Positions 1 through 64,000 of a stretch of DNA of 64,000 nucleotides are shown here, piece after piece. Both the position numbers and the translations under genes were made by a program. This stretch comes from Halolamina sp. CBA1230 (GTDB lineage: Archaea; Halobacteriota; Halobacteria; Halobacteriales; Haloferacaceae), in NCBI RefSeq assembly GCF_002025255.2, contig NZ_CP054587.1, positions 372,001-436,000 on the forward strand. Direction: 5' to 3'. Under the pieces are notes generated by a model. That model was not told the DNA's origin and searched no databases. It worked only from the letters and a program-made list of their open reading frames with translations. Each line of letters opens with the position of its first letter. The first letter of the stretch is position 1.

Positions 1-858
1 GTGGTCGTCAACGACACCGCCTCGCAGGTGGTCTCCGGGTCGGCGCTGGCGCCGACCGGGACGGAGGTGTCGCTCCGGCTCCGCAGCACCGACAGCGAGA
101 TCCGATTTTTCAAGGCCGCCACCGCGGTCGTGACCGACGACGGCAGCTGGGCCAGCGCGTTCAACTTCTCGACGATCCCTCCCGGCAGCGCGTTCTCCGT
201 CGAGGCGACGATCGACGGCGGCTACGTTGCCGAGACCGAGGGTGAGGTCGTCGACTGCGAGTCGGACTGCCGCGACGACCCGCCGACGGACACCCCGACA
301 CCGATCCCCGACGCGACGCCGGAGCCGACGGCGACGCCCGCGGCCACCAGCGTGGAGTTCTCCCGTAACGTGGTTCACGTCCGGCAGGGGACGACCGCCC
401 GGATGGAGCTCGCGTTCGACGACACCGACACGACCGACCTCGTGATCGGCGGACAGTCGGCCGGATACACCCTCGAAGCGACCGTCCGCGACGCCGACGG
501 CGACGGGGAGGCGACCGTCCGCTTCGACACCGCGGCCGCCGGCGACGGCGGCAGTCCCCTAGGCGTATCTGACGGCGACGAACTGACGCTGGAGTCGGAG
601 ACCGACCTGGGGAGCGACCTCGACCCCGGCGACTACGATCTGCGGCTACTTCCCGAGGATCGGGGCGAGGCGTCCGATATCGGATCGCTCTACGTTGCGG
701 AGCCGGGCACGGCCACGCCCCAGGGCGACACCCCGACCGCGGCGCCGACGCTGACGGGATCGCCGACCAACGGCGGCGACGTGCCCGTGGAGATCGCGGT
801 CAGCGGCGCGCTCGTTCTCGGCGGCGGCGGGCTGGCGCTCCTGCTGCGCCGTGGGTAG
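1..858 (+). CDS. C-terminal part of a secreted/surface protein with a C-terminal membrane anchor (partial)
   Basis: The reading frame is open from base 1, so the true start lies to the left and only 285 residues are visible. The first ~90 residues look like a beta-rich surface domain. A Thr/Pro linker (residues ~95-115, TPTPIPDATPEPT) leads to a second beta-rich domain (~118-235), then another Thr/Pro linker and one hydrophobic helix (~262-282) ending in RRG. This layout is typical of haloarchaeal cell-surface proteins carrying a BGTF/DUF7827-like domain. Domain identity is inference; the anchor and linkers are seen directly. Confidence 0.75.
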   Translation: MVVNDTASQVVSGSALAPTGTEVSLRLRSTDSEIRFFKAATAVVTDDGSWASAFNFSTIPPGSAFSVEATIDGGYVAETEGEVVDCESDCRDDPPTDTPTPIPDATPEPTATPAATSVEFSRNVVHVRQGTTARMELAFDDTDTTDLVIGGQSAGYTLEATVRDADGDGEATVRFDTAAAGDGGSPLGVSDGDELTLESETDLGSDLDPGDYDLRLLPEDRGEASDIGSLYVAEPGTATPQGDTPTAAPTLTGSPTNGGDVPVEIAVSGALVLGGGGLALLLRRG

Positions 859-894
859 GCACGGCTCGCGGCCCTCTCGATTCGCCGCAGCCGG

Positions 895-1251
895 TCAGCC
901 CCCGTCACGGTAGTGTGCGGCGAACAGTTCGACGAAGACACCGACGATCGGGACGAACTGGGCGACCGTCGCGCCGAGTTCCCCCATCGGGACGAGCAGG
1001 TACGAGGCGTAGGTGAACCCACCGAGCAGTAGCAGGCAGCCGGCGGCAGCGGTCAGGGGATCCCCCACCCCGTCGAGGAGGCGGGAGGCGCCCCAGAGAA
1101 CGAACCCGACCGGGAGGGACCACCTGACGACGGGGACGAGTCCCGGGCGCAGCGTCAGCACGCCGGCCAGGAGCCCACAGCCGACGAGGAGGACCGCGAG
1201 ACGGCCGATCGGCCTCCTCCAGACCGTCCGAACCGCTCGATCGACGTTCAT
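895..1251 (-). CDS. Small integral membrane protein, function unknown
   Basis: 118 residues starting MNVDRAVRTVWRRP. It has a short basic N terminus and three to four hydrophobic segments (about 16-33, 38-55, 63-82, 88-108). The frame continues upstream without a stop, but the ATG at 1251 is the first start that leaves the upstream acyl-CoA dehydrogenase gene free. I do not recognise the family. It is convergent with the surface-protein gene on its left and follows the dehydrogenase on the same strand after 65 bases. Confidence 0.6.
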   Translation of the reverse strand: MNVDRAVRTVWRRPIGRLAVLLVGCGLLAGVLTLRPGLVPVVRWSLPVGFVLWGASRLLDGVGDPLTAAAGCLLLLGGFTYASYLLVPMGELGATVAQFVPIVGVFVELFAAHYRDGG

Positions 1252-1316
1252 CGACGGGATCTCAGGCCGACAGACAATAACTGTGCCGCTGGGTTCCCAG
1301 TTCGGGCGAGCCCCGA

Positions 1317-2468
1317 TCAGCGCGGCGTCTGTCGGTAGATCAGGTTCCGCTGGATCTCGTTGGCCCCCTCGTAGATCACGGGGATCCGCGCGTCGCGGTA
1401 CGCCCGCGCGATCCGGCGGTCGGTGAAGATCGAGCGGCCGCCGTGGAGCTGCATCCCGCGCTCGGCGACGTCGACGGCGACCTCCGTCGATTTGGTCTTG
1501 GCCATCGCGGCCCAGTAGCCGGGGTTGTCGTGCTTTTTCACCTTCTCGGCGGCGCGCCAGTTCAGCGCGCGGGCTGCCTGGAACTCGGTCTGCATGTCCG
1601 CGAGGGTGTGCTGGACGGCCTGGAACTCGTTGATCGTGCGCCCGAACCCCTCGCGGTCGTGGACGAACGCCTCGGCCTCCTCGATGGCCGCGGCGGCGAT
1701 CCCCAGCCCGTGACCGCCGACGACGACGCGGCCGTGGTTGAAGAAGTCCGCGAGCGCGTAGAAGCCGCCGCCCTCGCTGCCGACGAGGTTCGCCTCCGGG
1801 ATCCGGCAGTCGTCGAACACGATGTGGCCCTGCTTGGAGGCGCGCATCCCCATCTTCTCGGGGATGTGCTCGGCCTCGTACCCGGGGGCATCGGTGGGGA
1901 CGATAAAGAGCGAGTAGTTGCCGTAGCGGTCGTCGCGGTCGCCGGTTTTGGCGTAGACGGTGAGCCAGTCGGCCTCGACGGCGTTGCCGACCCAGTACTT
2001 CTCGCCGTTCAGCACCCACTCGTCGCCGTCTTTCTCCGCGCTCGTCGTCATCCCCGCGAGGTCGGAGCCGGTGTCGGGTTCGGACACCGCGAGCCCGGAG
2101 ATCTGGTCGTTCTGGGCGACGGGGCGGAGGTACTCCTCGTGCTGCTCCTCGGTGCCGTACTGCTCGACCAGCTCACAGCCGAAGGAGGCGAGCATCAGCG
2201 TCAGCCCGATCCCCGCGTCGGCGCGGAAGAACTCCTCGCCGATGGCGAGGATCTGCTGGATGTCGAACCCGCGGCCGCCCAGCTCCTCCGGGAGGTCGGC
2301 GGCGACGAGGCCGGCGTCCATCCCCGCCTCCAGCACGTCCCACGGGTACTCGCCGGCCTCGAACTTCTCGGCGGCGACGGGCATGATCTCGTCCTCGGCG
2401 AACGCTCTGGCCTCGGCTTTCGCCTCGCGCGCGTGCTCGGGGACGATCCCCTCGTCGAGCAGATCCAT
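1317..2468 (-). CDS. Acyl-CoA dehydrogenase
   Basis: 383 residues, the usual length for the FAD-dependent acyl-CoA dehydrogenase family that introduces the alpha,beta double bond into acyl-CoA thioesters. Visible are the N-terminal helical domain, the FAD/substrate segment GLAVSEPDTGSDLAG near residue 125, the beta-domain, and a C-terminal helical domain with QLHGG and the IYEGANEIQRN motif. Glu367 in YEGAN is at the position of the catalytic base of short- and medium-chain enzymes. Substrate chain length cannot be read from sequence. It lies beside the CoA ligase gene, same strand, 68 bases away. Confidence 0.93.
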   Translation of the reverse strand: MDLLDEGIVPEHAREAKAEARAFAEDEIMPVAAEKFEAGEYPWDVLEAGMDAGLVAADLPEELGGRGFDIQQILAIGEEFFRADAGIGLTLMLASFGCELVEQYGTEEQHEEYLRPVAQNDQISGLAVSEPDTGSDLAGMTTSAEKDGDEWVLNGEKYWVGNAVEADWLTVYAKTGDRDDRYGNYSLFIVPTDAPGYEAEHIPEKMGMRASKQGHIVFDDCRIPEANLVGSEGGGFYALADFFNHGRVVVGGHGLGIAAAAIEEAEAFVHDREGFGRTINEFQAVQHTLADMQTEFQAARALNWRAAEKVKKHDNPGYWAAMAKTKSTEVAVDVAERGMQLHGGRSIFTDRRIARAYRDARIPVIYEGANEIQRNLIYRQTPR

Positions 2469-2536
2469 ACCTCTCGATGGTGGCGGGCGGGCAAAAAGGC
2501 ATCCAGAACTGCCACCCCGTGGTCGGCCGTTTCCGG

Positions 2537-4492
2537 CTACGCGTCGTCCGACGCGGCGTCCGTGGGGCGGTCCTCGTCTGCATCGTCCTCGTCAGCGCCG
2601 GACTCGTCGTCCTCCGTCCCGGTCAGCTGATCGCTCTCCCCGGCGTCGGTAGCCTCGTTCGGCGACGAGAGTGCGGCACCACCCCGTCGACCGTTGGCGG
2701 ATTCCTTTCCGTCTCCCGGCTCCGCCGTATCGTCCGTCGGCAGCGGTTCGGTGTCCCCGTCCGCCACGTCGCTGATCGACTCCTCGTTCTCGCCCTCCGC
2801 GGTCGGCTCACCCTCCCTCGACGCCGCCTCGGCGGTCCGTTCCGGGCGTTCGGTCCCATCCGTCTCGTCGCCCTCGGGGAGTTCGATCGACTCTCCCCGC
2901 GTCGACTCCTCGTCGCGCTCCTCGTGGGCGACTGCCCGGACGCTTTCGGTGTCACTGGCGGCACGGGCGCTTGGCTGGTCGCGGTCGACCGAGACCGTCT
3001 CGTCCTCGCGCAGCTGCTCCCGAACCGCGTCGCGCTCCACGGTTCCCGAAACCGTCCGCGGGAGCTCCTCGGCGATCCCGACCGTTCGCGGGAGTTTGAA
3101 CCCCGCGAGGCGCTCGCGCAGGTGGGCTTCGAGGTCGTCGACGGCGACGTCGTCGTCGGCCGGGACGAGCAGCGCGGCGACTTCTTCCCCCCACTCCTCG
3201 TCGTCCAGTCCGACGACGGCGGCGTCCTCGACGGAGGGGTGGGTCAGGATCGCGTCGACGACCTCGCCGGGGTCGACGTTCTCGCCGCCGGTGATGATAC
3301 GGTCGTCCAGCCTGTTCAGCACGTACAGCCGGCCGCGCTCGTCGCGGTACCCGACGTCGCCGGTGTGGAGCCCGTAGGAGCCGATCGCTTCGCCCGTGGC
3401 CGCGGGGTCGTCGTAGTACCCTGGCGTCACGGTCGGTCCGCGGACGACGAGCTCGCCCGACTCGCCCCGCTCGACGGGAGTGCCAGCGGAGTCGACGACG
3501 GTTACGTCGGTCCAGAGCAGCGGCTGGCCGACGGAGTCGGGGTGGTCGTACGCCTCCTTGTGGCGCGCGGTCGCGACCTGCGAGGCCGTCTCGGTCATCC
3601 CGTACGTCGGACAGATCGGCACCGAGTAGTCCCGGCAGCGCTCGATCAGCTCCTCGGGGCAGGGTGCGCCGCCGACCAGCGCGAACCGCAGGCTATCCGG
3701 CAGCGTCCCCCGCGAATCGAGCATCCGGCGCAGCATCGTCGGCACCAGCGAGACGCAGGTGGCGTCGTACTCCCGGAGATCGTCGACGGTGCCGCCCGGC
3801 TCGAACGACTCCCGGACGATGGCCGTCGTCCCGTACAGCGTCGAGCGCAGGATCGGCGCGATCCCGCCCATGTGGTGGAGCGAGAGCGGCACCAGCCAGC
3901 GGTCCGCGGGGTCGATCCCCAGCCGGAACGCGCTGGCGGTGGCGCTCGCCAGCAGGTTCCCCATCGTCAGCGTCACCGCCTTCGCCTCGCCGGTCGTTCC
4001 GGAGGTGAACAGCAGCAGTTGGGTCTCCTCCCGCTCCCACGTCGCGGGGGTGAACTCGGTCGGCGCGGCTTCCGAGAGCGGCGTCGCGTCGGCCCAGTCG
4101 GTCTCGTCGATGGTGAACACGGGGAGCCACGGCTCCACCTGCTCGACGGCGCCGCGAACCTGTGACTCCGTTTCGGCGTCACAGACCACGGCGTCGGCGT
4201 CGACGCGGACGAAGCGATCGGCCAGCTCCGGCGGCGTGAACTCCGGCGGGAGCGGGACGAGCACGGCGCCCAGCCGCATCGCGGCGTGGATCAGGCAGAC
4301 CTCCTCGACGCCGCTCTCCATGGCGGCCACGAGGTGGTCACCCTCGTCGACGCCCAGCGCGGCGAGCCGCCCCGCCATCTCCTCGACGGTCTTGTCGAGC
4401 GTCGCGTACGACCACGCGTTGCCCGAACTCGCGTTGACGAGGGCCTCCCGGTCGGGCGTGCTCCGCGCCCGGTGGGCCAGCCAGTCGTGCAT
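2537..4492 (-). CDS. menE: Acyl-CoA ligase, probably o-succinylbenzoate-CoA ligase (MenE), with a long acidic tail
   Basis: 651 residues from the ATG at 4492 (MHDWLAHRARSTPD). An ANL-superfamily adenylating enzyme: phosphate loop LLFTSGTTGEAKA (~160-172), YGMTETAS (~297), HTGDVGYRDERG (~376) and a C-terminal subdomain ending near 495. The best match is MenE, which activates o-succinylbenzoate with CoA in menaquinone synthesis. Two oddities: the usual SGK lysine of the C-terminal subdomain is Thr484 (VSGTVER), and residues ~498-651 form an extra acidic low-complexity tail. Another acyl-CoA synthetase function is possible. Confidence 0.8.
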   Translation of the reverse strand: MHDWLAHRARSTPDREALVNASSGNAWSYATLDKTVEEMAGRLAALGVDEGDHLVAAMESGVEEVCLIHAAMRLGAVLVPLPPEFTPPELADRFVRVDADAVVCDAETESQVRGAVEQVEPWLPVFTIDETDWADATPLSEAAPTEFTPATWEREETQLLLFTSGTTGEAKAVTLTMGNLLASATASAFRLGIDPADRWLVPLSLHHMGGIAPILRSTLYGTTAIVRESFEPGGTVDDLREYDATCVSLVPTMLRRMLDSRGTLPDSLRFALVGGAPCPEELIERCRDYSVPICPTYGMTETASQVATARHKEAYDHPDSVGQPLLWTDVTVVDSAGTPVERGESGELVVRGPTVTPGYYDDPAATGEAIGSYGLHTGDVGYRDERGRLYVLNRLDDRIITGGENVDPGEVVDAILTHPSVEDAAVVGLDDEEWGEEVAALLVPADDDVAVDDLEAHLRERLAGFKLPRTVGIAEELPRTVSGTVERDAVREQLREDETVSVDRDQPSARAASDTESVRAVAHEERDEESTRGESIELPEGDETDGTERPERTAEAASREGEPTAEGENEESISDVADGDTEPLPTDDTAEPGDGKESANGRRGGAALSSPNEATDAGESDQLTGTEDDESGADEDDADEDRPTDAASDDA

Positions 4493-4556
4493 GGTCACCG
4501 AAGGGGACTGCTGGTACTTGCCTCTTGGCACACGTCGCCGGGGCGTCGTCTGCAAC

Positions 4557-5159
4557 TCATTCGTGATCCAACTCCGTGAACAGTGTCTCGACCGACGCCC
4601 GGCTCTCGGGGCTCTCCCCGGAGTACACGCCGACCGCGAACACGGTGTCGCCGCCGACCGTCTCCCGCGCGACGAGTAGCCGCGGCGCCTCACCCGCCAC
4701 GGCGTACTCGCCGGCGGTCACGTTCTCGCCGCCGAGTTCGACCGTCGTCTCGCCCGCCCACGTCACCTCGGGCGTCTCCACCGGCAGGTACGGCAGCACG
4801 TGGTTGACGGCCTGTTTCAGCGGCGCGTACGTCACCGGGTTCAGCGACACGCCGGCGAGCGTCCACCCCGGGAGGCTCACGGTCGTCACTGCCGCGCCCG
4901 TCTCCTGGTTCGTGGTGTGCATCGTGTACGCCGCGAAATCGACCTCCTTCCCGACGCCGGCGACGGCGAGGCGTTCCTGGAACTGGACGGTGTCCACGCT
5001 CGGTTCCGCGAAGCCGTGGTCTGCGGCGGTCGAGGCGTCGACGGTCAGCGGCGCAGCGGCAGTCCCCTGCAGCGGGCCGCCCACGACGACCCAGCCGCCG
5101 CCGACAGCCGCGAACAGCAGGACCCCGACGACCCCGAGTTTGACGAGCCTCCGCAGCAT
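4557..5159 (-). CDS. Membrane-anchored DUF6517-like haloarchaeal protein
   Basis: 200 residues. An N-terminal hydrophobic segment (~8-30, VGVLLFAAVGGGWVVV) serves as signal or anchor. The rest is a soluble beta-rich domain with FQERLAVAGVGKEV and a Cys-free body, resembling the haloarchaeal DUF6517 group, usually lipoprotein or anchored proteins of unknown role. The family name is from memory of its motif order, not a search. The gene stands alone between menE and the nuclease-like gene on the same strand. Confidence 0.65.
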   Translation of the reverse strand: MLRRLVKLGVVGVLLFAAVGGGWVVVGGPLQGTAAAPLTVDASTAADHGFAEPSVDTVQFQERLAVAGVGKEVDFAAYTMHTTNQETGAAVTTVSLPGWTLAGVSLNPVTYAPLKQAVNHVLPYLPVETPEVTWAGETTVELGGENVTAGEYAVAGEAPRLLVARETVGGDTVFAVGVYSGESPESRASVETLFTELDHE

Positions 5160-5245
5160 ACGCCGGCGTTACGACCACCCCGGCTTAACTGTTCGGTCGG
5201 GTGACACTCCTCGGAAGGAGGAAAAAACTCGGGTCGGAGGATCGC

Positions 5246-7417
5246 TCAGTCGCCGTGGCCCTTGCCCTTCCCGCGGCCGTTACCGTTTCCTTTGCCTTTT
5301 CCGGGACCCTTGCCGCTCTCGCCGGGGACGCCCGGGCCGGCGCGTGGGCCCTTGTAGTTCGTGTCTGCGTCGTAGCCGTCGAACAGGCGGTACCAGTCGT
5401 CGAAGTTCCCGGTCGTCGGAACGTTCGCCTCCCCGTCGAGGTTCGACGACTCGTCGACCACGCGGCCGCTGCCGAGTCGAAGGTCGGTCGCGAGCCCCTC
5501 GGCGACGGCGTCGAGGTTCGCTCGGACCTCGGCCGGCACGTCGCCGCCCAGCAGCACCACGCCGCCGCCGTCGGCGACGAACTCCCGCACGGCGGTGATC
5601 TCCTCGTCGGTGAACGACTCCGGCGGCGCCGAGATCAGCAGCGCGCGGCCGCGGTCGAGCAGGTCGCCCGTGAGATCGTTCACCTGCTCGAAGCCGAGAT
5701 CGACCCCCTCGAGGTAGCGCAGGTAGTAGGCGGCGTCCTCCGCGCCGATCGAGCGGTCGGCGGCGAACTGCCCGTGGCCGCCGTCGATCAGTACGTCGCC
5801 GTCGCGGTCCGAGAGCCGATCGAGCAGGCTCGTGAGGAACGCGTAGTTGCCGTACCCGGAGACGTCCGGGTACTCCTCGCCCTCGAACTGCTCGTCGACC
5901 AGGCTCGACCCAGTCATCGCCACGCGGGCGTGCTGGTCGATCCCGACCAGCGGCACATCGCCGTCGTACGCCACCTCGGCGTTCTGCTGTGTAGCGGTCG
6001 ACGACGCCGAGACTGGAACGCGCTTCGAGTCGATCTTCCCGTCGGTCGTCCGGACGCCGACGGCGTAGGGCGCGTAGATGTCGGTCACCTCGCCGTTGCG
6101 GATCGTCTCCGAGGCGTCGGGATCGCTCTCCTCCCAGAGGCGCAGCCCCTCCGCGCGGGCGGCGAACTCCTCTTTCAGGAAGCTGTCGTGCTCCGCGAAC
6201 CCGGAGTCGTACACGCGGGCGTACCCCTCGCGGACCGCCGCGCGGTTGTACGGGTACTCGTAGGTCCCGTCACCGTCGGCGTCCACGTCGATGTACGCCA
6301 GCAGCCGGCCGAAGTCGCCCCGGAGGGGCTCCTCGTCGTCGAACCGGATGGAGACCGTCTCGCCGGCCAGCAGGTCCTCGGCGAACGCGGTCGCGTCGTC
6401 GCCCCGTTCCTTGAGGTAAGCTTCGTCGCTCAGCCCCTCCCACTCCTGGGTGGTCTCCTCGGTGCTGCCGGTCTCGGGGGCGTCGATCCCCAGGATGCGG
6501 ATCGTATCGACGTAGCCGTTGGCGAAGCGCACGTCCACGGTGTCACCGTCGGCGACCGAGATCACGTCCACCTCGTACTGCGTTCCCCTCTCCAGACCCG
6601 GCGGCGCGATCCCCGGCCGGTCGGCGAAGTAGTCGAACGTGTCGGCGTTGAAGCGGTCCGTCGTCGGGACGAACTGGATCCCGTCGTTGGACTCGTAGTC
6701 GAGCACCTGATCGTCGTTGAACCGGTAGCCGAGGTCGAGCGCCGACGCGATCTCGTTGAGGTTGTCCGTCGCGTCGAAGTTGCCGAAGTCGGACTGGTCG
6801 AACAGCAGCAGTGCGCCACCGTCGTCGACGAACGACACCAGCGCGTCGAGTTCGTCGTCGGTGAACGCCTGGGCGGGCGAGGTGACGATCGCCGCGTCGG
6901 CGTCGGGCAGCGCGCCCGCGAGATCCGTCGTCGCGTCGGTCTCGTACCCGTTGGCCTCGGCGTAGTTGAGGAACTGCGAGAAGCTGTCGCTGTCGTAGAA
7001 CTGGCCGTGGCCGTCGTCGAACGCCACCGCCGGCCCGTCGGCCTCGGCGTCGAGGACGTTCAGCACGAACTCCTCGTTGCCGCTGCCGAAGTCCGTTCCG
7101 TTCTGGACGATCGGGGCGCCGAAGCCGACGACGCCGCCGTCGCTGCTGACCAGCGGGATGTCGACGTCGTCGGGGTAGAACACGGCGTCGTCGTTGCCGT
7201 CCTCGTCGACGTTTTCCGCCGTCTCGGCCGCCCAGACCGCCACCAGCGACTCGTCGGTCAGTGGCTCCTTCTCCGCGTTCAGTTGGCTCGCCGTCGAGTC
7301 GAACAGTAGCGAGTCGATCTCGCCACTCGCCGCGAGCGCGCTCGTACTCATACTCACGCCGACGCTCCCCAGCAGCGCGCCGGCCGCCGCCGTCTCGAGA
7401 AGTGCCCGTCGTCGCAT
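5246..7417 (-). CDS. Tat-exported protein with a thermonuclease-like domain between two related modules
   Basis: 723 residues. MRRRALLETAAAGALLG is a probable twin-arginine signal. Residues ~128-265 and ~540-685 are two copies of a Rossmann-like module (DDGHGQFYDSD / DGGHGQFAADR; FTDDELDALVSFVDDGG / FTDEEITAVREFVADGG), similar to DUF4350/ThuA-like folds. Between them, ~279-430, is a staphylococcal-nuclease-type domain: VADGDTVDVRFANG, RILGIDAPET and FGRLLAYIDVD keep the Arg/Asp framework of the family. The C terminus (~688-723) is a Gly/Lys-rich tail. Likely an extracellular nuclease or nucleic-acid-binding protein; activity is inference. Confidence 0.8.
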   Translation of the reverse strand: MRRRALLETAAAGALLGSVGVSMSTSALAASGEIDSLLFDSTASQLNAEKEPLTDESLVAVWAAETAENVDEDGNDDAVFYPDDVDIPLVSSDGGVVGFGAPIVQNGTDFGSGNEEFVLNVLDAEADGPAVAFDDGHGQFYDSDSFSQFLNYAEANGYETDATTDLAGALPDADAAIVTSPAQAFTDDELDALVSFVDDGGALLLFDQSDFGNFDATDNLNEIASALDLGYRFNDDQVLDYESNDGIQFVPTTDRFNADTFDYFADRPGIAPPGLERGTQYEVDVISVADGDTVDVRFANGYVDTIRILGIDAPETGSTEETTQEWEGLSDEAYLKERGDDATAFAEDLLAGETVSIRFDDEEPLRGDFGRLLAYIDVDADGDGTYEYPYNRAAVREGYARVYDSGFAEHDSFLKEEFAARAEGLRLWEESDPDASETIRNGEVTDIYAPYAVGVRTTDGKIDSKRVPVSASSTATQQNAEVAYDGDVPLVGIDQHARVAMTGSSLVDEQFEGEEYPDVSGYGNYAFLTSLLDRLSDRDGDVLIDGGHGQFAADRSIGAEDAAYYLRYLEGVDLGFEQVNDLTGDLLDRGRALLISAPPESFTDEEITAVREFVADGGGVVLLGGDVPAEVRANLDAVAEGLATDLRLGSGRVVDESSNLDGEANVPTTGNFDDWYRLFDGYDADTNYKGPRAGPGVPGESGKGPGKGKGNGNGRGKGKGHGD

Positions 7418-7508
7418 GCGCCCCCACGTGACGGCCGACTATGCATAAATCACCCGGGAACCTCGATGGATCTATACAGAACTGAGCAACCCGCCCGCGA
7501 TACCGCCG

Positions 7509-7901
7509 TCAGTGCTCGACGAACTCCACCAGCACGCCCGCGGTGTCTCGCGGGTGGAGGAACGCGATGTCGTGACCCCACGCGCCCGGTCGGGGCTCGT
7601 CGTCGATGGTCTCGACCCCCATCTCTCGGGCGTGGTCGAGCGCCGCCATCGCGTCGTCGGTGGCGAACGCGACGTGATGCAGGCCGCTGCCGTTCTCGGC
7701 GACGTAGTCGGCGATCGTGCTCCCGTCGTCGAGCGGTTCGATCACCTCGATGTACCCGTTGCCGAGATCGAGGAACACGAACCCCATCCCGCGCTCCTCG
7801 TCGGTCTCCTCGTGGACGGTCTCGGCACCCAGCAGGTCGGAAAACAGCGCGGCGGTCTCGGCGGCGTCGTCGGTCGCGACGCCCGCGTGGTCGAACTCCA
7901 T
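7509..7901 (-). CDS. mce: Methylmalonyl-CoA epimerase
   Basis: 130 residues, a single vicinal-oxygen-chelate (glyoxalase) domain made of two beta-alpha-beta-beta-beta halves. Candidate metal ligands are His5 (FDHAGVA), the Glu in GNGYIEVIEP, the His in LHHVAFA and the Glu of VLVEFVEH. The enzyme interconverts the (S) and (R) forms of methylmalonyl-CoA so that the mutase can make succinyl-CoA. The mutase large subunit lies 0.9 kb away on the same strand, which supports this assignment over other VOC enzymes. Confidence 0.88.
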   Translation of the reverse strand: MEFDHAGVATDDAAETAALFSDLLGAETVHEETDEERGMGFVFLDLGNGYIEVIEPLDDGSTIADYVAENGSGLHHVAFATDDAMAALDHAREMGVETIDDEPRPGAWGHDIAFLHPRDTAGVLVEFVEH

Positions 7902-8004
7902 ACCGGCCGTGGGTGCGCGTCGGGCAAAAACGTGGGCCGTTCGCCCGATCGTTCCGTGGGACGAACGGCGACACGATTATGGCGGCTCGAACGAACGTTC
8001 AGCC

Positions 8005-8319
8005 ATGCAGACCTCCACGACCGAGACGATCACGGGTGCGGAGATCGCGGAGACGCTGGGGACGGTCCGAGGGAACACCGTCCGGGCGCGCAACGTCGGC
8101 CGGGACTTCACCCAGAGCCTGCGGAACCTGATCGGCGGCGAGATGAAGGCGTACACCGAACTGCTGTCGGACTCCCGCGAGCAGGCCGAGGAACGGATGC
8201 TGGAGAAAGCCGAAGAGCTGGGCGCCGACGCGGTGGTGTGTATGCGATTCGAGACCTCCGAGATCGCGGGCACCGGCGCGGAGATGCTGGCCTACGGGAC
8301 CGCGGTAAAGCTGGAGTAA
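8005..8319 (+). CDS. YbjQ/UPF0145 family protein
   Basis: 104 residues. The sequence (VRGNTVRARNVGRDF, GGEMKAYTELL, EEERMLEKAEELGADAVVCMRF pattern) is that of the small YbjQ/UPF0145 family, a pentameric beta-alpha protein sometimes called heavy-metal-binding. Its molecular role is not established. ATG at 8005 was chosen because the protein starts there in family members and the upstream region belongs to the divergent epimerase gene. It is followed after 5 bases by a membrane-protein gene, so the two are probably one transcript. Confidence 0.85.
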   Translation: MQTSTTETITGAEIAETLGTVRGNTVRARNVGRDFTQSLRNLIGGEMKAYTELLSDSREQAEERMLEKAEELGADAVVCMRFETSEIAGTGAEMLAYGTAVKLE

Positions 8320-8324
8320 CGATC

Positions 8325-8660
8325 GTGACCGCCCTCCGCGACCGGATCAAGCCGAAGTGGCTGGTGGCGCTGCTCGGGATCGTCGTCGTCGCCACCTACG
8401 CCGAGTTCGTCTGGCTCGGCCCCCCGACGGTGTACGACCTCGCGCTCTGGCTGCTCGTCGTCCCGCTGCTGCTGTCGTTCGCCGTGGTCGGGGTCGAGAA
8501 ACACCCGCTCTACCGGCCGCTCCTCTCGGTGGCGATCGCCGGCATCGGCGTGCTCCAGTACCTCGACGGTGAGTGGCAACTGCTGGCTGCGGTGTTCGTG
8601 TTCAGCGGCCTGTTCGGCCTGCTCGACGAACTCCGGACACGGACCGGGACCGCGACCTGA
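8325..8660 (+). CDS. Small membrane protein cotranscribed with the YbjQ-like gene
   Basis: 111 residues from the GTG at 8325 (VTALRDRIKPKWLV), 5 bases after the preceding stop. Four hydrophobic segments (about 11-28, 37-56, 65-80, 86-103). No recognisable family motif. The short spacing suggests translation from the same mRNA as the YbjQ-like gene. Function unknown. Confidence 0.65.
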   Translation: MTALRDRIKPKWLVALLGIVVVATYAEFVWLGPPTVYDLALWLLVVPLLLSFAVVGVEKHPLYRPLLSVAIAGIGVLQYLDGEWQLLAAVFVFSGLFGLLDELRTRTGTAT

Positions 8661-8743
8661 GGGGGTCGAGACGACGAGCGGTTGCTGAAACGCGTATGGC
8701 AGCCTCCGTTACTGTCAAATAATCGTCGGTCGTTGGTCCACTC

Positions 8744-8783
8744 GTCAGCGGATCCCCGCTGACGCACCCCTCCGTCAGGGGTG
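8744..8783. terminator. Two back-to-back hairpins between convergent genes
   Basis: Two perfect stem-loops follow each other directly: an 8-bp stem GTCAGCGG/CCGCTGAC with loop ATCC (8744-8763), then a 7-bp stem CACCCCT/AGGGGTG with a 5-base loop (8765-8783). They sit downstream of the membrane-protein gene (+) and of the mutase gene (-), so they could act as a bidirectional transcription end. A CTTTTC run follows at ~8817. Terminator function is inference. Confidence 0.45.
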
Positions 8784-8836
8784 GCTCGGCCGTGAAGGCC
8801 ACCTGCTCCCCCCTTGCCCCTTTTCGGCGGCGCCGG

Positions 8837-10522
8837 TCAGACCGAGACGCCCTGCTGGTACTCGCCGAAGGCGTCCCGCATCACGTTGCAGACCTCGCCG
8901 ACCGTCGCTTTCGCCTTCACGGCGTCGACGATGTACGGCATCACGTTCTCCTCGCCCTCGGCGGCCTCGCGGAGGTCGTCGAGCGCCGCGTCGACGGCGT
9001 CGTCGTCGCGCTCCTCGCGGAGCTGTTCCAGCCGTTCGATCTGTTCCTGCTCGTCCTCCTCGTCGATCGACTCCAGATCCATCTCGGGTTCGGCGTCCTC
9101 GACCTCGAACTCGTTGACGCCGACGATGATCCGCTCGCCCTCCTCGATCTCCTGCTGGCGCTCGAAGGCGACCTCCTGGATCTGGCGCTGGACCCACTGC
9201 TCCTCGATCGCGCCGCGCATCCCGCCGCGCTCGTCCACGTCGTCGAGGATGTCGAACGCCTCCTCCTCGATGTCGTCGGTGAGGCTCTCGACGTAGTAGC
9301 TGCCGGCCAGCGGATCGATCGTGTCGGCGGCGCCGGACTCGTGGGCGAGGATCTGCTGGGTCCGGAGCGCGGTGCGGACCGACTCCTCCGTGGGGAGGGC
9401 GAGCGCCTCGTCCTTCCCGTTGGTGTGGAGGCTCTGGGTGCCGCCGAGGACGGCCGATAGCGCCTGGTAGGCGACGCGGACGACGTTGTTCTCGATCTGC
9501 TGGGCGGTCAGGGTGGAGCCGCCGGTCTGGGTGTGGAACTTCAGCTGTTTCGACTTGGGGTTCTCGGCGTCGAAGCGCTCGTCCATGATCTCCGCCCACA
9601 TCCGCCGGGCGGCGCGGAACTTCGCGGCCTCCTCGAAGATGTTGTTGTGGGCGTTGAAGAAGAAGGAGAGCTGCGGGGCGAACTCGTCGACGTCGAGGCC
9701 GGCGTCGATCGCCGCCTCGACGTACTCGATCCCGTTGCCGAGCGTGAACGCGACCTCCTGGGCCGCCGTGGAGCCGGCCTCGCGGATGTGGTAGCCCGAG
9801 ATGGAGATGGTGTTGAAGTTCGGCGTCTCCTCGGCGCAGAACTCGAAGATGTCCGTGATCAGCCGCATCGACGCGTCGGGCGGATAGATGTACGTGTTCC
9901 GCGCGGCGTACTCTTTCAGGATGTCGTTCTGGATGGTCCCCCGGAGCTCCTCGCGGTCGACGCCCTGCTCGTCGCCGACGGCGATGTACAGCGCGAGCAG
10001 CACGCTCGCGGGGGCGTTGATCGTCATCGAGGTCGAGACCTCGTCGAGGGGGATGCCGTCGAACACGGTCTTCATGTCCTCGATGGAGTCGATCGCGACC
10101 CCCGACCGCCCGACCTCCCCCTGTGCCATGTCGGCGTCGGAGTCGTGGCCCATCTGCGTGGGCAGGTCGAACGCCATCGAGAGCCCGGTCTGCCCCTGAT
10201 CGAGCAGGTAGTGGAAGCGCTCGTTGGTCTCCGCGGCGGTGCCCATCCCGGCGTACTGCCGCATCGTCCAGAGCCGCCCGCGATGCATCGTGGAGTAGAC
10301 GCCGCGGGTGTACGGCTCCTCGCCGGGGAAGCCGATCTCCTCCTCGTAATCCTTCTCGGCGATGTCGTCGGGGGTGTACAGCGGGTCGACCTCCTGCCCG
10401 CCGGTGTCGGTGGTGAACGTCTCCTTGCGCTCGCCGAAGCGCTCGACGGTCGGGCCGTAGGTCTCCTCCTCCCAGCGCTCCTTCCCCTCGCGGATCTCCG
10501 CGAGGTCCTCGTCGTCGAACAT
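8837..10522 (-). CDS. mcmA: Methylmalonyl-CoA mutase, large (catalytic) subunit
   Basis: 561 residues from ATG 10522 ([13 protein letters not shown]). It is the TIM-barrel catalytic chain of the adenosylcobalamin-dependent mutase that converts (R)-methylmalonyl-CoA to succinyl-CoA. Typical segments: [68 protein letters not shown]. The B12-binding domain is absent, as expected for archaea where it is a separate small subunit; that subunit is not in this window. A TATA-like CTTAAG at 10547-10552 fits a leaderless transcript. Confidence 0.95.
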
Positions 10523-10546
10523 GGCTCGAACTGGGGGCGGTTCGGA

Positions 10547-10552
10547 CTTAAG
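10547..10552 (-). promoter_or_regulatory. TATA-like element of the mutase gene
   Basis: CTTAAG lies 25-30 bases before the mutase ATG at 10522, the usual distance for a leaderless haloarchaeal transcript. It faces the divergent promoter at 10582. Start-site mapping would be needed for proof. Confidence 0.5.
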
Positions 10553-10581
10553 GATGGGGAGACGGGATCCGGAGTCACCCG

Positions 10582-10589
10582 CCTTTATC
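10582..10589 (+). promoter_or_regulatory. TATA-like element of the divergent membrane-protein gene
   Basis: CCTTTATC lies 25-32 bases before the ATG at 10614, consistent with a leaderless transcript and with the choice of that start over the upstream in-frame codons. Confidence 0.5.
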
Positions 10590-10613
10590 GGCGCCGGGGA
10601 CGAGGGCCCGGAT

Positions 10614-11069
10614 ATGGCACTCGTCGACACCGCGTTCAGTATGTTGCACGTACTGTTCGCCGGGATCTGGGCCGGGACGACCGTGTTCTACGCGTGGCGG
10701 ATCCACCCGCTGCTCTCCGAGGGCGACCTCGGCGTCACCTCCGCGATGTCGATCACCACCGGCCTGCGCTGGCTGACCCGGATCGGCGCCGTGGTGTTCG
10801 TCGTCACCGGCGGCCACATGGCGGCGATGGGATACGGCGACGGTCGGCTGTTCAGCACCTCCATGGGCCACGCCGTGCTCGGGATGCTCGCGCTCTGGCT
10901 GGTCGTCACGGGGCTGCTCGAAGCCTCGATCGGCAAGATTCAGGACTCGCTCGGCGAGGGGAAGATCCAGACCGCCGGTCGCGAGAACCAGACGCTGATC
11001 CGTGTTGCGGCCACGTTCTCGGTCGTGCTGCTGCTGCTCGGCGGCTATCTCGCGCAGCCGCTCGGGTGA
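10614..11069 (+). CDS. CopD-like four-helix membrane protein
   Basis: 151 residues, with hydrophobic helices at about 5-25, 53-75, 84-108 and 128-147. Conserved-looking polar residues lie in the helices ([41 protein letters not shown]), including His residues of the kind seen in CopD/haem-like membrane proteins. The assignment is weak and rests on helix pattern and His placement. It is followed by an O-methyltransferase gene 67 bases on. Confidence 0.65.
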
Positions 11070-11136
11070 TCGAGGCGACGCCGCAGCCGGGGTCCCCGGA
11101 CCAAACGCTTACTTCTCCGCCGGCGAACCGCTCTCC

Positions 11137-11799
11137 ATGGACCTCGAGACGGTCGAACGCTACGTCCGTGCCACCGGCGCCAGTCACAGCGAGATCCAGT
11201 CGGAGATGGCCGACTACGCTGACGAGAACGGGTTCCCGATCATCGGCCCGGACGCGGGCGCAGTGCTGCGCATGCTCGCCCGCCTGACCGACGCCGAGCG
11301 CGTGTTCGAGCTCGGCTCCGGCTACGGGTACAGCGCCTCATGGTTCCTCGACGGCGGCGCCGACGAGGTGGTGCTCACGGAGATCGACGAGGACGAACTC
11401 GACATGGCCCGGACGTTCCTCGACCGCGCCGGCGACGCCGACCGCGCACGCTTCGAGCACGGCGACGCGCTGGAGATCGTCGACGAGTACGACGGCCCGT
11501 TCGACGTCGTGCTGATCGACCACGACAAGCCCCGCTACGCACAGGGGTTCGACGAAGCGCGGGAGAAGGTGCCCGAGGGCGGCGTGGTCGTCGCCGACAA
11601 CATGACCCGAGGCCCGATCGATCTCGACGCGCTGGCGGCCTATTTCGCCGACGACGAACCGCTGCCCGAGGACGCGAGCGACGGGACGGAAGGGATCGCG
11701 AACTACGTCGAACACGTCCACGCCGACCCGGCGTTCGAGTCGTTCGTGCTGCCCGTTGGGTCGGGGCTCTGTCTGAGCACGCGGGTGGCGGAGCGCTAA
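11137..11799 (+). CDS. SAM-dependent O-methyltransferase (family 3 / CCoAOMT-like)
   Basis: 220 residues. SAM-binding motif VFELGSGYGYSASWF (~54-68), acidic ribose-binding residue in VVLTEIDEDEL, and the metal/catalytic loop DVVLIDHDKPRYAQG with downstream VVVADNM match the caffeoyl-CoA O-methyltransferase-like family. Substrate unknown. Start ATG 11137 gives the standard helical N terminus (MDLETVERYVRATGA). It ends convergently with the creatininase-family gene, sharing bases 11796-11799. Confidence 0.87.
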   Translation: MDLETVERYVRATGASHSEIQSEMADYADENGFPIIGPDAGAVLRMLARLTDAERVFELGSGYGYSASWFLDGGADEVVLTEIDEDELDMARTFLDRAGDADRARFEHGDALEIVDEYDGPFDVVLIDHDKPRYAQGFDEAREKVPEGGVVVADNMTRGPIDLDALAAYFADDEPLPEDASDGTEGIANYVEHVHADPAFESFVLPVGSGLCLSTRVAER

Positions 11800-12587
11800 A
11801 CGTCGGTCACACCCCCGGCGTCGACGTGCTCCCGGGGCATCAGGTCCGCGAACCGCTGCTCGGCTAGCCACTCGCCCAACTGGACGAGTTCGTCGCAGGC
11901 CGCCTCGAAGATCCGTTCACCTTTCTCGGCGGTCGCGTCGGTCGGATCGCCGAACGCGCCGTTGGCGGAGTTCTCGATCGTGTCGTAGTGAACGCGGGCA
12001 CCGTGGCGGCTGTAGCCGGCGTTCGCGAGATCCGTGAGCCCGTCGTCGCGGGCGTTCTCGAACTCCCCCTCCTTCACGGTCTCCGGCGCGAGATGGAGCA
12101 GCATCGCCGTCTCCTTCGGGCCCGCGTGAGGGCCGTTGGTCACGAAGATCTCGTTCACGAGCTCCGGGATCGCGTGGTCCCACATCCACGGCGTGGCGAA
12201 CGCGGTCTCGTCCGCCCGAACGCGGCGCCCCACCTCCTGGAGATGCTGTTCGTTGCCGCCGTGGGCGTTGACGAACACGACGCGGTCGATCCCGTGGTAC
12301 GCGAGGTTCCGGGTGAGGTCTTCCACGTAGTCCCGGAACGACGACGGCGACACCCACATCGTGCCGTGGAACTGCCGGTGGTGATCGCTGACGCCGACGT
12401 TGACGGTGGGTGTGCAGAGGAAGCCAGTGCGCTCGGCAGCGGCGCGGGCGAGCCCCTCCGCGATGGTGTGGTCGGTCGAGAGCGGCAGGTGCGGGCCGTG
12501 CTGTTCGGTCGACCCCAGCGGGACGAACGCAACTGGGCCGGCGTCGGCGGTCGCGACGTCGGGCCACGTCTGCTCGGCGAGGTACAT
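11796..12587 (-). CDS. Creatininase-family amidohydrolase
   Basis: 263 residues. Metal-binding motifs of the family are present: [17 protein letters not shown] near residue 23 and [12 protein letters not shown] near 105, plus a later Glu in GPKETAMLL. Members include creatininase, the MftE peptidase and the archaeal ArfB formamide hydrolase of riboflavin/F420 synthesis. Neighbours do not decide between these; ArfB-like is plausible in an F420-making haloarchaeon but unproven. The stop overlaps that of the convergent methyltransferase. Confidence 0.85.
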
Positions 12588-12689
12588 ACGCGGTGCAGGA
12601 GCGGCGGGGTCCTAAAGCCTGTCTCGCCGGAACGCGCCGCTCCCGGGGGCTTCGCCACGCTTTTGACGCCTGCCCACCCACTCACGACC

Positions 12690-13076
12690 ATGTTTGGAGG
12701 CGGCGGACTCAACCCGCGTAAGATGCAGCAGATGATGAAGCAGATGGGGATCGACGTCGAGGAGCTCGACGCCGAGGAAGTGATCATCCGGACCGGCGAC
12801 GAGGAGCTCTACTTCGACGGCGCCCAGGTCACCAAGATGGACGCCCAGGGCCAGGAGACCTACCAGATCGTCGGCGAGCCCAACGTCCGCGAAACGGGCA
12901 GTGACGAGGCCGAGGCGATCGAAGCGGGCGAGGAGGAGGAGGCCGACGAGGACGGCATCCCCGACGCGGACGTCGAGATCGTCGCCCAGCGCGCGGGCGT
13001 CACGGAGTCCACCGCCCGGGAGGTCCTCGAGGAGAACGACGGCGACCTCGCGGCGGCCGTCTCCCAGCTGGAGTAG
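12690..13076 (+). CDS. nac: Nascent polypeptide-associated complex protein
   Basis: 128 residues. N-terminal [20 protein letters not shown] and the NAC domain (~10-65, [19 protein letters not shown]) are followed by an acidic linker (~72-85) and a C-terminal UBA-like domain (~88-128, [14 protein letters not shown]). Archaeal NAC is a ribosome-associated homodimeric chaperone. The next gene begins 4 bases after the stop, so the two are one operon, an arrangement common in archaea. Confidence 0.95.
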
Positions 13077-13080
13077 TCCT

Positions 13081-13812
13081 GTGGGTGCCTTTCTCCTGGT
13101 TCACGGCGACCGTGAGTACGTCCGCCGTCCCGGCGAGGAGCTCCAGACCGACCTCGGCGTGCTCGACGTCCCCGAGGACGTGAGCCACGGCGACGAACTG
13201 GAGACCCACCTCGGCGAGCCGTTCGGCGTCCGTGAACTCCGCGGGCCGGACCTGTTCGAGCATTTCGAGCGCACTGGCGCGCCGATGATGCCCCGCGACG
13301 CCGGGCTCGTGATGGGCCACACCGGCGCCGGCGGCGGCGACCGCGTGCTCGACGCCGGCACCGGCACGGGCGTGCTCGCGGCGTACCTCGCCCGCGCCGG
13401 CGCCGAGGTGACGACGTACGAGACCGACGCGGAGTTCGCGGAGGTCGCCCGCGAGAACATGGAGCTCGGCGGCGTCGCCGACCGCGTCGACGTGCGCACC
13501 GGCGACGTGACCGAGCATCTCGACGATCTGGTCGACGAGGGGCCGTTCGACGTGCTCACGCTCGACACCGCCGACTCGCCCGCGGTGGTCGAGCGCGCGC
13601 CGGAGCTACTGACGGCGGGCGGGTTCGTCGCGGTCTACTCGCCGTTCGTGGAGTCGGTGCGCGAAACCGTCGAGACGGCGCGGGGCGAGCTCACGGATAT
13701 CCGGACGTTCGAGACGATCCAGCGCCGGATGGACGTGGGCGAGCGTGGCACGCGGCCGTCGACGGCCGGCGTTGGGCATACGGGGTACCTGACGTTTGCT
13801 AGAAAGGAGTAG
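13081..13812 (+). CDS. tRNA (adenine-N1)-methyltransferase, TrmI-like
   Basis: 243 residues from the GTG at 13081 (VGAFLLVHGDREYVRR), 4 bases after nac. It has a small N-terminal beta domain (~1-75), then a Rossmann methyltransferase domain with DRVLDAGTGTGVLAAYLARA and YETDAEF. The IMPRD-like block APMMPRDAGLVMGHTG before motif I is characteristic of TrmI, which methylates A57/A58 in the T loop of archaeal tRNAs. Pairing with nac supports a role in the translation machinery. Confidence 0.88.
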   Translation: MGAFLLVHGDREYVRRPGEELQTDLGVLDVPEDVSHGDELETHLGEPFGVRELRGPDLFEHFERTGAPMMPRDAGLVMGHTGAGGGDRVLDAGTGTGVLAAYLARAGAEVTTYETDAEFAEVARENMELGGVADRVDVRTGDVTEHLDDLVDEGPFDVLTLDTADSPAVVERAPELLTAGGFVAVYSPFVESVRETVETARGELTDIRTFETIQRRMDVGERGTRPSTAGVGHTGYLTFARKE

Positions 13813-13851
13813 TTGGGAGCCCCCGGGGGCCTGGGAGAGAACGCTACTGCG

Positions 13852-14175
13852 TCAGTGGTCGTCCTCGCGCCACTTGTGGCCGCACTCCGTACACGTGAAG
13901 AATCGGGTCTCGGACTCGTCGGCCGCGCGGATCTGCTTCATCTCGTAGCTCGCGCGGTCGTTACCACACTCGGGACAGCGGATCTCCGTCGTCGGGCCGA
14001 GCGCCCCCTCGTCGACGTCGGACATGTCGACGATATCGCTCTCCTCCTGGTCCTGCTGGGTGGTCATGCCGGACTCCTCGGCCTCGTTTCGGGTTTCCGT
14101 GGCACCACAGCTGCCACAGACCCACTCGTCCCCCTCCGCCTTCATCATCGAACCGCACTCGTCGCAGAACTTCAT
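13852..14175 (-). CDS. tfs: Transcription factor S
   Basis: 107 residues with two zinc ribbons: Cys4/7/20/23 (MKFCDECG, CGSCG) and Cys67/70/95/98 (CPECGN, CTECGHKWRE). The Asp86-Glu87 pair in the hairpin of the second ribbon matches the catalytic acidic pair with which TFS/TFIIS stimulates transcript cleavage by RNA polymerase. Length and motif order are exact for archaeal TFS. Convergent with the TrmI-like gene. Confidence 0.96.
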   Translation of the reverse strand: MKFCDECGSMMKAEGDEWVCGSCGATETRNEAEESGMTTQQDQEESDIVDMSDVDEGALGPTTEIRCPECGNDRASYEMKQIRAADESETRFFTCTECGHKWREDDH

Positions 14176-14430
14176 TAGCGGTGGCGTAGCGGGCCCCCCG
14201 GTTTAAGCGCCGGGGTTCGGCGTGAGCTGACGGCTGCCGTCGGTCACCCGAACGCTCCCGGCAGCCCGTCGACACACTGGCTGACGACGGGACTCCGCTA
14301 ACACCGTTGTAACCGGGTGACGACGGGGTTCGCGAGCGCTCAAGTGGTTCGCGCCCGTAGCAAGTAACGTGACGCAACCACACGCACACAGCGTATCGAC
14401 GCCGAACACTGTCGCGACGGGGGTGGAGCG

Positions 14431-14859
14431 ATGAGCCTGCTGCAGGCAGCCGCACTCGAGGGATCCGCGGGCACCGTGTTCCTCCTCGCCCGCCTCGTCT
14501 TCGGCCTCGTGCTCGCGTTCATGGGGCTGAACCACTTCACGGATATCGAGGGGATGGCGGGGTACGCCGGCTCGAAAGGCGTGCCGGCGCCGAAGTTCGG
14601 CGTGATCGCGTCGGGCGTCATGCTGCTGCTGGGCGGCCTCGGCGTCGCCGCCGGCGCCTACCCCGTGCTCGCGGCTGGCGCGCTCGCGACCTTTTTCGTC
14701 GTCGCGACGCCGCTGATGCACGACTTCTGGAACGCCGAGGACACGCAGGGCGAGATGACCCACTTCCTCAAGAACGTCGCCCTGCTGGGCGCCTCGCTGG
14801 CGTTCCTCGCGCTCGGCGGCGTCGACTGGCCGCTCGCGGCCAACGTCGGCCTGTTCTGA
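14431..14859 (+). CDS. DoxX-family membrane protein
   Basis: 142 residues, four hydrophobic helices (about 14-34, 50-72, 76-97, 113-133). The pattern LARLVFGLVLAFMGLNHFTDIEGM and the HFLKN segment are typical of the DoxX family, small membrane proteins of poorly defined redox-related roles. The 255 bases between this gene and tfs contain no convincing gene. Confidence 0.82.
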   Translation: MSLLQAAALEGSAGTVFLLARLVFGLVLAFMGLNHFTDIEGMAGYAGSKGVPAPKFGVIASGVMLLLGGLGVAAGAYPVLAAGALATFFVVATPLMHDFWNAEDTQGEMTHFLKNVALLGASLAFLALGGVDWPLAANVGLF

Positions 14860-15000
14860 CGGACTCGTCGCCGTCGACGACTGACAGTCAGCCCGATCGC
14901 TCTCTCGAGACGGCTGCCGAGCGATCCCGGCGAACGCCACAGTCTCGCGATCGATAGCCGGGACCCGATCTTTTTCCGGGACGACGCGGCAGTGCCGTCC

Positions 15001-15918
15001 ATGATCCGCGCCGACGGGCTCGAGAAGCGCTACGGCGAGTTCGTCGCGGTCGCCGGCAGCGACTTTTCGGCCGACGCCGGCGATATCTTCGGTATCGTCG
15101 GCCCCAACGGTGCCGGCAAGACGACGACGCTGAAGATGCTCGCCGGGCTGGTCGAGCCGACCGCCGGCGAGGCGACCGTCGCCGGCTACGACGTCGACGA
15201 TCCCGAGATGCGCCGGGCGCTGGGGTTCCTCCCCGAGGAGTCGCCGCTGTACGAGAACATGACCGCCCGCTCGTACCTTTCCTTCTTCGCAGACCTCTAC
15301 GACGTGCCGGGCGACGTCGCCGACGACCGAATCGAGTCGACGCTCGACCGCCTCGAACTCGACCACCGCGACCGCCGGCTCGGCGACGTCTCGAAGGGGA
15401 TGAAGCGCAAAGTTGCCATCGCGCGCTCGCTCGTCAACGATCCGGACGTCCTGATCTACGACGAACCGGCCTCCGGGCTCGACCCGCTGACGACCCACGA
15501 GGTGCTCCAGTTCGTCCAGGAACTGGCCGCCGACGGGAAGACCGTCGTGTTCAGCGCGCACAACCTCTACCACGTCGCGGACCTCTGTGACCGCGTCGTC
15601 GTGATGAACGAGGGGGAGATCATCGCCCGCGGGAGCGTCCCGGAGATCCGCGAGGCCCACGGCCGGACGACGTACCGCGTGTTCTCGACCGTCTCCCTCC
15701 CAGGGAGCGACCCAGTGGACGACCGCCACGTCGTCGAAGTCGAGAGCCTCGACGACGCCGACGCCGTCCGCGAACGCGTCCGCGAGGCCGGCGGCGAGGT
15801 GACCGACGTGCGTACCGACGAACCGAGCCTCGAAGACGTGTTCCTCGAACTCACCGGCGAGCGGAGCGACCACCGACGCGCCGACCCAACAGCCGACGAC
15901 AGCGAGGGCTCGGTGTGA
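15001..15918 (+). CDS. ABC transporter ATP-binding protein (exporter type)
   Basis: 305 residues. Walker A GPNGAGKTT (~38-46), Q loop, signature LGDVSKGMKRK (~128), Walker B DVLIYDEP (~147) and the H loop FSAHN. The C-terminal extension after ~220 is as in NatA/CcmA-type exporters. ATG 15001 follows a GTG in the same frame at 14992; the ATG gives the family-standard start. The stop overlaps the GTG start of the next permease (GTGA), so the three following genes form one unit. Confidence 0.93.
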   Translation: MIRADGLEKRYGEFVAVAGSDFSADAGDIFGIVGPNGAGKTTTLKMLAGLVEPTAGEATVAGYDVDDPEMRRALGFLPEESPLYENMTARSYLSFFADLYDVPGDVADDRIESTLDRLELDHRDRRLGDVSKGMKRKVAIARSLVNDPDVLIYDEPASGLDPLTTHEVLQFVQELAADGKTVVFSAHNLYHVADLCDRVVVMNEGEIIARGSVPEIREAHGRTTYRVFSTVSLPGSDPVDDRHVVEVESLDDADAVRERVREAGGEVTDVRTDEPSLEDVFLELTGERSDHRRADPTADDSEGSV

Positions 15919-17780
15919 GCGGCGACGCAGCGGACCCGGACCAGCGTGAGAACCGACGCGTTCGCGACCCCCGACGGCGCCTCCGCAAGATCGCCCGCAT
16001 TGCCCGCTGGGAGGTCGAATACTCCGTGGGGACGCTCGACCGCCGGACGGTCCTGCTGGGGCTGCTGGCCGTCGTCGTCGCACTCGGCGCGGGCGGCGCC
16101 ACCGCCGCGACCGGCGGCGTCGCGCTCGACGAGGACCTCTACCGCGTCGCCGTCGACGAGGAAAGCCCGTACCACGAGCCGGTCGCGGCGGCGCCGTCGC
16201 TGAACCCCGTCGAACCGGGCTCGGCGTGGGACGTTCGCGTCGTCGACACGAACCACGCCGACCGGACTGCCGAGTTCCGCGCACGGGACTCCGGGAAAGG
16301 GGCGGCCGCACTCGCGGCGCTCCGGGGCGCCGTCAGGAGCGAAAACGACCGCCTGATGCGAGCCGAACCGAACGAGTCCGCGGCGTTCCCCGTCGCCGTG
16401 ACGCTCGAGTACGAGGGTCGAGCAACGGCGCCGGCGGGCGGGACGACCGACGGTGGCGGCACGACTGAACCGACCGAAACCGCCACGGCGAGCGGTGGCG
16501 GGGCGGGGGAGGAAGCGACCGCGACGGCCACGCCTGCGACCGACGACAGCGACCGCGGCTTCGCGATCCCGAACGTCGGCGACGCGCTGTTCCCCGACCC
16601 CGCGAGCGGCTCGCCCGCCGACATCCAACCACCGTTCCCGTTCGCGTCGCTGATCCTCGCGTTCGCCTTCCTCGTGCCGCTGAACTTCGTCGCGCAGGCG
16701 TACGGCAGCACTGTGCTCGACGAGCGGATCGGCCGCCGTGGCGAACTCCTGCTCGTCGCGCCGGTCGAACCCGGCGACGTGGTCGCGGGGAAGACGCTGC
16801 CGTACCTGCTCGCGTCGGTCGCACTCTCGGTCGTCGTCGCGCTCGCGGTGGGTGGCGGCGAGGCGGGCGTCGTCTCGGTGCTCGCGGTGCTCCCGCTGGC
16901 GGTGCTGTACCTCGCCGGCACGTTCGTGGGCGGGATGTTCGCCCGCTCGTTCAAGGAGCTCACGTTCGTCACGGTGACGCTGTCGGTGTTCCTGACCGCC
17001 TACGCGTTCGTGCCTGCCATCTTCGCGAACGTGACGCCGGTCGCGCTCATCTCGCCGCTGACGGTCGTGGTCCGGGACCTCCAGGGCGTCGGCGTCACCC
17101 CCGCCCAGTTCGCGTTTTCGACGGGCCCGCCGCTGCTGGCCGGCGGGACGCTGTTCCTGCTCGGCCTCGGCGTCTACCGGGAAGAGGACATGTTCACACA
17201 GCGCGCGGTGCCGCTGAAACTGCTCGACGCGCTCGACGCCCGGCTGACTGGTGCGCGCTCGGCGGCGACGCTCTCCGCGCTGGCGATCCCGTTCGTGTTC
17301 GTCGCGGAGCTGCTGGTCGTCGCGCTGCTGTTCGCGCTCCCCGTCTCGGTGAGCGTTCCGCTGCTCTTAGTCGCGATCGCGGCGATCGAGGAGGTCGCGA
17401 AGTCGGCCCACCTCTACGCCGGCTTCCGGACGGGGACGTTCGCCCGAACCAAACGGGTCACGCTGCTCGTCGGCGCGCTCTCCGGCTTGGGCTTTTTCGC
17501 CGGCGAGAAGCTCACCGCCGTCGTGCAGGTGGTCGGGCTCCCGGAGCTCACGCTCGGCCGGGCGGCGTTCTCCGCGACCGGGACCGGCCTCGATGGGCTG
17601 GCGGGCGGGCCACTGGGACTGCTCGTGCTGTTCATGGCGCCCCTGCTGTTGCACGCCGTCACCGCGACAGTGTCGGCTGCCGGCGCGGCGCGCGGACGGA
17701 CGGCGTACCTCCTCGCGCTCGCGGCGGCGACGCTGCTCCACGCGGGCTACAACCTCACGGTGGTGAGCGCCGTTGTCTGA
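15915..17780 (+). CDS. ABC-2 type permease fused to a PrsW-like intramembrane protease domain
   Basis: 621 residues from the GTG at 15915, overlapping the ATPase stop by 4 bases. Residues ~45-440 resemble an ABC-2 export permease: a first helix, a large extracellular Thr/Gly-rich loop (~70-235), then a five-helix bundle. Residues ~455-621 form a second membrane domain with EEVAK (492-496), GFFAGE (Glu531), His580 (LLLHA) and His609 (LLHAG), the residue pattern of PrsW/CPBP glutamic intramembrane proteases. Such a fusion suggests membrane-coupled processing of the exported substrate; that role is inference. Confidence 0.82.
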   Translation: MSGDAADPDQRENRRVRDPRRRLRKIARIARWEVEYSVGTLDRRTVLLGLLAVVVALGAGGATAATGGVALDEDLYRVAVDEESPYHEPVAAAPSLNPVEPGSAWDVRVVDTNHADRTAEFRARDSGKGAAALAALRGAVRSENDRLMRAEPNESAAFPVAVTLEYEGRATAPAGGTTDGGGTTEPTETATASGGGAGEEATATATPATDDSDRGFAIPNVGDALFPDPASGSPADIQPPFPFASLILAFAFLVPLNFVAQAYGSTVLDERIGRRGELLLVAPVEPGDVVAGKTLPYLLASVALSVVVALAVGGGEAGVVSVLAVLPLAVLYLAGTFVGGMFARSFKELTFVTVTLSVFLTAYAFVPAIFANVTPVALISPLTVVVRDLQGVGVTPAQFAFSTGPPLLAGGTLFLLGLGVYREEDMFTQRAVPLKLLDALDARLTGARSAATLSALAIPFVFVAELLVVALLFALPVSVSVPLLLVAIAAIEEVAKSAHLYAGFRTGTFARTKRVTLLVGALSGLGFFAGEKLTAVVQVVGLPELTLGRAAFSATGTGLDGLAGGPLGLLVLFMAPLLLHAVTATVSAAGAARGRTAYLLALAAATLLHAGYNLTVVSAVV

Positions 17781-18915
17781 GCTACGCCCCGAGCCCGGCA
17801 GCGACGCGGCGAGGGAGCGCGAAGCCGCGGGCGAGGACCGCGGCCGCCTGCGCTCGTTCTGGCGCGACCCGCGAACCGTGCTCGCCCGGAAGGAGCTTCG
17901 CTCGCTGGCCGACGAGAAGACGATCGTGCTCGCGCTGCTGATCCAGCTGTTCGTCGCCGCGTTCTCCTCGTTCCTCGTGGTGGGGCTCGTCTCGATGTAC
18001 CAGCCCGGCGGCGTCGGCGGCGTGAGCGTCGACGCGGGCGTCAGCGGCGACGCGGCCGACGAACTGCTCGCGACGCTCGACGGCCAGTCCGGCGTCGACG
18101 CCCGCGAGTACGAGTCGCCCGACGCTGCCGCCGACGCGTTCCGACGCGGTACCGTCGACGCGACGTTCCTCGCGAGCCACACCGAGGAGAACCGGATCGA
18201 GGTGACGGTGACGGTGCCCGACGAGAACGTCCGGACGACGGTGACGGTCGTCCAGATCCGGGACGCGCTGCGGGCGTTCGAGCGCGACCAGCGCGCGAGC
18301 CGGGTCGAGTATCTCGGCACCGAACCGCTCGTTCTCCCCGAGGCGCCGTCGAGCAGCCCGTACTACGGGTTCAGCTACACCGTGCTCGTCCCGCTGCTCC
18401 TGCTGCTGCCCGCGTTCATCGGCGGCTCGATCACCGTCGACTCGCTGAGCGAGGAGATCGACCGCGGGACGATGGAACTGCTCCGGGTGTCGCCGCTCTC
18501 ACCGGTGGGCATCGTCGACGGGAAGCTACTCGCGTCGGTGCTGCTCGCGCCCGCACAGGCGGGGCTGTGGATGGCGCTGCTCTCGGTCAACGGCACCCCC
18601 GTCGCGAACCTCCCCGCGCTGCTCGCGCTGACCACCGCGTTCGCGCTCGCGGTGTCGGCACTAGGCGCCGCCGTCGCGCTGCTCTCGCCGGACCGCCGGG
18701 CCGCGCAGTTCCTCTACTCGACGGGCGTGCTGGGGCTGTTCGGCGCCGCCGCCCTGCTGCCCGGAAGCCCGCCGAACACGATCGCGCGGCTGGCGGTGAA
18801 CTCCGCGTCGGATGTGACGTACGGCGTCGTCGCGAGCTACGTCGCGCTCGCGGTCGGCGCGTATCTCGCCGTTCGAGCGCTGGTCGCGCGCCGCGGCGCT
18901 GCTGCGTTGGGGTAG
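17773..18915 (+). CDS. ABC-2 type permease
   Basis: 380 residues if it starts at the TTG at 17773 (LSELRPEPG), which overlaps the previous gene by 8 bases; the next in-frame start is a GTG near 17878. Layout: cytoplasmic N terminus, KELRSLADEK before the first helix (~45-70), a large extracellular domain (~75-195), then five or six helices (~200-370) with the ITVDSLSEEIDRGTMELL segment typical of ABC-2/NatB permeases. Partner of the ATPase and the PrsW-fused permease. Confidence 0.87.
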   Translation: MSELRPEPGSDAAREREAAGEDRGRLRSFWRDPRTVLARKELRSLADEKTIVLALLIQLFVAAFSSFLVVGLVSMYQPGGVGGVSVDAGVSGDAADELLATLDGQSGVDAREYESPDAAADAFRRGTVDATFLASHTEENRIEVTVTVPDENVRTTVTVVQIRDALRAFERDQRASRVEYLGTEPLVLPEAPSSSPYYGFSYTVLVPLLLLLPAFIGGSITVDSLSEEIDRGTMELLRVSPLSPVGIVDGKLLASVLLAPAQAGLWMALLSVNGTPVANLPALLALTTAFALAVSALGAAVALLSPDRRAAQFLYSTGVLGLFGAAALLPGSPPNTIARLAVNSASDVTYGVVASYVALAVGAYLAVRALVARRGAAALG

Positions 18916-18921
18916 CCGAGG

Positions 18922-19431
18922 TCAGTCGACGTACGGCCGCTCGATGTCGCTCTCGCCCTCGATGACGCGGTTGATCCCGCGGGTCACCCAGTCGAACAGC
19001 GAGATCAGCGGCGAGAGCAGCTTCTCGATCAGCGCGATCACGGGCGCGACGGTCAGCGACCACTCCGGGGCGTTGCCCAGCCCGTACGCCTTCGGCACGA
19101 TCTCGCCGAACACGAGCACGAGCGAACTCGTGACCACCGTCGCGGCGAGGACCGCCGGCCCCGGCGGCAGGCTCCGGGCCACGAGGACCGTAATGATGCT
19201 CGAGATCGCGACGTTGACGACGTTGTTCCCGACCAGCAGCGTCACCAGCAGCCGGTGGGGATCCTCCCGGAGCGCGGTGAGCGTCCGCTCGTTCTCGTCG
19301 CCGTCCCCGGGAACCGCGTCGTGGCCCGCCGGCAGCGAGAAGATCGCCGTCTCTGAGCTGGAGAAGAAGGCGCTGCAGGCGAGCAGTACGACGGTGGCAG
19401 CGGCGCCGCCGACGATGAGGGGATCGACCAT
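18922..19431 (-). CDS. CNNM/DUF21 membrane protein without CBS domains
   Basis: 169 residues. The FFSSSETAIFSLP motif near residue 22, LLVGNNVVNVAISS near 66 and VFGEIVPKAYGLGNA near 107 define the DUF21 (CNNM/CorC) transmembrane domain, linked to divalent-cation transport. The protein ends soon after (IEGESDIERPYVD), so the CBS pair and CorC domain of full-length members are missing. This may be a natural short form. It is convergent with the ABC operon. Confidence 0.85.
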   Translation of the reverse strand: MVDPLIVGGAAATVVLLACSAFFSSSETAIFSLPAGHDAVPGDGDENERTLTALREDPHRLLVTLLVGNNVVNVAISSIITVLVARSLPPGPAVLAATVVTSSLVLVFGEIVPKAYGLGNAPEWSLTVAPVIALIEKLLSPLISLFDWVTRGINRVIEGESDIERPYVD

Positions 19432-19535
19432 GGGGGCTCTCCCACCCCGGCACTAATGAAGCCGACGGCGGGGCGAGGCGTTCGGCGGGGCGCACCGACA
19501 CGTCTAACCCGGGGCGCCGAGCAAACCCGACAGAG

Positions 19536-20534
19536 ATGCCGCTCAAGGCTACCGTGCGAGCCCACCCGATCCAGGGGCTCGTGAAGTACCACGGGATGCG
19601 CGACGAGGAGCTGCGCCTCCCGTACCACGACTCGATCAGCGTCTGTACCGCGCCGTCGAACACCACCACCACCGTCGAGTTCCTGCCCGACGCCGGCGAC
19701 GACACGTACATCATCGACGGCGAGGGCGTCGACGGCCGCGGCGCCGAACGCATCCGCCACGTGCTCGATCACGTCCGCGAGCTCGCCGACGTCGACCATG
19801 CGGTCCGGATGGAGAGCGAGAACTCCTTCCCGTCGAACGTCGGATTCGGCTCCTCCTCCTCGGGGTTCGCGGCGCTGGCGATGGCGGCCAGCGAGGCCGC
19901 GGGGCTCGATCTCACCCGGCCCGAGATCTCGACGATCGCGCGCCGGGGCTCCTCCTCCGCCGCCCGCGCGGTCACGGGCGCGTTCTCCGACCTCTCGGCC
20001 GGACTGAACGACGAGGACTGTCGCTCCCACCGCCTGGACACGGGCACGGGCGAGGACGGGTTCGACCCGGAGGAGGACCTCCGGATCGTCACGGCGCTCG
20101 TTCCCGCGTACAAGGAGACCGAGGAGGCCCACAAGGAGGCCGAGGCCAGCCACATGTTCGACGCGCGGGTCGCCCACGTCCAGGATCAGCTGGTCGAGAT
20201 GCGCGACGCGCTGCGCGAGGGCGACTTCCACCGGATCTTCGGCACCGCCGAGCACGACTCGCTGTCGCTGACGGCGACGACGATGACCGGGCCCGCGGGC
20301 TGGGTGTACTGGAAGCCCGAGACCATCGCCGTGTTCCACGCGGTTCGGGAGCTCCGGGAGACGGGCGTTCCCGTCTACTTCTCGACGGACACCGGCGCGT
20401 CGGTGTACGTGAACACGACCGCGGAGTACGCCGACACCGTCGAGGAGAAAGTCGCGGAGACGGGCGTCGACACCGAGGTCTGGGAGGTCGGCGGGCCCGC
20501 CCAGGTGCTGGCGGAAAGCGAGAGCCTGTTCTGA
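19536..20534 (+). CDS. mvaD: Phosphomevalonate decarboxylase (haloarchaeal type)
   Basis: 332 residues of the GHMP superfamily. PIQGLVKYHGMRD near the N terminus, the phosphate-binding loop ENSFPSNVGFGSSSSGFAAL (~103) and ARRGSSSAARAVTGAF match the diphosphomevalonate-decarboxylase fold. In haloarchaea the orthologue acts on phosphomevalonate, giving isopentenyl phosphate in the modified mevalonate route to archaeal lipids. The substrate call rests on the published haloarchaeal enzyme, not on residues I can verify here. Confidence 0.9.
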   Translation: MPLKATVRAHPIQGLVKYHGMRDEELRLPYHDSISVCTAPSNTTTTVEFLPDAGDDTYIIDGEGVDGRGAERIRHVLDHVRELADVDHAVRMESENSFPSNVGFGSSSSGFAALAMAASEAAGLDLTRPEISTIARRGSSSAARAVTGAFSDLSAGLNDEDCRSHRLDTGTGEDGFDPEEDLRIVTALVPAYKETEEAHKEAEASHMFDARVAHVQDQLVEMRDALREGDFHRIFGTAEHDSLSLTATTMTGPAGWVYWKPETIAVFHAVRELRETGVPVYFSTDTGASVYVNTTAEYADTVEEKVAETGVDTEVWEVGGPAQVLAESESLF

Positions 20535-20681
20535 CCGCCCGGAGCGTTTCGTTCCCGGTTTCCCCGTCCGGTCGAGCGGGGGAGCTCCACCGCCGAGGCG
20601 GCCGCTGCGTCGAAGCGCTGTCTCCGTCGGGTATCGCTCGCCGGTGTCGCTCACGCGACGGGAGGTTGTGGAACCTGACCC

Positions 20682-21536
20682 TCAGGACTCGATGCCGCCG
20701 ATCACGTAGCCGTACTTCAGTAGGGCGACGAAGACGGTGCCGCCGAGAACGTTGCCGGCCGTCGCGAGCATCAGGAAGCGGACGTAGTCGGCGATAGTGA
20801 TCGCCGGCGACGTGAGCAGGCCGGCGACGACTTCGACGTTGCCGGCGATGGAGTGCGGGAGGTGGCCGAACCCGATGATGGTGGTGACGGCGACGACCAG
20901 CAGGATCCGCGCACTCGAGCCCTTCACCGACGTGACCATCCACGAGAGGAGCCCCATCAACCACCCGGCCAGGACCGCCGCGAACAGCGTCGACACCGCG
21001 GAGTGGGAGACGAGCGGCTCGGCCAACCGAACGAACGCTGTCGGGTCGATGATCCCGTACGCCGGGCCGAACCGAACCATCCCGACGGCGAACACCGCGC
21101 CGCCGACGAGGTTCGTGCCGTAGACTACGCCCCACAGCCGAGCGAGGTCAGTGAGTGTCGCGTCCCCGTACAGGACCGGGAGGACCGCGAGCGTCGTGTG
21201 TTCGGTGAACAGCTCCGTGCCGCTGAGGACGACGAACACGAACCCGAGTGAGTACACGATCCCGGTCGCTAACTTGATAGACGGCACGCTCCAGACCCCG
21301 CTGGCGACGCTGAGGAGCATGGCCATGAACAGCGGCCCGAACCCGATGTCGAGGCCGGCGGAGAGCCCGGACAGCGCGAGTCCCCGGTTCGGACGAGTGA
21401 GCTCCTCTTCCCCGAGCGCGATCTGAGCGCGAAGCGTCTCCTCCTGCGAGACGGGGGTGTGTTCCGGTTCCTGATTCCGTTCGCGAAGGTCCGCTCCACC
21501 GTCGTCGGTCTGCGTCTCGTTTGACTGTGTGTTCAC
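20682..21536 (-). CDS. Formate/nitrite transporter family channel
   Basis: 284 residues. After a polar N-terminal ~45 residues there are six hydrophobic helices with the family's internal repeat; GTELFTEHTTLAVLPVL and WGVVYGTNLVGGAVFA are close to the FNT signature regions, and HLPHSIAGNVEVV resembles the second signature. FNT channels are pentamers passing formate, nitrite or hydrosulfide; the substrate is not decidable here. Confidence 0.88.
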   Translation of the reverse strand: MNTQSNETQTDDGGADLRERNQEPEHTPVSQEETLRAQIALGEEELTRPNRGLALSGLSAGLDIGFGPLFMAMLLSVASGVWSVPSIKLATGIVYSLGFVFVVLSGTELFTEHTTLAVLPVLYGDATLTDLARLWGVVYGTNLVGGAVFAVGMVRFGPAYGIIDPTAFVRLAEPLVSHSAVSTLFAAVLAGWLMGLLSWMVTSVKGSSARILLVVAVTTIIGFGHLPHSIAGNVEVVAGLLTSPAITIADYVRFLMLATAGNVLGGTVFVALLKYGYVIGGIES

Positions 21537-21620
21537 GGTTCTGAGGAGTCGGTCGGTTCGGCAACGTCGGTCACGAGTTCGGCTCCCCCGGTGCTCGTGG
21601 CCGAGTCGCGCTTCGGTCCG

Positions 21621-21908
21621 TCAGAACGACAGCTCAGTGCTCCGGGTCGTCACGCTCGAACGGTCGTCGTAGTACTTGCGTCCGATGTGCTCGTCCCCGA
21701 GGTTCGCCATCAACGCGTTGTGCAGCTGTTCGACCGAGCTGTACGTGGTCTCGCTGCTCCGCGCGAGCACGGTCTCGATATCGCTCTCGTCACCGTTCAT
21801 CGACTCGATGGCCACGTTCCCGACCGTCTCGACAACCGCTTCCTGGTCCATCGGGAAGGAGCACTCCCGAACGAACAGTTCACGGGCGTCTGCGGGTTTC
21901 AGTGGCAT
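21621..21908 (-). CDS. DUF5789-like small haloarchaeal protein
   Basis: 95 residues, soluble and mixed alpha/beta: ARELFVRECSFPMDQEAVVETVGN, then VEQLHNALMANLGDEHIGRKYYDDR. This matches the small DUF5789/DUF2795-like group frequent in haloarchaea; function unknown. It stands alone between the FNT channel gene and the NAD-kinase-like gene on the same strand. Confidence 0.75.
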   Translation of the reverse strand: MPLKPADARELFVRECSFPMDQEAVVETVGNVAIESMNGDESDIETVLARSSETTYSSVEQLHNALMANLGDEHIGRKYYDDRSSVTTRSTELSF

Positions 21909-22004
21909 CGGGTTCGGGAGTTGTCCTTCCCGACGGATACGCCTTTGGACGGGAGCTGCCTCCCCTCACGGCTTCGGTGCCGCGTCGGCCGGCAACACCC
22001 AACG

Positions 22005-23069
22005 CTACACCAGCTTCATCATCCGCGTCTCGAACTTCCCGACCCGGACCTTCCACCAGCCCTGGAGCTCCTCGTCCAGTTCCGGGTCGTCCGTATCCGC
22101 GCGGAGCACGTTCACACCGTCCAGCTTCGATCGCGAGGCGACGATCGTCACGTCACACTGCCGGATCACCTCGGGGGAGAGCTGTGGGTTCCCGCGGCCG
22201 AACACGAACCCCTGGCCGCCGATCGGCGAGACGACGACGACGTTTTCATCGCCCAGCGCGTCGAGGATCTCCCGCTCGCTGGCGTCCGCCACCAGCACCT
22301 CGCCGTCGCGCCAGACGTCGACGCCGATGGGCGAGCCCTCGAAGCCGAGTTCCGCCTTGATCGTGCCGACCGTCGAGCCCGGCCCCAGCACGTACGTCTT
22401 CCCCGGTTCGGCGCGGATGTCGTCGGCGATACCCGCCGCCAGCGCTTCGACGGTTCCCCCACCGAGCTGTTTGGAGGACTGCATCGCCTCAGCGACGGGC
22501 ACCTGTGCGACCGCCCGGAGTTCGGGGTTCACCTCGCCCTCGCGGTACTCGTCCTCGTCGATATCCATCACCTCGCGTCGTTCGGTGCGTTCGGAGGAAG
22601 CGACGACGTAGGCGGCGTCCTCCGGCGACACCGCGAACACAGAAGAGTACACCTTCACGCCGGCTGGGATCCCGAGCATCGGCGTGTCGGTCCCCTCGAG
22701 CGCTTCGGCCACGTCCGCGGCGGTGCCGTCGCCGCCGACGAAGAGAACCATATCCACCTCAGCGTCGACGAACGCCGCGACGGCCGCCTGTGTGTCCGCG
22801 GAGCCAGTCTCCTCAGCATCCGGCATGCCGAGAACGTCCGGCTCGTACCCCGCTTCCTGGACCTCGCGTTCGCCCATCGGACCGCCCCACGTCGAGAGTT
22901 TCGCGTCCGGCAGGCGCTCCCGGAGCGCCGTCAGCGCGCGTTCGGCCCGCTCCGGCGCGCGCGGTTCCGCGCCGCGGGCGCGGGCCTCGGCGACCTTCCC
23001 GTCGGTCCCTTTCAGGCCGACGCGGCCGCCCATCCCCGCGATGGGGTTGAGGACGAAGCCAACGTGCAT
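22005..23069 (-). CDS. ATP-NAD kinase family protein
   Basis: 354 residues from ATG 23069 (MHVGFVLNPIAGMGGRVGLKG). The GGDGT motif (FVGGDGTAADVAEAL, ~115) and the later LGPGSTVGTIKAELG segment place it in the diacylglycerol/NAD-kinase-like superfamily, in the ATP-NAD kinase group distinct from the main NadK. It probably phosphorylates NAD or a related nucleotide; exact substrate uncertain. Confidence 0.83.
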   Translation of the reverse strand: MHVGFVLNPIAGMGGRVGLKGTDGKVAEARARGAEPRAPERAERALTALRERLPDAKLSTWGGPMGEREVQEAGYEPDVLGMPDAEETGSADTQAAVAAFVDAEVDMVLFVGGDGTAADVAEALEGTDTPMLGIPAGVKVYSSVFAVSPEDAAYVVASSERTERREVMDIDEDEYREGEVNPELRAVAQVPVAEAMQSSKQLGGGTVEALAAGIADDIRAEPGKTYVLGPGSTVGTIKAELGFEGSPIGVDVWRDGEVLVADASEREILDALGDENVVVVSPIGGQGFVFGRGNPQLSPEVIRQCDVTIVASRSKLDGVNVLRADTDDPELDEELQGWWKVRVGKFETRMMKLV

Positions 23070-23174
23070 AGCCGCCCTTCGGCGGGGAGGGGGAAAACGA
23101 CCGCGGAGCCGGCGACGGCTGCGGTGGATGCGCGGACCATCAGAGCTAAGCGCGGGTCGGTCCAAAACCCGGCC

Positions 23175-23288
23175 ATGCTTCAGACCGCTATCGACGGCGT
23201 CTCGCTCGATCCGGCGCTTTCTGGCGCCGTCGCGCTCGTGCTCGGCATCGTGGTAACGGCAGCGTGGACGCTCGCGATCTATCAGTAG
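23175..23288 (+). CDS. 37-residue single-helix membrane microprotein
   Basis: MLQTAIDGVSLDPAL leads to one hydrophobic helix (about residues 16-35, GAVALVLGIVVTAAWTLAIY). The gene is divergent from the NAD-kinase-like gene (106 bases upstream) and ends 1 base before the convergent CinA-like gene. Codon choice (GC-rich third positions) resembles that of real genes. No family recognised; coding status is inferred from helix, placement and tight fit. Confidence 0.5.
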   Translation: MLQTAIDGVSLDPALSGAVALVLGIVVTAAWTLAIYQ

Positions 23289-23289
23289 C

Positions 23290-23988
23290 TTACTCTGCCG
23301 CTTCGTCCACTGGTTCGACGTGCTCGGATAGCCACTCGGCCGCCCGGCGGGCCTCCGCGGGATCGGTCGCGGTGAGTTTCAGCGTCACCGTCCCGCCCGG
23401 GTAGGAGCCGACGCTCACGTCGAAACGGTCCTGTACCGCCGAGAGCCGATCGAGCAGCGCGCTCTCCGGCTCCGGCGTCTCCACGCGCTCGGTGTACGTC
23501 TGCTCGCCGGTGAACTCCCCGGCGACGCCCGCGAACATCGCCTGCATCTCCGCGGGCACGCCCGGGAACACGTAGCAGGACTCCACGACTGCGCCGGGCG
23601 CGACACCCTCGGCGTTGTGCAGCGGGCGCGCGCCGGCCGGGAGTTCGGCGGTGCCGGTCGCGAGGTCGTCGCTCTCGTAACCGCCCTCCCGGAGCCACTC
23701 GACGGCCTCGTCGTTCAGTTCGATCTCGCGGCCGAACGCGGCGGCGACACCCGCCATCGTCACGTCGTCGTGGGTCGGGCCGAGGCCGCCGGTGACGAGC
23801 ACGGCGTCGTACTCGGCGTGGTACTCGTTCACGACGCGGGCGATGTCGGCGATGCGGTCCGGAACGGTCGTGACGCGTTCGACGTCCACCCCGCGGTCGT
23901 CGAGGCGAGCACAGAGCCACGTCGCGTTGGTGTTCTCGATGTCGCCGGTCAGCAGTTCGTCCCCCACAGTCACGATGGCGGCATCCAT
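23290..23988 (-). CDS. CinA-like / molybdopterin-binding-domain protein
   Basis: 232 residues from ATG 23988 (MDAAIVTVGDELLTGDIENTNA). The N-terminal MoCF-biosynthesis domain has GDELLTG and VLVTGGLGPTHDDVT (~65), followed by LPAGARPLHNAEGVAPG and CYVFPGVPAEMQAMF. These are landmarks of the CinA N-terminal COG1058 domain, an ADP-ribose pyrophosphatase in some members. The C-terminal nicotinamide-amidase domain of full CinA is absent, as is common in archaea. Confidence 0.88.
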   Translation of the reverse strand: MDAAIVTVGDELLTGDIENTNATWLCARLDDRGVDVERVTTVPDRIADIARVVNEYHAEYDAVLVTGGLGPTHDDVTMAGVAAAFGREIELNDEAVEWLREGGYESDDLATGTAELPAGARPLHNAEGVAPGAVVESCYVFPGVPAEMQAMFAGVAGEFTGEQTYTERVETPEPESALLDRLSAVQDRFDVSVGSYPGGTVTLKLTATDPAEARRAAEWLSEHVEPVDEAAE

Positions 23989-24041
23989 TTGCCGACAGTA
24001 GGCGCGAGCGGGGGAAAAGCGCGACGGCGGTTGCGGTCGCG

Positions 24042-24524
24042 TTACGTGAACCCGGCTCCACACTCGGTGCAGCAGTACTGCTCGTCCGACTCGTCGAGTC
24101 GGTGGGGCGTGTACTCGCCGCAGTCACCGCAGGTCAGCAGCATTTTTCCGCTCTCCTCCTCCCGCGGCGCGCCCACGACAATCGCGGCAGCAGATTCGTC
24201 GCCGCGGTTCGTCCCGAGCTGGTACTCTCCCGGAGCGACGCGGAGCAGTTCGCCCGCATCCACCGTCAGCTCGTCGTCCGGCGTCTCGAACGTGATCTCG
24301 CCGGACTCGACGTAGAACACCTCCTCCTGTTCGTCGTGACAGTGCGAGGAGAGCGTGAAGCTCTCCCCGGGGGCGAGTTCGTAGTGGTTGACGGCGACTT
24401 CGGCCGTGCCGAGTGGCCCGGCCAGCATCCGAACCTCCCCGATCGAATCGGCCATCGCGCCGTCGGGGATCCCTTCGTCCGGTGGCGACACCGACTCGAC
24501 TTCGTCGACGGTCACTCGCTCCAT
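24042..24524 (-). CDS. Cupin-domain protein with a C-terminal zinc ribbon
   Basis: 160 residues from ATG 24524 (MERVTVDEVESVSPPD); an in-frame ATG at 24551 is a less likely start. The cupin core has HCHDEQEEVFYVESGEITF (~72-90) with the His/Glu metal set and a GEYQLGTNRG strand. The last ~35 residues carry CGDCGEYTPHRL and CCTECGAGF, a zinc ribbon. Role unknown; perhaps a ligand or metal sensor. Separate from the methyltransferase gene upstream by ~85 bases. Confidence 0.8.
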   Translation of the reverse strand: MERVTVDEVESVSPPDEGIPDGAMADSIGEVRMLAGPLGTAEVAVNHYELAPGESFTLSSHCHDEQEEVFYVESGEITFETPDDELTVDAGELLRVAPGEYQLGTNRGDESAAAIVVGAPREEESGKMLLTCGDCGEYTPHRLDESDEQYCCTECGAGFT

Positions 24525-24609
24525 CGTGCGTGTACCTGTGTCAGATGGCATCCTTCTACCTGTCGGCGGTTCGTGACCGTTTGCACCCGTCGGAGCACCG
24601 GTCCGGCGC

Positions 24610-25242
24610 TCAGGGCCCAACGACCGCGTAACAGTTCCCGCTCGAGAGCTCCCACTCGAGCAGTTCCAGATCACTCTCCTGCAGGTCCGCCTCGAACTCC
24701 GCGGGATCGTACACGTGGTAGAACCGTCCCACCGTCTCGCCGCCGGGTAGCGTCCAGTCGATCTCCGTATCGAGCCCCCAGCCGTCGGTCTCCTCCGCTT
24801 CGAACTTCGTGTGCTCGGTGCTCCACGCGCTCACGAGCGCCCGGCCGTCGGGTGCGAGCACGCGAGCCAGTTCGTCGAGGCTGGCGAGGCGGCGCTCGCG
24901 CGGCCGGAGATGGTGCAACGTCGCGACGTACACCGCGAGATCGACCGTCTCGTCGCGTAGCGGGATCGTGGCGGCGTCGCCCGTCACGAGATCGGCGTCG
25001 AATCCGCTCTCCGCCGCGCGGTCGGCGGCCTCCGCGAGCAGCCCCGTGCTGGCGTCGACGCCGACGACGCGGTCGGCGTGGTCGGCCAGCACCTCGGCGT
25101 GGCGGCCGTTCCCGCAGCCGAGATCCAGCCCCAGTTCGCCCGTCCGGTCGTCCAGGAACTCCTCGATCTCGGGCCAGGCGTACTCGCGGGTCTTCGAGAA
25201 GTGGGCGGCGATGCGGTCGTAGGTGTGGCCGGCGTGGGACAT
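24610..25242 (-). CDS. SAM methyltransferase related to Trm9/ALKBH8
   Basis: 210 residues. The opening YDRIAAHFSKTREYAWPEI is strikingly like the start of eukaryotic Trm9/ALKBH8 methyltransferases, which methylate carboxymethyl-uridine at the tRNA wobble position. Motif I is GLDLGCGNGRHAEVL (~37-51), then VVGVDAS, and VATLHHLRPRERRLASL (~105) also fits the Trm9 pattern. A role in wobble-uridine modification is therefore a good hypothesis. Same strand as the flanking genes, ends divergently close to none. Confidence 0.78.
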   Translation of the reverse strand: MSHAGHTYDRIAAHFSKTREYAWPEIEEFLDDRTGELGLDLGCGNGRHAEVLADHADRVVGVDASTGLLAEAADRAAESGFDADLVTGDAATIPLRDETVDLAVYVATLHHLRPRERRLASLDELARVLAPDGRALVSAWSTEHTKFEAEETDGWGLDTEIDWTLPGGETVGRFYHVYDPAEFEADLQESDLELLEWELSSGNCYAVVGP

Positions 25243-25260
25243 GGCTGGGTCGAGAGTCGG

Positions 25261-27366
25261 CTACAGGAAGACGAACGCGATCACGGTCAGCGCCAGCAGG
25301 ACGACGACGTGTTTCGCGCCGTCGGCGAGGCTCCCCTCGCCGAGCTGGCCAGCGACCAGCCCGGAGAAGATCGCCTGCATCACGGCCGCGTGGAAGAAGA
25401 GCAGCGTGTACGCCGCGGTGTCGACGCTGCCCAGCCCGCTGAACACGCCGGAGGAGACGCCACTGGGGAGCCCGCCGCTGCTCGCGCCGCCGAGGTTCGC
25501 GCTCTCGATCGCCGGGATGAACGACGAGGAGAGCGCGAACACGATCCCGATGAACACGAAAAAGGAGATGTAGATCACCATCAGGTACGTCAGCATCTCC
25601 TGGCGGCGTTCGCGCTGGAGCCGGCGGCTCGCCCGGGCCTCGTCGGCGGCGATCTCCAGCACGGGCGCGATCTCCCCGCTTGCGGTCATTGCGTTGGTGA
25701 TCAGCACCGTCGCGCGGGTCATCATCGGCGAGTCGATCCGGCGCTCCATCCGGCGGAAGGCGGCGCGGACGTCGGCGCCCCAGCGCACGTCCTCCCACGC
25801 CCGCTGGAGTTCGGGGTTCAGCGCGTCGAGGTCCGAGCGCGTGAGCCGCTCCATGCTCTGGACCACGCTCACCCCGGCGTCGTTGACGCTCGCCAGCCGG
25901 TCGAGGAAGTCCGGGATCACCTTCTCGATCGCCTTCACCCGGCGCTTGTCGATCTCGTACAGCAGCGCGAAGGCGCCCGTCGCGAACAGGATCGCCTCGA
26001 CGACCGGCGAGTCGACCGTCCGCAGCGCCGAAAGCGGCGAGAGCGGCACCGCGCCTGACCGGACGACGACCCACCAGAGCCCGACCGGGACCGTGACGGC
26101 GAAGCTGTACTCGGGGTTGCGCAGCAGCACCTGCCCGGGGCTCCGGAGCCAGCCCAGCACCGACTCGAACTTCGCGTACAGTTCGAGGCGTTCGCGGCTG
26201 GCGGCCCACTCGTCGGAGACGCTCCCGACGCCGCCGTCCGCCAGTGCGGGCGTGTCGTCGTCGACCGCGTCGGTGATGCCGCTGATCCCGACCGAGGGGA
26301 TCTCGGAGCGCTCGTTCCCCAGCGTCTCACTGATCGTCTTCGTCGAGCTGTCGATGTACGCGATGAACGCGATGCTCGACAGCGGGATGCCGAGGTAGAC
26401 GACGATCCGGAGGAGCCCCAGCGTCTCCTGGAGCACCAGGCCGATCACGACGAGGATCGTGATCAGGAACAGCGGCCCCGCGACCAGCACCGTGACGTAC
26501 GCCTCCGCGAACGTCGACAGCAGGTCGAGGTACTGGCGCTGCTGGGCCTCGGCCTCCTCCTGGTAGCGTTCGTACTGGTCTTTGAGGAAGTTCGGGAGCG
26601 ACTGCCCCGAGCCGAGCACGGAGGCGAGGTTCTCGCCGAACTCCTCCATCCCCTCACTCGGCGTGCGGTCGGCCATCCGGTCGAGCGCGCTCAGCACGTC
26701 GGTGCCGAACGTGTTCATGTCCCGGACGGCGACGCCGATCTCGACGGCCGCCTCGCCGTACACGTCGCGATTCCGGGTCAGCGTGTCGAGGATCGCGGGG
26801 AACGCCATCCCCGACCGCGAGAGCGCGTAGACGAACGCGATCGTTCGGGGGAGCGTCGCCTCGATCTCGCTAGCGCGGTTCGACGCCCGCTCGTCGAGCA
26901 TCGCCCATCGGAGGTAGTAGGTGCCGAACGCGAGCGCGGTGCCGACGGTCGCGCTGGAGACGAACACCAGCACGAACAGCTCCGACAGTGTGAGTTCGGT
27001 CACCCGAGTCAGGTCAGCGAGGAAGCGCAGCGCGGCCGGGAGCTGGGCGCGGACGGCGTCGCCGCTGATGCGGAGCATTCGGAGCAGTACCGCGGCGCCG
27101 TAGACGCCGAAGATACTGCCGCTGATCCCCAACAGCAGGCTGTACAGCAGCGTCCGCGCGGCGTAGACGCGGTGGGTGGTTTCGACGTGGGCCGCCCGCA
27201 GCCGGGACTGTTGGTCCTGCTTTCGCGGGCTCTCGTTGGCGACGTAGTCACCGAACAACGAGAGCGAGAGCCGGGAGACCAGCAGGTCCGTCCCCCGGCT
27301 CACCTGCGCGGCCGCAAGCGGGATCAGCAGCGCGACCGCGAACAGCAGCGGCAGCAGCCACAGCAT
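25261..27366 (-). CDS. Type II secretion F family membrane platform protein (archaeal pilus, PilC/TadC-like)
   Basis: 701 residues. Two T2SF domains are visible, the first about 150-290 (IEATLPRTIAFVYALSRSGM) and the second about 480-600 (IEKVIPDFLDRLASVNDAG), each followed by transmembrane helices; further helices lie at the N terminus and near 680-701. It is the polytopic base protein of type IV pilus-like machines. The start is 1 base after the stop of the secretion ATPase gene, the standard ATPase-platform pair. Confidence 0.92.
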   Translation of the reverse strand: MLWLLPLLFAVALLIPLAAAQVSRGTDLLVSRLSLSLFGDYVANESPRKQDQQSRLRAAHVETTHRVYAARTLLYSLLLGISGSIFGVYGAAVLLRMLRISGDAVRAQLPAALRFLADLTRVTELTLSELFVLVFVSSATVGTALAFGTYYLRWAMLDERASNRASEIEATLPRTIAFVYALSRSGMAFPAILDTLTRNRDVYGEAAVEIGVAVRDMNTFGTDVLSALDRMADRTPSEGMEEFGENLASVLGSGQSLPNFLKDQYERYQEEAEAQQRQYLDLLSTFAEAYVTVLVAGPLFLITILVVIGLVLQETLGLLRIVVYLGIPLSSIAFIAYIDSSTKTISETLGNERSEIPSVGISGITDAVDDDTPALADGGVGSVSDEWAASRERLELYAKFESVLGWLRSPGQVLLRNPEYSFAVTVPVGLWWVVVRSGAVPLSPLSALRTVDSPVVEAILFATGAFALLYEIDKRRVKAIEKVIPDFLDRLASVNDAGVSVVQSMERLTRSDLDALNPELQRAWEDVRWGADVRAAFRRMERRIDSPMMTRATVLITNAMTASGEIAPVLEIAADEARASRRLQRERRQEMLTYLMVIYISFFVFIGIVFALSSSFIPAIESANLGGASSGGLPSGVSSGVFSGLGSVDTAAYTLLFFHAAVMQAIFSGLVAGQLGEGSLADGAKHVVVLLALTVIAFVFL

Positions 27367-27367
27367 C

Positions 27368-29023
27368 TCACTCCACCGTGTCCGCCAGCTCCTCGCCCGC
27401 CGAGAGCTCCACGTCGGCGCTCTCGACCCGTTCCATCACCCGTTCGGGGTGGGCGTAGTACTCGTTGATCAGCGCCGTGAACGCCCGGTAGTCGGTGATA
27501 CCGCGCTTCAGGAGGAACTCCAGGAACCGCTCGCGGTTCCGGATCTCCTCGAGCAGTCGGGAGCGGCTCCACCCCCGTTCGCCCTGGATCTCCTCGAGCA
27601 GCGAGGAGTCCTGCCGGCGCACCGTGTCGGTGTCTGCCTCCCAGGTGAACGCCGCGGAGTAGTCGAGTTCGCCCGTGCGCTGGTCGATCCCCCCGATCTC
27701 GCCGATCGTCTTCGCGCGGCGGACGCGCTCCTCGCCCTTCCGGGTGAGCACCTGGATCGAGATCATGTCGAGGCTCTGGACCATCGCGCGGGGGACGTTG
27801 ATCGGCTCGTTCTCTAAGCGATTGATCACCGTCTCGATCGAGTCGGCGTGCATCGTCGAGAACGTCGTGTGGCCGGTGTTCATCGCCTGGAACAGCGTGA
27901 CCGCTTCCGCCCCGCGCACCTCGCCGACGACGATGTACTCCGGCCGGTGGCGCAGCGCGGAGCGCAGCAGGTCGTACATGTCGATGTCGGTCCCCTCGTC
28001 CAGTCGCTCGCGGGTGACCGAGGAGAGCCAGTTGTCGTGGTACAGCGAGAGTTCGCGGGTGTCCTCGATGGTGAGCACCTTCGCCCGCGGCGGGATGAAC
28101 ATGGAGACGGCGTTCATCGACGTGGTCTTCCCCGACGCGGTCCCGCCGGCGAAGATGAGCGACTTGTTGTGCTCGATACAGAGCCAGAAGTACGCCATCT
28201 CGCCGATGGTGAACGTGTCGTACTCGATCAGGTCGATCGGCGTGAACGGCTCCTCGGCGTACTGGCGGATCGTGAACGCCGAGCCCCGCGGCGTGACCTC
28301 CTCGCCCAGCGCGAGTTCGGCACGGGAGCCGTCCGGCAGCGTCGTCTCGACGATAGGGTCGCCGACGGAGATGTGGCGGCCGGACTGCTGGGACAGGCGG
28401 ATGACGTAGTTGTCCAGCGCCTCCGCCTCGAAGGAGATGTTCGTCTCGATGTCGGTGTAGTCGTCGTGGTAGACGAAGATGGGGAGCTCGTAGCCGTCAC
28501 ACGAGATGTCCTCGATGTGGTTGTCGTTGAGCAGCGGGTCGACCTTCCCGTAGCCGCGGAAGTCACGGACCAAGTAGTAGAGTAGCGAGTGGAACGTCCC
28601 CATGTCGGCCTCGACGCCGTACTGTTCGAGCAGCCCCGACAGCTCCTCGCGCAGCGTCTCCTCGTCGGCGTCGGTGCGGGCCGCGCGGTACAGCAGCGGG
28701 TCGCGGATGTCCTCGACGACCCGGCGCAGCAGCAGCGACTCGAACTCGTCCAGATCCGGCTCGACCGCGAAGTACTGATGTTCGCTCGCCTCCGGGTCGT
28801 GGGTGATCACCACGTAGGCGTAGGGGGCGTTCACCCAGTAGCGGTCGACCTCGTTGTGGCCCTCCGGCACGTCGAAACTGGCGAGCGGGCCGTCCTCGCC
28901 GGGGCGGAACGGCCGGGTCTCGAGCTCGGACCCCCGGAGCATCTCCACCGTTCGGGAGATGCGACGCTTGAGGTCCGAGAGCGTGTCCTCGAGATCCGAC
29001 CCGTCGATGAGCTCCCCCGACAT
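27368..29023 (-). CDS. Type II/IV secretion system ATPase (archaeal pilus, PilB/TadA-like)
   Basis: 551 residues. Walker A FAGGTASGKTTS (~309), the Asp/Glu box VLTIEDTREL, Walker B EYIVVGEVRGAEA and the His box TGHTTFSTMHADS are complete. The N-terminal ~190 residues are the usual archaeal extension. This hexameric ATPase powers pilus assembly together with the downstream platform protein. No prepilin or prepilin peptidase gene is visible nearby, so the assembled pilin must come from elsewhere. Confidence 0.94.
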   Translation of the reverse strand: MSGELIDGSDLEDTLSDLKRRISRTVEMLRGSELETRPFRPGEDGPLASFDVPEGHNEVDRYWVNAPYAYVVITHDPEASEHQYFAVEPDLDEFESLLLRRVVEDIRDPLLYRAARTDADEETLREELSGLLEQYGVEADMGTFHSLLYYLVRDFRGYGKVDPLLNDNHIEDISCDGYELPIFVYHDDYTDIETNISFEAEALDNYVIRLSQQSGRHISVGDPIVETTLPDGSRAELALGEEVTPRGSAFTIRQYAEEPFTPIDLIEYDTFTIGEMAYFWLCIEHNKSLIFAGGTASGKTTSMNAVSMFIPPRAKVLTIEDTRELSLYHDNWLSSVTRERLDEGTDIDMYDLLRSALRHRPEYIVVGEVRGAEAVTLFQAMNTGHTTFSTMHADSIETVINRLENEPINVPRAMVQSLDMISIQVLTRKGEERVRRAKTIGEIGGIDQRTGELDYSAAFTWEADTDTVRRQDSSLLEEIQGERGWSRSRLLEEIRNRERFLEFLLKRGITDYRAFTALINEYYAHPERVMERVESADVELSAGEELADTVE

Positions 29024-29080
29024 GCCGTCGTTGTCCGGGCTATCCGCCGGGCGGACTTAAACATGTGCGCCCCGGGCAGG

Positions 29081-30385
29081 TCACGCGAACGCGTGGACGC
29101 CGTCGGCGTCGCCGAGGTAGAGCCGCTCGCCGGCCAGCGCGATCGGGTAGCTCCCGTACGACGCCCCCGGCTCGACGGTCCACAGACTCTCGCCGGTCGC
29201 GGCGTCGAACGCCCGGAGCACGCCCGATTCGGCCGCCGGTTCGCCCTCGGAGCAGGTCCGCTCCGTCTCGGTTTCGTCCTCCTCCGTCCCGGCGCCGTCG
29301 CTCTTGGACACACAGACGCTCGGCGATCCCGGATGGGCGCCGCCGGCGACGACCACGTCACCGCCGACGGTCGGCGATCCGAGTAGTTCGCCGTCGTCGT
29401 GCCACACCTCGGTTCCCGTCTCGCGGTCCAGCGCGACCACGGCAGACTCCATGGGATCGAGCGTCGCGCGGTAGGGGGCCGCGTAGACGCGCTCGTCGTC
29501 GACCGCGATCGCGCCGACGCCGCTCCAGTCGAACGGCGTCACCCACCGCTCGTCGTCCGTCATGAGATCGAACTTCCGGGCCGTCGCGTTCAGGTCCGCG
29601 ACGCTGTCGCCGAACTGGCCGAGGTAGAACGAGCCGTCTACCAGCGTCGCGTCAATGATCTCCGGGTACCAGCCCGGCTCCAGCGTCTCGACGACCTGGG
29701 GTTCGGGCTCGCGGAACAGGCCGTCCTCGACCTCCCCGGGTTCGAGGAAGCGCACGCGTCGGCCGGTCACGACTGCGACCTGCCCGTCGTCGGCGACGAG
29801 CCGGGGGTAGCGGTCGGTCTCGATCCGCCAGCGTTCCTCGCCGGAGTCGGCGTGGAACCCGCGGAGCCTCGTCCGCTCGGTGACGTACACCGTCCCGCGC
29901 GACTCGAACACCGCGTTCGGGCCCTCCCCGTCCGACGCGCGCCAGATCTCGTCGCCGGACTCGGCGTCAAGCGCGACCAGATCGTCGTCAGTCACGTACA
30001 GCCGTCCCGCGACGTACGTCAGGCCGCCGCCGACCTCGACGCGCCACTGCTCGGTGCCGTCGGGGGTGACCGCCACAGTCGCCTCGTCGGAGCTTGCGTA
30101 CACGAACTCGGGGCCGACGATCACCGATGAGGCGACGCCCGGGAACGACACCGACCACTCGGTCGCCGGCGCCGATCGCGGCAGGGCGGCATCGGGGTTG
30201 TGACGCGTGCCCCGCGCGTCGTAGTCTGCGGTCGGCCACGTCCCGGCGGGCGGGGTCGTTCCGTGGTCGATCCGGCGCTGTGCAGCCTTCTGTGCCGGGC
30301 TCGATCCGCCCAGACAGCCCGCGCTGCCGACTGCGACGGCGGCGGCGCTCGCCTGGAGGAACCGGCGGCGACTGCGGTGGACCAT
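29081..30385 (-). CDS. Tat-exported PQQ-type beta-propeller lipoprotein
   Basis: 434 residues. Twin-arginine motif SRRRFLQASAAAVAVG and a lipobox ending in Cys (GSAGCLGG, ~27) predict export and lipid anchoring. The body shows repeated blades of the PQQ-binding-like (BamB-like) propeller: LVALDAESGDEIWR, VALDRETGTEVWHDDG, FDAATGESLWTV. No catalytic site is recognisable, so a binding or assembly role is more likely than dehydrogenase activity. Confidence 0.88.
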   Translation of the reverse strand: MVHRSRRRFLQASAAAVAVGSAGCLGGSSPAQKAAQRRIDHGTTPPAGTWPTADYDARGTRHNPDAALPRSAPATEWSVSFPGVASSVIVGPEFVYASSDEATVAVTPDGTEQWRVEVGGGLTYVAGRLYVTDDDLVALDAESGDEIWRASDGEGPNAVFESRGTVYVTERTRLRGFHADSGEERWRIETDRYPRLVADDGQVAVVTGRRVRFLEPGEVEDGLFREPEPQVVETLEPGWYPEIIDATLVDGSFYLGQFGDSVADLNATARKFDLMTDDERWVTPFDWSGVGAIAVDDERVYAAPYRATLDPMESAVVALDRETGTEVWHDDGELLGSPTVGGDVVVAGGAHPGSPSVCVSKSDGAGTEEDETETERTCSEGEPAAESGVLRAFDAATGESLWTVEPGASYGSYPIALAGERLYLGDADGVHAFA

Positions 30386-30462
30386 GTGCAGCGATGTGTT
30401 CCGGGGTCACTTTGTTCCAACGTCGGACGGTGATCGTGCACTGACTGCGGACGGGCGTTACG

Positions 30463-30470
30463 GTTTTAGG
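30463..30470 (+). promoter_or_regulatory. TATA-like element
   Basis: GTTTTAGG lies about 28-35 bases before the ATG at 30498, fitting a leaderless or near-leaderless transcript of the DUF5793-like gene. Confidence 0.45.
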
Positions 30471-30497
30471 TGCCCATCGCTAACCGTCCAGTATCGA

Positions 30498-30971
30498 ATG
30501 AGGCGCGACTACTTCGAGCTGGACGTCACGAACGTCGACTGGGCGGCGGACGGCGGCGAGCCCGCCCAGCCGCTGGTCGAAATCGACTTCAGCGGCCCGG
30601 GTGAGACGCTTCGGGAGCGCCTCAGCGACACCGACGGCGACCTGCTCGACGGCGAGGACGTCGACGTCGCGTTCCGGCTCCAGGACGAGCTGGGCGACGA
30701 GGACGAGCCGGTGCCGGGGGTCGTCGCCGTCACCAACCGCGTGACTGGGGAGTACGTGCTCGAACTCAACGAGGAGTCCGACGACGTGCTCCAGTTCATC
30801 GAGGCCGCCCGGGCGTACGTCGACGCCGAGGAGGAGGGGGGGTACCGCGTGATCGTCTCCATCGAGGGCGACGAGATGGTGGAGTACGAGAAGGAGACGT
30901 TCCTGGTGTACGACGCCGACGGGGAGTTCCTCCGCGAGCGGAGCCTCATCCCGCCGGGCGTCGAACTGTAG
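30498..30971 (+). CDS. DUF5793-like haloarchaeal protein
   Basis: 157 residues, acidic and soluble. It begins MRRDYFELDVTNVDW and contains repeated beta strands (DVDVAFRLQDELGDEDEPVPG; FLVYDADGEFLRERSLIPPGVEL). This opening and ending are typical of a conserved haloarchaeal family of unknown function (DUF5793, from memory). Divergent from the PQQ-propeller gene. Confidence 0.78.
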   Translation: MRRDYFELDVTNVDWAADGGEPAQPLVEIDFSGPGETLRERLSDTDGDLLDGEDVDVAFRLQDELGDEDEPVPGVVAVTNRVTGEYVLELNEESDDVLQFIEAARAYVDAEEEGGYRVIVSIEGDEMVEYEKETFLVYDADGEFLRERSLIPPGVEL

Positions 30972-31014
30972 TTCTCACCGCGACGGCCGGGCGCCGCGCT
31001 CCCGCCGGAGCCAG

Positions 31015-31374
31015 TTACGACGCGTCGTCCGCAACGAATCGACGGACGTGGCGGTCGACCCGCCACGCGACAGCGGCGCTCAGCAGCGTGAGGACGACAC
31101 CGAACGAGGCGACCAGCGTCCAGCCGCTCAGCGCGAGCGCGACGCCGACACCCAGCAGCCCGAAATAGAGCGCCGACCGTCTATCGCCGCCGCGGAGCTC
31201 CGAGACGGCGACCGAGATCGTGAGGAGGCCCGCAGCGACGCCGATGACGGACTGCGTCGCGAGGGTCGTGCCGGCGAGGCGCAACTGCGGGGTCTCGGCG
31301 AGGAACGACGCGACGAGTAGCGTCCCCACCGCAACGACCGCGAGGTAGCCGTACCGGAGGTCGATGGAGGGCAT
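31015..31374 (-). CDS. Small four-helix membrane protein, function unknown
   Basis: 119 residues with hydrophobic segments at about 9-25, 37-57, 68-82 and 85-105, ending in a charged tail (WRVDRHVRRFVADDAS). No family recognised. It ends 40 bases from the convergent DUF5793-like gene, and its upstream side opens onto the gene-poor hairpin region. Confidence 0.65.
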   Translation of the reverse strand: MPSIDLRYGYLAVVAVGTLLVASFLAETPQLRLAGTTLATQSVIGVAAGLLTISVAVSELRGGDRRSALYFGLLGVGVALALSGWTLVASFGVVLTLLSAAVAWRVDRHVRRFVADDAS

Positions 31375-31541
31375 CGATCGACGGTTCGCGTTCGTGTCAC
31401 ATAGTGCTTTTCCGCTCCGTCGGTCGGTTCAAGAGCCTCGGCGGCGCCGACCCCCATCCGAACGAGGAGCACCGATGACTCGTGGACGACTGCGGCGCGG
31501 GGGCCCGGAACTGGCCCACGGCGCAGAGTGGCTACGAAGTT

Positions 31542-31579
31542 CGAACACTTCTCCATTTCTGAAAATTCTGAAGTGTTCG
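31542..31579. repeat. 10-bp inverted repeat with an AT-rich loop
   Basis: CGAACACTTC (31542-31551) and its exact complement GAAGTGTTCG (31570-31579) flank an 18-base AT-rich loop. It lies outside and 180 bases left of the hairpin array. It may be a binding site or RNA hairpin; no function is shown. Confidence 0.6.
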
Positions 31580-31759
31580 GACCGTGGCCTGCGTCGCGGT
31601 CGATCACGTACCCCGCCCCGGCAGGGTTGTTGCCGTCGTCGAGTTCGGCGACGACGCTCGTTCGGGAGCCAAAGGCCTGCGCTCGGTTGGGTCGTGACGG
31701 TGAGGCTGGTCGTGGAGTTCGGTGCTTCGACTGTGGGGAGGACCGCGGAGTGAGCATGA

Positions 31760-32273
31760 CCACTTGCGACCGCACCGCCCCGCACAGCCCACACTGCTCG
31801 CGGCTCACTCCGTTCGCCGTCGCCGGCGGCTCTGCCGCCGGCTGCCAGCGGGACCTTCGGTCCCGCCTCGCTCGCTTTGAGGCGGTTTGCCTCGCCTCCG
31901 TCGGGGCTTCGCCCCGACGTGCACCCACTCGCTCCGCTCGTGGGGACTCCGGCGAGTTTTCGCGCCTCGCTTCCTCCCCAGCCGACTCGTTCCTTCGCTG
32001 TCGTACGGGCGACCCGTGCGTCGCCCGTACGGCCTGTGGGACCTTCGGTCCCACTCTGACACGCGGCACGAGGCCGCGTGCGCTTCGCGCCGACAGCGAC
32101 CGCGGTGCGGTCGCGGTGGGCGCCTCGCGCTGGCGACCCGTCGCCATCACCAGAACGCTTTGCGTTCTGGTTGGCAGACGAGAGCCGGAGGCTCTCGTCG
32201 ACAGCGCGGGGGGAGGGGTGGGGAGTCGGCGCCCTGCCGGGCCTCGTGCCCGGCAGACTGCGGTCGCAAGTGG
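31760..32273. ncRNA. Candidate structured RNA or palindromic element: hairpin array closed by a 15-bp inverted repeat
   Basis: The ends CCACTTGCGACCGCA (31760-31774) and TGCGGTCGCAAGTGG (32259-32273) are exact complements. Inside lie perfect hairpins with 8-11 bp stems and mostly 3-base loops: 31822-31842, 31848-31866, 31899-31919, 32002-32031 (11 bp), 32036-32054, 32060-32080, 32096-32114, 32149-32171 (10 bp), 32177-32199 (10 bp), 32234-32256, plus shorter ones at 31879-31893, 32080-32090 and 32131-32146. Each stem has a different sequence. As RNA this would fold into a closed multi-branch structure on either strand. Whether it is transcribed is unknown; a mobile palindromic element is the alternative. 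Confidence 0.4.
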
Positions 32274-32415
32274 CCAAGCATCGAGATGCTGTCGCGGTCG
32301 CTGTCCCAGTAGTCAACGATCGAGACGCAGTGGCGGCAGCCAACCGAAACACGGTCGACTCGCAATGCAGGTACACGTCACCGCCTCGCTCCGTGAAAAC
32401 GGAACGCTAAACCGA

Positions 32416-32511
32416 CTAGTTCCCGCGACCCTGGAGTTTCTCTTCCTCGAGCAGCGTGGCGTTCTCCTGCTCCAGGACACCCTGCCCGCCTGTAATCACT
32501 GGTAGAGGCAT
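32416..32511 (-). CDS. 31-codon ORF ending in a copy of the PdxS C-terminal tail (microprotein or integration scar)
   Basis: ATG at 32511, TAG at 32416-32418. The peptide starts MPLPVITGGQGVLEQEN and ends [12 protein letters not shown]; the true PdxS ends [12 protein letters not shown]. The shared 39 bases (32416-32454 versus 32970-33008) differ at 5 positions, four of them synonymous. The similarity stops exactly at the stop codon. A TATA-like CATATCT lies ~25-30 bases upstream of the ATG. It is either a small expressed protein imitating the PdxS tail or the remnant of an integration at the pdxS 3' end. Confidence 0.4.
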   Translation of the reverse strand: MPLPVITGGQGVLEQENATLLEEEKLQGRGN

Positions 32512-32554
32512 TTTTATTTGTATTGAATGACTTAGATATGAGGGAATAGAAAAT

Positions 32555-32908
32555 ATGAAAAACGACATCCAAACGTCGCTACAGCTGCTGGTCGGAGCCG
32601 TCCTCGGTGTGGTCGGGGTAGCCGTGCTGTTCCGCGCGGGCGCCGGAGTGGGTTCGCTCTCGACCCTCGGCGTCGGGCTCGGGTTCCTCTACGGCCTCGT
32701 CACCGGTGTCGCCGACCACATCGAACCGCTGCGGCGTGCCTTTGAGCGGGGGCAGTGGCTGATCGTCGGGGTGGCGGTGCTGGTCCTCTTCGTGATCGTG
32801 CTGAACGACGCCGTCACGCCGGCGCTGTTGGGAAGCCTCGCACTCGGGCTGGGTGGCGGCGTTCTGCTCGGGACCGCCGGCGTGGTCGGCAGCACGCTGT
32901 CCCGGTAG
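32555..32908 (+). CDS. Small membrane protein between the two pdxS tail copies
   Basis: 117 residues with four hydrophobic helices (about 9-27, 33-50, 68-85, 88-112). The N terminus MKNDIQTSLQLL and the ~60 bases before it are clearly more AT-rich than the surroundings. No family recognised. It lies exactly between the duplicated pdxS 3' ends, so it may be cargo of a small integrated segment. Confidence 0.6.
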   Translation: MKNDIQTSLQLLVGAVLGVVGVAVLFRAGAGVGSLSTLGVGLGFLYGLVTGVADHIEPLRRAFERGQWLIVGVAVLVLFVIVLNDAVTPALLGSLALGLGGGVLLGTAGVVGSTLSR

Positions 32909-32969
32909 CCCCACCGATCCCGACGGCGACCGCTCCGAAAGAAGGACCGAACGACGAGTCGTCGAACAG

Positions 32970-33878
32970 CTAATTCCCGCGGCCCTGGAGCTTCTCCTCC
33001 TCGGGCAGATCCACGTTCGATTCACCCTTCATCCCGCCGCCGACGTCGGAGGCGATCTCCATCAGCGCCTCGGGGTCGTCCCAGTTGTTCACGGCCTCGA
33101 CGATCGCGCTGCCCATCTTCTCGGGGCTCTCCGCGCCGAAGATCCCCGAGCCGACGAAGATGCCGTCACAGCCGTGGTACATCATCAGCGCCGCGTCGGC
33201 GGGCGTCGCGATCCCGCCGGCCGCGAAGTTCACGACCGGCAGCCGACCGAGATCGGCGGTCTCGTGGACCAGATCCCGCGGCGCCTCGTTCTCGCGGGCC
33301 CACATCTCCCGTTCCTCGTAGTTCATCCCGGAGAGCTTGCGGATCGCGCTCTTGATGTTGCGCTGGTGGTGGACCGCCTGGTTCACGTCGCCCGTCCCGG
33401 CCTCGCCCTTGGTGCGGATCATCGCCGCGCCCTCGTCGATGCGCCGGAGCGCCTCGCCGAGGTTTCGTGCGCCGCAGACGAACGGGGCGGTGAAGTCCCG
33501 TTTGTCGATGTGGTACTCCTCCTCGGCGGGGGTGAGCACCTCGCTCTCGTCGACCATGTCCGCGCCGGCGGCCTCCATGATCTCGGCCTCCTTGCGGTGG
33601 CCGATCCGGACCTTCCCCATCACCGGGATCGACACCTCGTCGGTGACCTCCGCGATCTCGCCGGGGTTGGCCATCCGCGCGACGCCGCCGCGCTTGCGGA
33701 TGTCCGCCGGGACGGCTTCGAGGTGCATCACCGCGACGGCGCCGGCGTCCTCGGCGATCCGGGCCTGCTCGCGGTTCACGACGTCCATGATGACGCCGCC
33801 TTTCTGCATCTTCGCGAAGCCGCGCTTCACGAGGTCGGTGCCCCGTTTGAGCTCCTCGATGTCGTCCACTTCGTCCAT
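32970..33878 (-). CDS. pdxS: Pyridoxal 5'-phosphate synthase, PdxS subunit
   Basis: 302 residues, standard length. PdxS is the TIM-barrel synthase that makes PLP from a pentose phosphate, a triose phosphate and ammonia delivered by PdxT. Seen: [49 protein letters not shown] (active-site Lys region), [18 protein letters not shown] and [12 protein letters not shown]. The PdxT partner is not in this window. Its final 13 codons are duplicated 0.55 kb away. Confidence 0.97.
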
Positions 33879-33980
33879 ACAGGCGTTTGCGGCGGACGGG
33901 ACTTAAGGGGGGTGGCTTCGGCCCGTTCGGCCGGGAGTTACGGCACAGCGTTCAACTGACCTCCCCCCGGACGACCACGT

Positions 33981-34361
33981 ATGGTTCCCGACCTCCGCCG
34001 CCTCCTCACACTGATCGTCTACGCCGTCGCGATCCTGCTCGGCGGCAGCCTGCTCGTCCCCGATCCGGCCCATCCGCTGCTCGTCGTCCCGCTGCTCGCC
34101 GGCGCGGCGGTGCTGGCCCACGCGTCCCGTACCGACCACCTCGATCAGGTGGGGTACGCGATCGGCGGGATGTGGGCCGCCGTGCTCCTGCTCTCCGTCG
34201 TCACGGGCGTCGTCGAGGCGGGGAGTGGTTTCGACCTCCCGCCACTGACGGGAGTGCCGGCTGCGAGCGTCGCCGTAACGGTCGGCGTGACAGCGGTGCT
34301 CGTCGCCGGCTACCAGTTCCTGCTTCGCCGTCGCGGTGACGGACCCCTCGCGAGTGGATAG
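33981..34361 (+). CDS. Small four-helix membrane protein, function unknown
   Basis: 126 residues with hydrophobic segments near 7-25, 31-47, 56-78 and 93-113, then a basic end (RRRGDGPLASG). Not recognised. It is divergent from pdxS and is followed by the 41-bp tandem repeats. Confidence 0.65.
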   Translation: MVPDLRRLLTLIVYAVAILLGGSLLVPDPAHPLLVVPLLAGAAVLAHASRTDHLDQVGYAIGGMWAAVLLLSVVTGVVEAGSGFDLPPLTGVPAASVAVTVGVTAVLVAGYQFLLRRRGDGPLASG

Positions 34362-34377
34362 ATCCGCCCGGACCGGC

Positions 34378-34513
34378 ACCGGCAGCCCTTCTGTCCCTGC
34401 CGGTCTGCCCGCACCGTCACCGGCAGCCCTTCTGTCCCTGCCGGTCTGCCCGCACCGTCACCGGCAGCCCATCTGTCCCTGCCGGTCTGCCCGCACCCGC
34501 ACCGGCAGCCCTT
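34378..34513. repeat. 41-bp tandem repeat, three copies plus a partial
   Basis: Copies start at 34381, 34422 and 34463, with a partial fourth at 34504; a degenerate stretch precedes the first. Every junction makes an ACCGGCAG/CTGCCGGT hairpin (8 bp, 11-base loop, first at 34378-34404). The period is not a multiple of three and the region is intergenic, ending 27 bases before the DUF1405 gene. No spacers, so not a CRISPR array. Confidence 0.9.
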
Positions 34514-34539
34514 TGCCACCGCCGCTCGCTCCCACACCC

Positions 34540-35292
34540 ATGACCCTGCCGGGCTTGCTCCCCCGCTCGCGCCTGCCCGACCGCGACGCGCTGCCGCGCT
34601 GGCTCGCGCCGCTGCCGCGGGCCGTCGAGGATTTCGGCCTGCGCGCGGTGTGGCTCGTCGTCGCGATCAACCTCGTCGGCACCGCCTTCGGCTTCTGGTA
34701 CTACGGCTTCCACCCCCTCCCCCTCTCGGACCCGCTGATCACTGGCCAGTTCGCGGCGGAGCCGGCGGCGTTCTGGCTGTTTGTCCCCGACAGCCCCGCG
34801 GCGACGCTGTTCATCGCGCTCGCGTTCGGCGCCTGGGCGCTCGGTCGGGCGAACGAGTACCTCTCCGCGCTCGCCTTCTTCGGCTGCTGGAAGCTCGGCC
34901 TCTGGACGCCGTACGTGCTGCTCGCCTTCTCGGACGCGTTCCGCGCGGTCAACCCCCTGCCGATGTACCTGTTCCTCCTGTTCAGCCACCTCGCGATGGT
35001 GGTACAGGCGTTCGTGCTCCACCGCATCTCCGACTTCCCGGTTCGGGCGGTCGCGGTCGCAGTGCTGTGGTACGGGCTGAACGACCTCGTCGACTACTTC
35101 GTCCCGGTGATCGGGACGCCCCACCACACGCTCATCCCGGGCCAGACCGTCGGCGCCGACGGGTTCCTCACCCACCCACCGGAGATCCACAGCCTCGCGG
35201 CCGCGGGCGCGGTCGTGCTCACGCTCACGGCGACGTTCCTGACGCTGTCGACGCGGGTGAAGAAACTGGAACCGCGCGCAAGAACCGACTAG
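34540..35292 (+). CDS. DUF1405-family membrane protein
   Basis: 250 residues from ATG 34540, directly after the tandem repeat. Six or seven hydrophobic helices; motifs such as [16 protein letters not shown] and [19 protein letters not shown] match the DUF1405 family, integral membrane proteins of unknown role found in archaea and Bacilli. Its stop overlaps that of the convergent leuB gene. Confidence 0.83.
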
Positions 35293-36266
35293 AGTTTGCG
35301 GATCACGGCGTCGGCGACCTCGTCCGTGGTCGCCGTGCCGCCGAGATCCGGCGTTCGCGGCCCCTCGTCGAGAACGCGCTCCACCGCCGAGCGCACGTCC
35401 GCGGCCGCGTCGTCGTGACCCAAGTGGGCGAGCAGCATCGCCGCGCTCAGGATCGTCGCCGCGGGGTTGGCGACCCCCTCGCCCGCGATGTCCGGCGCGG
35501 TGCCGTGAACCGGCTCGAACAGCGCGTTCTCGGCGCCGACGTTCGCGGAGGGCAGCAGTCCCAGCCCTCCGACGAGCCCCGCCGCGAGATCCGAAAGCAC
35601 GTCGCCCGCGAGGTTCGGACAGACGATCACGTCGTACTGCGTCGGGTCGAGCAGCAGTTTCGTCGCCAGCGCGTCCATCAGTTCGGTCTCGTACTCGGTG
35701 CCGCGCTCCTCGGCGACGGCGTCGATCGCGTCGAGGAACTGCCCGTCGGTGACGCGCATCACGTTCGCCTTGTGCGCGACCGTCACGTCAGCGTCGCGCT
35801 CGGCGGCGTACTCGAACCCGAACTCCGCGATCCGCCGGGAGGCGGACTCCGTAACGACTCGGGTGAGCGTCGTGACGCCCTCGCCGAGGTCGCTCTCGAT
35901 GCCCGAGTAGACGCCCTCAGTGTTCTCTCGGACGAACACGAGATCCGTCTCGGGTCGGAGGGCGTCGACGCCAGGGGAGGACCGCGCGGGCCGGACGTTC
36001 GCGAAACTGCCGACCGCCTCCCGGAGCGGGAGGATCACGTCGGCCGCCGTCTCGCCCGCCGCACCGAACAGCGTCGCGTCGGCGGCCTCGACGGTGTCGA
36101 CGGTCGACTCCGGCAACGGCGTCCCTCGGTTCTCGGCCACGGCGTCGCCGGCCTCAGCTTCCTGGAAAGTGAACTCGGGATCCACAGCCTCCAGCACCCG
36201 CACGGCGGCGGGGACGACCTCCTGCCCGATGCCGTCGCCGGGGATCACGGCGATCTCGTCGGTCAT
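35289..36266 (-). CDS. leuB: 3-isopropylmalate dehydrogenase
   Basis: 325 residues from ATG 36266. Beta-decarboxylating dehydrogenase: [12 protein letters not shown] (~7), [23 protein letters not shown] (~120), [10 protein letters not shown] and the metal site [23 protein letters not shown] (shown in part: [13 protein letters not shown]). It oxidises 3-isopropylmalate to 2-ketoisocaproate in leucine synthesis. The closely related isocitrate and homoisocitrate enzymes are excluded mainly by context: it overlaps leuD by 4 bases in the leu/ilv operon. Confidence 0.93.
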
Positions 36267-36925
36267 TGGTCCGTGTAGGGCAGCGAGGCGGCCGTCTCCG
36301 CGACCGCCTCGGGGTTCGAGCCGAGCAGCGCGGTGGTGTCCCACTCGCCCGCGACGAGGGACTGGCGCTGGGCCGAGTCGACGCTGGCGTCGATCTCGTT
36401 GCCGTCGTAGCGCACCGTTTCCGCAGCTACGTCGACGGTGATCTCGGTGTCGGGGTGCTCCTCCACGTGCTCCTGGAGCGCCTCGATCGCCTCGCTGTCT
36501 GCGGTGACGGTCGGGATCCCCAGCGCGAGGCAGTTGCCCGCGAAGATCTCCGCGAACGACTCGCCGACGACGGCGTCGATCCCCCACCGTTTGAGCGCCT
36601 GCGGCGCGTGCTCCCGGGAGGAGCCACAGCCGAAGTTGGCGTTGACCACCAGCACCGATGCGTCCCGGAACCGCTCGTCGTTGAACGGGTGGTCCGTGGG
36701 GCTCTCGGCGATCTCACCACCATCCGCGTCCGGTCCAGTGTTCTCGTAGCGCTGGTCGAAGAACGCGAACTCGCCAAGCCCCTCGAAGGTGAGCACCTTC
36801 AGGAACCGCGCGGGGATGATCTGGTCGGTGTCGATGTCGTTCCCCCGCACCGGGACGCCCGTGCCTACGACCGACTCGATGGGGGGCGCATCGACGCCAC
36901 CCCCCTCGGCGCCCTGGCCGCTCAT
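36263..36925 (-). CDS. leuD: 3-isopropylmalate dehydratase, small subunit
   Basis: 220 residues from ATG 36925, overlapping leuC and leuB by 4 bases each (ATGA type). [16 protein letters not shown] and [18 protein letters not shown] define the swivelling small subunit that completes the aconitase-like isomerase. The first ~18 residues are an acidic Gly-rich extension. Tight overlaps point to translational coupling and a fixed LeuC:LeuD ratio. Confidence 0.95.
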
Positions 36926-38349
36926 CGCGCCACCTCCGGCGCCGCGTCGAGTTCGCGCACGTCCGTCACCTCGCCGGTCACGGCCGCGGCGGCGACCATC
37001 TCGGGGCTCATCAGGATCGTCCGCCCGTCGGCGCTCCCCTGCCGACCCACGAAGTTTCGGTTCGAGGAGGAGGCACACACCTCGTCACCCTCGAGCTGGT
37101 CGCTGTTCATCCCGAGACACATCGAGCAGCCCGCGCCGCGCCACTCGAAGCCGGCGTCGCGGAACGTCTCGTCCAGTCCCTCCCGTTCAGCGGCGGATTT
37201 CACGCGCTGACTGCCCGGGACGACGAGGCCGCGAACGTCGTCGGCCAGTTCTCGCCCCTCGACGACCTCGGCGGCCGCCCGCAGGTCCGAGAGCCGCGCG
37301 TTCGTACAGGAGCCCAGGAACGCCACGTCGACCGGGAAGCCGGCCATCGGTTCGCCGGGCTCGACGCCCATGTGCTCCTGTGCGCGTTCGGCGACCGCGC
37401 GGTCCTCCGGCGGCAGATCCGCCAGTGCCGGCACCGGCTCGGAGACGTTGACGGTCTGGCCGGGCGTCGTCCCCCACGTGACGGTCGGCTCGATCTCGCT
37501 GGCGTCGATCGTTACCACGTCGTCGTAGGTGGCGTCGTCGCCAGAGCGGATCGACTCCCAGTACTCCCTGCGCTCGGCGAACTTCTCCGGCTCGTCGGCG
37601 AACGCGTCGGTCTCCCGGAGCCACTCGTAGGTGGTCTCGTCGGGGTTGACGTAGCCCGCGCGGGCGCCGCCCTCGATCGACATGTTGCAGACGGTCATCC
37701 GGCCGGCCATCGACAGCGCCTCGACCGCCGGGCCGCCGTACTCGTACACGTAGCCGACGCCGCCGTCGGTGCCGAGCTCGCCGATGATCGTGAGGATCAG
37801 ATCCTTCGCGGTGACGCCGTCGCCGAGCTCGCCCGTCACCTCGATCCGGCGGACGGCCTGCTTCTCCATCGCGACGGTGCCGGTCGCGAACACGTCCCTG
37901 ATCTGGGAGGTGCCGATTCCGAACGCCAGCGCGCCGAAGGCGCCGTGGGTCGCGGTGTGAGAGTCGCCACAGACGATCGTCATCCCGGGCTGGGTCAGCC
38001 CCTGCTCCGGGCCGACGACGTGGACGATCCCCTGTCGGCCGGTGTCGGGATGGTCGAACGTCAGCCCCCGCTCCCGGACGTTCTCCTCCAGTTCGCTCAT
38101 CATCGACTCCGCGGCCTCGTCGTCGTAGGGGCGCTCCCGGTCGTCCGTGGGGACGATGTGGTCGGCGGTGGCGTGCGTGCGTTCGGGGTAGGCGATCTCC
38201 AGCCCGCGCTCCTCCAGCATCCCGAACGCCTGCGGGCTCGTGACCTCGTGGATCAGGTGTAGCCCGACGAACAGCTGGTCCTGTCCGCTGGGGAGTCGCC
38301 GGACGCGGTGGCGGTCCCAGACCGCATCGTACAGCGTCCCCTCGCTCAT
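36922..38349 (-). CDS. leuC: 3-isopropylmalate dehydratase, large subunit
   Basis: 475 residues. Aconitase-type iron-sulfur enzyme isomerising 2- to 3-isopropylmalate. Fe-S ligands are expected at [10 protein letters not shown] and [11 protein letters not shown]; substrate motifs [21 protein letters not shown] and [10 protein letters not shown] are present. Overlaps the upstream small acidic protein gene by 4 bases, so it is inside one mRNA with ilvBNC. Confidence 0.96.
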
Positions 38350-38699
38350 ACGGGCTCCTCGTCCTCGGCCCCCTCGTTGGCCGCTGTCTCGGCCTCCTCG
38401 TCGACCTCGTCCTCGCGGTCGACGCCGCGAACGTACGCCTCGTTGGCTTCGGGGGCGTCCTCGCGGGGCGTGTGGTCGACGTCTTTCATCGCCTCCTCGT
38501 CACTGTCGTCGCGGTCGTCGGCAGCTTTCGCTTCGCCGCCGTCGACGATGGCGACGGTCCCCCGCTGGAACACCTGGGAGTCGCCGAACGTCTCCCCGGT
38601 CATGGGGTTGGTGTGGCTCACGTCGCCCATCGTTCGGGCAGTAGTCGGTCGGTTCGGCTCGTCGGTCCGTCGTGTCGTCTCGTCTTTGTCTCGGGTCAT
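38346..38699 (-). CDS. Small acidic protein embedded in the ilv/leu operon
   Basis: 117 residues, no hydrophobic segment. The core [18 protein letters not shown] and [15 protein letters not shown] (~24-57) looks folded; both ends are charged and low-complexity. It overlaps leuC by 4 bases and starts 4 bases after ilvC ends, so it is coexpressed with the pathway enzymes. No known enzyme matches; a regulatory or assembly role for a pathway enzyme is only a guess. Confidence 0.8.
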
Positions 38700-38703
38700 T
38701 GTC

Positions 38704-39735
38704 TCAGTCGTCTGCGGGTGCGTCGGCTGGCTCTCGGTTCCCCTCCTCGCTCCAGGCGAACAGCGCGCGGAGCTCCTCGCCCACGTCCTCGATGTCGTGG
38801 GCCTTCTCGGCGCGGCGGCGCTGGCCGTACGACGGCCGGCCGGCCTGGTTCTCGGCGATCCACTCGCGGGCGAACTCCCCGTTCTGGACCTCCTCCAGCA
38901 CGGTCTCCATCTGCTCGCGGGCGTGGTCGTCGACGACCACCTCGCCGCGGGTGAGGCCGCCGTACTCGGCGGTGTCGGAGACGGAGTCCCACATCTCGCT
39001 CATCCCGCCCTCGTACAGCAGGTCGACGATGAGCTTCAGCTCGTTCAGACACTCGAAGTACGCCATCTCGCGGCTGTAGCCGGCGTCGGTCAGCGTCTCG
39101 TACCCCGCCTTCACGAGCTCGGTGACGCCGCCACAGAGCACCGCCTGCTCGCCGAACAGGTCGGTCTCGGTCTCCTCGCGGAACGTGGTCTCGATCACGC
39201 CCGCGCGGGCACAGCCGATGGCGGCGGCGTACGCCAGCGCCTCCTGTGTGGCCTCGCCGGTCGCGTCGCGGTACACCGCGAGCAGGCCGGGCGTCCCCTC
39301 GCCCGCCTCGTACTGGCGGCGGACGATGTGGCCCGGGCTCTTGGGCGCGACCATCGTCACGTCGACGTCCTCGGATGGTTCGATCTGGTCGTAGTGGATG
39401 TTGAACCCGTGGGCGAACTGGAGCGTGTCGCCGGCCTCCAGCTCCGGCACGATCTCCTCGTACACGTCGGGCTGGACGTTGTCCGGGACGAGCATCGACA
39501 CCACGTCGGCGGCCGCCGCGGCCTCCGCGGGCGTCGCGACGGTGAGCCCGTCCTCGCGGGCGGCGTTCCGGGAGGCCGACCCCTCGCGTAGGCCGACGAT
39601 CACGTCGACCCCACTCTCCGCGAGGTTCTGTGCGTGGGCGTGGCCCTGGCTCCCGTAGCCGAGCACCGCGACCGTCTTCTCCTCGATGTAGCTGTGCGCC
39701 GCGTCGTCGTCGTGGTAGATCGTGTTCTCAGTCAT
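38704..39735 (-). CDS. ilvC: Ketol-acid reductoisomerase
   Basis: 343 residues, class I length. NAD(P)-binding [15 protein letters not shown] (~29), [32 protein letters not shown] and the Mg-binding Glu region [19 protein letters not shown] (shown in part: [12 protein letters not shown]) are intact. It converts acetolactate and acetohydroxybutyrate to dihydroxy acids. Its start lies inside the end of ilvN (8-base overlap). Confidence 0.97.
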
Positions 39736-40462
39736 CGTCGGTGTGCGCTTCCGCGCCCTCCGTGGCCGACGCCGAGTCCGTCGCCGCGGCGTCGACCGGC
39801 TGTCGTTCGTAGCGTTCTTCCTCCGCGTCGGTGGTCCACTCGTTCCCGCGAGCCAGCGCGGCCGTGCCCGTCCGGGTGAGCTCCCTGACGCCGAAGCGCT
39901 GGAACGCCTCGATCGCGCGGTCGACCTCGGCGGAACTGCCCGTCACCTCGACGGTGACGGTCCCGGGCTCGGCGTCGAGCGTGCGGGCATCGAACATCTC
40001 CGCGACCGCCTCGACCGCCGCGGGGTCGTCGTCGTGGACTTTCAGCACCGCGAGCTCGCGCCGGACCGCGTCCCGGCCCAGCTCCCGGACCGAGATCACC
40101 GGCACCAGCTTCTCCAGCTGTTTCTCGACCTGTCGGACGCCCGGCTCCGGCTCCTCGATCGTCAGCGTCATCCGGGCGGTCTCGGGGTTCGTCGTCGGGC
40201 CGACGGTCAGCGAGTCGATGTCGAACCGCCGCCGGCTCACCAGCCCCGCGACCTCCGCGAGCACGCCCGGCTCGTGTTTCACGAGCGCCGAGATGGTTGT
40301 CCGGCGCGCCGGGTGGCTGGCCTCGGCTTCGGGGTCGACGCGGACGCCCTCTTTCGATCGTCGGCCGCTGGGTCGTTCGCGCTCGTCCGGGCCGGGGCCC
40401 TGCAGTCCGTCGCGGTCCGTGTCGCGGTCCGCGAACTCCCCGCCGGTTCGCTCCCGGCTCAT
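39728..40462 (-). CDS. ilvN: Acetolactate synthase, regulatory small subunit
   Basis: 244 residues. The ACT domain starts near 54 ([20 protein letters not shown]) with [12 protein letters not shown], and a second ACT-like half follows (~125-205). The subunit binds valine and activates the catalytic subunit in known systems. The first ~50 and last ~35 residues are acidic, low-complexity extensions not found in bacterial IlvN. Overlaps ilvB by 4 and ilvC by 8 bases. Confidence 0.95.
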
Positions 40463-42273
40463 AGCTGCCCCTCCGACAGCGCGAAGCCGCTGTTGTCGCC
40501 GCCACTCGGAACCATCGGGTAGACGTTCTCACCCGGGTCGATCTGGGCGTCCACGACCGACGGGCCGTCGTGGGCGAACGCCGCCTCCAGCGTGTCGGCC
40601 ACGTCGTCGTACCCCTCGAGCGTGAACCCTTTCGCGCCGAACGCCTCGGCGATGGGCTCGAACTCGGGCATCCAGCCGTACTCCGAGGCGGTGTGGCGCC
40701 CCTCGAAGAAGGCGTCCTGCCACTGTCGGACCATCCCGATAGCCTCGTTGTTGAGCACGATCACGGTCACGTCGAGGTTCTCGCGGGCCGCGACCGACAG
40801 CTCCTGCAGCGTCATCATGAAGGAGCCGTCGCCCTCGAAGCAGACCACCTCGCGGTCGGGCGCGGCGACTTTCGCGCCGATCGCGGCGGGCAGCCCGTAC
40901 CCCATCGTCCCCAGCCCGTGGCTGGAGACCCAGCAGCGCGGGTCGCGGTACGTCCAGTACTGCGCGGCCCACATCTGGTGCTGGCCGACGCCGGTGGTGA
41001 CGATCGCGTCGTCGGGCGTCGCTGCGTCGGCAGCCTCGACGACGAACTGCGGCTTCAGCGGCTCCTCGTCCGGCGCCGCGTAGGTCATGGGGTACTGCTC
41101 CTCCCACTCGTGGCACTGCTCGCGCCAGTCGGCGTAGCGCTCGGTCGCGTCGGCGGCTCGCTCGGCGAACGCCTCGTGGACCTGCTCGACCACTGCGGCC
41201 GCGTCGCCGACCAGCGGGTAGTCCGCCTCGACGTTCTTCGAGATCTCCGCGGCGTCGATGTCGGCGTGGATCACCTCGGCCTCGGGCGCGAACGTCTCGA
41301 CGCCGCCGGTCAGGCGGTCGTCGAAGCGCGTCCCGATCGCGAACAGGCAGTCGGTGTGCGAGACCGCCATGTTGGCGGCGCCGGTGCCGTGCATCCCCGC
41401 GAAGGAGAGGCAGCGGTCGTCGTCCTCCGGCACCGCGCCGATGCCCGGCATCGTCGTCACCACGGGCACGTCGAACGCTTCGACGAACGCCCGCAGCTCC
41501 TCGCTAGCCTCGGCTTTCACGACGCCCCCGCCCGCGAGCACCAGCGGGCGCTCGGCGCGCGCGAGCGCGTCGGCCGCGGCGTCGACGGCGGACTCCTCGG
41601 CGAACTCGGGCGCCTCGTAGTACTCGGGCAGCTCCGCCTCGGGCGCCTCGTCGCCCGTCGTCTCGGCGGTGGTCGCGTCCTTCGGCAGGTCGACCAGCGT
41701 CGGCCCCGGGCGGCCGGCGCCGGCGAGTTCGACCGCCTCACCCACGGACGGGCCGACCGCGTCGGCCTCGCCGGCGACGTAGTTCTGCTTCGTGATCGGG
41801 CGGGTGACGCCGAGGGTGTCGGTCTCCTGGAACGCGTCGTTGCCCAGGAACGCCGTCGGCACCTGCCCCGTCAGCGCGACGACGGGGTCGGAGTCCATGT
41901 CGGCGTCGGCGATCCCGGTCACGAGGTTGGTCGCGCCCGGGCCGGATGTGGCCATGCAGACGCCCGGCTCCCCCGTCACCTGCCCGTACGCGTCGGCGGC
42001 ATGGGCCGCCGCCTGCTCGTGGGCCATCGTGACGTGGGTCGGCGCCGCCTCGGCCTCGGCGAGGGCGTCGTAGACGGGCATGATCGCGCCGCCCTGCACG
42101 CCGAAGACGTGCTCGACGCCCGCCGCCGTGAGCGCCGCGATGGCCGCGTCGGCGCCGGTCGTCGGAGTCGACGGCGTCTCCGTCGGCTGTTCGTCGGACT
42201 GTTCCGTTCGCTCGTCGTCGCGCCGCGGCTCTTCCTCGGTCGGTCGGGCCGCGGCGGGTGCTGGCTCGCTCAT
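40459..42273 (-). CDS. ilvB: Acetolactate synthase, catalytic large subunit
   Basis: 604 residues. Thiamine-diphosphate enzyme: GVEHVFGVQGGAIMPVYDAL (~56), the catalytic Glu in AHEQAAAHAADAYG, GQVPTAFLGNDAFQE, and the ThDP motif CFEGDGSFMMTLQEL with downstream NNEAIGM. It condenses pyruvate with pyruvate or 2-ketobutyrate, the first common step to valine, leucine and isoleucine. The ~35 N-terminal residues are an acidic tail. The ATG at 42273 follows a 139-base leader holding a short BCAA-rich ORF and hairpin. Confidence 0.96.
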   Translation of the reverse strand: MSEPAPAAARPTEEEPRRDDERTEQSDEQPTETPSTPTTGADAAIAALTAAGVEHVFGVQGGAIMPVYDALAEAEAAPTHVTMAHEQAAAHAADAYGQVTGEPGVCMATSGPGATNLVTGIADADMDSDPVVALTGQVPTAFLGNDAFQETDTLGVTRPITKQNYVAGEADAVGPSVGEAVELAGAGRPGPTLVDLPKDATTAETTGDEAPEAELPEYYEAPEFAEESAVDAAADALARAERPLVLAGGGVVKAEASEELRAFVEAFDVPVVTTMPGIGAVPEDDDRCLSFAGMHGTGAANMAVSHTDCLFAIGTRFDDRLTGGVETFAPEAEVIHADIDAAEISKNVEADYPLVGDAAAVVEQVHEAFAERAADATERYADWREQCHEWEEQYPMTYAAPDEEPLKPQFVVEAADAATPDDAIVTTGVGQHQMWAAQYWTYRDPRCWVSSHGLGTMGYGLPAAIGAKVAAPDREVVCFEGDGSFMMTLQELSVAARENLDVTVIVLNNEAIGMVRQWQDAFFEGRHTASEYGWMPEFEPIAEAFGAKGFTLEGYDDVADTLEAAFAHDGPSVVDAQIDPGENVYPMVPSGGDNSGFALSEGQL

Positions 42274-42335
42274 CGTGTAACGTGACTGCAGGCTCGGTGG
42301 TCGGGTGGTGCGACGGTCGGGTGAGAAGTGGGGGG

Positions 42336-42359
42336 TGTAGGGGTCAGGCTGCCCCTACA
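42336..42359 (-). promoter_or_regulatory. Candidate attenuator hairpin in the ilvB leader
   Basis: A perfect 8-bp stem (TGTAGGGG/CCCCTACA) with an 8-base loop. On the minus-strand RNA the first arm is made from the last codons of the leader ORF (end of an Ile codon, GUA, GGG, first base of GCA), and the UGA stop lies in the loop. A ribosome held on the Leu-Ile-Ile-Val codons would cover this arm. No U-rich tract follows, so the output could be termination or altered access to ilvB. Function is inferred. Confidence 0.55.
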
Positions 42360-42412
42360 ATGATGAGCGAGACGCTGACGCCGAGCGAACCGGTGTGGCG
42401 TCGGCGCGTCAT
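42344..42412 (-). CDS. Putative ilvB leader peptide (22 residues)
   Basis: ATG at 42412, TGA at 42344-42346. The peptide begins MTRRRHTGSLG and ends SVSLIIVGAA, with consecutive Leu-Ile-Ile-Val codons just before the stop. Starting 24-29 bases upstream of its ATG is a TATA box (TTATCA) preceded by a purine-rich BRE-like GAAAAG, so the mRNA probably begins at this ATG and the peptide would be its first translated unit. It overlaps the hairpin at 42336-42359 and ends 71 bases before ilvB. Confidence 0.6.
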   Translation of the reverse strand: MTRRRHTGSLGVSVSLIIVGAA

Positions 42413-42435
42413 GGGCGGAGCGATGGCAGCGACCG

Positions 42436-42450
42436 TGATAACTCTTTTCG
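42436..42450 (-). promoter_or_regulatory. Promoter of the ilvB operon (BRE and TATA)
   Basis: On the minus strand CGAAAAGAG (42442-42450) is followed at once by TTATCA (42436-42441). Distance from TATA to the leader ATG at 42412 is 24-29 bases, ideal for a leaderless haloarchaeal transcript. It shows that ilvB has its own promoter separate from leuA. Confidence 0.65.
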
Positions 42451-42470
42451 TGGCATGTCCCGACGTGACA

Positions 42471-42507
42471 CGATCGAGAGCGCCGCGGCTGTCGCGGCGC
42501 GCGATCG
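42471..42507 (-). terminator. Imperfect long hairpin after leuA
   Basis: An inner 8-bp stem GCGCCGCG/CGCGGCGC with loop GCTGT (42480-42500) is extended by CGATCG arms (42471-42476 and 42502-42507) across a small internal bulge. It begins 8 bases after the leuA stop and precedes the ilvB promoter, so it probably marks the end of leuA mRNA. Confidence 0.5.
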
Positions 42508-42514
42508 GCGGTGC

Positions 42515-43756
42515 TCATCGGGCCGGCCCCTCCGTGACGCGTTCGGCCTCGCGGTCGACGCCGTTGGCCTCGGCGACGGTTTCGAGCGTCTCCTCGGTGA
42601 TCTCGTCGCCGTCGGCGCCGCGGTCCTTCACCTCGCGGGTGACCGCCCGCACCTGCTCGTCGGTCGGGTCGTACCCCGCGTCGCACAGGCGTTCGCGCAC
42701 GGAGTGGGTGCCGGTGTGTTTGCCAAGCACCAGTTCGCGTTCCGCCCCCACCATCTCCGGGGTCATCACCCCGGGCTCGAACGTCGCGGAGTTCTCGATG
42801 ACGCCCGCGGCGTGGATGCCCGACTCGTGGGCGAACGCGTTGTCGCCGACGACCGGCGCGTTCGGCGGCTGGTCGACGCCGCTGCGCTCCTCGACCAGCC
42901 GGGCGAGCGCCGTGATCTCGGTGGTGTCGATCCCGGTGTCGGCGCCGTAGACGCTCTCGGCGGCCATGATGACCTGCTCGAAGGCGGCGTTGCCGGCACG
43001 TTCGCCGATACCGCCGACGGAGACCTGCGCCTGGTCGGCGCCGGCCTCGAGCCCGGCGAGCGCGTTCGCGCTCGCGAGCCCGAAGTCGTCGTGCGTGTGG
43101 ACGTCGATCCGGGCGTCCGTGTGCTCCCGGACCGTCCGGATCAGCTCCGCGAACCGCCCGGGGGTCGCGACCCCGCAGGTGTCCGGGACGTTGATCCAGT
43201 CGACGCCCGCTTCCGATACGGCCTCGACGACCTCGATCAGGTAGTCGGGGTCGGTGCGGGTGGCGTCCATCGGGGAGAACATCACTTCGGCCCCGGAGTC
43301 GGCGGCGCGGACGACGGTTTCGACCGAGCGCTCGATCACGGCCTCGCGGCTGGCGTGCATCGAGTCCTCGATCTGGACGTCACTGGTCGACGCGAAGGCG
43401 TGGACCATGTCGACGCCGGCGTCGAGCGCGGCCTCGATATCGTCCTCGACGACGCGCGCGAGCCCACAGACCGTCGTGTCGGCGGCCGACGCGACGTCGC
43501 GGACTGCCGCGAACTCCGCGTCGGAGTTCACGGGGAAGCCCGCCTCGATCACGTCGACGCCGGCAGCGTCCAGCGCTGCGGCTATCTCGCGCTTGTCGTC
43601 GTAGGAGAACGAAGTACGGGGCGACTGTTCACCGTCTCGCAGGGTAGTGTCGAAGATCCGAGCCGTGGCGAACTCGGGATCAGTTCTCAGCGTGCCCTGG
43701 GAGAACTCGATCCGCCGGGGTTCCCGACGCTCCCTCAGTGTCGTGAGACATTGCAT
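42515..43756 (-). CDS. leuA: 2-isopropylmalate synthase, short form without regulatory domain
   Basis: 413 residues. DRE-TIM metallolyase barrel: IFDTTLRDGEQSPRTSFSY (~34), VIEAGFPVNSDAEF, DVHTHDDFGLASANALAG (~219) and GIGERAGNA. It condenses acetyl-CoA with 2-ketoisovalerate, the committed leucine step. Feedback-regulated LeuA proteins have a further ~130-residue dimer domain; here the protein stops after a short linker at GVDREAERVTEGPAR. Citramalate synthase is the main alternative. The start MQCLTTLRERR is the only start before the conserved core. Confidence 0.88.
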   Translation of the reverse strand: MQCLTTLRERREPRRIEFSQGTLRTDPEFATARIFDTTLRDGEQSPRTSFSYDDKREIAAALDAAGVDVIEAGFPVNSDAEFAAVRDVASAADTTVCGLARVVEDDIEAALDAGVDMVHAFASTSDVQIEDSMHASREAVIERSVETVVRAADSGAEVMFSPMDATRTDPDYLIEVVEAVSEAGVDWINVPDTCGVATPGRFAELIRTVREHTDARIDVHTHDDFGLASANALAGLEAGADQAQVSVGGIGERAGNAAFEQVIMAAESVYGADTGIDTTEITALARLVEERSGVDQPPNAPVVGDNAFAHESGIHAAGVIENSATFEPGVMTPEMVGAERELVLGKHTGTHSVRERLCDAGYDPTDEQVRAVTREVKDRGADGDEITEETLETVAEANGVDREAERVTEGPAR

Positions 43757-43860
43757 CCCACGCTATCCAGTGGCACTACTTGAACCTGTCGCCGCGAACC
43801 ATCACGATTAATAGGCCATGTATCGTAGTTGATCGGTCAGTCCCCACACTCGGAACGGAG

Positions 43861-43866
43861 TTAAGT
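43861..43866 (+). promoter_or_regulatory. TATA-like element of ilvD
   Basis: TTAAGT lies 23-28 bases before the ilvD ATG at 43889, supporting that start (rather than the upstream in-frame codon near 43865) and a leaderless transcript. Confidence 0.5.
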
Positions 43867-43888
43867 GTCCCCGGGCGCGGGTAGTGGT

Positions 43889-45640
43889 ATGAGTCGACAG
43901 GACACGCGAGACCGTGAGCAGGGGAGCGGCGGGGAGAAACCCGCCGACCTGCGGAGCCGCGAAGTCACCGAGGGCGCCGAGCGCGCGCCACACCGCGCGA
44001 TGTTCCGTGCGATGGGGTTCGACGACGAGGACCTCTCCTCGCCGATGGTCGGCGTCGCCAACCCCGCGGCGGACGTGACGCCGTGTAACGTCCACCTCGA
44101 CGGCGTGGCCGACGGCGCGATCGAGGGCGTCGACGACGCCGGCGGGATGCCCGTCGAGTTCGGCACGATCACGATTTCGGACGCCATCTCGATGGGGACC
44201 GAGGGGATGCGCGCGTCGCTGATCTCGCGGGAGCTCATCGCCGACTCCGTCGAACTGGTGGCGTTCGGCGAGCGCCTCGACGCGCTGGTCACCGTCGCCG
44301 GCTGCGACAAGAACCTCCCCGGGATGCTGATGGCCGCGATCCGGACCGACCTGCCGAGCGTGTTCCTCTACGGCGGGTCGATCCTCCCGGGCGAGCACGA
44401 GGGGCGGGACGTGACCGTCCAGCACGTGTTCGAGGGCGTCGGCACGTACGCGCAGGGGGAGATGAGCCGCGAGGAGCTGGACGAGCTGGAGCGCAACGCC
44501 TGCCCCGGCGCCGGCTCCTGTGGCGGGATGTTCACCGCGAACACGATGGCCTCCATCAGCGAGGCGCTTGGGCTCGCGCCGCTGGGTAGCGCCTCCCCGC
44601 CCGCCGAGAGCGAGGGACGGACCGACGTCGCCGAGCGCGCGGGCGAACTCGCGCTCGACGCCGTCGAGCACGACCGCAAACCCTCCGACATCCTCAGCCG
44701 CGCGTCGTTCGAGAACGCCATCGCGGTCCAGGTCGCGATGGGCGGGTCGACGAACGCGGTGCTGCACCTGCTCGCGCTCGCGGGGGAGGCGGGGATCGAC
44801 CTCACGATCGACGACTTCGACGAGATCAGCCGCCGCACGCCGAAGATCGTCAACCTCCAGCCCGGCGGCTCGCGGGTGATGAAGGACCTCCACGACGCCG
44901 GCGGCGTGCCGGTCGTGATCCGCCGGCTGGTCGAGGCGGGGCTGTTCGACGGCGACGCGATGACCGTCACGGGCCGGACGATCGCGGAGGAACTGCAGAC
45001 GCTGGACCTGCCGGCCGACAGCACGCTCGACGACACCGACTTCGTCCACCCAGTCGACGATCCGTACCAGGAAGAGGGCGCGATCAAGATCCTGAAAGGG
45101 AACCTCGCGCCCGACGGCGCGGTGCTGAAAGTCACGGGCGACGACCAGTTCCACCACGAGGGGCCCGCACGGGTGTTCGAGAGCGAGGAGGACGCGATGC
45201 AGTACGTCCAGGAGGGCGGCATCGAGTCGGGCGACGTGATCGTGATCCGCAACGAGGGGCCCCGCGGCGGCCCCGGAATGCGCGAGATGCTGGGCGTCAC
45301 GGCCGCCGTCGTCGGGCAGGGCCACGAGGACGACGTGGCGATGGTGACCGACGGCCGCTTCTCGGGTGCGACGCGCGGGCCGATGATCGGTCACGTCGCG
45401 CCGGAGTCGTTCGTCGGCGGGCCGCTCGGCGCGCTCGAGGACGGCGACCACGTCACCATCGACATCCCGGACCGCAGCCTCGACGTGGACCTCCCCGACG
45501 AGGAGATCGATCGACGGCTCGCCGAACGCGAGCCGCCGGAGCAGGCCTACACCGGCGGCGTGCTCGGGAAGTACGGCGCGCAGTTCGGCTCGGCGGCCGA
45601 CGGCGCCGTCACCAACCCCGGACTGACGCGGGACCGGTAG
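43889..45640 (+). CDS. ilvD: Dihydroxy-acid dehydratase
   Basis: 583 residues from ATG 43889 ([12 protein letters not shown]). Fe-S dehydratase of the IlvD/Edd family: [68 protein letters not shown] (shown in part: [14 protein letters not shown]) and [20 protein letters not shown]. It makes the 2-keto acids of valine and isoleucine. Divergent from leuA and completing the pathway of the neighbouring operon. Confidence 0.96.
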
Positions 45641-45692
45641 CGCGGCGCTCGGAAGGGAAACGCCTTAATCAGTTTCGGACCCAGTCACACGT

Positions 45693-46985
45693 ATGACTGA
45701 CGAGGAGGAGCCGACCGAGGCCGAGGAGGAGGAGGAGGCACTCCAACTCTCCACCGAGGGGATGGAGTCACGCCTCGACGAGGCGAGCGAGGCGCTGGAG
45801 GCGGCCGAGACCGAGGCCGACCTCGACGAGGTCGAAGCCACCGTCGACCGCGTCGCCGAGGCGCTCGAGACGGCCGACTTCCCCGAGAGCGAGGACGACG
45901 AGGAGTCCCCGGCCGAGGAGATCCAGAGCCGCATCGACGAGCTCCGCGAGGGGATCGAGGAACAGCGCGGCCCCTACGCCGCGGACGTCGTCGACGAGCT
46001 CGAAGAACTGCAGACGAAGCTCACCGAGACGCGCTGGACCGCAAACGGGACGCCGGCGACACGGGAGGCCGTCGACGACTACCTCGACGCGGCGGGCGAC
46101 GCGCTTGACACCGACTTCGGCACCGCCGACGACGAGGACCCCGAGGCGCTGGCCCACGAACTCGACGCCGTCGCCGACGCGATCGAGGAGGCCGACCTCG
46201 ACGCCGACGACGACGCCGACACCATCGAGGCGCTGGTGACGGCGACCGACGAACTGGCTGACGGGCTGGAGGCGGCCGAGGAGTGGGACGACCTCCAGAC
46301 CAACGAACAGCTCCGGGCCGAGGGGTTCTACGACGTGCTCGGCCACTACAAGGACTACCCCGTCGAGTGGGCCGCGCTGAAGGAGCACGAACAGCAGGGC
46401 AACGTCGACCAGGTGCTCCGCGCGCTCGACGCGCTGGGCTCGGAGTTCATGGAGCGCCACTGCATGGAGGCACTGATCCGGATGGGCGACCCCGCGGCGT
46501 TCGACGAGATGCACGCCCGCGCCCAGAAGCGCGACAAGCCCGGGATCGAGGCGCTCGGGAAGATGGGCCCCGACGCCGAGGACGCCGTCGACACGCTGCT
46601 CGAGTACGTCGAGGAGGACTCCGACCCACAGCTCCAGAAAGTCACGTTCCGCGCGCTGGGCGAGATCGGCAGCGAGGAGGCGACCCAAGCGCTCGCGAAC
46701 AAGCTGGCGATGGACGACGACAACGTCCGCCCGCTCGCCGCCCGTGCACTCGGCCTGATCGGCGACACGCGCGCCATCGAGCCGCTGGCTGACACGATCG
46801 AGGACGACGAGAACCGCACCGTCCGCACCGCCGCGGCGTGGGCACTCCGCCAGATCGGCACGGAGGCGGCGCTCGAGGCCGCCGCCGAGTACGACGACGC
46901 CCGCGAGTACACGCTTCAGGCCGAGGCCGAGAAGGCCCGCGAGACGCTCGACGCCGACGACGACGAGGCCGCGATCGAGGCCTGA
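45693..46985 (+). CDS. HEAT-repeat protein with a long acidic N-terminal region
   Basis: 430 residues. Residues 1-~205 are Glu/Asp/Ala-rich and predicted largely helical or coiled (LEAAETEADLDEVEATV). From ~230 HEAT/PBS-lyase-like repeats follow: VDQVLRALDALGSEFMERH, RALGEIGSEEATQALANKL, RALGLIGDTRAIEPLADTI, WALRQIGTEAALEAA. Such repeats usually make protein-binding scaffolds. Partner unknown. Confidence 0.85.
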   Translation: MTDEEEPTEAEEEEEALQLSTEGMESRLDEASEALEAAETEADLDEVEATVDRVAEALETADFPESEDDEESPAEEIQSRIDELREGIEEQRGPYAADVVDELEELQTKLTETRWTANGTPATREAVDDYLDAAGDALDTDFGTADDEDPEALAHELDAVADAIEEADLDADDDADTIEALVTATDELADGLEAAEEWDDLQTNEQLRAEGFYDVLGHYKDYPVEWAALKEHEQQGNVDQVLRALDALGSEFMERHCMEALIRMGDPAAFDEMHARAQKRDKPGIEALGKMGPDAEDAVDTLLEYVEEDSDPQLQKVTFRALGEIGSEEATQALANKLAMDDDNVRPLAARALGLIGDTRAIEPLADTIEDDENRTVRTAAAWALRQIGTEAALEAAAEYDDAREYTLQAEAEKARETLDADDDEAAIEA

Positions 46986-47191
46986 GTCGTCGGCCGTCCT
47001 GCGACTGGAACTTCGGAATCAACTACCCGAGCTCCGCATCGGGGTATGCACGACAGACACCAGCAGCTGGTCCGATCCGTCCGCGACCAGGCTGGCGAGA
47101 CTCCGTTCTGCGTTCGCGTACGAATCACCCTGGATCCCGGCACGGAACCGCTCGGGTCACACGGTGTGAGAGCGTGCCCGTCGAGTAGCGG

Positions 47192-49126
47192 TCAAGCCGG
47201 CGGGAACAGGAGGTTCCAGTACTGGAGCTGCCAGCAGACCCCGACCAGCGACGCGGCGACCAGCGTGTAGCGGGCCCGCTCGAACCGGCTCTCCTCGCCC
47301 GCGAGCCACAGCGCCGCGGCGTAGCCCACGGCCACGACGGCGCCGACCAGCCCCAGCAGCGGCCCGGCGAACAGCAGCCGGAACGTGAGCGGCGGGTCCG
47401 AGATCGTGAGGTACGGCGCCGTCATCAGGTGGATGACCATCAGCACGACGCCGCCGATCGTCGCAGTGCCTGCGATCTCGGTGACGGAACGCGCCTGCTC
47501 CAGGCGCGTGCCGAGCAGCGTCGCCCACGCGTCCTCGCGGTCGCCGGCCAGGGCGGCACGGCCGCGTTCGTACAGCGACCGTCCCGACCAGCCGACATCG
47601 GCGGAGAGCAGTCCCAGGAACGTACAGAGCAGGAACACGCCGTGGGCGGTGAGGTTGTCGACGGTGTCGACGCGGCCGTACGCGGTGGGGCTGCCGCCGC
47701 TGAACAGGTACTCGATCCCGCCGTCCCCCTCGCCGAACGCGAGCCGTTCGCCGCCGTCCTCGTGTTCGAACACGAGCGGCTCGATCTCGATCCAGCGGTT
47801 CGTGCCGCCGCCGGTGTCGGTGAGCAGCGCGCCGTCGTCGGCGACGCTGACCGTGATCGTCGGCGCGTTCAGTACCGAGGTCGCGCGGTCGTGCCAGGTG
47901 TAGGAGTGATCGAGTGCGCGGTAGGTGCCGCCGAGTTCGTCGGCTCGCGTCGGCGTCCCCTCGGGCGAGAGCGACGCCGACTCGGCGTCGGCCAGCAGCT
48001 CGTCGAGCACGCCGTCGATCACGTCGCCCGCGGCTGCCTGCCCGTTCGAGGCGTTGAACGAGACGAACAGCCCGAACTCCTGCTCGGGAACGAGCACGAA
48101 GTGGCTGTAGAACGACGGCGTCCCGCCGTTGTGCCAGAGCGTCCGCGTCCCTTCGCGGGTGTCCTCGATCAGCCCGAACCCCATCCCGTCGAGGCGGTCG
48201 TGGTGGGTCGCCCACTGCTCGTGCATCGCGGACACCGTGCCCGGTTCGAGCACCTGTTCGCCGCCGACTGCGCCGTCGTGCAGATGGAGTTCGAGGAACC
48301 GGGCCATGTCGTCGGCGGTCGCCGACAGCGAGCCCGCGGGCCGGAGGCCGACCAGCGGGAACTCGTCGGGGCCGGACGCCCCGCCCGAACCGTGACCGCT
48401 GGCGTGCCCGTCCGCGACCGCCTCCGGCAACGGCTGTCGGAAGCTGCTCCCCGTCATCCCCGCGGGATCGAGGAGTTCGGCCTCGATCGCACGGGCGAAC
48501 GGCTGGTCGGCCGTCGCCAACGCCTGCCCCGCCAGCGCGTAGCCGAAGTTCGAGTACGCGCCGACGGTGCCGGGGGCGCGAACCTGCGCCTGTGGCTCCT
48601 CGCGGAGGTACGCCGCCAGCGGCCGCAGGCTCTCGGCGCCGGGCAGCCACAGCCCGCGGTTCGAGGACTCGAAGCCGCCGCGGTGGGTGATCAGCTCCGC
48701 GAGCGTGGCCGACCGCTCGGGCGCCATCGCGGCGTCGACCGACTCGGCGATCGGCGCTTCGGGGTCGATCTCGCCGCGCTGCGCGCGGTTCATCAGCGCC
48801 GTCGCCGTGACCGACTTCGAGACGGAGCCGACACGGAACGCGGTCCTCGCGGGGTCGACCTCGTCCCCGGACTCCCGGTCGGCGACGCCGTACCCCCGGG
48901 TGATCGTCTCGTCGCCGTCGACCACCGCGACGGTGGCGCCGGGGACGTCGTGCTCGTCGAGGCTCGCGGGGACCAGTTCGTCGAGTGTCGATCCGATCTC
49001 GGTCTGGACTGCCGCCGCGGGTGGGGACCCGCCGTCGGCCGTCGCCGTGGGGACGCCGGCGGCGGCAGCAGCAGTGCTCGCACCGACGCCGGCGATGAAC
49101 CGGCGGCGGGAGAGGGCTCGCTTCAC
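47192..49126 (-). CDS. Tat-exported class C beta-lactamase-like serine hydrolase with C-terminal membrane domain
   Basis: 644 residues. Tat motif SRRRFIAG in the first 15 residues. Serine beta-lactamase/DD-peptidase fold: FRVGSVSKSVTATAL with Ser101-x-x-Lys104, YSNFGYALAG (Tyr191-x-Asn193) and a later HNGGTPSF replacing the KTG box. After ~480 come several hydrophobic helices (~505-644). Haloarchaea lack murein, so the substrate is probably another ester or peptide at the cell surface. The 206 bases between this gene and the HEAT gene hold nothing convincing. Confidence 0.87.
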   Translation of the reverse strand: MKRALSRRRFIAGVGASTAAAAAGVPTATADGGSPPAAAVQTEIGSTLDELVPASLDEHDVPGATVAVVDGDETITRGYGVADRESGDEVDPARTAFRVGSVSKSVTATALMNRAQRGEIDPEAPIAESVDAAMAPERSATLAELITHRGGFESSNRGLWLPGAESLRPLAAYLREEPQAQVRAPGTVGAYSNFGYALAGQALATADQPFARAIEAELLDPAGMTGSSFRQPLPEAVADGHASGHGSGGASGPDEFPLVGLRPAGSLSATADDMARFLELHLHDGAVGGEQVLEPGTVSAMHEQWATHHDRLDGMGFGLIEDTREGTRTLWHNGGTPSFYSHFVLVPEQEFGLFVSFNASNGQAAAGDVIDGVLDELLADAESASLSPEGTPTRADELGGTYRALDHSYTWHDRATSVLNAPTITVSVADDGALLTDTGGGTNRWIEIEPLVFEHEDGGERLAFGEGDGGIEYLFSGGSPTAYGRVDTVDNLTAHGVFLLCTFLGLLSADVGWSGRSLYERGRAALAGDREDAWATLLGTRLEQARSVTEIAGTATIGGVVLMVIHLMTAPYLTISDPPLTFRLLFAGPLLGLVGAVVAVGYAAALWLAGEESRFERARYTLVAASLVGVCWQLQYWNLLFPPA

Positions 49127-49180
49127 GGGCGGGTCGTGTTGGCCCGACGAGAAATAGTTCCCGCTCGAACGGCCCGGTCG

Positions 49181-49915
49181 TCAGCGCCGCCAGTACAGCG
49201 CTGGCCCGAGAACCAGATACGCCAGCGCGACGTACAGCAGGCCGAACGCGAACCCGCGGCCGTAGAGGCCGGGCAGCAGGACGGCGCCGGCCTGCACCAC
49301 ACCCATCACGAGCGCGTCCTGAGCGTGCAGGTCCGGGTACACCACGTCACACAGCATCAGCGGCGTCAGGACGGCCGCGAGCGCGAGCAGGAACCCGGCG
49401 TCGTGAAACCCCATCAGGACGGTGTCGGCACCGCGGTAGCCCGTGAGCACGATGGCGCCGAAGATCGTCGCCGCGAGCGTCGTCGGGACGCCGACGGTCT
49501 CGTCGCTGTCGGTGTCGTAGGCGGTGTACAGCCCCAGCCTGGTGACCGCGGCGGCGACGTACAGCGCTGGCACGATGACCCCGGCCAGCGCGAGCAGTCC
49601 TTCGGTCGAAACGCCGGAGAGCAGGGTGGCTGGCGTTCCCCACTCCTGTCGCGTCACGACGGCGACGAGCGCCGCGGGGGCGACGCCGAAGGTGGCCACG
49701 TCGGCGAGCGAGTCGAGGTACGGACCGGCCTCGGTGCCGCCGTACTTCCGGGCGACGACGCCGTCGAGCCCGTCCGCGATGGCGCCCAGCAGCACGAGTC
49801 GTGCCGCGAGGCCGATGTCGACGGTCGCGGCGACGACCGCGAGAAAGCCCAGCGCGGCGTTCCCCACGGTGACGACGTCGGCTGGGCCGAGGCGGCCGAG
49901 GAACCGCGAGCGCAT
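49181..49915 (-). CDS. pssA: Archaetidylserine synthase (CDP-alcohol phosphatidyltransferase)
   Basis: 244 residues, about six to eight hydrophobic helices. The CDP-alcohol phosphatidyltransferase signature is complete: Asp48-Gly, Asp51-Gly52, Ala55-Arg56, Gly64, Asp68 and Asp72 (ADGLDGVVARKYGG, YLDSLAD). Haloarchaeal PssA makes archaetidylserine from CDP-archaeol and serine and is needed for archaeosortase-dependent lipid attachment of surface proteins. Serine versus another alcohol as acceptor is family knowledge, not visible. Confidence 0.9.
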   Translation of the reverse strand: MRSRFLGRLGPADVVTVGNAALGFLAVVAATVDIGLAARLVLLGAIADGLDGVVARKYGGTEAGPYLDSLADVATFGVAPAALVAVVTRQEWGTPATLLSGVSTEGLLALAGVIVPALYVAAAVTRLGLYTAYDTDSDETVGVPTTLAATIFGAIVLTGYRGADTVLMGFHDAGFLLALAAVLTPLMLCDVVYPDLHAQDALVMGVVQAGAVLLPGLYGRGFAFGLLYVALAYLVLGPALYWRR

Positions 49916-49980
49916 GACCGACCCGTCGAACGGCGGCGGTTTACGTGTTTACCTTCCGAGCCGGGGACCGAATCACGCCG

Positions 49981-49989
49981 CCTAAATCG
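49981..49989 (+). promoter_or_regulatory. TATA-like element of the halocyanin gene
   Basis: CCTAAATCG lies 22-30 bases before the ATG at 50011, supporting that start rather than the upstream in-frame one near 49945. Confidence 0.4.
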
Positions 49990-50010
49990 TTCGACGCCCA
50001 ACGCCGGCGT

Positions 50011-50457
50011 ATGGACCGCCGACGCTATCTCGCTGCCGCGGGAACCGCCGTTGCGGCGGGTCTCGGGGGCTGTCTCGGGCTGACGCGGGGCGACAACACC
50101 GAGTTCGACGTGGGGATGCGCCCCACCTCCTTCGACCCGCCGACGATCACCGTCGCCGTCGGCGAGGAACTCGTCTGGGAGAACACGGGCACCCGCGACC
50201 ACACGGTCACCGCCTACGAGGAGTCGCTGCCCGACGGCGCCGCGTACTTCGCCTCCGGCGGCTACGAGAGCGAGGCGACCGCCCGCGAGGCGTGGAGCAA
50301 CGGCGCCGGCGGCGCGCTGAGCAACGGCGAGCAGTTCAGCTACACGTTCGAGATCCCCGGCGAGTACGAGTACTTCTGTATCCCCCACGAGAGCGGCGGG
50401 ATGGTCGGGACCGTGATCGTCGAGGACCGCACGCCGACGGCGACGCCGGAGGAGTAG
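50011..50457 (+). CDS. Halocyanin-like blue copper lipoprotein
   Basis: 148 residues. MDRRRYLAAAGTAVAAGLGGC is a Tat-type lipoprotein signal with lipobox Cys21. The plastocyanin fold has the type 1 copper ligands His64 (RDHTV), Cys123 and His126 (YFCIPH) and Met131 (SGGM). It would carry electrons on the outer face of the membrane. Divergent from pssA. Confidence 0.93.
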   Translation: MDRRRYLAAAGTAVAAGLGGCLGLTRGDNTEFDVGMRPTSFDPPTITVAVGEELVWENTGTRDHTVTAYEESLPDGAAYFASGGYESEATAREAWSNGAGGALSNGEQFSYTFEIPGEYEYFCIPHESGGMVGTVIVEDRTPTATPEE

Positions 50458-50483
50458 CCCGAACCGGCGACGTCGCTGGCGCG

Positions 50484-50502
50484 GTCGAAAAAGACGAAAA
50501 GC
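50484..50502 (-). terminator. T-rich end signal after rps3ae
   Basis: Read on the minus strand, the region 50-70 bases past the rps3ae stop gives CTTTTC followed by CTTTTTC, T-tracts like those that end archaeal transcripts. No strong hairpin accompanies them. Confidence 0.45.
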
Positions 50503-50553
50503 GCGTGAATCCGCCGTTCGTGGCCGGCCGGTGACAGCCGGCGTCGATGGGGA

Positions 50554-51186
50554 TTACTCGATGTCGGCTTCCTCTTCCTCGACGTCCACGGAAGCCTCCT
50601 CCTCGGCCGCGACCTCCTCGGGTCGGGCTTCGAGGGTGAGCTTCTGGACCTCGACGCGGCGCAGCGGGTAGATCTCCTTGGCCTCGCCGTAGATGGCGGA
50701 GGAGACCCGCCCCTCGACGACGCTGTCGACCAGCTGTTCGAACGTTCGCTCCTCGGCGGCCTCCTCGACGATGTCGACCATCTCCGAGCGGATCGCCTTC
50801 TCCTGGGAGCGGTCGGCCTTCTGGGTCGTCAGCGCCACGGGCTGGATCTTGACGCGGTAGTCGTCCGTCGTCAGCAGCGTGACGGTGTCGGCGACCTTCG
50901 AGGCGCCGCGGCGCACCAGCGAGCGCAGGTAGTCCCGCGTGAGCTCGTACTTGATGAACTCGGTGTAGGCGGCGTCGCTGCCCACGTCGTCGATCTTGAA
51001 CGTGAGCTTGCTGTTGTTCTGTCCCTGGTCGCCCTCCATCTCGCCCAGCGTGGTCTCGATGGTTCGGCCGACGACCTGGTTCGGTTCCTCCGCGACGGTC
51101 TCACCGAGTTCGGCCCGGTCGAACTGCTCGGGCGCGAGCACGGTGTACCATCGTTTGCCTTCGATCTTGGTGGATGTCTCGCTCAT
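50554..51186 (-). CDS. rps3ae: 30S ribosomal protein S3Ae (eS1)
   Basis: 210 residues from ATG 51186 (MSETSTKIEGKRWYTVLAP). The sequence VVGRTIETTLGEMEGDQGQNNSK, DYLRSLVRRGASKV and the YPLRRVEVQKL block match archaeal/eukaryotic eS1 throughout; the tail is acidic. Last gene of the rps15-recJ-like-pcc1-rps3ae operon, overlapping pcc1 by 4 bases. Confidence 0.97.
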   Translation of the reverse strand: MSETSTKIEGKRWYTVLAPEQFDRAELGETVAEEPNQVVGRTIETTLGEMEGDQGQNNSKLTFKIDDVGSDAAYTEFIKYELTRDYLRSLVRRGASKVADTVTLLTTDDYRVKIQPVALTTQKADRSQEKAIRSEMVDIVEEAAEERTFEQLVDSVVEGRVSSAIYGEAKEIYPLRRVEVQKLTLEARPEEVAAEEEASVDVEEEEADIE

Positions 51187-51425
51187 GGTTGAGTGGTGTC
51201 CCGAGCCGTCCCGCAGACGGCGTCGGCGACGGTGAGGTTGACGACGTAGTCGTCGACGGAGGCGGCCAGCCCGCCGGCGTCCTCGCGGACGATGGCGGTC
51301 CGGACCGTGTCGCCGTCGACGGTCGTCGTCATCGTGTCGGTGTTGTCGGGAGCGAGCGCGGCGGCCACGACACCCGCGTCGTCGTGGGTGGTGGCGATCG
51401 TCGCCTCGTGGGTCGCCTCGCTCAT
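51183..51425 (-). CDS. pcc1: KEOPS complex subunit Pcc1
   Basis: 80 residues, the normal size. ALAPDNTDTMTTTVDGDTVRT and GLAASVDDYVVNLTVAD match Pcc1, the small dimerising subunit of KEOPS that installs t6A37 in tRNAs reading ANN codons. It overlaps the neighbouring genes by 4 bases on each side, so it is coexpressed with ribosomal proteins. Confidence 0.94.
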   Translation of the reverse strand: MSEATHEATIATTHDDAGVVAAALAPDNTDTMTTTVDGDTVRTAIVREDAGGLAASVDDYVVNLTVADAVCGTARDTTQP

Positions 51426-52645
51426 AGCGCCTCCCGGAACGCGTCCGTGAACTGTTCGGTGTCGGTGTCGAAGCGCGCCCAGCCAGTGTCGTCCGTGCCG
51501 TGGCCCGTGCCGTCGACCGCGTTCGCGGCGGCCGTGACGGCGTCGCCGACCCCCGACTCGCCCGCGGCGGCCGCGGCACCCTCGGTGAGGGCCAGCGCGA
51601 CGGGTTCGGGCGAGCGGAACGCCCGCGCGAGGCGGGCGACCGCCGGCAGCACGTCGGCGTCGGCCTCGGTCTCGAGAACCCAGACGCCGTGGTGGCGGCG
51701 GGTCTCGGCCGACCGCAGTTGGCCGTGGACCGCCGCGCCGTACTTGCGCCAGGCCGCGAGCGCGGCGTCGGTCGCGTCGCCGGACCGCTCGCCCAGCGCC
51801 AGCGAGACGCCGGCTGCGGGGGCGGTGCGGGCGACGGCGTCCAGCACGTCGGCGTAGCCGCCGAGCGTGCGGAACGGCGCGTCGGGCGTGACGTACGGGC
51901 GGAGCGCGCGCTCGATCTCGGTCGCGGCGCGCTCGGTCGCCCCCTCGGCGGTCACGGTGTCGACGGTGACCAGCGAGGCGAACCGGCGGTCGAACTCCTC
52001 GCCGCTGCCGGCATCGTCGCCGGCAGCGTGTGAGCCGACTGCACCGGCATCGTCGCCGGCAGCGTGTGAGCCGACTGCACCGGCATCGTCGCCGGCAGCG
52101 TGTGAGCCCGTCGCGTCGTCGCCGGCGTCGAGTTCGGCGACCAGCGCGGCCGCCGCGTCCTCGTCACCCGAGAACGGGCCGTGCAGTAGCGTCGACGCCG
52201 CGAGCCCGGTCGGCACGTCGTCGGTCGGGAGCGCCAGTCCGGGCTCGCGATCGATCAGCCCCGACTCCTGTGCGGCGTCGAGCGCCGTGTCGGCGGTCCG
52301 GACCGTCTCGCCCGCGGCGATCGTGCCGGCGAGGGCGAGGATCGGGTCCGGATCGGCGCCGAGGTGACGAGCCAGCGCGAACGCAGCGGGGCTCGCCGGG
52401 TGGTCGAGGCTCGCATCCCCGTCGACGGCGGTCGGTCCGACGGCGACGGTGACGGCGTCCTCGGTGTCGACGCCCGCCTCGTCGTCGAGGCGGAGCTGGA
52501 ACGGGGTGTCGGTCTCGGCACACGCCCGGGCAAGGAGGCCGGCAGCCGCGAGGCTGTCGCCGTCGCTGGCGGCGGCGACCCGAACGAAGGGTGCCCCCGA
52601 CAGGGTCTCGGCGAGTGGCTCCTCGATTTGGCGCGCGCTCGACAT
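51422..52645 (-). CDS. RecJ/Cdc45-like DHH-family protein, probably without nuclease site
   Basis: 407 residues, a haloarchaeal protein usually called RecJ-like. The N-terminal FVRVAAASDGDSLAAAGLLA occupies the place of the DHH-family motif I, but I see no DHH triad, so catalysis is doubtful and a Cdc45-like structural role is possible. Residues ~175-215 are three copies of a 12-residue unit (GSHAAGDDAGAV), encoded by 36-bp direct repeats at 52008-52107. Sits between rps15 (0-base gap) and pcc1 (4-base overlap). Confidence 0.78.
   Translation of the reverse strand: MSSARQIEEPLAETLSGAPFVRVAAASDGDSLAAAGLLARACAETDTPFQLRLDDEAGVDTEDAVTVAVGPTAVDGDASLDHPASPAAFALARHLGADPDPILALAGTIAAGETVRTADTALDAAQESGLIDREPGLALPTDDVPTGLAASTLLHGPFSGDEDAAAALVAELDAGDDATGSHAAGDDAGAVGSHAAGDDAGAVGSHAAGDDAGSGEEFDRRFASLVTVDTVTAEGATERAATEIERALRPYVTPDAPFRTLGGYADVLDAVARTAPAAGVSLALGERSGDATDAALAAWRKYGAAVHGQLRSAETRRHHGVWVLETEADADVLPAVARLARAFRSPEPVALALTEGAAAAAGESGVGDAVTAAANAVDGTGHGTDDTGWARFDTDTEQFTDAFREAL
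52008..52107. repeat. 36-bp in-frame direct repeats inside the RecJ-like gene
   Basis: Units begin at 52008, 52044 and 52080 (third incomplete); the first two are near-identical. They encode the 12-residue linker repeat and keep frame, so copy number can vary by slippage without breaking the protein. Confidence 0.9.
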
Positions 52646-53113
52646 CTACTCCTCGAGCAGCTCCTCGGCGTCCTCGGAGTTGTACTCGAACTCCTCGTCG
52701 AGTTCGTCGCCCTGGTAGTAGTTGACCAGGCGACGGATCTTGGACTCGGTGTTCTGCAGGGCGCGCTTGTTCTGGGCGTCCTGCGGGTTCCGGTCCATAT
52801 GCTTGCGCAGGCGGACTGCGCGCTCCATCAGGTTCCGCAGATCCTCGGGGATGTCCGCGTCGGCGTCGTTCTCCTCGAGGATCTCGGTGACTTTCTTCCC
52901 GGTCGCCAGCTTGACGTCCGGGATGGGCGTGCCTTTCACGCCCTCGTCGCGCAGCTTCAGGCCGATCTGACTGGGGTCGTGGCCCTGCTCCGCGAGTTCG
53001 ACGACGCGGGCTTCGATCTCCTCCGCGTCGACGTCGCTCCACTCCGGCGGCTCGTCTGCCGCGGGGGCGTCCGAACCGGACGACCCGCGGCGGCGTGTGT
53101 GCATTCGTGCCAT
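52646..53113 (-). CDS. rps15: 30S ribosomal protein S15 (uS15)
   Basis: 155 residues from ATG 53113 (MARMHTRRRGSSGSD). Archaeal uS15 layout: N-terminal extension with DPSQIGLKLRDEGVKGTPIPD and the C-terminal four-helix domain with LRKHMDRNPQDAQNKRALQ and RRLVNYY, ending in an acidic tail. First gene of its operon; the recJ-like ATG directly abuts its stop codon. Confidence 0.97.
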   Translation of the reverse strand: MARMHTRRRGSSGSDAPAADEPPEWSDVDAEEIEARVVELAEQGHDPSQIGLKLRDEGVKGTPIPDVKLATGKKVTEILEENDADADIPEDLRNLMERAVRLRKHMDRNPQDAQNKRALQNTESKIRRLVNYYQGDELDEEFEYNSEDAEELLEE

Positions 53114-53316
53114 TGTCTGAGTTGGAACGGCACTGACCGCGAAAAGACCGACTCCACGTCGGTACACTTCCGCAATCCCGAGCTCGGCCGGTCCGAGCGA
53201 GTCAGATTTGCGGCCGTGCTGTTCCCAACGGGGAGTGGCCGTCGAGGGGCTTAATGGCTTTGTATCCGCGCCGACATCGGTGTGGACCTCCCCCACGCCG
53301 CCCGGCCATCGAAGCC

Positions 53317-53324
53317 CTTAATAA
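53317..53324 (+). promoter_or_regulatory. TATA box of the tRNA-Ala gene
   Basis: CTTAATAA lies 30-37 bases before the mature 5' end of the tRNA, the expected place for an archaeal tRNA promoter. Confidence 0.55.
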
Positions 53325-53353
53325 CCGGACCGCGGTACGAAGGAGTGCAGCGA

Positions 53354-53425
53354 GGGCTCGTAGATCAGTGGTAGATCATCCCCCTGGCACGGGGAAGGCC
53401 CGGGGTTCAAATCCCCGCGAGTCCA
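53354..53425 (+). tRNA. tRNA-Ala (anticodon GGC)
   Basis: Complete cloverleaf: acceptor GGGCUCG/CGAGUCC with the G3-U70 pair that marks alanine tRNAs, D stem GAUC/GAUC, anticodon stem UCCCC/GGGGA with loop CUGGCAC (anticodon GGC at 53386-53388, reads GCC), T stem CGGGG/CCCCG with loop UUCAAAU, discriminator A. No intron and no encoded CCA. The 3' side borders a decayed accessory patch. Confidence 0.97.
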
Positions 53426-53639
53426 CTCGAATTTTACCGGCATGCGGAGGGTTCGACAGGCAACAGTAGCGACGCTTTCGCTACCGTTTTCGGCACTTCT
53501 GGCTCAGAGCGCCGTCCATCTCAGAAAGGATTTGCACTGCATCCGGAGGGCGGGTCGACGCCCTGCCGGGGTGCGCGACAGGGGACGACCAGTAGGACGG
53601 TGCGGACGCACCGCCGTCTGCGGCCGAACGGGGGGCACG

Positions 53640-53840
53640 ATGACGCCTCTCGAAACCGAGGCGTCCCATTCGGAGTGCCAGCACTGCGGCGCACACGTGA
53701 GTGCGGACTTCCGACAGGCTTTCGGAGGTTCCTCGAACGTCGCACTGCTGTCTCGTTGCGATAGCCGACCACGTATTCAGTCAGGAACTGCCGTGGGAGT
53801 TGCAGTCGATTGTCCCGATTCCAACGAACAAGAAAAACGA
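53640..53840 (+). pseudogene. Decayed zinc-ribbon protein (DUF7563-like)
   Basis: From the ATG at 53640 a frame encodes HSECQHCGAHVSADFRQAFGG, a typical first zinc knuckle, and RCDSRPRIQSGTAVGV, the region of the second. The second knuckle has one Cys in frame; the partner TGT is seen in the adjacent frame just before it, consistent with small indels. The frame then runs on for ~110 codons of unlike sequence to 54173. Family name is from memory of the motif. It is likely a remnant. Confidence 0.4.
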
Positions 53841-53918
53841 AACCGCGAACCTCGCGTCGCGGCAACTGACGTGAGCGGACTACCAACTTACTCTTCCTGG
53901 GAACTTCGTGGCGTTTTG

Positions 53919-53934
53919 ATGGGGTTATCCCCAT
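53919..53934. promoter_or_regulatory. Palindromic operator candidate for the toxin-antitoxin pair
   Basis: ATGGGG-TTAT-CCCCAT is a 16-base palindrome directly upstream of a TATA-like TTTATGAT (~53938-53945), which is itself 27-34 bases before the toxin ATG at 53972. This is where an autoregulating antitoxin would bind. Binding is inferred. Confidence 0.45.
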
Positions 53935-53971
53935 ACGTTTATGATGGTGGGGAACAGTCCATCATACGTCG

Positions 53972-54252
53972 ATGGGTGCTCGGGTCATACGAGATTTCAC
54001 GAATACCTTCGACGGTTATGTCGAACGACAGACCATCGTCACGACGGATGACCCAGCGTACCCGTCCGGCTACAAGTACTCGCTGCACTTCGGAACGCTC
54101 GACGGCGAACCATACTTCGGTACGACAACTCCCACGAGGACACGAAAGGGCACGAGCGCCATACTGCCGATGAGGTAGAAGAAATCGATTTCCCCGGAAT
54201 GATCGAACTCCTCGAACGGTTCGAGGAGGAAGTCACCGAACACAGTGCTTGA
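53972..54252 (+). pseudogene. Frameshifted TumE/DUF7718-like toxin
   Basis: ATG 53972 begins MGARVIRDFTNTFDGYVERQ and continues YPSGYKYSLHFGTLDGE, then leaves the family pattern after codon 54107-54109. In the frame one base over, the expected second half is intact: RYDNSHEDTKGHERHTADEV, IDFPGMIELLERFEEEVTEHSA, stop at 54250-54252. Restoring one A (GAA-ACC-ATA) would rejoin the frames as GETILRYDN. So a single-base deletion breaks the gene, unless it is a sequencing error. The family resembles TumE-type toxins paired with winged-helix antitoxins. Confidence 0.7.
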
Positions 54253-54269
54253 ACGCCACCTTCAAACCG

Positions 54270-54698
54270 ATGACCGACACTGAACCCACCCCCGACCGAA
54301 CGCTTCACGTGTACGTGGGCGAGGAGAATCGACTCCGTGAACAGACGAAGGAGATGCTGAGGGCTGCCGAAGCCGGTGAGGAACCCGAGGACGTCGGCCC
54401 AACCCACGTGCTCAATTTCGAGTCAGAGGCCGAACTCGCGCGGCTCTTGAGTCCAGCGAACCTCGCGCTCCTCCGGGCAATTCGCCAGCACGAACCCGAG
54501 AGCATGCGTGACGCTGCGGAGATCGTCGACCGAGACTTCAAAGAGGTACACCGGAACCTCACGGAACTCTCCGAACTCGGTGTGATCGAACTGGTCGACG
54601 ACGGTCGCTCGAAGCGGCCCGTCGCACAGTACGACGACATCGAGGTCCACTACTCGCTCGTCAGCGACGACGTATCGACCGAACAGGCTGGCGCGTAG
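54270..54698 (+). CDS. Winged-helix DNA-binding protein (HVO_A0114-like), likely antitoxin
   Basis: 142 residues from ATG 54270; a TTG at 54249 overlapping the toxin stop (TTGA) is an alternative coupled start. An N-terminal region (~1-55) leads to a winged helix: LLRAIRQHEPESMRDAAEIV, DFKEVHRNLTELSELGVIEL (~75-110), then VAQYDDIEVHYSLV. It matches the HVO_A0114-type regulators that follow TumE-like toxins. It appears intact although its partner is broken. Confidence 0.82.
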   Translation: MTDTEPTPDRTLHVYVGEENRLREQTKEMLRAAEAGEEPEDVGPTHVLNFESEAELARLLSPANLALLRAIRQHEPESMRDAAEIVDRDFKEVHRNLTELSELGVIELVDDGRSKRPVAQYDDIEVHYSLVSDDVSTEQAGA

Positions 54699-55045
54699 TG
54701 GAGCTTGCGAGATCTGACAGTCTCCACTTCTCAGTCGATTTCCCACGTGATTACTGCACCTCGTCGATAGCCGCAGGCAGACTTCGGCGAGTTCCTGTGG
54801 TGGCAGTCGTTCGGCGAGGAACTCCAGTGCCCGGCGCTTCGCCCGGTGGTCGGCGTCGACGAGCCGACACCCGTCCAGTTTTGGGGCGGCGAGGAGGCCC
54901 TGAGCACGTCTAGGAGGAGTTCTTCGTCGGAGTCGTCGACGATGGACTCGTGAACGAAGGGCGAAATCGACGGGCGGACGGACAGCTACTCGCTGCCCCC
55001 GCTCCGGCCACCGGGAACTATACTCCCACCACCCCATCCGCCCCT
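54699..55045. other. Intergenic stretch with no supported gene
   Basis: 347 bases. Frames on both strands give plausible-looking short runs (for example a minus-strand segment with LDGCRLVDADHRAKRRALEF), but none has a start, promoter and length I can defend. Probably gene debris belonging to the patch behind the tRNA. Confidence 0.5.
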
Positions 55046-55897
55046 ATGACCCTCGCGGACCCCGACCTCTCGAACTCCACAGCGTTCATCACCGGAACGA
55101 CCCGCGGCATCGGCAAACAGCTCGCGCTCGCACTCGCCGACCACGGCTGCAACGTCGTCTCGACCGGTAAGACGACCGACGACGACGACACCGAACTCGA
55201 AGGATCGATCGAGCAGACGGCCCGCGAGGTGCGCGAGCGCGGGCCCGAGGCGCTCGCGCTCGAACTCGACCTCCGCGACGAGGACCGCGTCGAGGAAGTC
55301 GTCGACGAGGCGATCGACCAGTTCGGCGAGATCGATATCGTGATCAACAACGCCAGCGCGATCCAGTTGGCGAACGTCGCCGACCTGCCGGCCGACCGGT
55401 TCGACCTCCTGACCGACGTGAACGTCCGCGGGACACACGTCGTCGCCCACGCGTTCGCCGATCACCTCGCCGACCAAGACGGGGCGTGGCTGCTGTCGAA
55501 CTCGCCACCGGTCGTGACCGACCGCTCGCCGGGGAAAGCACCCTACGCGTGGTCGAAGCTCGGCATGTCGTTCATCACGCTCTCGCTCGCCGAGGAGTTA
55601 GCCAGCGACGACGTGGGCTGTAACACGTTCTGGCCGGTGACGACGATCGACACGCGTGCGACCCGTTACTTCGGTCTCGGCACCGAGGACGACTGGCGCA
55701 CCCCCGACATAGTCGCCGACGCGGTGCTCGAAATCCTCGATCGCGATCCGGCGGAGTGTACGGGCAACAGCTTCTACGACGAAGCACTGCTCCGCGAGGC
55801 CGGCGTCACCGACTTCTCCGAGTACAACGTCACCGACGGCGACCCGGCGCCGATGTCGGCGCGGATGTTCGACCCCGAGTTCGAGCGCGAGGCGTAA
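55046..55897 (+). CDS. Short-chain dehydrogenase/reductase (HSDL2-like)
   Basis: 283 residues from ATG 55046. Cofactor loop FITGTTRGIGKQLALALADHG (shown in part: GTTRGIGKQLA, ~18), NNASAIQL, and the catalytic YAWSK (Tyr-x-x-x-Lys) with upstream SNSPP in place of the usual catalytic Ser strand. The WPVTTIDTRATR and C-terminal SFYDEALLREAGVTDFS resemble the HSDL2-like SDR subgroup. Substrate unknown. Confidence 0.88.
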   Translation: MTLADPDLSNSTAFITGTTRGIGKQLALALADHGCNVVSTGKTTDDDDTELEGSIEQTAREVRERGPEALALELDLRDEDRVEEVVDEAIDQFGEIDIVINNASAIQLANVADLPADRFDLLTDVNVRGTHVVAHAFADHLADQDGAWLLSNSPPVVTDRSPGKAPYAWSKLGMSFITLSLAEELASDDVGCNTFWPVTTIDTRATRYFGLGTEDDWRTPDIVADAVLEILDRDPAECTGNSFYDEALLREAGVTDFSEYNVTDGDPAPMSARMFDPEFEREA

Positions 55898-55965
55898 CCC
55901 CTCCATCACCTTACAGAAACCTCGTTCTGACACCTTTTTCGTCCCCCGCCGTCCAGCACCACCCC

Positions 55966-57045
55966 ATGGACGACCGTATCCAGCGACATGCCGAGATCCT
56001 CGTCGACCACTGTACCGACGTCTCTGCCGGCGAGAACGTCGCCGTCACCGGCCCGCCCGTGGCCGAGGAGCTCGTGATCGCCGTCGCCGAGAAGCTGGGC
56101 GAGGTGGGCGCGAGCGCGTCGATCCGGCTCTCGAGCGAGCGCGCGAGCCGGGCGTACCGGCGCGCGATCGACCCCGACGACGTCGAGCTCGCGGAGCACA
56201 CCCTCGCGATGGCCGAGGAGACCGACGCCTCGATCGGCATCCGCGGCTCGACCAACACCCACGAGACCGGCGACGTCGATCCCGAGACGAACACCGCCTT
56301 CGCGGCCGCCAACAAGCCCATCCAGGAGGCGACGATGGAGACCCGCTGGTGTGCGACCGCGTTCCCTGCCCCGGGCAACGCCCAGGACGCCGAGATGTCC
56401 ACCGCCGCCTACGAGGAGTTCGTCTGGTCGGCCATCGACAAGGACTGGGAACAGCAGCGCGAGTTCCAGGCCCAGATGGTCGAGATCCTCGACGACGCCA
56501 GCGAGGTCCGGATCGTCTCCGGCGACACGACCGACGTGACGATGCGCGTCGACGGGATGATCACCGAGAACGACTACGGCGAGAAGAACATGCCCGGCGG
56601 CGAGGTGTACACCGCCCCCGTCAAGGACAGCGTCGAGGGCGAGGTGCTGTTCGACAAGCCGCTGATGGCGCAGGGCCGCGAGGTGGAGGGCGTCCGGCTC
56701 ACCTTCGAGGACGGGGAGGTCGTCGACCACGCCGCCGAGAAGAACGAGGAGGTGCTGACGGAAGTGCTGAACACCGACGACGGCGCGCGCTATCTGGGTG
56801 AACTCGGCATCGGGATGAACCGCGACATCGACCGGTTCACCTACAACATGCTGTTCGACGAGAAGATGGGTGACACCGTCCACATGGCGATCGGCCGCGC
56901 CTACGAGTGGACCGTCCCCGAGGACCGCGAGCGCAACGACAGCGCGGTCCACATGGACATGATCGTCGACATGAGCGAGGACTCGCGCATCGAGGTCGAC
57001 GGCGAGGTCGTCCAGGAGGACGGCACGTTCGTCTTCGAGGAGTAG
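55966..57045 (+). CDS. M29-family aminopeptidase
   Basis: 359 residues. NMPGGEVYTAPVKDS (~205), LGELGIGMNRDI, HMAIGRAYEW and AVHMDMIVDM hold the Glu/His/Asp metal ligands of the M29 (AmpS/AmpT) metalloaminopeptidases. It would trim N-terminal residues from peptides in the cytoplasm. Convergent with the HTH-10 regulator gene; 68 bases after the SDR gene on the same strand. Confidence 0.93.
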   Translation: MDDRIQRHAEILVDHCTDVSAGENVAVTGPPVAEELVIAVAEKLGEVGASASIRLSSERASRAYRRAIDPDDVELAEHTLAMAEETDASIGIRGSTNTHETGDVDPETNTAFAAANKPIQEATMETRWCATAFPAPGNAQDAEMSTAAYEEFVWSAIDKDWEQQREFQAQMVEILDDASEVRIVSGDTTDVTMRVDGMITENDYGEKNMPGGEVYTAPVKDSVEGEVLFDKPLMAQGREVEGVRLTFEDGEVVDHAAEKNEEVLTEVLNTDDGARYLGELGIGMNRDIDRFTYNMLFDEKMGDTVHMAIGRAYEWTVPEDRERNDSAVHMDMIVDMSEDSRIEVDGEVVQEDGTFVFEE

Positions 57046-57093
57046 CTGCGACGCCAGCCCGACCCCCGCAGGCGGCCGGGGAGCCGGCGTTCG

Positions 57094-57744
57094 TCACTCG
57101 GCCAGGAACGCCCGTACCAGCGCCGCCTCCGCCTTCCGGAGGTGTGCCCCCGCCGTCGACGACGAGCAGCCGAGTTCGTCAGCCACGTCCGCGACGGTTC
57201 CCGTCCGCGGGACGTCGTAGTACCCAACCCGCTCCGCCACCCGGACCGCCTCGCGCTGTCTGTCGGTCAACCCAACGCCTGCGAGCCGACGGCCGCCCGC
57301 GTAGGGGCCGAGGCGCCTGATCTCGACGTCGATGGGGTCGGGGACGGCCGCCAGCGCCTCGCGGAGCTGGTCCGTCGGCCCGACGACGCCGAGCGAGAGG
57401 CGCCCGCCTGAGCGGTAGACCGCCGGCGGGACCGCAAGGAACTCCGTCTCGGTGAACGCGTCGAGGAACGCCTCGAGTGACCCGCCCAGCGACTCGTGGG
57501 CCTTGAGGTAGAACCCATCCTCGCCCGGGGCGGTCTCGACCCGGCCGATCGAGTCGACCGAGCGCAGGCGGTCGAGGTACGGCTCCCGCGGCGCCGTCAC
57601 CCGAAACAGCGTCACCAGCGTCCCGTCGGGCAGGCGCCGCCACGTCAGGAGCTCCGAGCGCCAGCCCTCCCCCTCGTCGAGGAACGCGTGCATCGGGTGC
57701 CGGAACGACGGCGGGAACTCGAACCGGACGTGGACGTACTGCAC
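57094..57744 (-). CDS. HTH-10 (bacterio-opsin activator-like) regulator
   Basis: 216 residues if it starts at the GTG at 57744 (VQYVHVRFEFPPSF); an ATG at 57795 in frame is the alternative. I prefer the GTG because a TATA-like TTCAAGTACT lies 21-31 bases before it. The N-terminal ~145 residues are the ligand-sensing part of Bat-type regulators; the C terminus is HTH-10: GLTDRQREAVRVAERVGYYD then TVADVADELGCSSSTAGAHLRKAE. It probably controls the divergent P450 gene. Confidence 0.85.
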   Translation of the reverse strand: MQYVHVRFEFPPSFRHPMHAFLDEGEGWRSELLTWRRLPDGTLVTLFRVTAPREPYLDRLRSVDSIGRVETAPGEDGFYLKAHESLGGSLEAFLDAFTETEFLAVPPAVYRSGGRLSLGVVGPTDQLREALAAVPDPIDVEIRRLGPYAGGRRLAGVGLTDRQREAVRVAERVGYYDVPRTGTVADVADELGCSSSTAGAHLRKAEAALVRAFLAE

Positions 57745-57756
57745 GGGTCGATCTAC

Positions 57757-57793
57757 GGCACGGAGTACTTGAATACACGGATAGATCCGTGCC
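57757..57793. promoter_or_regulatory. Inverted-repeat operator candidate between the HTH-10 and P450 genes
   Basis: GGCACGGA (57757-57764) and TCCGTGCC (57786-57793) are exact complements and enclose the regulator's TATA element. A further CACGGAT (57776-57782) pairs with ATCCGTG (57785-57791). So three CACGGA half-sites are packed within 37 bases in the divergent promoter. Likely binding sites for the adjacent regulator. Confidence 0.5.
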
Positions 57794-57827
57794 AACGGTG
57801 AGTTGTCCGGCTGCCCAACCCACCGGT

Positions 57828-59261
57828 ATGAGCGAGCCGACTCAGCCCGCCCCCGACGAGTCGCCCGGACAGCCGGACGGCGATGAACTTCCGCGCCCGC
57901 CGGGGCCGGACGGCCTTCCGGTGTTCGGCAACGTCCACACGCTCGCGGACGACGCCTTCGCGTTCTACGAACGGCTCTCGAGCGAGTACGGCGGCGTCGC
58001 CAGGTACGACGTGTTCGGCACCGAAGCCTACCTCCTCACCGACCCCGAGGCCGTTCGGCGGGTGCTGGTCGACGACCACGGGCGCTACGTCAAGGGGGCG
58101 ATGCCCCAGGAGCAGCTCGGGAGCCTGCTGGGCGAGGGGCTGTTCCTCGCGGAGGGCGAGCAGTGGCGGGGCCAGCGGGACGCGGTCCGGTCGGCGTTCT
58201 TCCGCGAGCGGATCGAGGCGTACGGCGACTCGATGGTCAACCACGCCAGAGCGACCGCCGACGGGTGGGACGACGGCGAGATCGTCGACGTTCACGAAGC
58301 CGCCACCGACTACGCGTTCGCCGTGCTGGCCGAGAGCCTCCTCGGCGACGACGTCGACGCCGCCCGCGGTACGGCCCGTGCTGCCGCCGAGAGCATCACC
58401 GAGCGGTTCGACACCTCGCGGCTGAGCTCGTTCCTCCCGGACTGGGTGCCGACGCCGACGCGGCGGCGCTACCACCGCCGCATCGACGCGCTCCGGGGGA
58501 CGATCCGCGATCTGGTCGCCGAAAGACGAGCCGCGGGCCCAGCCGCGACCCCGGCCGACGCTGACGACCTGCTCGGCACGCTCGTCGCCGCCGCGGAGAT
58601 CGGTGCGATCGACGAGGACGAACTGGTGGATAACGCCGTCACCTTCCTGTTCGCCGGCCACGAGACCAGCGCGCTCGGGCTGACGTACACGCTCTACTGT
58701 CTCGCCGGCCAGCCGGCGGTACAGGACCGTGTTCGGACGGAGGTGGCCGCGCTCGACGGCGGTGTCACGCCATCGGTGGTCCGGGACTGTCCGACGCTCA
58801 CAGCGGCCGTCGACGAGGCGCTCCGGCTCTACCCGCCGGTCCACACGTTCTTCCGGGAGCCGACCGAGCCCGTCACCCTCGGCGGCTACCGGATCCCGGC
58901 CGGCGTCGTGCTCAACCTCTCGCCGTGGACGGTCCACCACGACGAGCAGTGGTGGGACGACCCCGGTTGCTACCGCCCCGACCGCTGGCTCCGAGAGACC
59001 GCCGACGGCACGGTCCGCGGCGACGACACCGCCGGTCCCGCGGTCGGCCAGCGGCCGGAGTACGCCTACTTCCCGTTCGGCGGCGGCCCGCGACACTGTA
59101 TCGGGATGCGGTTCGCCCGGCAGGAGCTCCGGCTCGCGACGGCGACGCTGCTCCGGCGGTTCGAACTCGACCGTGTCACCGAGGCGCTGTCGCTGCAGGC
59201 GAGCGCGAACACCCGTCCCGCGGAGCCGGTCCGACTGCGTGTTCGGGCGCGCGAGAGGTAA
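57828..59261 (+). CDS. Cytochrome P450
   Basis: 477 residues from ATG 57828. Proline-rich LPRPPGPDGLPVFGN near the N terminus, I-helix FLFAGHETSA (oxygen activation), the Glu-x-x-Arg pair in DEALRLYPP, and the haem loop FPFGGGPRHCIGMRFA with Cys424 as thiolate ligand. No membrane anchor, so a soluble monooxygenase. Substrate and redox partner are unknown. Confidence 0.95.
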   Translation: MSEPTQPAPDESPGQPDGDELPRPPGPDGLPVFGNVHTLADDAFAFYERLSSEYGGVARYDVFGTEAYLLTDPEAVRRVLVDDHGRYVKGAMPQEQLGSLLGEGLFLAEGEQWRGQRDAVRSAFFRERIEAYGDSMVNHARATADGWDDGEIVDVHEAATDYAFAVLAESLLGDDVDAARGTARAAAESITERFDTSRLSSFLPDWVPTPTRRRYHRRIDALRGTIRDLVAERRAAGPAATPADADDLLGTLVAAAEIGAIDEDELVDNAVTFLFAGHETSALGLTYTLYCLAGQPAVQDRVRTEVAALDGGVTPSVVRDCPTLTAAVDEALRLYPPVHTFFREPTEPVTLGGYRIPAGVVLNLSPWTVHHDEQWWDDPGCYRPDRWLRETADGTVRGDDTAGPAVGQRPEYAYFPFGGGPRHCIGMRFARQELRLATATLLRRFELDRVTEALSLQASANTRPAEPVRLRVRARER

Positions 59262-59302
59262 GCGTGAACTACTAATACATCATCGAGCCTACTACTTCGC
59301 GT

Positions 59303-60367
59303 ATGACCCTGCAACCCTTCGGTCGTCGCGTCGCTGCCGTCGCCGTCGTCACCGTGGTGCTCCTCTCGTCGCTCAGTGGCGTCGCTGCCGCGCAGTCGAC
59401 CGGCCAGTTCGGCGACACTATCGTCGTCGGGGAGGATGAGACCGTCGACGGCATCGACGGCGTGGCCGGGACGATCGTCGTTCGAGGGACCGTAACCGGC
59501 GACGTCGCCGGCACCGCCGGCACCATCCGGATCACGGAGACCGGCACCGTCGAGGGTGACCTCCAGGCTGCTGGCGGGAGCGTGATCGTCGCCGGGACCG
59601 TCGAGGGCGACGTGCAGATCGGGGCAGGCTCGTTCGATCTGACGGACACCGGCCGGATCGGCGGGAGCCTCGACGTCGGTGCGGGCGCGGTCACTGTCGA
59701 CGGCGCGGTCGCGGAGGACGTCCGCGCGGCCGGGAACACCGTCACGCTCGGCCCGAACGCCGACGTCGGCGGCGAGTTCCGCTACGACGCGGAAACGTTC
59801 GATAGAAGTCCCGACGCGGCCGTCGCGGGAGGCGTGATCGAGGATCAGAGCCTCCGAGGCGACACCGGGTTCGGTCCGTTGCCCTCCTGGATCGGAACGA
59901 TCTACTCGTTGCTCACCAGCCTGCTCCTCGGCGCGCTCCTCCTGCTCGTGTTTCCGGCGTTCTCGGAGTCGGTCGTGGCCCGCGTCACCGACGGGCCGGC
60001 GGTCGCCGGCGGTATCGGGCTGCTGGCGCTGATCGCCGTCCCGATCCTGCTCGTGCTCGTCGCGGTCACGGTCGTCGGCATCCCGTTCTCGCTGGCCGGG
60101 ATCGCGCTCTACCTGCTCGGACTCTGGATCGCGTCCGTCTACGGCAAGTACGCCGTGGGCCGGTGGGCGCTCGGGCTGGCCGGCACCGAGAACCGCTGGC
60201 TCGCGCTGTTGGTCGGACTGCTACTGTTCCTGCTGCTCGGGCTCGTACCGGTCGCCGGACCGATCGCGGAGTTCGCCGCCCTGCTGCTGGGGCTCGGCGC
60301 GCTAACGCTCGGCCTGCGCGCTCGCTACCACAGGGACCAGTCGACGGAGTCGACCCGGGCCGAGTGA
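59303..60367 (+). CDS. Exported bactofilin-like (polymer-forming) protein with C-terminal membrane domain
   Basis: 354 residues. A signal peptide (~1-31, ending VAAAQ) is followed by short beta-helix repeats of the bactofilin type from ~40 to 165 (GTVTGDVAGTAGTIRI, GTVEGDLQAAGGSVIV, GTVEGDVQIGAGSF). Residues ~200-340 are four to five hydrophobic helices. It may form an extracellular scaffold anchored in the membrane. This domain combination is frequent in haloarchaea. Confidence 0.85.
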   Translation: MTLQPFGRRVAAVAVVTVVLLSSLSGVAAAQSTGQFGDTIVVGEDETVDGIDGVAGTIVVRGTVTGDVAGTAGTIRITETGTVEGDLQAAGGSVIVAGTVEGDVQIGAGSFDLTDTGRIGGSLDVGAGAVTVDGAVAEDVRAAGNTVTLGPNADVGGEFRYDAETFDRSPDAAVAGGVIEDQSLRGDTGFGPLPSWIGTIYSLLTSLLLGALLLLVFPAFSESVVARVTDGPAVAGGIGLLALIAVPILLVLVAVTVVGIPFSLAGIALYLLGLWIASVYGKYAVGRWALGLAGTENRWLALLVGLLLFLLLGLVPVAGPIAEFAALLLGLGALTLGLRARYHRDQSTESTRAE

Positions 60368-60379
60368 TCGTCGGAAGCG

Positions 60380-61042
60380 TCAGTCGAACGCCCGCCACGC
60401 CCGCGACGCGCCGGGCAGCCCCCTGATCCGGGCTTCGCGTCCCGCCTCGGTCTCTCGAAGTTCGACGACGCAGTCGAACTCGCTGGTGACCGTGTTGACC
60501 GTCTGCTCGTCGTGGACGGCAGTGTCGAGCGTGAATACGCCGATCCCATCGGTGTCCTCGATGCGGGAGGTGTAGATGTGGAGGAACTTGAACACGGTAC
60601 TCCGGTCGAGATACTGCAGCAGCGTCGAGACCGAGACCAGCCCGTGTCGGATCTCGTCGATCTCCCGCCCCGCGAACCGCCGGAGCAGTTTCGCGGTGCC
60701 GATGCTGATGCCGGTGAGGTCGGCGGGCGAGGAGACGCGCTCGGTGGCGATCCGCTCGAGCGTCCGCCGACTGTCGCTGCCCGAACAGTCGATGACGGCG
60801 ATCCGGTCGTGGTCGAGCGCGGGGACGTACCGCTCGAACTCGTCGAGCAGGCGCCCGGCGGAGGAGCGCGTCGTCACACACAGCACGCCGTCGTCGTCCT
60901 CGTGGCCCGCAGCCAGCAGGCGGAACGCGACCTCGCGCTTGCCGACCATCGCCGGCCCCGTGACCAGGACGTTCGTCCCGGCCGGCAGCGACCCGACGGT
61001 CTCGTCGGGGAGGGCGCCGCCGACGTCGTACTCGGAGATCAT
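60380..61042 (-). CDS. RecA/KaiC-like ATPase-fold protein (DUF7504-like)
   Basis: 220 residues. A P-loop-like VLVTGPAMVGKREVAFRLL (~26) and a Walker-B-like strand region indicate a KaiC-like single domain; the conserved Lys is followed by Arg rather than Ser/Thr, so nucleotide hydrolysis is doubtful. It overlaps the response regulator gene by 4 bases and is probably an output or adaptor of that signalling unit. Confidence 0.78.
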   Translation of the reverse strand: MISEYDVGGALPDETVGSLPAGTNVLVTGPAMVGKREVAFRLLAAGHEDDDGVLCVTTRSSAGRLLDEFERYVPALDHDRIAVIDCSGSDSRRTLERIATERVSSPADLTGISIGTAKLLRRFAGREIDEIRHGLVSVSTLLQYLDRSTVFKFLHIYTSRIEDTDGIGVFTLDTAVHDEQTVNTVTSEFDCVVELRETEAGREARIRGLPGASRAWRAFD

Positions 61043-61617
61043 TCCTCGCCCCCCTCGTCGATCTCGCGCACGGCGCTGACGAACTCCGTGTCGGAGCGCA
61101 GGTCGCCGAGCTCGTCGTCGACGATCAGCTCGACACGCTCGATCCGGTCGATCAGTTCGTCGTACGCCTCGCTCTCTTCCAGTTCGGACGCCGACTTCTC
61201 CGATTCGAGAGCGCCCTTCCGGGCGACCAGCGAGTAGTACTCCTGCATGTCGTCGTCGAGTTCGGCGCGGTCGAACAGGCGGTCGATGGTCGACAGCAGC
61301 TCCTCGCGGTCGGGCGGCTTGGTGAGGTACGCGTCGAACCCCATCTCGAGCACGTCGAAGTCGGGGTCGACCGCGGACACCATCGCGACCCGGCAGTCGA
61401 TCCCCCGTTTTCGGATCTCGGCCAGCACCTCGTCGCCGGACGTCTCGGGCATCATCCGATCGAGTAGCACCACATCGACCGACTCGTCGAGCCGTGACAG
61501 CGCCGTCTCGCCGTCCTCGGCGACGCGGACCTCGTACGACGACGCCAGCCAGCGCCGGTACGTCTCGGCCACGTCCGGCGCATCCTCGACGACGAGTACG
61601 ACCCCGTTGTCGCTCAT
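61039..61617 (-). CDS. Response regulator with HalX domain
   Basis: 192 residues from ATG 61617 (MSDNGVVLVVEDAPDVAETY). Receiver domain: acidic pair VVEDAPD, phospho-acceptor Asp in VVLLDRMMPETSG, and the Lys in YLTKPPDREE. After ~120 comes a HalX-type helical domain (MQEYYSLVARKGALESEKS), typical of haloarchaeal regulators. Downstream of the histidine kinase by 38 bases. Confidence 0.92.
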   Translation of the reverse strand: MSDNGVVLVVEDAPDVAETYRRWLASSYEVRVAEDGETALSRLDESVDVVLLDRMMPETSGDEVLAEIRKRGIDCRVAMVSAVDPDFDVLEMGFDAYLTKPPDREELLSTIDRLFDRAELDDDMQEYYSLVARKGALESEKSASELEESEAYDELIDRIERVELIVDDELGDLRSDTEFVSAVREIDEGGEE

Positions 61618-61655
61618 ACCCGTGGCTGCACTCGCCGGGCGCAAATAGGTACGCC

Positions 61656-64000
61656 TCAGTCAGACCGGGGCGGCGCCGGGAGTTCGATCACGAACGTCGC
61701 GCCACCGTCCTCGTTCTCCTCGACCCACACGTCGCCGCCGTACTCCCCCACCATGGCGTCGACGAAGAAGAGGCCGAACCCCGAGCCGACGGATTTCGCG
61801 TGACCGGTGTTCCCCCGCCTGAAGATCGCCTCCGTACGGTCGTCGTCGACGCCCGTCCCGTTGTCCGCGACGCGGACGAACACCGACTCGTCATCGCGCT
61901 CGACGGTCACGGCCACCCGGAGCCCGTCGGTCTCGTTGTGTTCGATCGCGTTGGTGACGACGTTGCCCAGCACGTCGCCGAGCAGGTCGTTGGCGAGCAC
62001 CACCGTCGACTCGGGGGTCTCGGTCTCGAACGTCACCTCGGGGTAGGTCGCCCGGACGCGTTCGATCTCCGCCCGGAGCTCCGTGCCGAGGTCGATCGGC
62101 TCGAGTTCGGTGTCACCCTCGCCGGTGAGCGTCCGCAGCACGGTCCGGACGCGGCCGACGATCTCCTCGACGTCGTCGCTCCACCGGACGATCGTCTCGG
62201 CGTCCCGTCGCTGCTCGCCCTCGAGTTCGGCTTCGAGGAACTCCGCACGTCCGCGGATGACGGTGACGGCGTTGAGCACGTCGTGTCGCAGGATCGAGTT
62301 GAAGAACTCCATCCGGTCGGTCTGGCGTTCGAGCAGGCGCTCGCGCTCGGCTCGCCCCAGCGCGACCTGGGCGTTCGCTGCCAGCAGCTTCGCCAGCGCG
62401 ACGTCGTTGTCGCTGAACGCGTCCGACTCCCGGGAGCCAACGTTCATCACGCCGTACTCGCCCAGGGGCAGGACGAGTTCGCTCCGGAGGTCGCTGTCGG
62501 GGTTGTGGAGCCCGGATTCCTCGTGGAGGTCGGCGGCGACGATCGGATCGCCCGTCTCGTAGGCCCGCCACGAGAGGCTCTCGCCCTCGGTGTAGGTGGG
62601 GGTCTCGTCGAAGAACGCCCGCGCGGCCGCCGTCTCGGCGACCGGTTCGAGCCGCTCGCCGTCGCGGAGCCAGACGCCGGCGATCGGGTGATCGAGCACG
62701 CGCTCGACCGTCTCCACGACGATGTCACACACCGCCGTCTCGTCGCCCGCCTCGACCATCTCGCGGGTCGCCTCGTGGAGGTCGGCGATCCCCTGCTCGT
62801 GGCGCTTGCGTTCGGTCACGTCGCGGCTGTTGATCACGAACCCGTCGATAACCGAGTCCGGCGGCTGCTGGATCCCCCGTGACTCGACCCAGCACCACGA
62901 GCCGTCGGCGTGCCGGAAGCGGTACTCGACGTCGATGTTCCCGGCGCTGCCGTGAGCCAGCTCAGCGAACCGTTCGAGCACTTTCTCGCGGTCCTCGGGG
63001 TGGACGTACTCGAAAGCCGTGTCGCCGACGAGCGACTCCGGATCGTAGCCGAACACCCGTTCGGCGGAGGGGCTCTGATACTGGTAGATCCCGTTCGTGT
63101 CGAGCACGGTGAGGATGTCGTTGGACTGCTCGACGAACGCCCGGTACCGTTCCTCCTGCTCCTTGCGCTCGGTGATGTCGGTGACCGTTCCGAAGTGGTA
63201 GGTTGTGCCCTCGATCTCCGCACAGGTCGTCACTGTCTCGACGGGCACCTCCTCCCCATCGTACTCGTAGACGGTCTCCTCGGTGCGTGTCTCACCCTCC
63301 TCGAAGGAGTCCCAGTACCGCTCGAACCCCTCGCGGTTGAGGTCGGGTTTGAGCTCCCACAGCGGCATCCCGATCAGCGACTCCCTGTCCGTGCCGAGGA
63401 TCTCCGCGAACGCCTCGTTCGCGTACTCGAACTCCCCGTCGTCCCCGTGGGCGGCGACGCCGACTCCGATCGTGTCGACCAACGCCTCGAGGAACTCAAG
63501 CTCCCGATCGCGCTCCTTGCGCTCGGTGATGTCGCGAACGAACGCGAGTATCTCCAGTTCGCCGCCGATGTGTGTGCGCTTGAGGCTCACCTCGCTCCAG
63601 AGGACGGTGCCGTCCGCCCGTTGGAGTGGCCAGTCGAACTGCTGTGTGGTCCCCTCGAGCACCTGCCGGATCCGCTCCATCGCCGCCTCCTGCCCGAACG
63701 ACGGGTCGTCGGCGCTGATGGCCTCGATCGACGTGCCCGAGAGCCGGTCGGGGTCGTAGCCCAGCATCTCGGCGTAGCGCTGGTTCACCTGCTCCAGCGT
63801 CCCCGTCTCGGGATCGACGACCGCGATGCCGTCCTCGGCCTTGTCGAAGATGTCCCGGTACTCCGCCGGCGCGAGATCCCACTCGCCCATCCGTGCCCGC
63901 TTGGAGATGTCGCGCATGATCCCGATCAGCCGGAGCTCCCCGTCGTGTTCGAACTCGCCGAACGACACCGACAGCTGGACCGACGAGTCGTCCTTCCGGC
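61656..64000 (-). CDS. Multi-PAS/GAF sensor histidine kinase (5' end outside window)
   Basis: At least 781 residues; the frame is open to the right edge, where codons before the GTG at 63968 already encode the preceding part of a PAS domain. Order: end of PAS1 (GIMRDISKRA), PAS2 (DIFDKAEDGIAVVDPETG), PAS3 (YANEAFAEILG), PAS4 (QSPSAERVFGYDPESLV), GAF (~360-510), a dimerisation domain with phospho-acceptor His in SILRHDVLNAVTVI, and the ATPase domain (NVVTNAIEHNETDG, VADNGTGVDDD, GSGFGLFFVDAM). No transmembrane segment is visible in this part. It heads the kinase-regulator-RecA-like operon. Confidence 0.94.
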   Translation of the reverse strand, partial: RKDDSSVQLSVSFGEFEHDGELRLIGIMRDISKRARMGEWDLAPAEYRDIFDKAEDGIAVVDPETGTLEQVNQRYAEMLGYDPDRLSGTSIEAISADDPSFGQEAAMERIRQVLEGTTQQFDWPLQRADGTVLWSEVSLKRTHIGGELEILAFVRDITERKERDRELEFLEALVDTIGVGVAAHGDDGEFEYANEAFAEILGTDRESLIGMPLWELKPDLNREGFERYWDSFEEGETRTEETVYEYDGEEVPVETVTTCAEIEGTTYHFGTVTDITERKEQEERYRAFVEQSNDILTVLDTNGIYQYQSPSAERVFGYDPESLVGDTAFEYVHPEDREKVLERFAELAHGSAGNIDVEYRFRHADGSWCWVESRGIQQPPDSVIDGFVINSRDVTERKRHEQGIADLHEATREMVEAGDETAVCDIVVETVERVLDHPIAGVWLRDGERLEPVAETAAARAFFDETPTYTEGESLSWRAYETGDPIVAADLHEESGLHNPDSDLRSELVLPLGEYGVMNVGSRESDAFSDNDVALAKLLAANAQVALGRAERERLLERQTDRMEFFNSILRHDVLNAVTVIRGRAEFLEAELEGEQRRDAETIVRWSDDVEEIVGRVRTVLRTLTGEGDTELEPIDLGTELRAEIERVRATYPEVTFETETPESTVVLANDLLGDVLGNVVTNAIEHNETDGLRVAVTVERDDESVFVRVADNGTGVDDDRTEAIFRRGNTGHAKSVGSGFGLFFVDAMVGEYGGDVWVEENEDGGATFVIELPAPPRSD

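Follow-up and report, generated by a model that had tools for sequence, protein, structure and literature searches.

A hairpin array of Halolamina belongs to an interspersed repeat family of Halobacteria with a strand-specific fold

The hairpin array in the window, by which we mean the whole stretch of 64,000 nucleotides from Halolamina sp. CBA1230 analysed here, is one copy of an interspersed, non-coding repeat family of Halobacteria that folds strand-specifically. The copies keep a multi-branched fold via many compensatory changes; they are intergenic, some orthologous sites lack a copy and others carry it inverted, and occupants are swapped as if exchanged while the flanks stay in place. 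Apparently undescribed, the family reaches up to dozens of copies per genome in salt-loving archaea. We hypothesize, with a probability of about one half, that it is a non-autonomous, REP/SMR-like element which is selected as a folded single strand, probably of DNA, and exchanged between sites.

The window locus and its family

An earlier note on this DNA had described at least ten perfect hairpins of different sequence, mostly with 3-base loops, enclosed by a 15-bp inverted repeat, and each part of this description is borne out. Counting non-overlapping, perfect hairpins with a stem of 8 or more and a loop of 3-5, we found nine, of which seven have a 3-base loop; a tenth, at 32002-32031, has a 12-bp stem and a 6-base loop, and all ten are distinct. 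The segments 31760-31774 and 32259-32273 are complementary without mismatch and belong to outer arms (31754-31774 and 32259-32279) that are 90% complementary over 21 nt. Equal-sized tiles across the 64-kb window carried a mean of 0.21 such hairpins, with three or more found only in tiles overlapping the locus; among 500 dinucleotide-shuffled versions of the segment the mean was 0.086 and none had more than 2. The folding z-score of the locus was -10.1 on the plus strand and -11.4 on the minus strand. The repeat extends beyond the right end of the array as 39-bp repeats at 32269-32336, and its parts are as follows.

31754-32279, minus strand: whole element, minus being the folding strand
31754-31774, no strand: left arm of the outer inverted repeat (P1), conserved among copies, exact at 31760-31774
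31794-31972, no strand: secondary insertion, a hairpin cluster (31822-31842, 31848-31866, 31899-31919)
31973-32001, minus strand: remaining 3' half of the tandem-GA helix and conserved CGGYTGGGGAGG box
32002-32054, minus strand: two inserted hairpins (32002-32031, 32036-32054), where compact copies carry GCGCGAGGGAYGA
32060-32080, minus strand: hairpin B, minus-strand loop CTCGT
32096-32114, minus strand: helix E hairpin, inner domain
32145-32200, minus strand: extended tip of hairpin C, an inserted two-hairpin module (32149-32171 and 32177-32199)
32208-32225, minus strand: C-rich strand of helix P2, a G-run on the plus strand
32234-32256, minus strand: hairpin A, with a stem of 9 bp and minus-strand loop ACGAG; relatives carry compensatory changes
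32259-32279, no strand: right arm of the outer inverted repeat (P1), conserved among copies, exact at 32259-32273
32269-32336, plus strand: flanking degenerate 39-bp repeat units (copies 32269-32297 and 32308-32336), typical for the family in the genus

Compared with compact copies, the window locus is a damaged and decorated member of the family, in which the core acquired about half of the ten hairpins by later insertion; the array first noticed is therefore made of family hairpins together with plug-in modules. The 5' half of its tandem-GA helix is lost at 32002-32054, and among 100 genus loci it has the lowest score with R1, a covariance model built from 19 compact copies (83.4 bits vs. 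263 for the best copies). Part of the 31794-31972 insertion occurs alone at L029 in the same genome and also in other genera, and the two-hairpin module of 32145-32200 is found at other positions in other copies, again including other genera. This recurrent module, which has a conserved TGCCAA linker on the folding strand and occupies loops of the element (window 32145-32200; L276, L280, L031), looks like a parasitic three-way-junction plug-in. Within L037 (G004:C1:2698600-2701200), at 1283-1593, the 39-bp unit flanking one element stands in tandem about seven times, nearly identical each time. Small membrane-protein genes flank the window element at 31015-31374 and 32555-32908; the flanking blocks lie 79 bp apart in G003, so that both genes and the element are apparently absent there. 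Protein coding by the locus was set aside, for open frames do overlap it but the copies vary in length and carry large inserts. Alignments A1/A2 suggested a kissing loop of hairpin A (ACGAG) with hairpin B (CTCGT), which was rejected since the loops do not covary (for example at L050 and L046); that the two hairpins are one type in opposite orientation also speaks against it.

Homologues proved to be numerous. A blast search with 31500-32500 against 40 relatives matched 24 of the 40 genomes and returned at least 38 pieces from the window's own genome, where a narrower query returned at least 100. The relaxed core motif GCGAGGGAYGA-N(14-90)-RTCGGYTGGGGAGG has 72 exact sites in this genome; the exact core motif was detected, in numbers reaching 73 per genome, in 90 of 292 genomes of Halobacteria, and the reversed motif, used as a control, in neither the window's genome nor any of the 292. 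A second covariance model, R2, matched 192 of the 292 genomes at E 0.001 or better, some of them weakly. The hosts among the matches listed are Natrinema, Haladaptatus, Natronococcus, Halosimplex, Halococcus, Haloterrigena and Halolamina. No match was obtained with the exact motif against viral contigs or by blast of a compact copy against phages; the compact copy did give partial matches in five haloarchaeal plasmid records. About 108 genus copies were assembled, of which 19 compact ones (231-255 nt) align well. R1, run on 100 of the 108 genus loci (L026, L059, L062, L075, L262, L263, L269 and L270 being omitted), detects the element in all 100. The alignment for other genera (A4) holds 50 of 87 short cores, which were drawn from 122 motif hits.

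A search of the whole window with Rfam 15 at the gathering score returned only an S15-Halobacteria ribosomal leader (53164-53228, minus strand) and a tRNA gene (53354-53425, plus strand), both away from the locus, and a search of 31650-32450 with E up to 10 gave five hits, all sub-threshold. No description of the family was found in the literature, largely its openly accessible part. The family seems to be a pervasive structured repeat of haloarchaeal genomes that is absent from this RNA family library, and since a single genome offers dozens of natural variants of the fold, the fold itself, the partner protein and the mode of exchange are accessible to direct test.

The conserved fold and its strand

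Copies share a core of about 110-125 nt, made up of a GCGCGYGC/GCRYGCG helix above a variable hairpin, a tandem-GA helix and an invariant CGGYTGGGGAGG box. In the genus Halolamina this core is enclosed by the outer inverted repeat and extra hairpins, giving compact copies of about 245 nt; in other genera the inner core alone is present and runs as GGCGCGYGC, variable hairpin, GCRYGCGAGGGAYGA, tandem-GA hairpin and then TCGGYTGGGGAGG. The signature helix has 2-bp steps between tandem G-A mismatches, so that each strand reads GA-NN-GA-NN, and an alignment-free comparison of 70 distinct genus copies and 114 distinct ones of other genera found these steps paired and highly variable. RNAalifold predicted 61 consensus pairs from the 19 compact copies, 21 of them with two-sided compensation, and a compact copy folds with z = -6.7. 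The R1 alignment of 100 copies contains 5864 Watson-Crick, 198 G-U, 81 A-C and 125 other pairs, and one variable pair in it is GC in 53, CG in 23 and AT in 20 copies; because this alignment was fitted to R1, we relied on the alignment-free checks as well. The covariation among the 100 copies and across genera supports what had been proposed from the differing stems, namely that structure is selected and not one repeat copied, and homologues with compensated stem changes were indeed found at other loci by covariance model and genome scan.

A G-U pair on one strand corresponds to A-C on the other. Summed over the 100-copy alignment, the inner helices carry 141 G-U vs. 25 A-C pairs on the minus strand, and the outer inverted repeat, hairpin A and P2 together carry 57 G-U vs. 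56 A-C. Exact-pattern counts of G-U vs. A-C were 18:3 and 37:5. At the base of the core helix, the Y-R pairs are CG 67, TG 11, TA 11 and CA 0, and the G-Y' pairs GC 48 and GT 42, in total 53 G-U vs. 0 A-C. Keeping in mind this one-sided wobble, we interpret the inner core as being kept as a single-strand fold (the minus strand in the window), and the outer arms, with their balanced wobble, as behaving like plain double-stranded inverted repeats.

Some copies in other genera (L092 at 1501-1702, L121, L111, L144) are bounded by a different inverted end, of type GACTGAAAGGGGC, which suggests that the outer wrappings around one core are exchangeable. The TCGGYTGGGGAGGNNGTGG box, for instance at 31973-31985 on the minus strand of the window, is invariant and has at least four GG runs; judging from these runs it could form a two-layer G-quadruplex, a structure favoured by the potassium-rich cytoplasm of haloarchaea.

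Placement, transcription and turnover of the copies

Predicted genes contain none of 59 copies in the genus (59 of 61 loci, with the window copy and L029 omitted) and 1 of 107 elsewhere. Gaps between divergent genes are depleted (9 of 98 copies vs. 99 of 330 background gaps) and those between convergent genes enriched (37 of 98 vs. 64 of 330), and both strand placements are common, with 19 (+,+) vs. 33 (-,-) in the genus and 35 vs. 28 elsewhere. Spacing along the chromosome is random (CV 1.05 vs. 0.98 expected), by which evenly spaced chromosome markers were ruled out. The random spacing also lends no support to the suggestion, made in the earlier note, of a DNA element for topology or segregation; what stands in its favour is the apparent restriction to the chromosome, all own-genome copies among the matches listed lying on C1 (2.90 of 3.47 Mb). 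It would be rather surprising if the family were a host-serving chromosomal element, such as a supercoiling buffer or a nucleoid or insulator site, homogenised by gene conversion. Such an element might well be intergenic, enriched between convergent genes and confined to C1, and its orthologous sites could remain occupied while the occupants change, but the random spacing does not fit, nor do the few copies in the sister genomes G001, G002, G005 and G006 (0 to 12 exact motifs vs. 72 in the window's genome) and the emptiness of the tested sites in several of them.

The 5' end of the fold has no promoter-like signal. TTWW is present at -45 to -18 in 45% of 53 genes at the same loci vs. 4% of 100 elements, and the TATA-like peak seen in genes is absent from the 100 elements. 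Pairing in the inner domain is 0.971 where only sense read-through is possible (n = 20), 0.976 where only antisense is (n = 33), and 0.976 in divergent placements with no read-through (n = 9). Thus, of the large multi-branch non-coding RNA suggested earlier, the strand-specific fold is confirmed, but a 5' promoter is lacking and the quality of the fold is independent of local transcription. A multi-copy structured RNA, produced from host transcripts or cryptic promoters, is accordingly a possible explanation to which we give less weight: the minus-strand RNA would fold and act in cis at 3' ends or in trans, perhaps bound by protein via the tandem-GA helix and the GGYTGGGGAGG box. Strand-specific covariation, frequent G-U pairs, unpaired boxes conserved class-wide and the stable fold of a compact copy (z = -6.7) all agree with such an RNA. 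Arguing against it are the lack of a promoter signal at the 5' end where genes have one, the frequency of both same-strand and opposite-strand placements, a fold equally kept where only antisense or no read-through is possible, and the lack of an Rfam 15 match at the gathering score. Moreover, RNA-based spread needs reverse transcriptase, present in 4 of 292 genomes, and retrotransposition was rejected on this ground. HEARO, ROOL and OLE, reportedly large structured bacterial non-coding RNAs, resemble the family in having a large multi-helix fold supported by covariation, but the family lacks a promoter, exchanges position and has no Rfam 15 match at the gathering score. If the RNA reading is true, the family is an abundant unrecognised archaeal RNA.

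We favor single-stranded DNA, since the fold is kept whatever the local transcription and the elements lack the TATA-like peak of genes. Against DNA, G-U pairs are frequent (42 of 90 at one pair), a trait commoner in RNA, and being TATA-less at one distance is still compatible with transcription from further away.

As for partner enzymes, the only protein family to recur beside copies in other genera is an ATP-binding-cassette-like superfamily (14 of 120 loci), and no transposase family or autonomous gene linked to the copies was found among their neighbours. Among the matches listed, 12 of 37 genomes with at least 10 motif copies are without a match to PF01797 (Y1 transposase), close to the 91 of 292 genomes without one overall; read by eye, this indicates no association, and a requirement for Y1 transposase was rejected. 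R2 matched none of 10 Y1-transposase loci and gave one weak match (E 0.034) at three loci of the window's genome; likeness to IS200/IS605 ends was hence not found at these 13 loci.

Comparison of the sister genome G004 with the window's genome revealed the turnover of copies. A flank was common to 10 of 12 G004 loci in a first comparison and to 17 of 38 in a wider one, which was limited by the motif filter (14 loci at which the motif was not placeable were left out). Both flanks are collinear at 12 sites, 3 of which carry the element in inverted orientation. We then ranked copies by similarity for 22 G000-G004 pairs with flank matches, on shared columns only so as to avoid insert-length bias and leaving out L058/L106, L059/L039, L065/L256 and L048/L262. 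The orthologous occupant was the best match at 0 of 22 sites and within the top three at 0 of 22, and its median rank was 24.5 of 46 at the 12 sites with both flanks. Orthologous elements are therefore no more alike than random copies, which means that the sites are shared and the occupants shuffled. Some other genera argue against constant shuffling everywhere, as orthologous copies there remain similar and show higher conservation than the sequence on either side (L137/L189, L205/L223). Empty sites were read base by base for L044 (in G001, G002 and G005) and for L066 (in G001, G002 and G006); for the window element, the spacing of flank matches alone shows an empty site in G003, in G005 and probably in G006. 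Because the intergenic flanks are unalignable across empty sites, a target-site duplication is not readable. The idea of a mobile palindromic element is thus upheld in part by presence/absence and inversion at orthologous sites, though no transposase was found. The flanks of L039 (G004) match two different G000 loci, L023 and L059, as expected if recombination between copies had rearranged the chromosome, and such a rearrangement appears to have taken place.

Presence/absence between species, inverted ends, shortness and lack of coding would also suit an ordinary MITE of a known insertion sequence, with the 15-21 bp inverted repeat as its terminal repeat and a transposase in trans; we consider this improbable. 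Inverted repeat and outer hairpins were added at the level of the genus and are absent from the core in other genera, MITE copies would decay neutrally whereas here the stems are maintained by compensation, and the sites are shared but their occupants exchanged, with no target-site duplication seen between the unalignable flanks.

For the folded single-strand element that we prefer, the following mechanism is conceivable. The element would be non-autonomous and REP/SMR-like, and both selection and recognition would act on its folded single strand, in all likelihood DNA that becomes single-stranded during replication or DNA transfer. The outer inverted repeat may serve as the exchange boundary, so that a resident copy could give way to a new one in either orientation, through conversion or through an enzyme acting in trans, and inserted hairpin modules would ride along in tolerant loops. 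If this DNA reading is true, the family is a structural element that is strand-specific and independent of transcription, and its sites are kept while one occupant gives way to another. A bolder formulation, which we regard as doubtful when taken in full, is that of a class-wide haloarchaeal genetic element whose heritable, selected entity is the single-strand fold: fixed intergenic docks would have their occupants replaced or inverted as units bounded by inverted repeats, with no dedicated transposase, each lineage of occupants keeping one tandem-GA architecture by compensation while plug-in hairpin modules accumulate.

Relation to known elements

A REP is one short hairpin. The core described here differs from REP/BIME with RAYT in its 110-125 nt, its several helices and the lack of association with Y1 transposase. 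By analogy, the family would work most like REP/BIME together with the small mobile repeats of Haloquadratum. Defining features of PATEs, of REPs with RAYT and of MITEs are absent from it or not evident, the terminal inverted repeats of a MITE being present in this genus.

The SMR-A of Haloquadratum walsbyi are reportedly about 110 bp long, commonly >95% identical within a type, and target other mobile elements; SMR-A/B are short and non-coding, with inverted terminal repeats unrelated to known transposons and no target duplication (PMC3119063). That paper also describes SwitchRepeats, in which identical positions hold two distinct repeats or one repeat reversed, and reports deletion-coupled insertions together with SwitchRepeats in Haloquadratum as unexplained (PMC3119063). 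Going by this account, the family is like SMR in being short and non-coding with inverted ends, and like SwitchRepeats in that the occupant of a site is switched or inverted; it is set apart from SMR-A, by description, in that its copies diverge widely yet keep the fold, are intergenic and occur class-wide (PMC3119063). The DNA reading, if true, bears on these deletion-coupled insertions and SwitchRepeats as they are presented there (PMC3119063). PATEs are described in the same paper as palindrome-associated, IS605-related haloarchaeal elements, transposase-free and with many divergent copies, and our family is likewise haloarchaeal, transposase-free, palindromic and present in many divergent copies; unlike PATEs, which have IS605-like ends and no terminal inverted repeats, the window element has inverted ends (PMC3119063).

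Bacterial REP/BIME, as reported (PMC2817692), resemble the family in being extragenic, palindromic, multi-copy and in places arranged as inverted pairs, and the depletion between divergent genes seen here may be listed among these likenesses. At the motif places of G189 and G172, cores stand in inverted pairs 180-400 bp apart, an arrangement that is BIME-like.

Follow-up and report, generated by a model that had tools for sequence, protein, structure and literature searches.

We propose that a leader-peptide element in front of ilvB in haloarchaea of the order Halobacteriales probably couples the expression of ilvB and ilvN to the supply of charged Ile- and Val-tRNAs. The architecture of the element was established by comparison of homologous loci, and from it we infer the sensing, the sign of the response and the output step.

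The window, i.e. the whole 64-kb stretch of Halolamina sp. CBA1230 DNA that was analysed, carries the element between leuA and ilvB, with all features on the minus strand. The minus-strand gene order is leuA (43756-42515), the gap, ilvB (42273-40459, acetolactate synthase large subunit, the putative regulated gene) and ilvN (40462-39728, acetolactate synthase small subunit, overlapping the end of ilvB); ilvD runs from 43865 in the direction opposite to leuA-ilvB-ilvN. The identities of these four genes were checked against NCBIfam: ilvB matched TIGR00118 (E=3e-205) and ilvN matched TIGR00119 and NF008864, all above cut-off, and LeuA scored under the curated cut-offs with unambiguous family membership. 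In the gap, a BRE/TATA-like promoter of the leader transcript (CGAAAAG..TTATCA, 42450-42436, kept in other Halolamina) is located 24-29 nt upstream of the ATG at 42412, which opens an apparently leaderless ORF of 22 codons (MTRRRHTGSLGVSVSLIIVGAA and stop, 42412-42344) containing the Ile-Ile-Val codons ATC ATT GTA (42364-42356), the conserved core being ATT GTA. The last sense codons form the 5' arm of the P2 hairpin UGUAGGGG-CAGCCUGA-CCCCUACA (42359-42336), a perfect 8-bp inverted repeat of the form UGUAGGGG-N8-CCCCUACA, and the leader UGA (42346-42344) supplies the final three bases of its loop; this stop codon ends 70 nt upstream of the ilvB ATG (42273). A second predicted stem-loop, P1 (42412-42363), pairs the mRNA 5' end with the segment before the Ile codons and, in the fold of the window leader, takes in the start codon. 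Immediately 3' of P2 lies a C/U-rich tract that is predicted to be unpaired (42335-42316). The P2 hairpin pattern occurs once in the window vs 0.06 occurrences expected; the folding z of the window leader is -3.0, and the mean for 106 homologous leaders is -3.1. A preliminary description of this DNA had reported the promoter, the 22-codon ORF with its Leu-Ile-Ile-Val end, the 8-bp hairpin with UGA in the loop, the position of ilvB and the lack of a U-tract, and it was accurate in every checkable detail.

The ilvB loci for comparison were picked by IlvB protein similarity without using the motif, and comprised 7 Halolamina loci, 80 named genomes and 24 further Haloferacaceae loci, with slight overlap between the sets; among named species, the nearest relatives are H. 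rubra and H. salifodinae. The element was scored as present wherever AT(T/C)-GTA-GGG and a subsequent CCC stood upstream of ilvB and a stop in the same frame came no more than 27 nt on. It was present at 109 of the 110 haloarchaeal ilvB loci with sufficient upstream DNA, the remaining locus being a close variant, and since the loci share descent such counts overstate their independence. By set, the element was found in 7/7 Halolamina, 79/80 named genomes and 23/24 further Haloferacaceae loci, the exceptions being L070 in the named genomes, with just 124 bp of upstream DNA, and L119 in the Haloferacaceae, with the near variant I-I-G-R-V-G-A-P before the stop. The promoter is conserved as a TATA-like box 17-35 nt before the first in-frame ATG (112/117 scorable loci). 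In a genome-wide search, the strict ATT form was detected in 207 of 293 Halobacteriales genomes, nearly always in one copy, with few matches for the reversed control; this strict pattern misses Halorubrum-type leaders, which have ATC, and patterns requiring the exact stem miss many genera, which relaxed patterns recover so that the element is found everywhere. Outside Halobacteriales only scattered, chance-like pattern matches were seen, and the ilvB search of plasmids gave no match. On this distribution the element is an old, single-copy feature of Halobacteriales, because it occurs about once per genome within the order and in a chance-like manner outside it. A chance origin was rejected on the combined grounds of pattern rarity in the window, the genome search, the reading frame, the P1 complementarity, the folding z and the presence at 109/110 loci.

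The leader ORF is constrained in its frame and at its end. At 112 of 117 loci, the first ATG to follow the TATA-like box, at a distance of 17-42 nt, shares its frame with Ile-Val-Gly, and no stop interrupts that frame. The length of the ORF differs severalfold among loci; its end is conserved as Ile-Val-Gly-(Ala/Val)-stop. Whatever the length of the P2 loop, 115 of 121 loci have their stop 12 or 15 nt beyond the first base of the Ile codon, and five more have it at 27 nt, still in frame; those of the five that were inspected closely are of the Natrinema type, their stop falling immediately 3' of the stem. Across the family the stop codon thus falls in the P2 loop or just after it. The coding signature of the leader N-terminus appears weak: of the codon changes among 33 independent pairs, 132 were nonsynonymous and 58 synonymous, and substitutions at codon positions 1, 2 and 3 numbered 78, 74 and 94. 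Because nonsynonymous changes exceed synonymous ones and the third-position excess is weak, frame and start are seen to be kept and the peptide is not, which is the behavior expected of a leader peptide, where translation would matter and the peptide itself would not, unlike a microprotein. An apparently leaderless start is in keeping with the mapping data for Haloferax volcanii, where leaderless transcripts are given as the rule (72% of protein-coding transcripts, PMC4983044).

The two conserved codons differ in how much variation they allow. The Val codon is GTA in 108/108 non-redundant leaders vs 0.5% of the Val codons in ilvB, and the Ile codon of the same leaders is ATT in 79, ATC in 29 and ATA in none, ATT making up 6.5% of the Ile codons within ilvB genes. 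The codon before the conserved Ile is another Ile in 55/108, or the rarer CGT or GGT. The 108-leader set had been filtered for GTAGGG; the invariance of GTA is not circular, because in the unfiltered named-genome set every locus with enough upstream DNA also has GTAGGG. Base pairing does not account for it either, since GTA is retained even at loci whose partner bases in the 3' arm are lost. ATT and ATC are decoded by a single tRNA, Ile-GAT, and GTA is expected to have Val-TAC as its only reader; the tRNA loci examined include Ile-GAT, Val-TAC, Val-GAC and Val-CAC. The ATY/GTA degeneracy pattern would therefore fit selection on tRNA isoacceptors, a fit that falls short of proof. At all 108 loci the P2 5' arm begins with the Val codon, directly preceded by the Ile codon, a placement that would let a stalled ribosome block a hairpin, as is demanded of an attenuator. 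Leucine sensing at ilvB was rejected, the Leu codon seen in Halolamina not being conserved across leaders.

Of 108 loci, 107 have GGGG/CCCC as the P2 core, and the last has GGGC/GCCC, in which the two arms have changed in a compensatory way. The inner C-G / T-A pair covaries, and none of 5000 shuffles reached the observed count (uncorrected for relatedness). P1 is a second conserved stem that was newly found here, in which the first codons of the mRNA are predicted to pair with the segment before the Ile codon. The longest duplex that it can form has a mean length of 6.95 bp, against 5.31 bp in shuffles, and a duplex of at least 7 bp is seen at 57/107 loci vs ~13 expected. In Halorussus-like leaders the P1 arms CGACAGTC/GACTGTCG alternate with CGACGGTC/GGCCGTCG and CGACAGCG/CGCTGTCG, the substitutions in either arm altering the encoded amino acid; pairing holds for 97% of P1 cells in these leaders, and 0/500 shuffles match the two-stem covariation score. 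In a Halorubrum-centred alignment, where the covariation statistics are weak, RNAalifold predicts P1 and P2 unprompted. The window element matched nothing in Rfam 15 at E<=5, nor did any of seven leader loci, five of them at ilvB, reach the gathering threshold of a family; a T-box or other known RNA family was accordingly rejected for want of a match to any curated covariance model in Rfam.

Downstream of P2, the tract is C/U-rich and almost G-free over its first 16 nt in 108 loci, with local U enrichment. No U-tract follows P2 in the window and TTTT occurs within 45 nt in just 22/108 loci; an intrinsic U-tract terminator was rejected, as no terminator-like or consensus terminator site is found after P2. 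Sequence complementary to the P2 arms is scarcer than expected in the next 100 nt downstream (z -6.6 and -5.6 for the two arms), and no pairing of the leader or of a P2 arm with downstream sequence was found that is comparable to P1. A classical switch between mutually exclusive antiterminator and terminator was rejected on the same grounds, there being no antiterminator pairing and P2 arms that avoid downstream complement. Between P2 and the furthest upstream ilvB start there are 40 to 410 nt (median 133), which makes it unlikely that P2 occludes the start of ilvB directly. A CGCAYCG-like conserved stretch ~30 nt 3' of P2 is seen in most loci, between the C/U tract and ilvB; no pairing partner for it was found. 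Closer to the gene, a second mini-ORF overlaps or abuts the ilvB start at 75/106 loci and a Shine-Dalgarno (SD)-like motif is present at 52 (no chance baseline was computed for these counts), which suggests translational coupling. Examples such as L046, L050 and L055 are ~17 codons long with a stop overlapping the ilvB start (ATGA) and often an internal GGAGG; this mini-ORF is missing in Halolamina.

In the mechanism we propose, when Ile and Val are plentiful the ribosome would read to the stop in the P2 loop and leave, whereupon P1 and P2 would refold and downstream expression would be lowered. When Ile or Val is scarce, the ribosome would wait while ATY or the rare GTA occupies its A site; a ribosome footprint of standard size would then reach back over the 3' arm of P1 and forward over the 5' arm of P2, both hairpins would be open and ilvB would be on. 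Open hairpins should mean expression, because ilvB makes both of the sensed amino acids. As to the output, we lean slightly towards transcription ending prematurely within the C/U tract or beyond it, given that P2 lies far from ilvB and is insulated from that gene; if ribosome and RNA polymerase become uncoupled, the polymerase may be exposed to factor-dependent termination. The termination factor FttA prefers U-rich RNA and the idea of its exclusion is a hypothesis (both PMC11616081), and the tract after P2 is C/U-rich, unlike the U-rich site described for FttA in that work. Alternatively, translation or stability of the ilvB message might be reduced.

A translational output of this kind, in which P1, once refolded, would keep ribosomes from reinitiating at the 5' end and translation of ilvB would need ribosomes that have passed the leader, often via the second mini-ORF, is a possibility that we hold to be rather less than even; it is a variant of the tRNA-sensing leader proposed here, and the probabilities of the two overlap. 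It would explain why P1 pairs the first codons (in Halolamina including the start codon), why P2 has no U-tract and why a small ORF, with or without an SD-like motif, so often lies at the ilvB start, these last counts being without a chance baseline; it is harder to reconcile with a P2-ilvB distance of 40-410 nt and with P2 arms that pair with nothing downstream. Arrest by the nascent peptide is unlikely. Here ..I-V-G-[AV] in the exit tunnel would stall the ribosome at the stop in a TnaC-like manner and so control P2, a free amino acid perhaps serving as the ligand, and tRNA charging would not be sensed. The invariant Ile-Val-Gly-Ala/Val end, the sole conserved peptide segment, would also fit such an arrest peptide, as would the almost fixed position of the stop. 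Against this, the stem dictates Gly and the next base, GTA is fixed as nucleotides in 108/108 leaders where an arrest peptide would tolerate any Val codon, the upstream residues diverge freely, unlike those of most arrest peptides, and the pheS and trpS2 leaders have cognate codons.

Readings that do without a sensing ribosome fare worse. That GTAGGGG-N-CCCCTAC is an operator for a branched-chain amino acid-responsive regulator (e.g. Lrp-like), with the ORF incidental, has little to recommend it beyond the fact that in Halolamina, and at about half of the loci, the palindrome is perfect and of a size that would suit an operator: there is about one site per genome (207/293 Halobacteriales genomes) at a single gene, with no regulon, the symmetry of the outer half-sites is lost in many genera that keep the in-frame ORF, GTA and stop, and P1 covaries as RNA. 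We give the same small weight to a translation-independent RNA that binds a ligand or protein (a riboswitch or an RNA-binding-protein site); two covarying conserved stems and the invariant ATYGTAGGGG would suit it, and the strict frame, stop and leaderless start codon over 109 loci, the degenerate third base of Ile and the lack of an Rfam match do not. A functional microprotein that happens to sit before ilvB is very improbable, for even if the ORF is conserved and apparently leaderless and has its own promoter, its N-terminus diverges (132 nonsynonymous vs 58 synonymous), its length varies and its conservation is limited to the hairpin codons.

A translation-sensing leader is the best reading, because its features are conserved, its stem core shows compensatory change and leaders with cognate codons occur at pheS and trpS2. 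The evidence that would speak against it is the absence of a U-tract and of antiterminator pairing, the variable distance from P2 to ilvB and the several genes without a comparable leader. The preliminary description had suggested a ribosome-mediated attenuator responding to Leu, Ile and Val, to be checked by alignment across haloarchaea. In that alignment the ORF, the Ile-Val codons and the hairpin are conserved (109/110), with compensatory changes in the stem core, and so the ribosome-sensing leader stood in respect of the ORF, Ile-Val, the stop in the hairpin and the promoter; it did not stand as a classical switch, nor with leucine as a sensed part, only Ile-Val being conserved. It had remarked that the geometry is unlike the classical bacterial design; the comparison shows no mutually exclusive hairpins and an extra conserved 5' stem, P1.

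Leaders of a related kind were found at other genes. At pheS, a mini-ORF with Phe codons beside the stop is present in 21 of 30 loci (L181-L210; 739-814 in L187), reading MAPDTAARTHRHAADGRGVGFFFA and stop in this genome and ..GFGFFF.. before the stop in many others, which makes it a possible Phe attenuator. The pheS leaders are apparently leaderless and frequently structured around the stop codon. At trpS2, a mini-ORF with Trp codons is found at 5/6 genome loci and in three plasmid records (L241, L242, L244-L246, L331-L333), that of Haloferax mediterranei being MVSTSHANCWRWHAFREVDSIAV and stop; trpS2 encodes a second Trp-tRNA ligase, is often plasmid-borne and has the leader codons Trp-Arg-Trp. 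No comparable leader was found at ileS, trpC, hisG or trpS1, so the ilvB-type leader is not a general device. In the Haladaptatus-like genomes G147, G266 and G284 (L165-L167), a second copy of the ilvB-type leader (MRQLDTDSHTAPASGGAVGARLIVGV and stop, plus hairpin) precedes not ilvB but a conserved ORF of ~45-55 codons that ends in ..MADVDHTPP(H/R)EAPGANRVFERGNEGRR and stop and is followed by a T-rich stretch. At the start of leuA in the window (43751-43680, minus strand) there is an apparently leaderless ORF, MSHDTEGASGTPADRVLPGHAEN and stop, out of the LeuA frame. Such an out-of-frame ORF carries an invariant GTT-CTY at 77/77 loci (L031-L110), and at 58/78 loci there is no ATG, GTG or TTG in the LeuA frame within 130 nt; leuA is a candidate for +1 recoding at a rare Leu codon.

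Whether these leaders form a haloarchaeal class of their own, spread throughout Halobacteriales at ilvB, with relatives at pheS and trpS2 and a leucine-linked recoding at leuA, we consider evenly balanced. In the design of such a class, the bases before the sensing codons would close a hairpin at the 5' end, the sensing codons would open a second one and the stop would be placed in its loop, with neither antiterminator nor U-tract. If true, Archaea would gain their first established case of leader-peptide attenuation; no earlier report was found in the open-access literature, subscription journals lying outside the scope of the search. If an entire archaeal order has such a leader almost without exception, ribosomes in archaea would be passing information on tRNA charging to gene expression, for which transcription and translation must be coupled or linked in some equivalent way. 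The leaders of the aminoacyl-tRNA synthetase genes suggest a wider regulatory layer, overlooked because very short ORFs are seldom annotated. The leader is open to direct testing in Haloferax volcanii, a species amenable to genetics.

Leader-peptide attenuation is a textbook mechanism of bacteria, and E. coli ilvGMEDA and ilvBN have ribosome-mediated attenuators. Such branched-chain attenuators are also described for Corynebacterium glutamicum ilvBNC (PMC11857589) and for the ilv leaders of Listeria and Staphylococcus aureus (PMC5864092, PMC5794164). The H. volcanii data include, in Table 2 of PMC4983044, mapped 5'-UTRs with uORFs of 26 aa at pheS and 23 aa at the Trp-tRNA ligase gene HVO_A0127, a table that gives no codon or attenuation reading and does not list ilvB; the agreement with our pheS and trpS2 leaders is supportive, not proof, lengths alone being compared. 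For leuA2 (HVO_1510), a start-codon problem has been noted and ribosomal slippage from an out-of-frame ATG under leucine lack speculated (PMC8305020), which concerns a neighbor gene in the same pathway, but leuA recoding and not the ilvB leader. In Corynebacterium, the ilvB-II motif is a conserved uORF upstream of ilvB that is reported to regulate the ilv operon (PMC10272879); this bacterial motif shares its uORF position with the haloarchaeal leader.

Like the bacterial ilv attenuators, the haloarchaeal leader has a short 5' ORF with branched-chain codons before a branched-chain gene, and a hairpin whose folding would depend on ribosome position. Unlike them, it is archaeal and apparently leaderless, has two insulated hairpins and no mutually exclusive antiterminator, places its stop in the hairpin loop without a U-tract, and has essentially one Ile and one rare Val codon in place of a long run; because the antiterminator and U-tract features are missing, it is not classed with them. 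The other point of comparison is the E. coli tnaC type, in which a leader peptide controls factor-dependent termination. The haloarchaeal leader differs from that type in its archaeal host, Archaea being without Rho to our knowledge, and in that termination is putative. FttA, as noted, prefers U-rich RNA (PMC11616081). What the haloarchaeal leader shares with the tnaC type is a short ORF whose stop lies beside a C-rich, G-poor unstructured tract.
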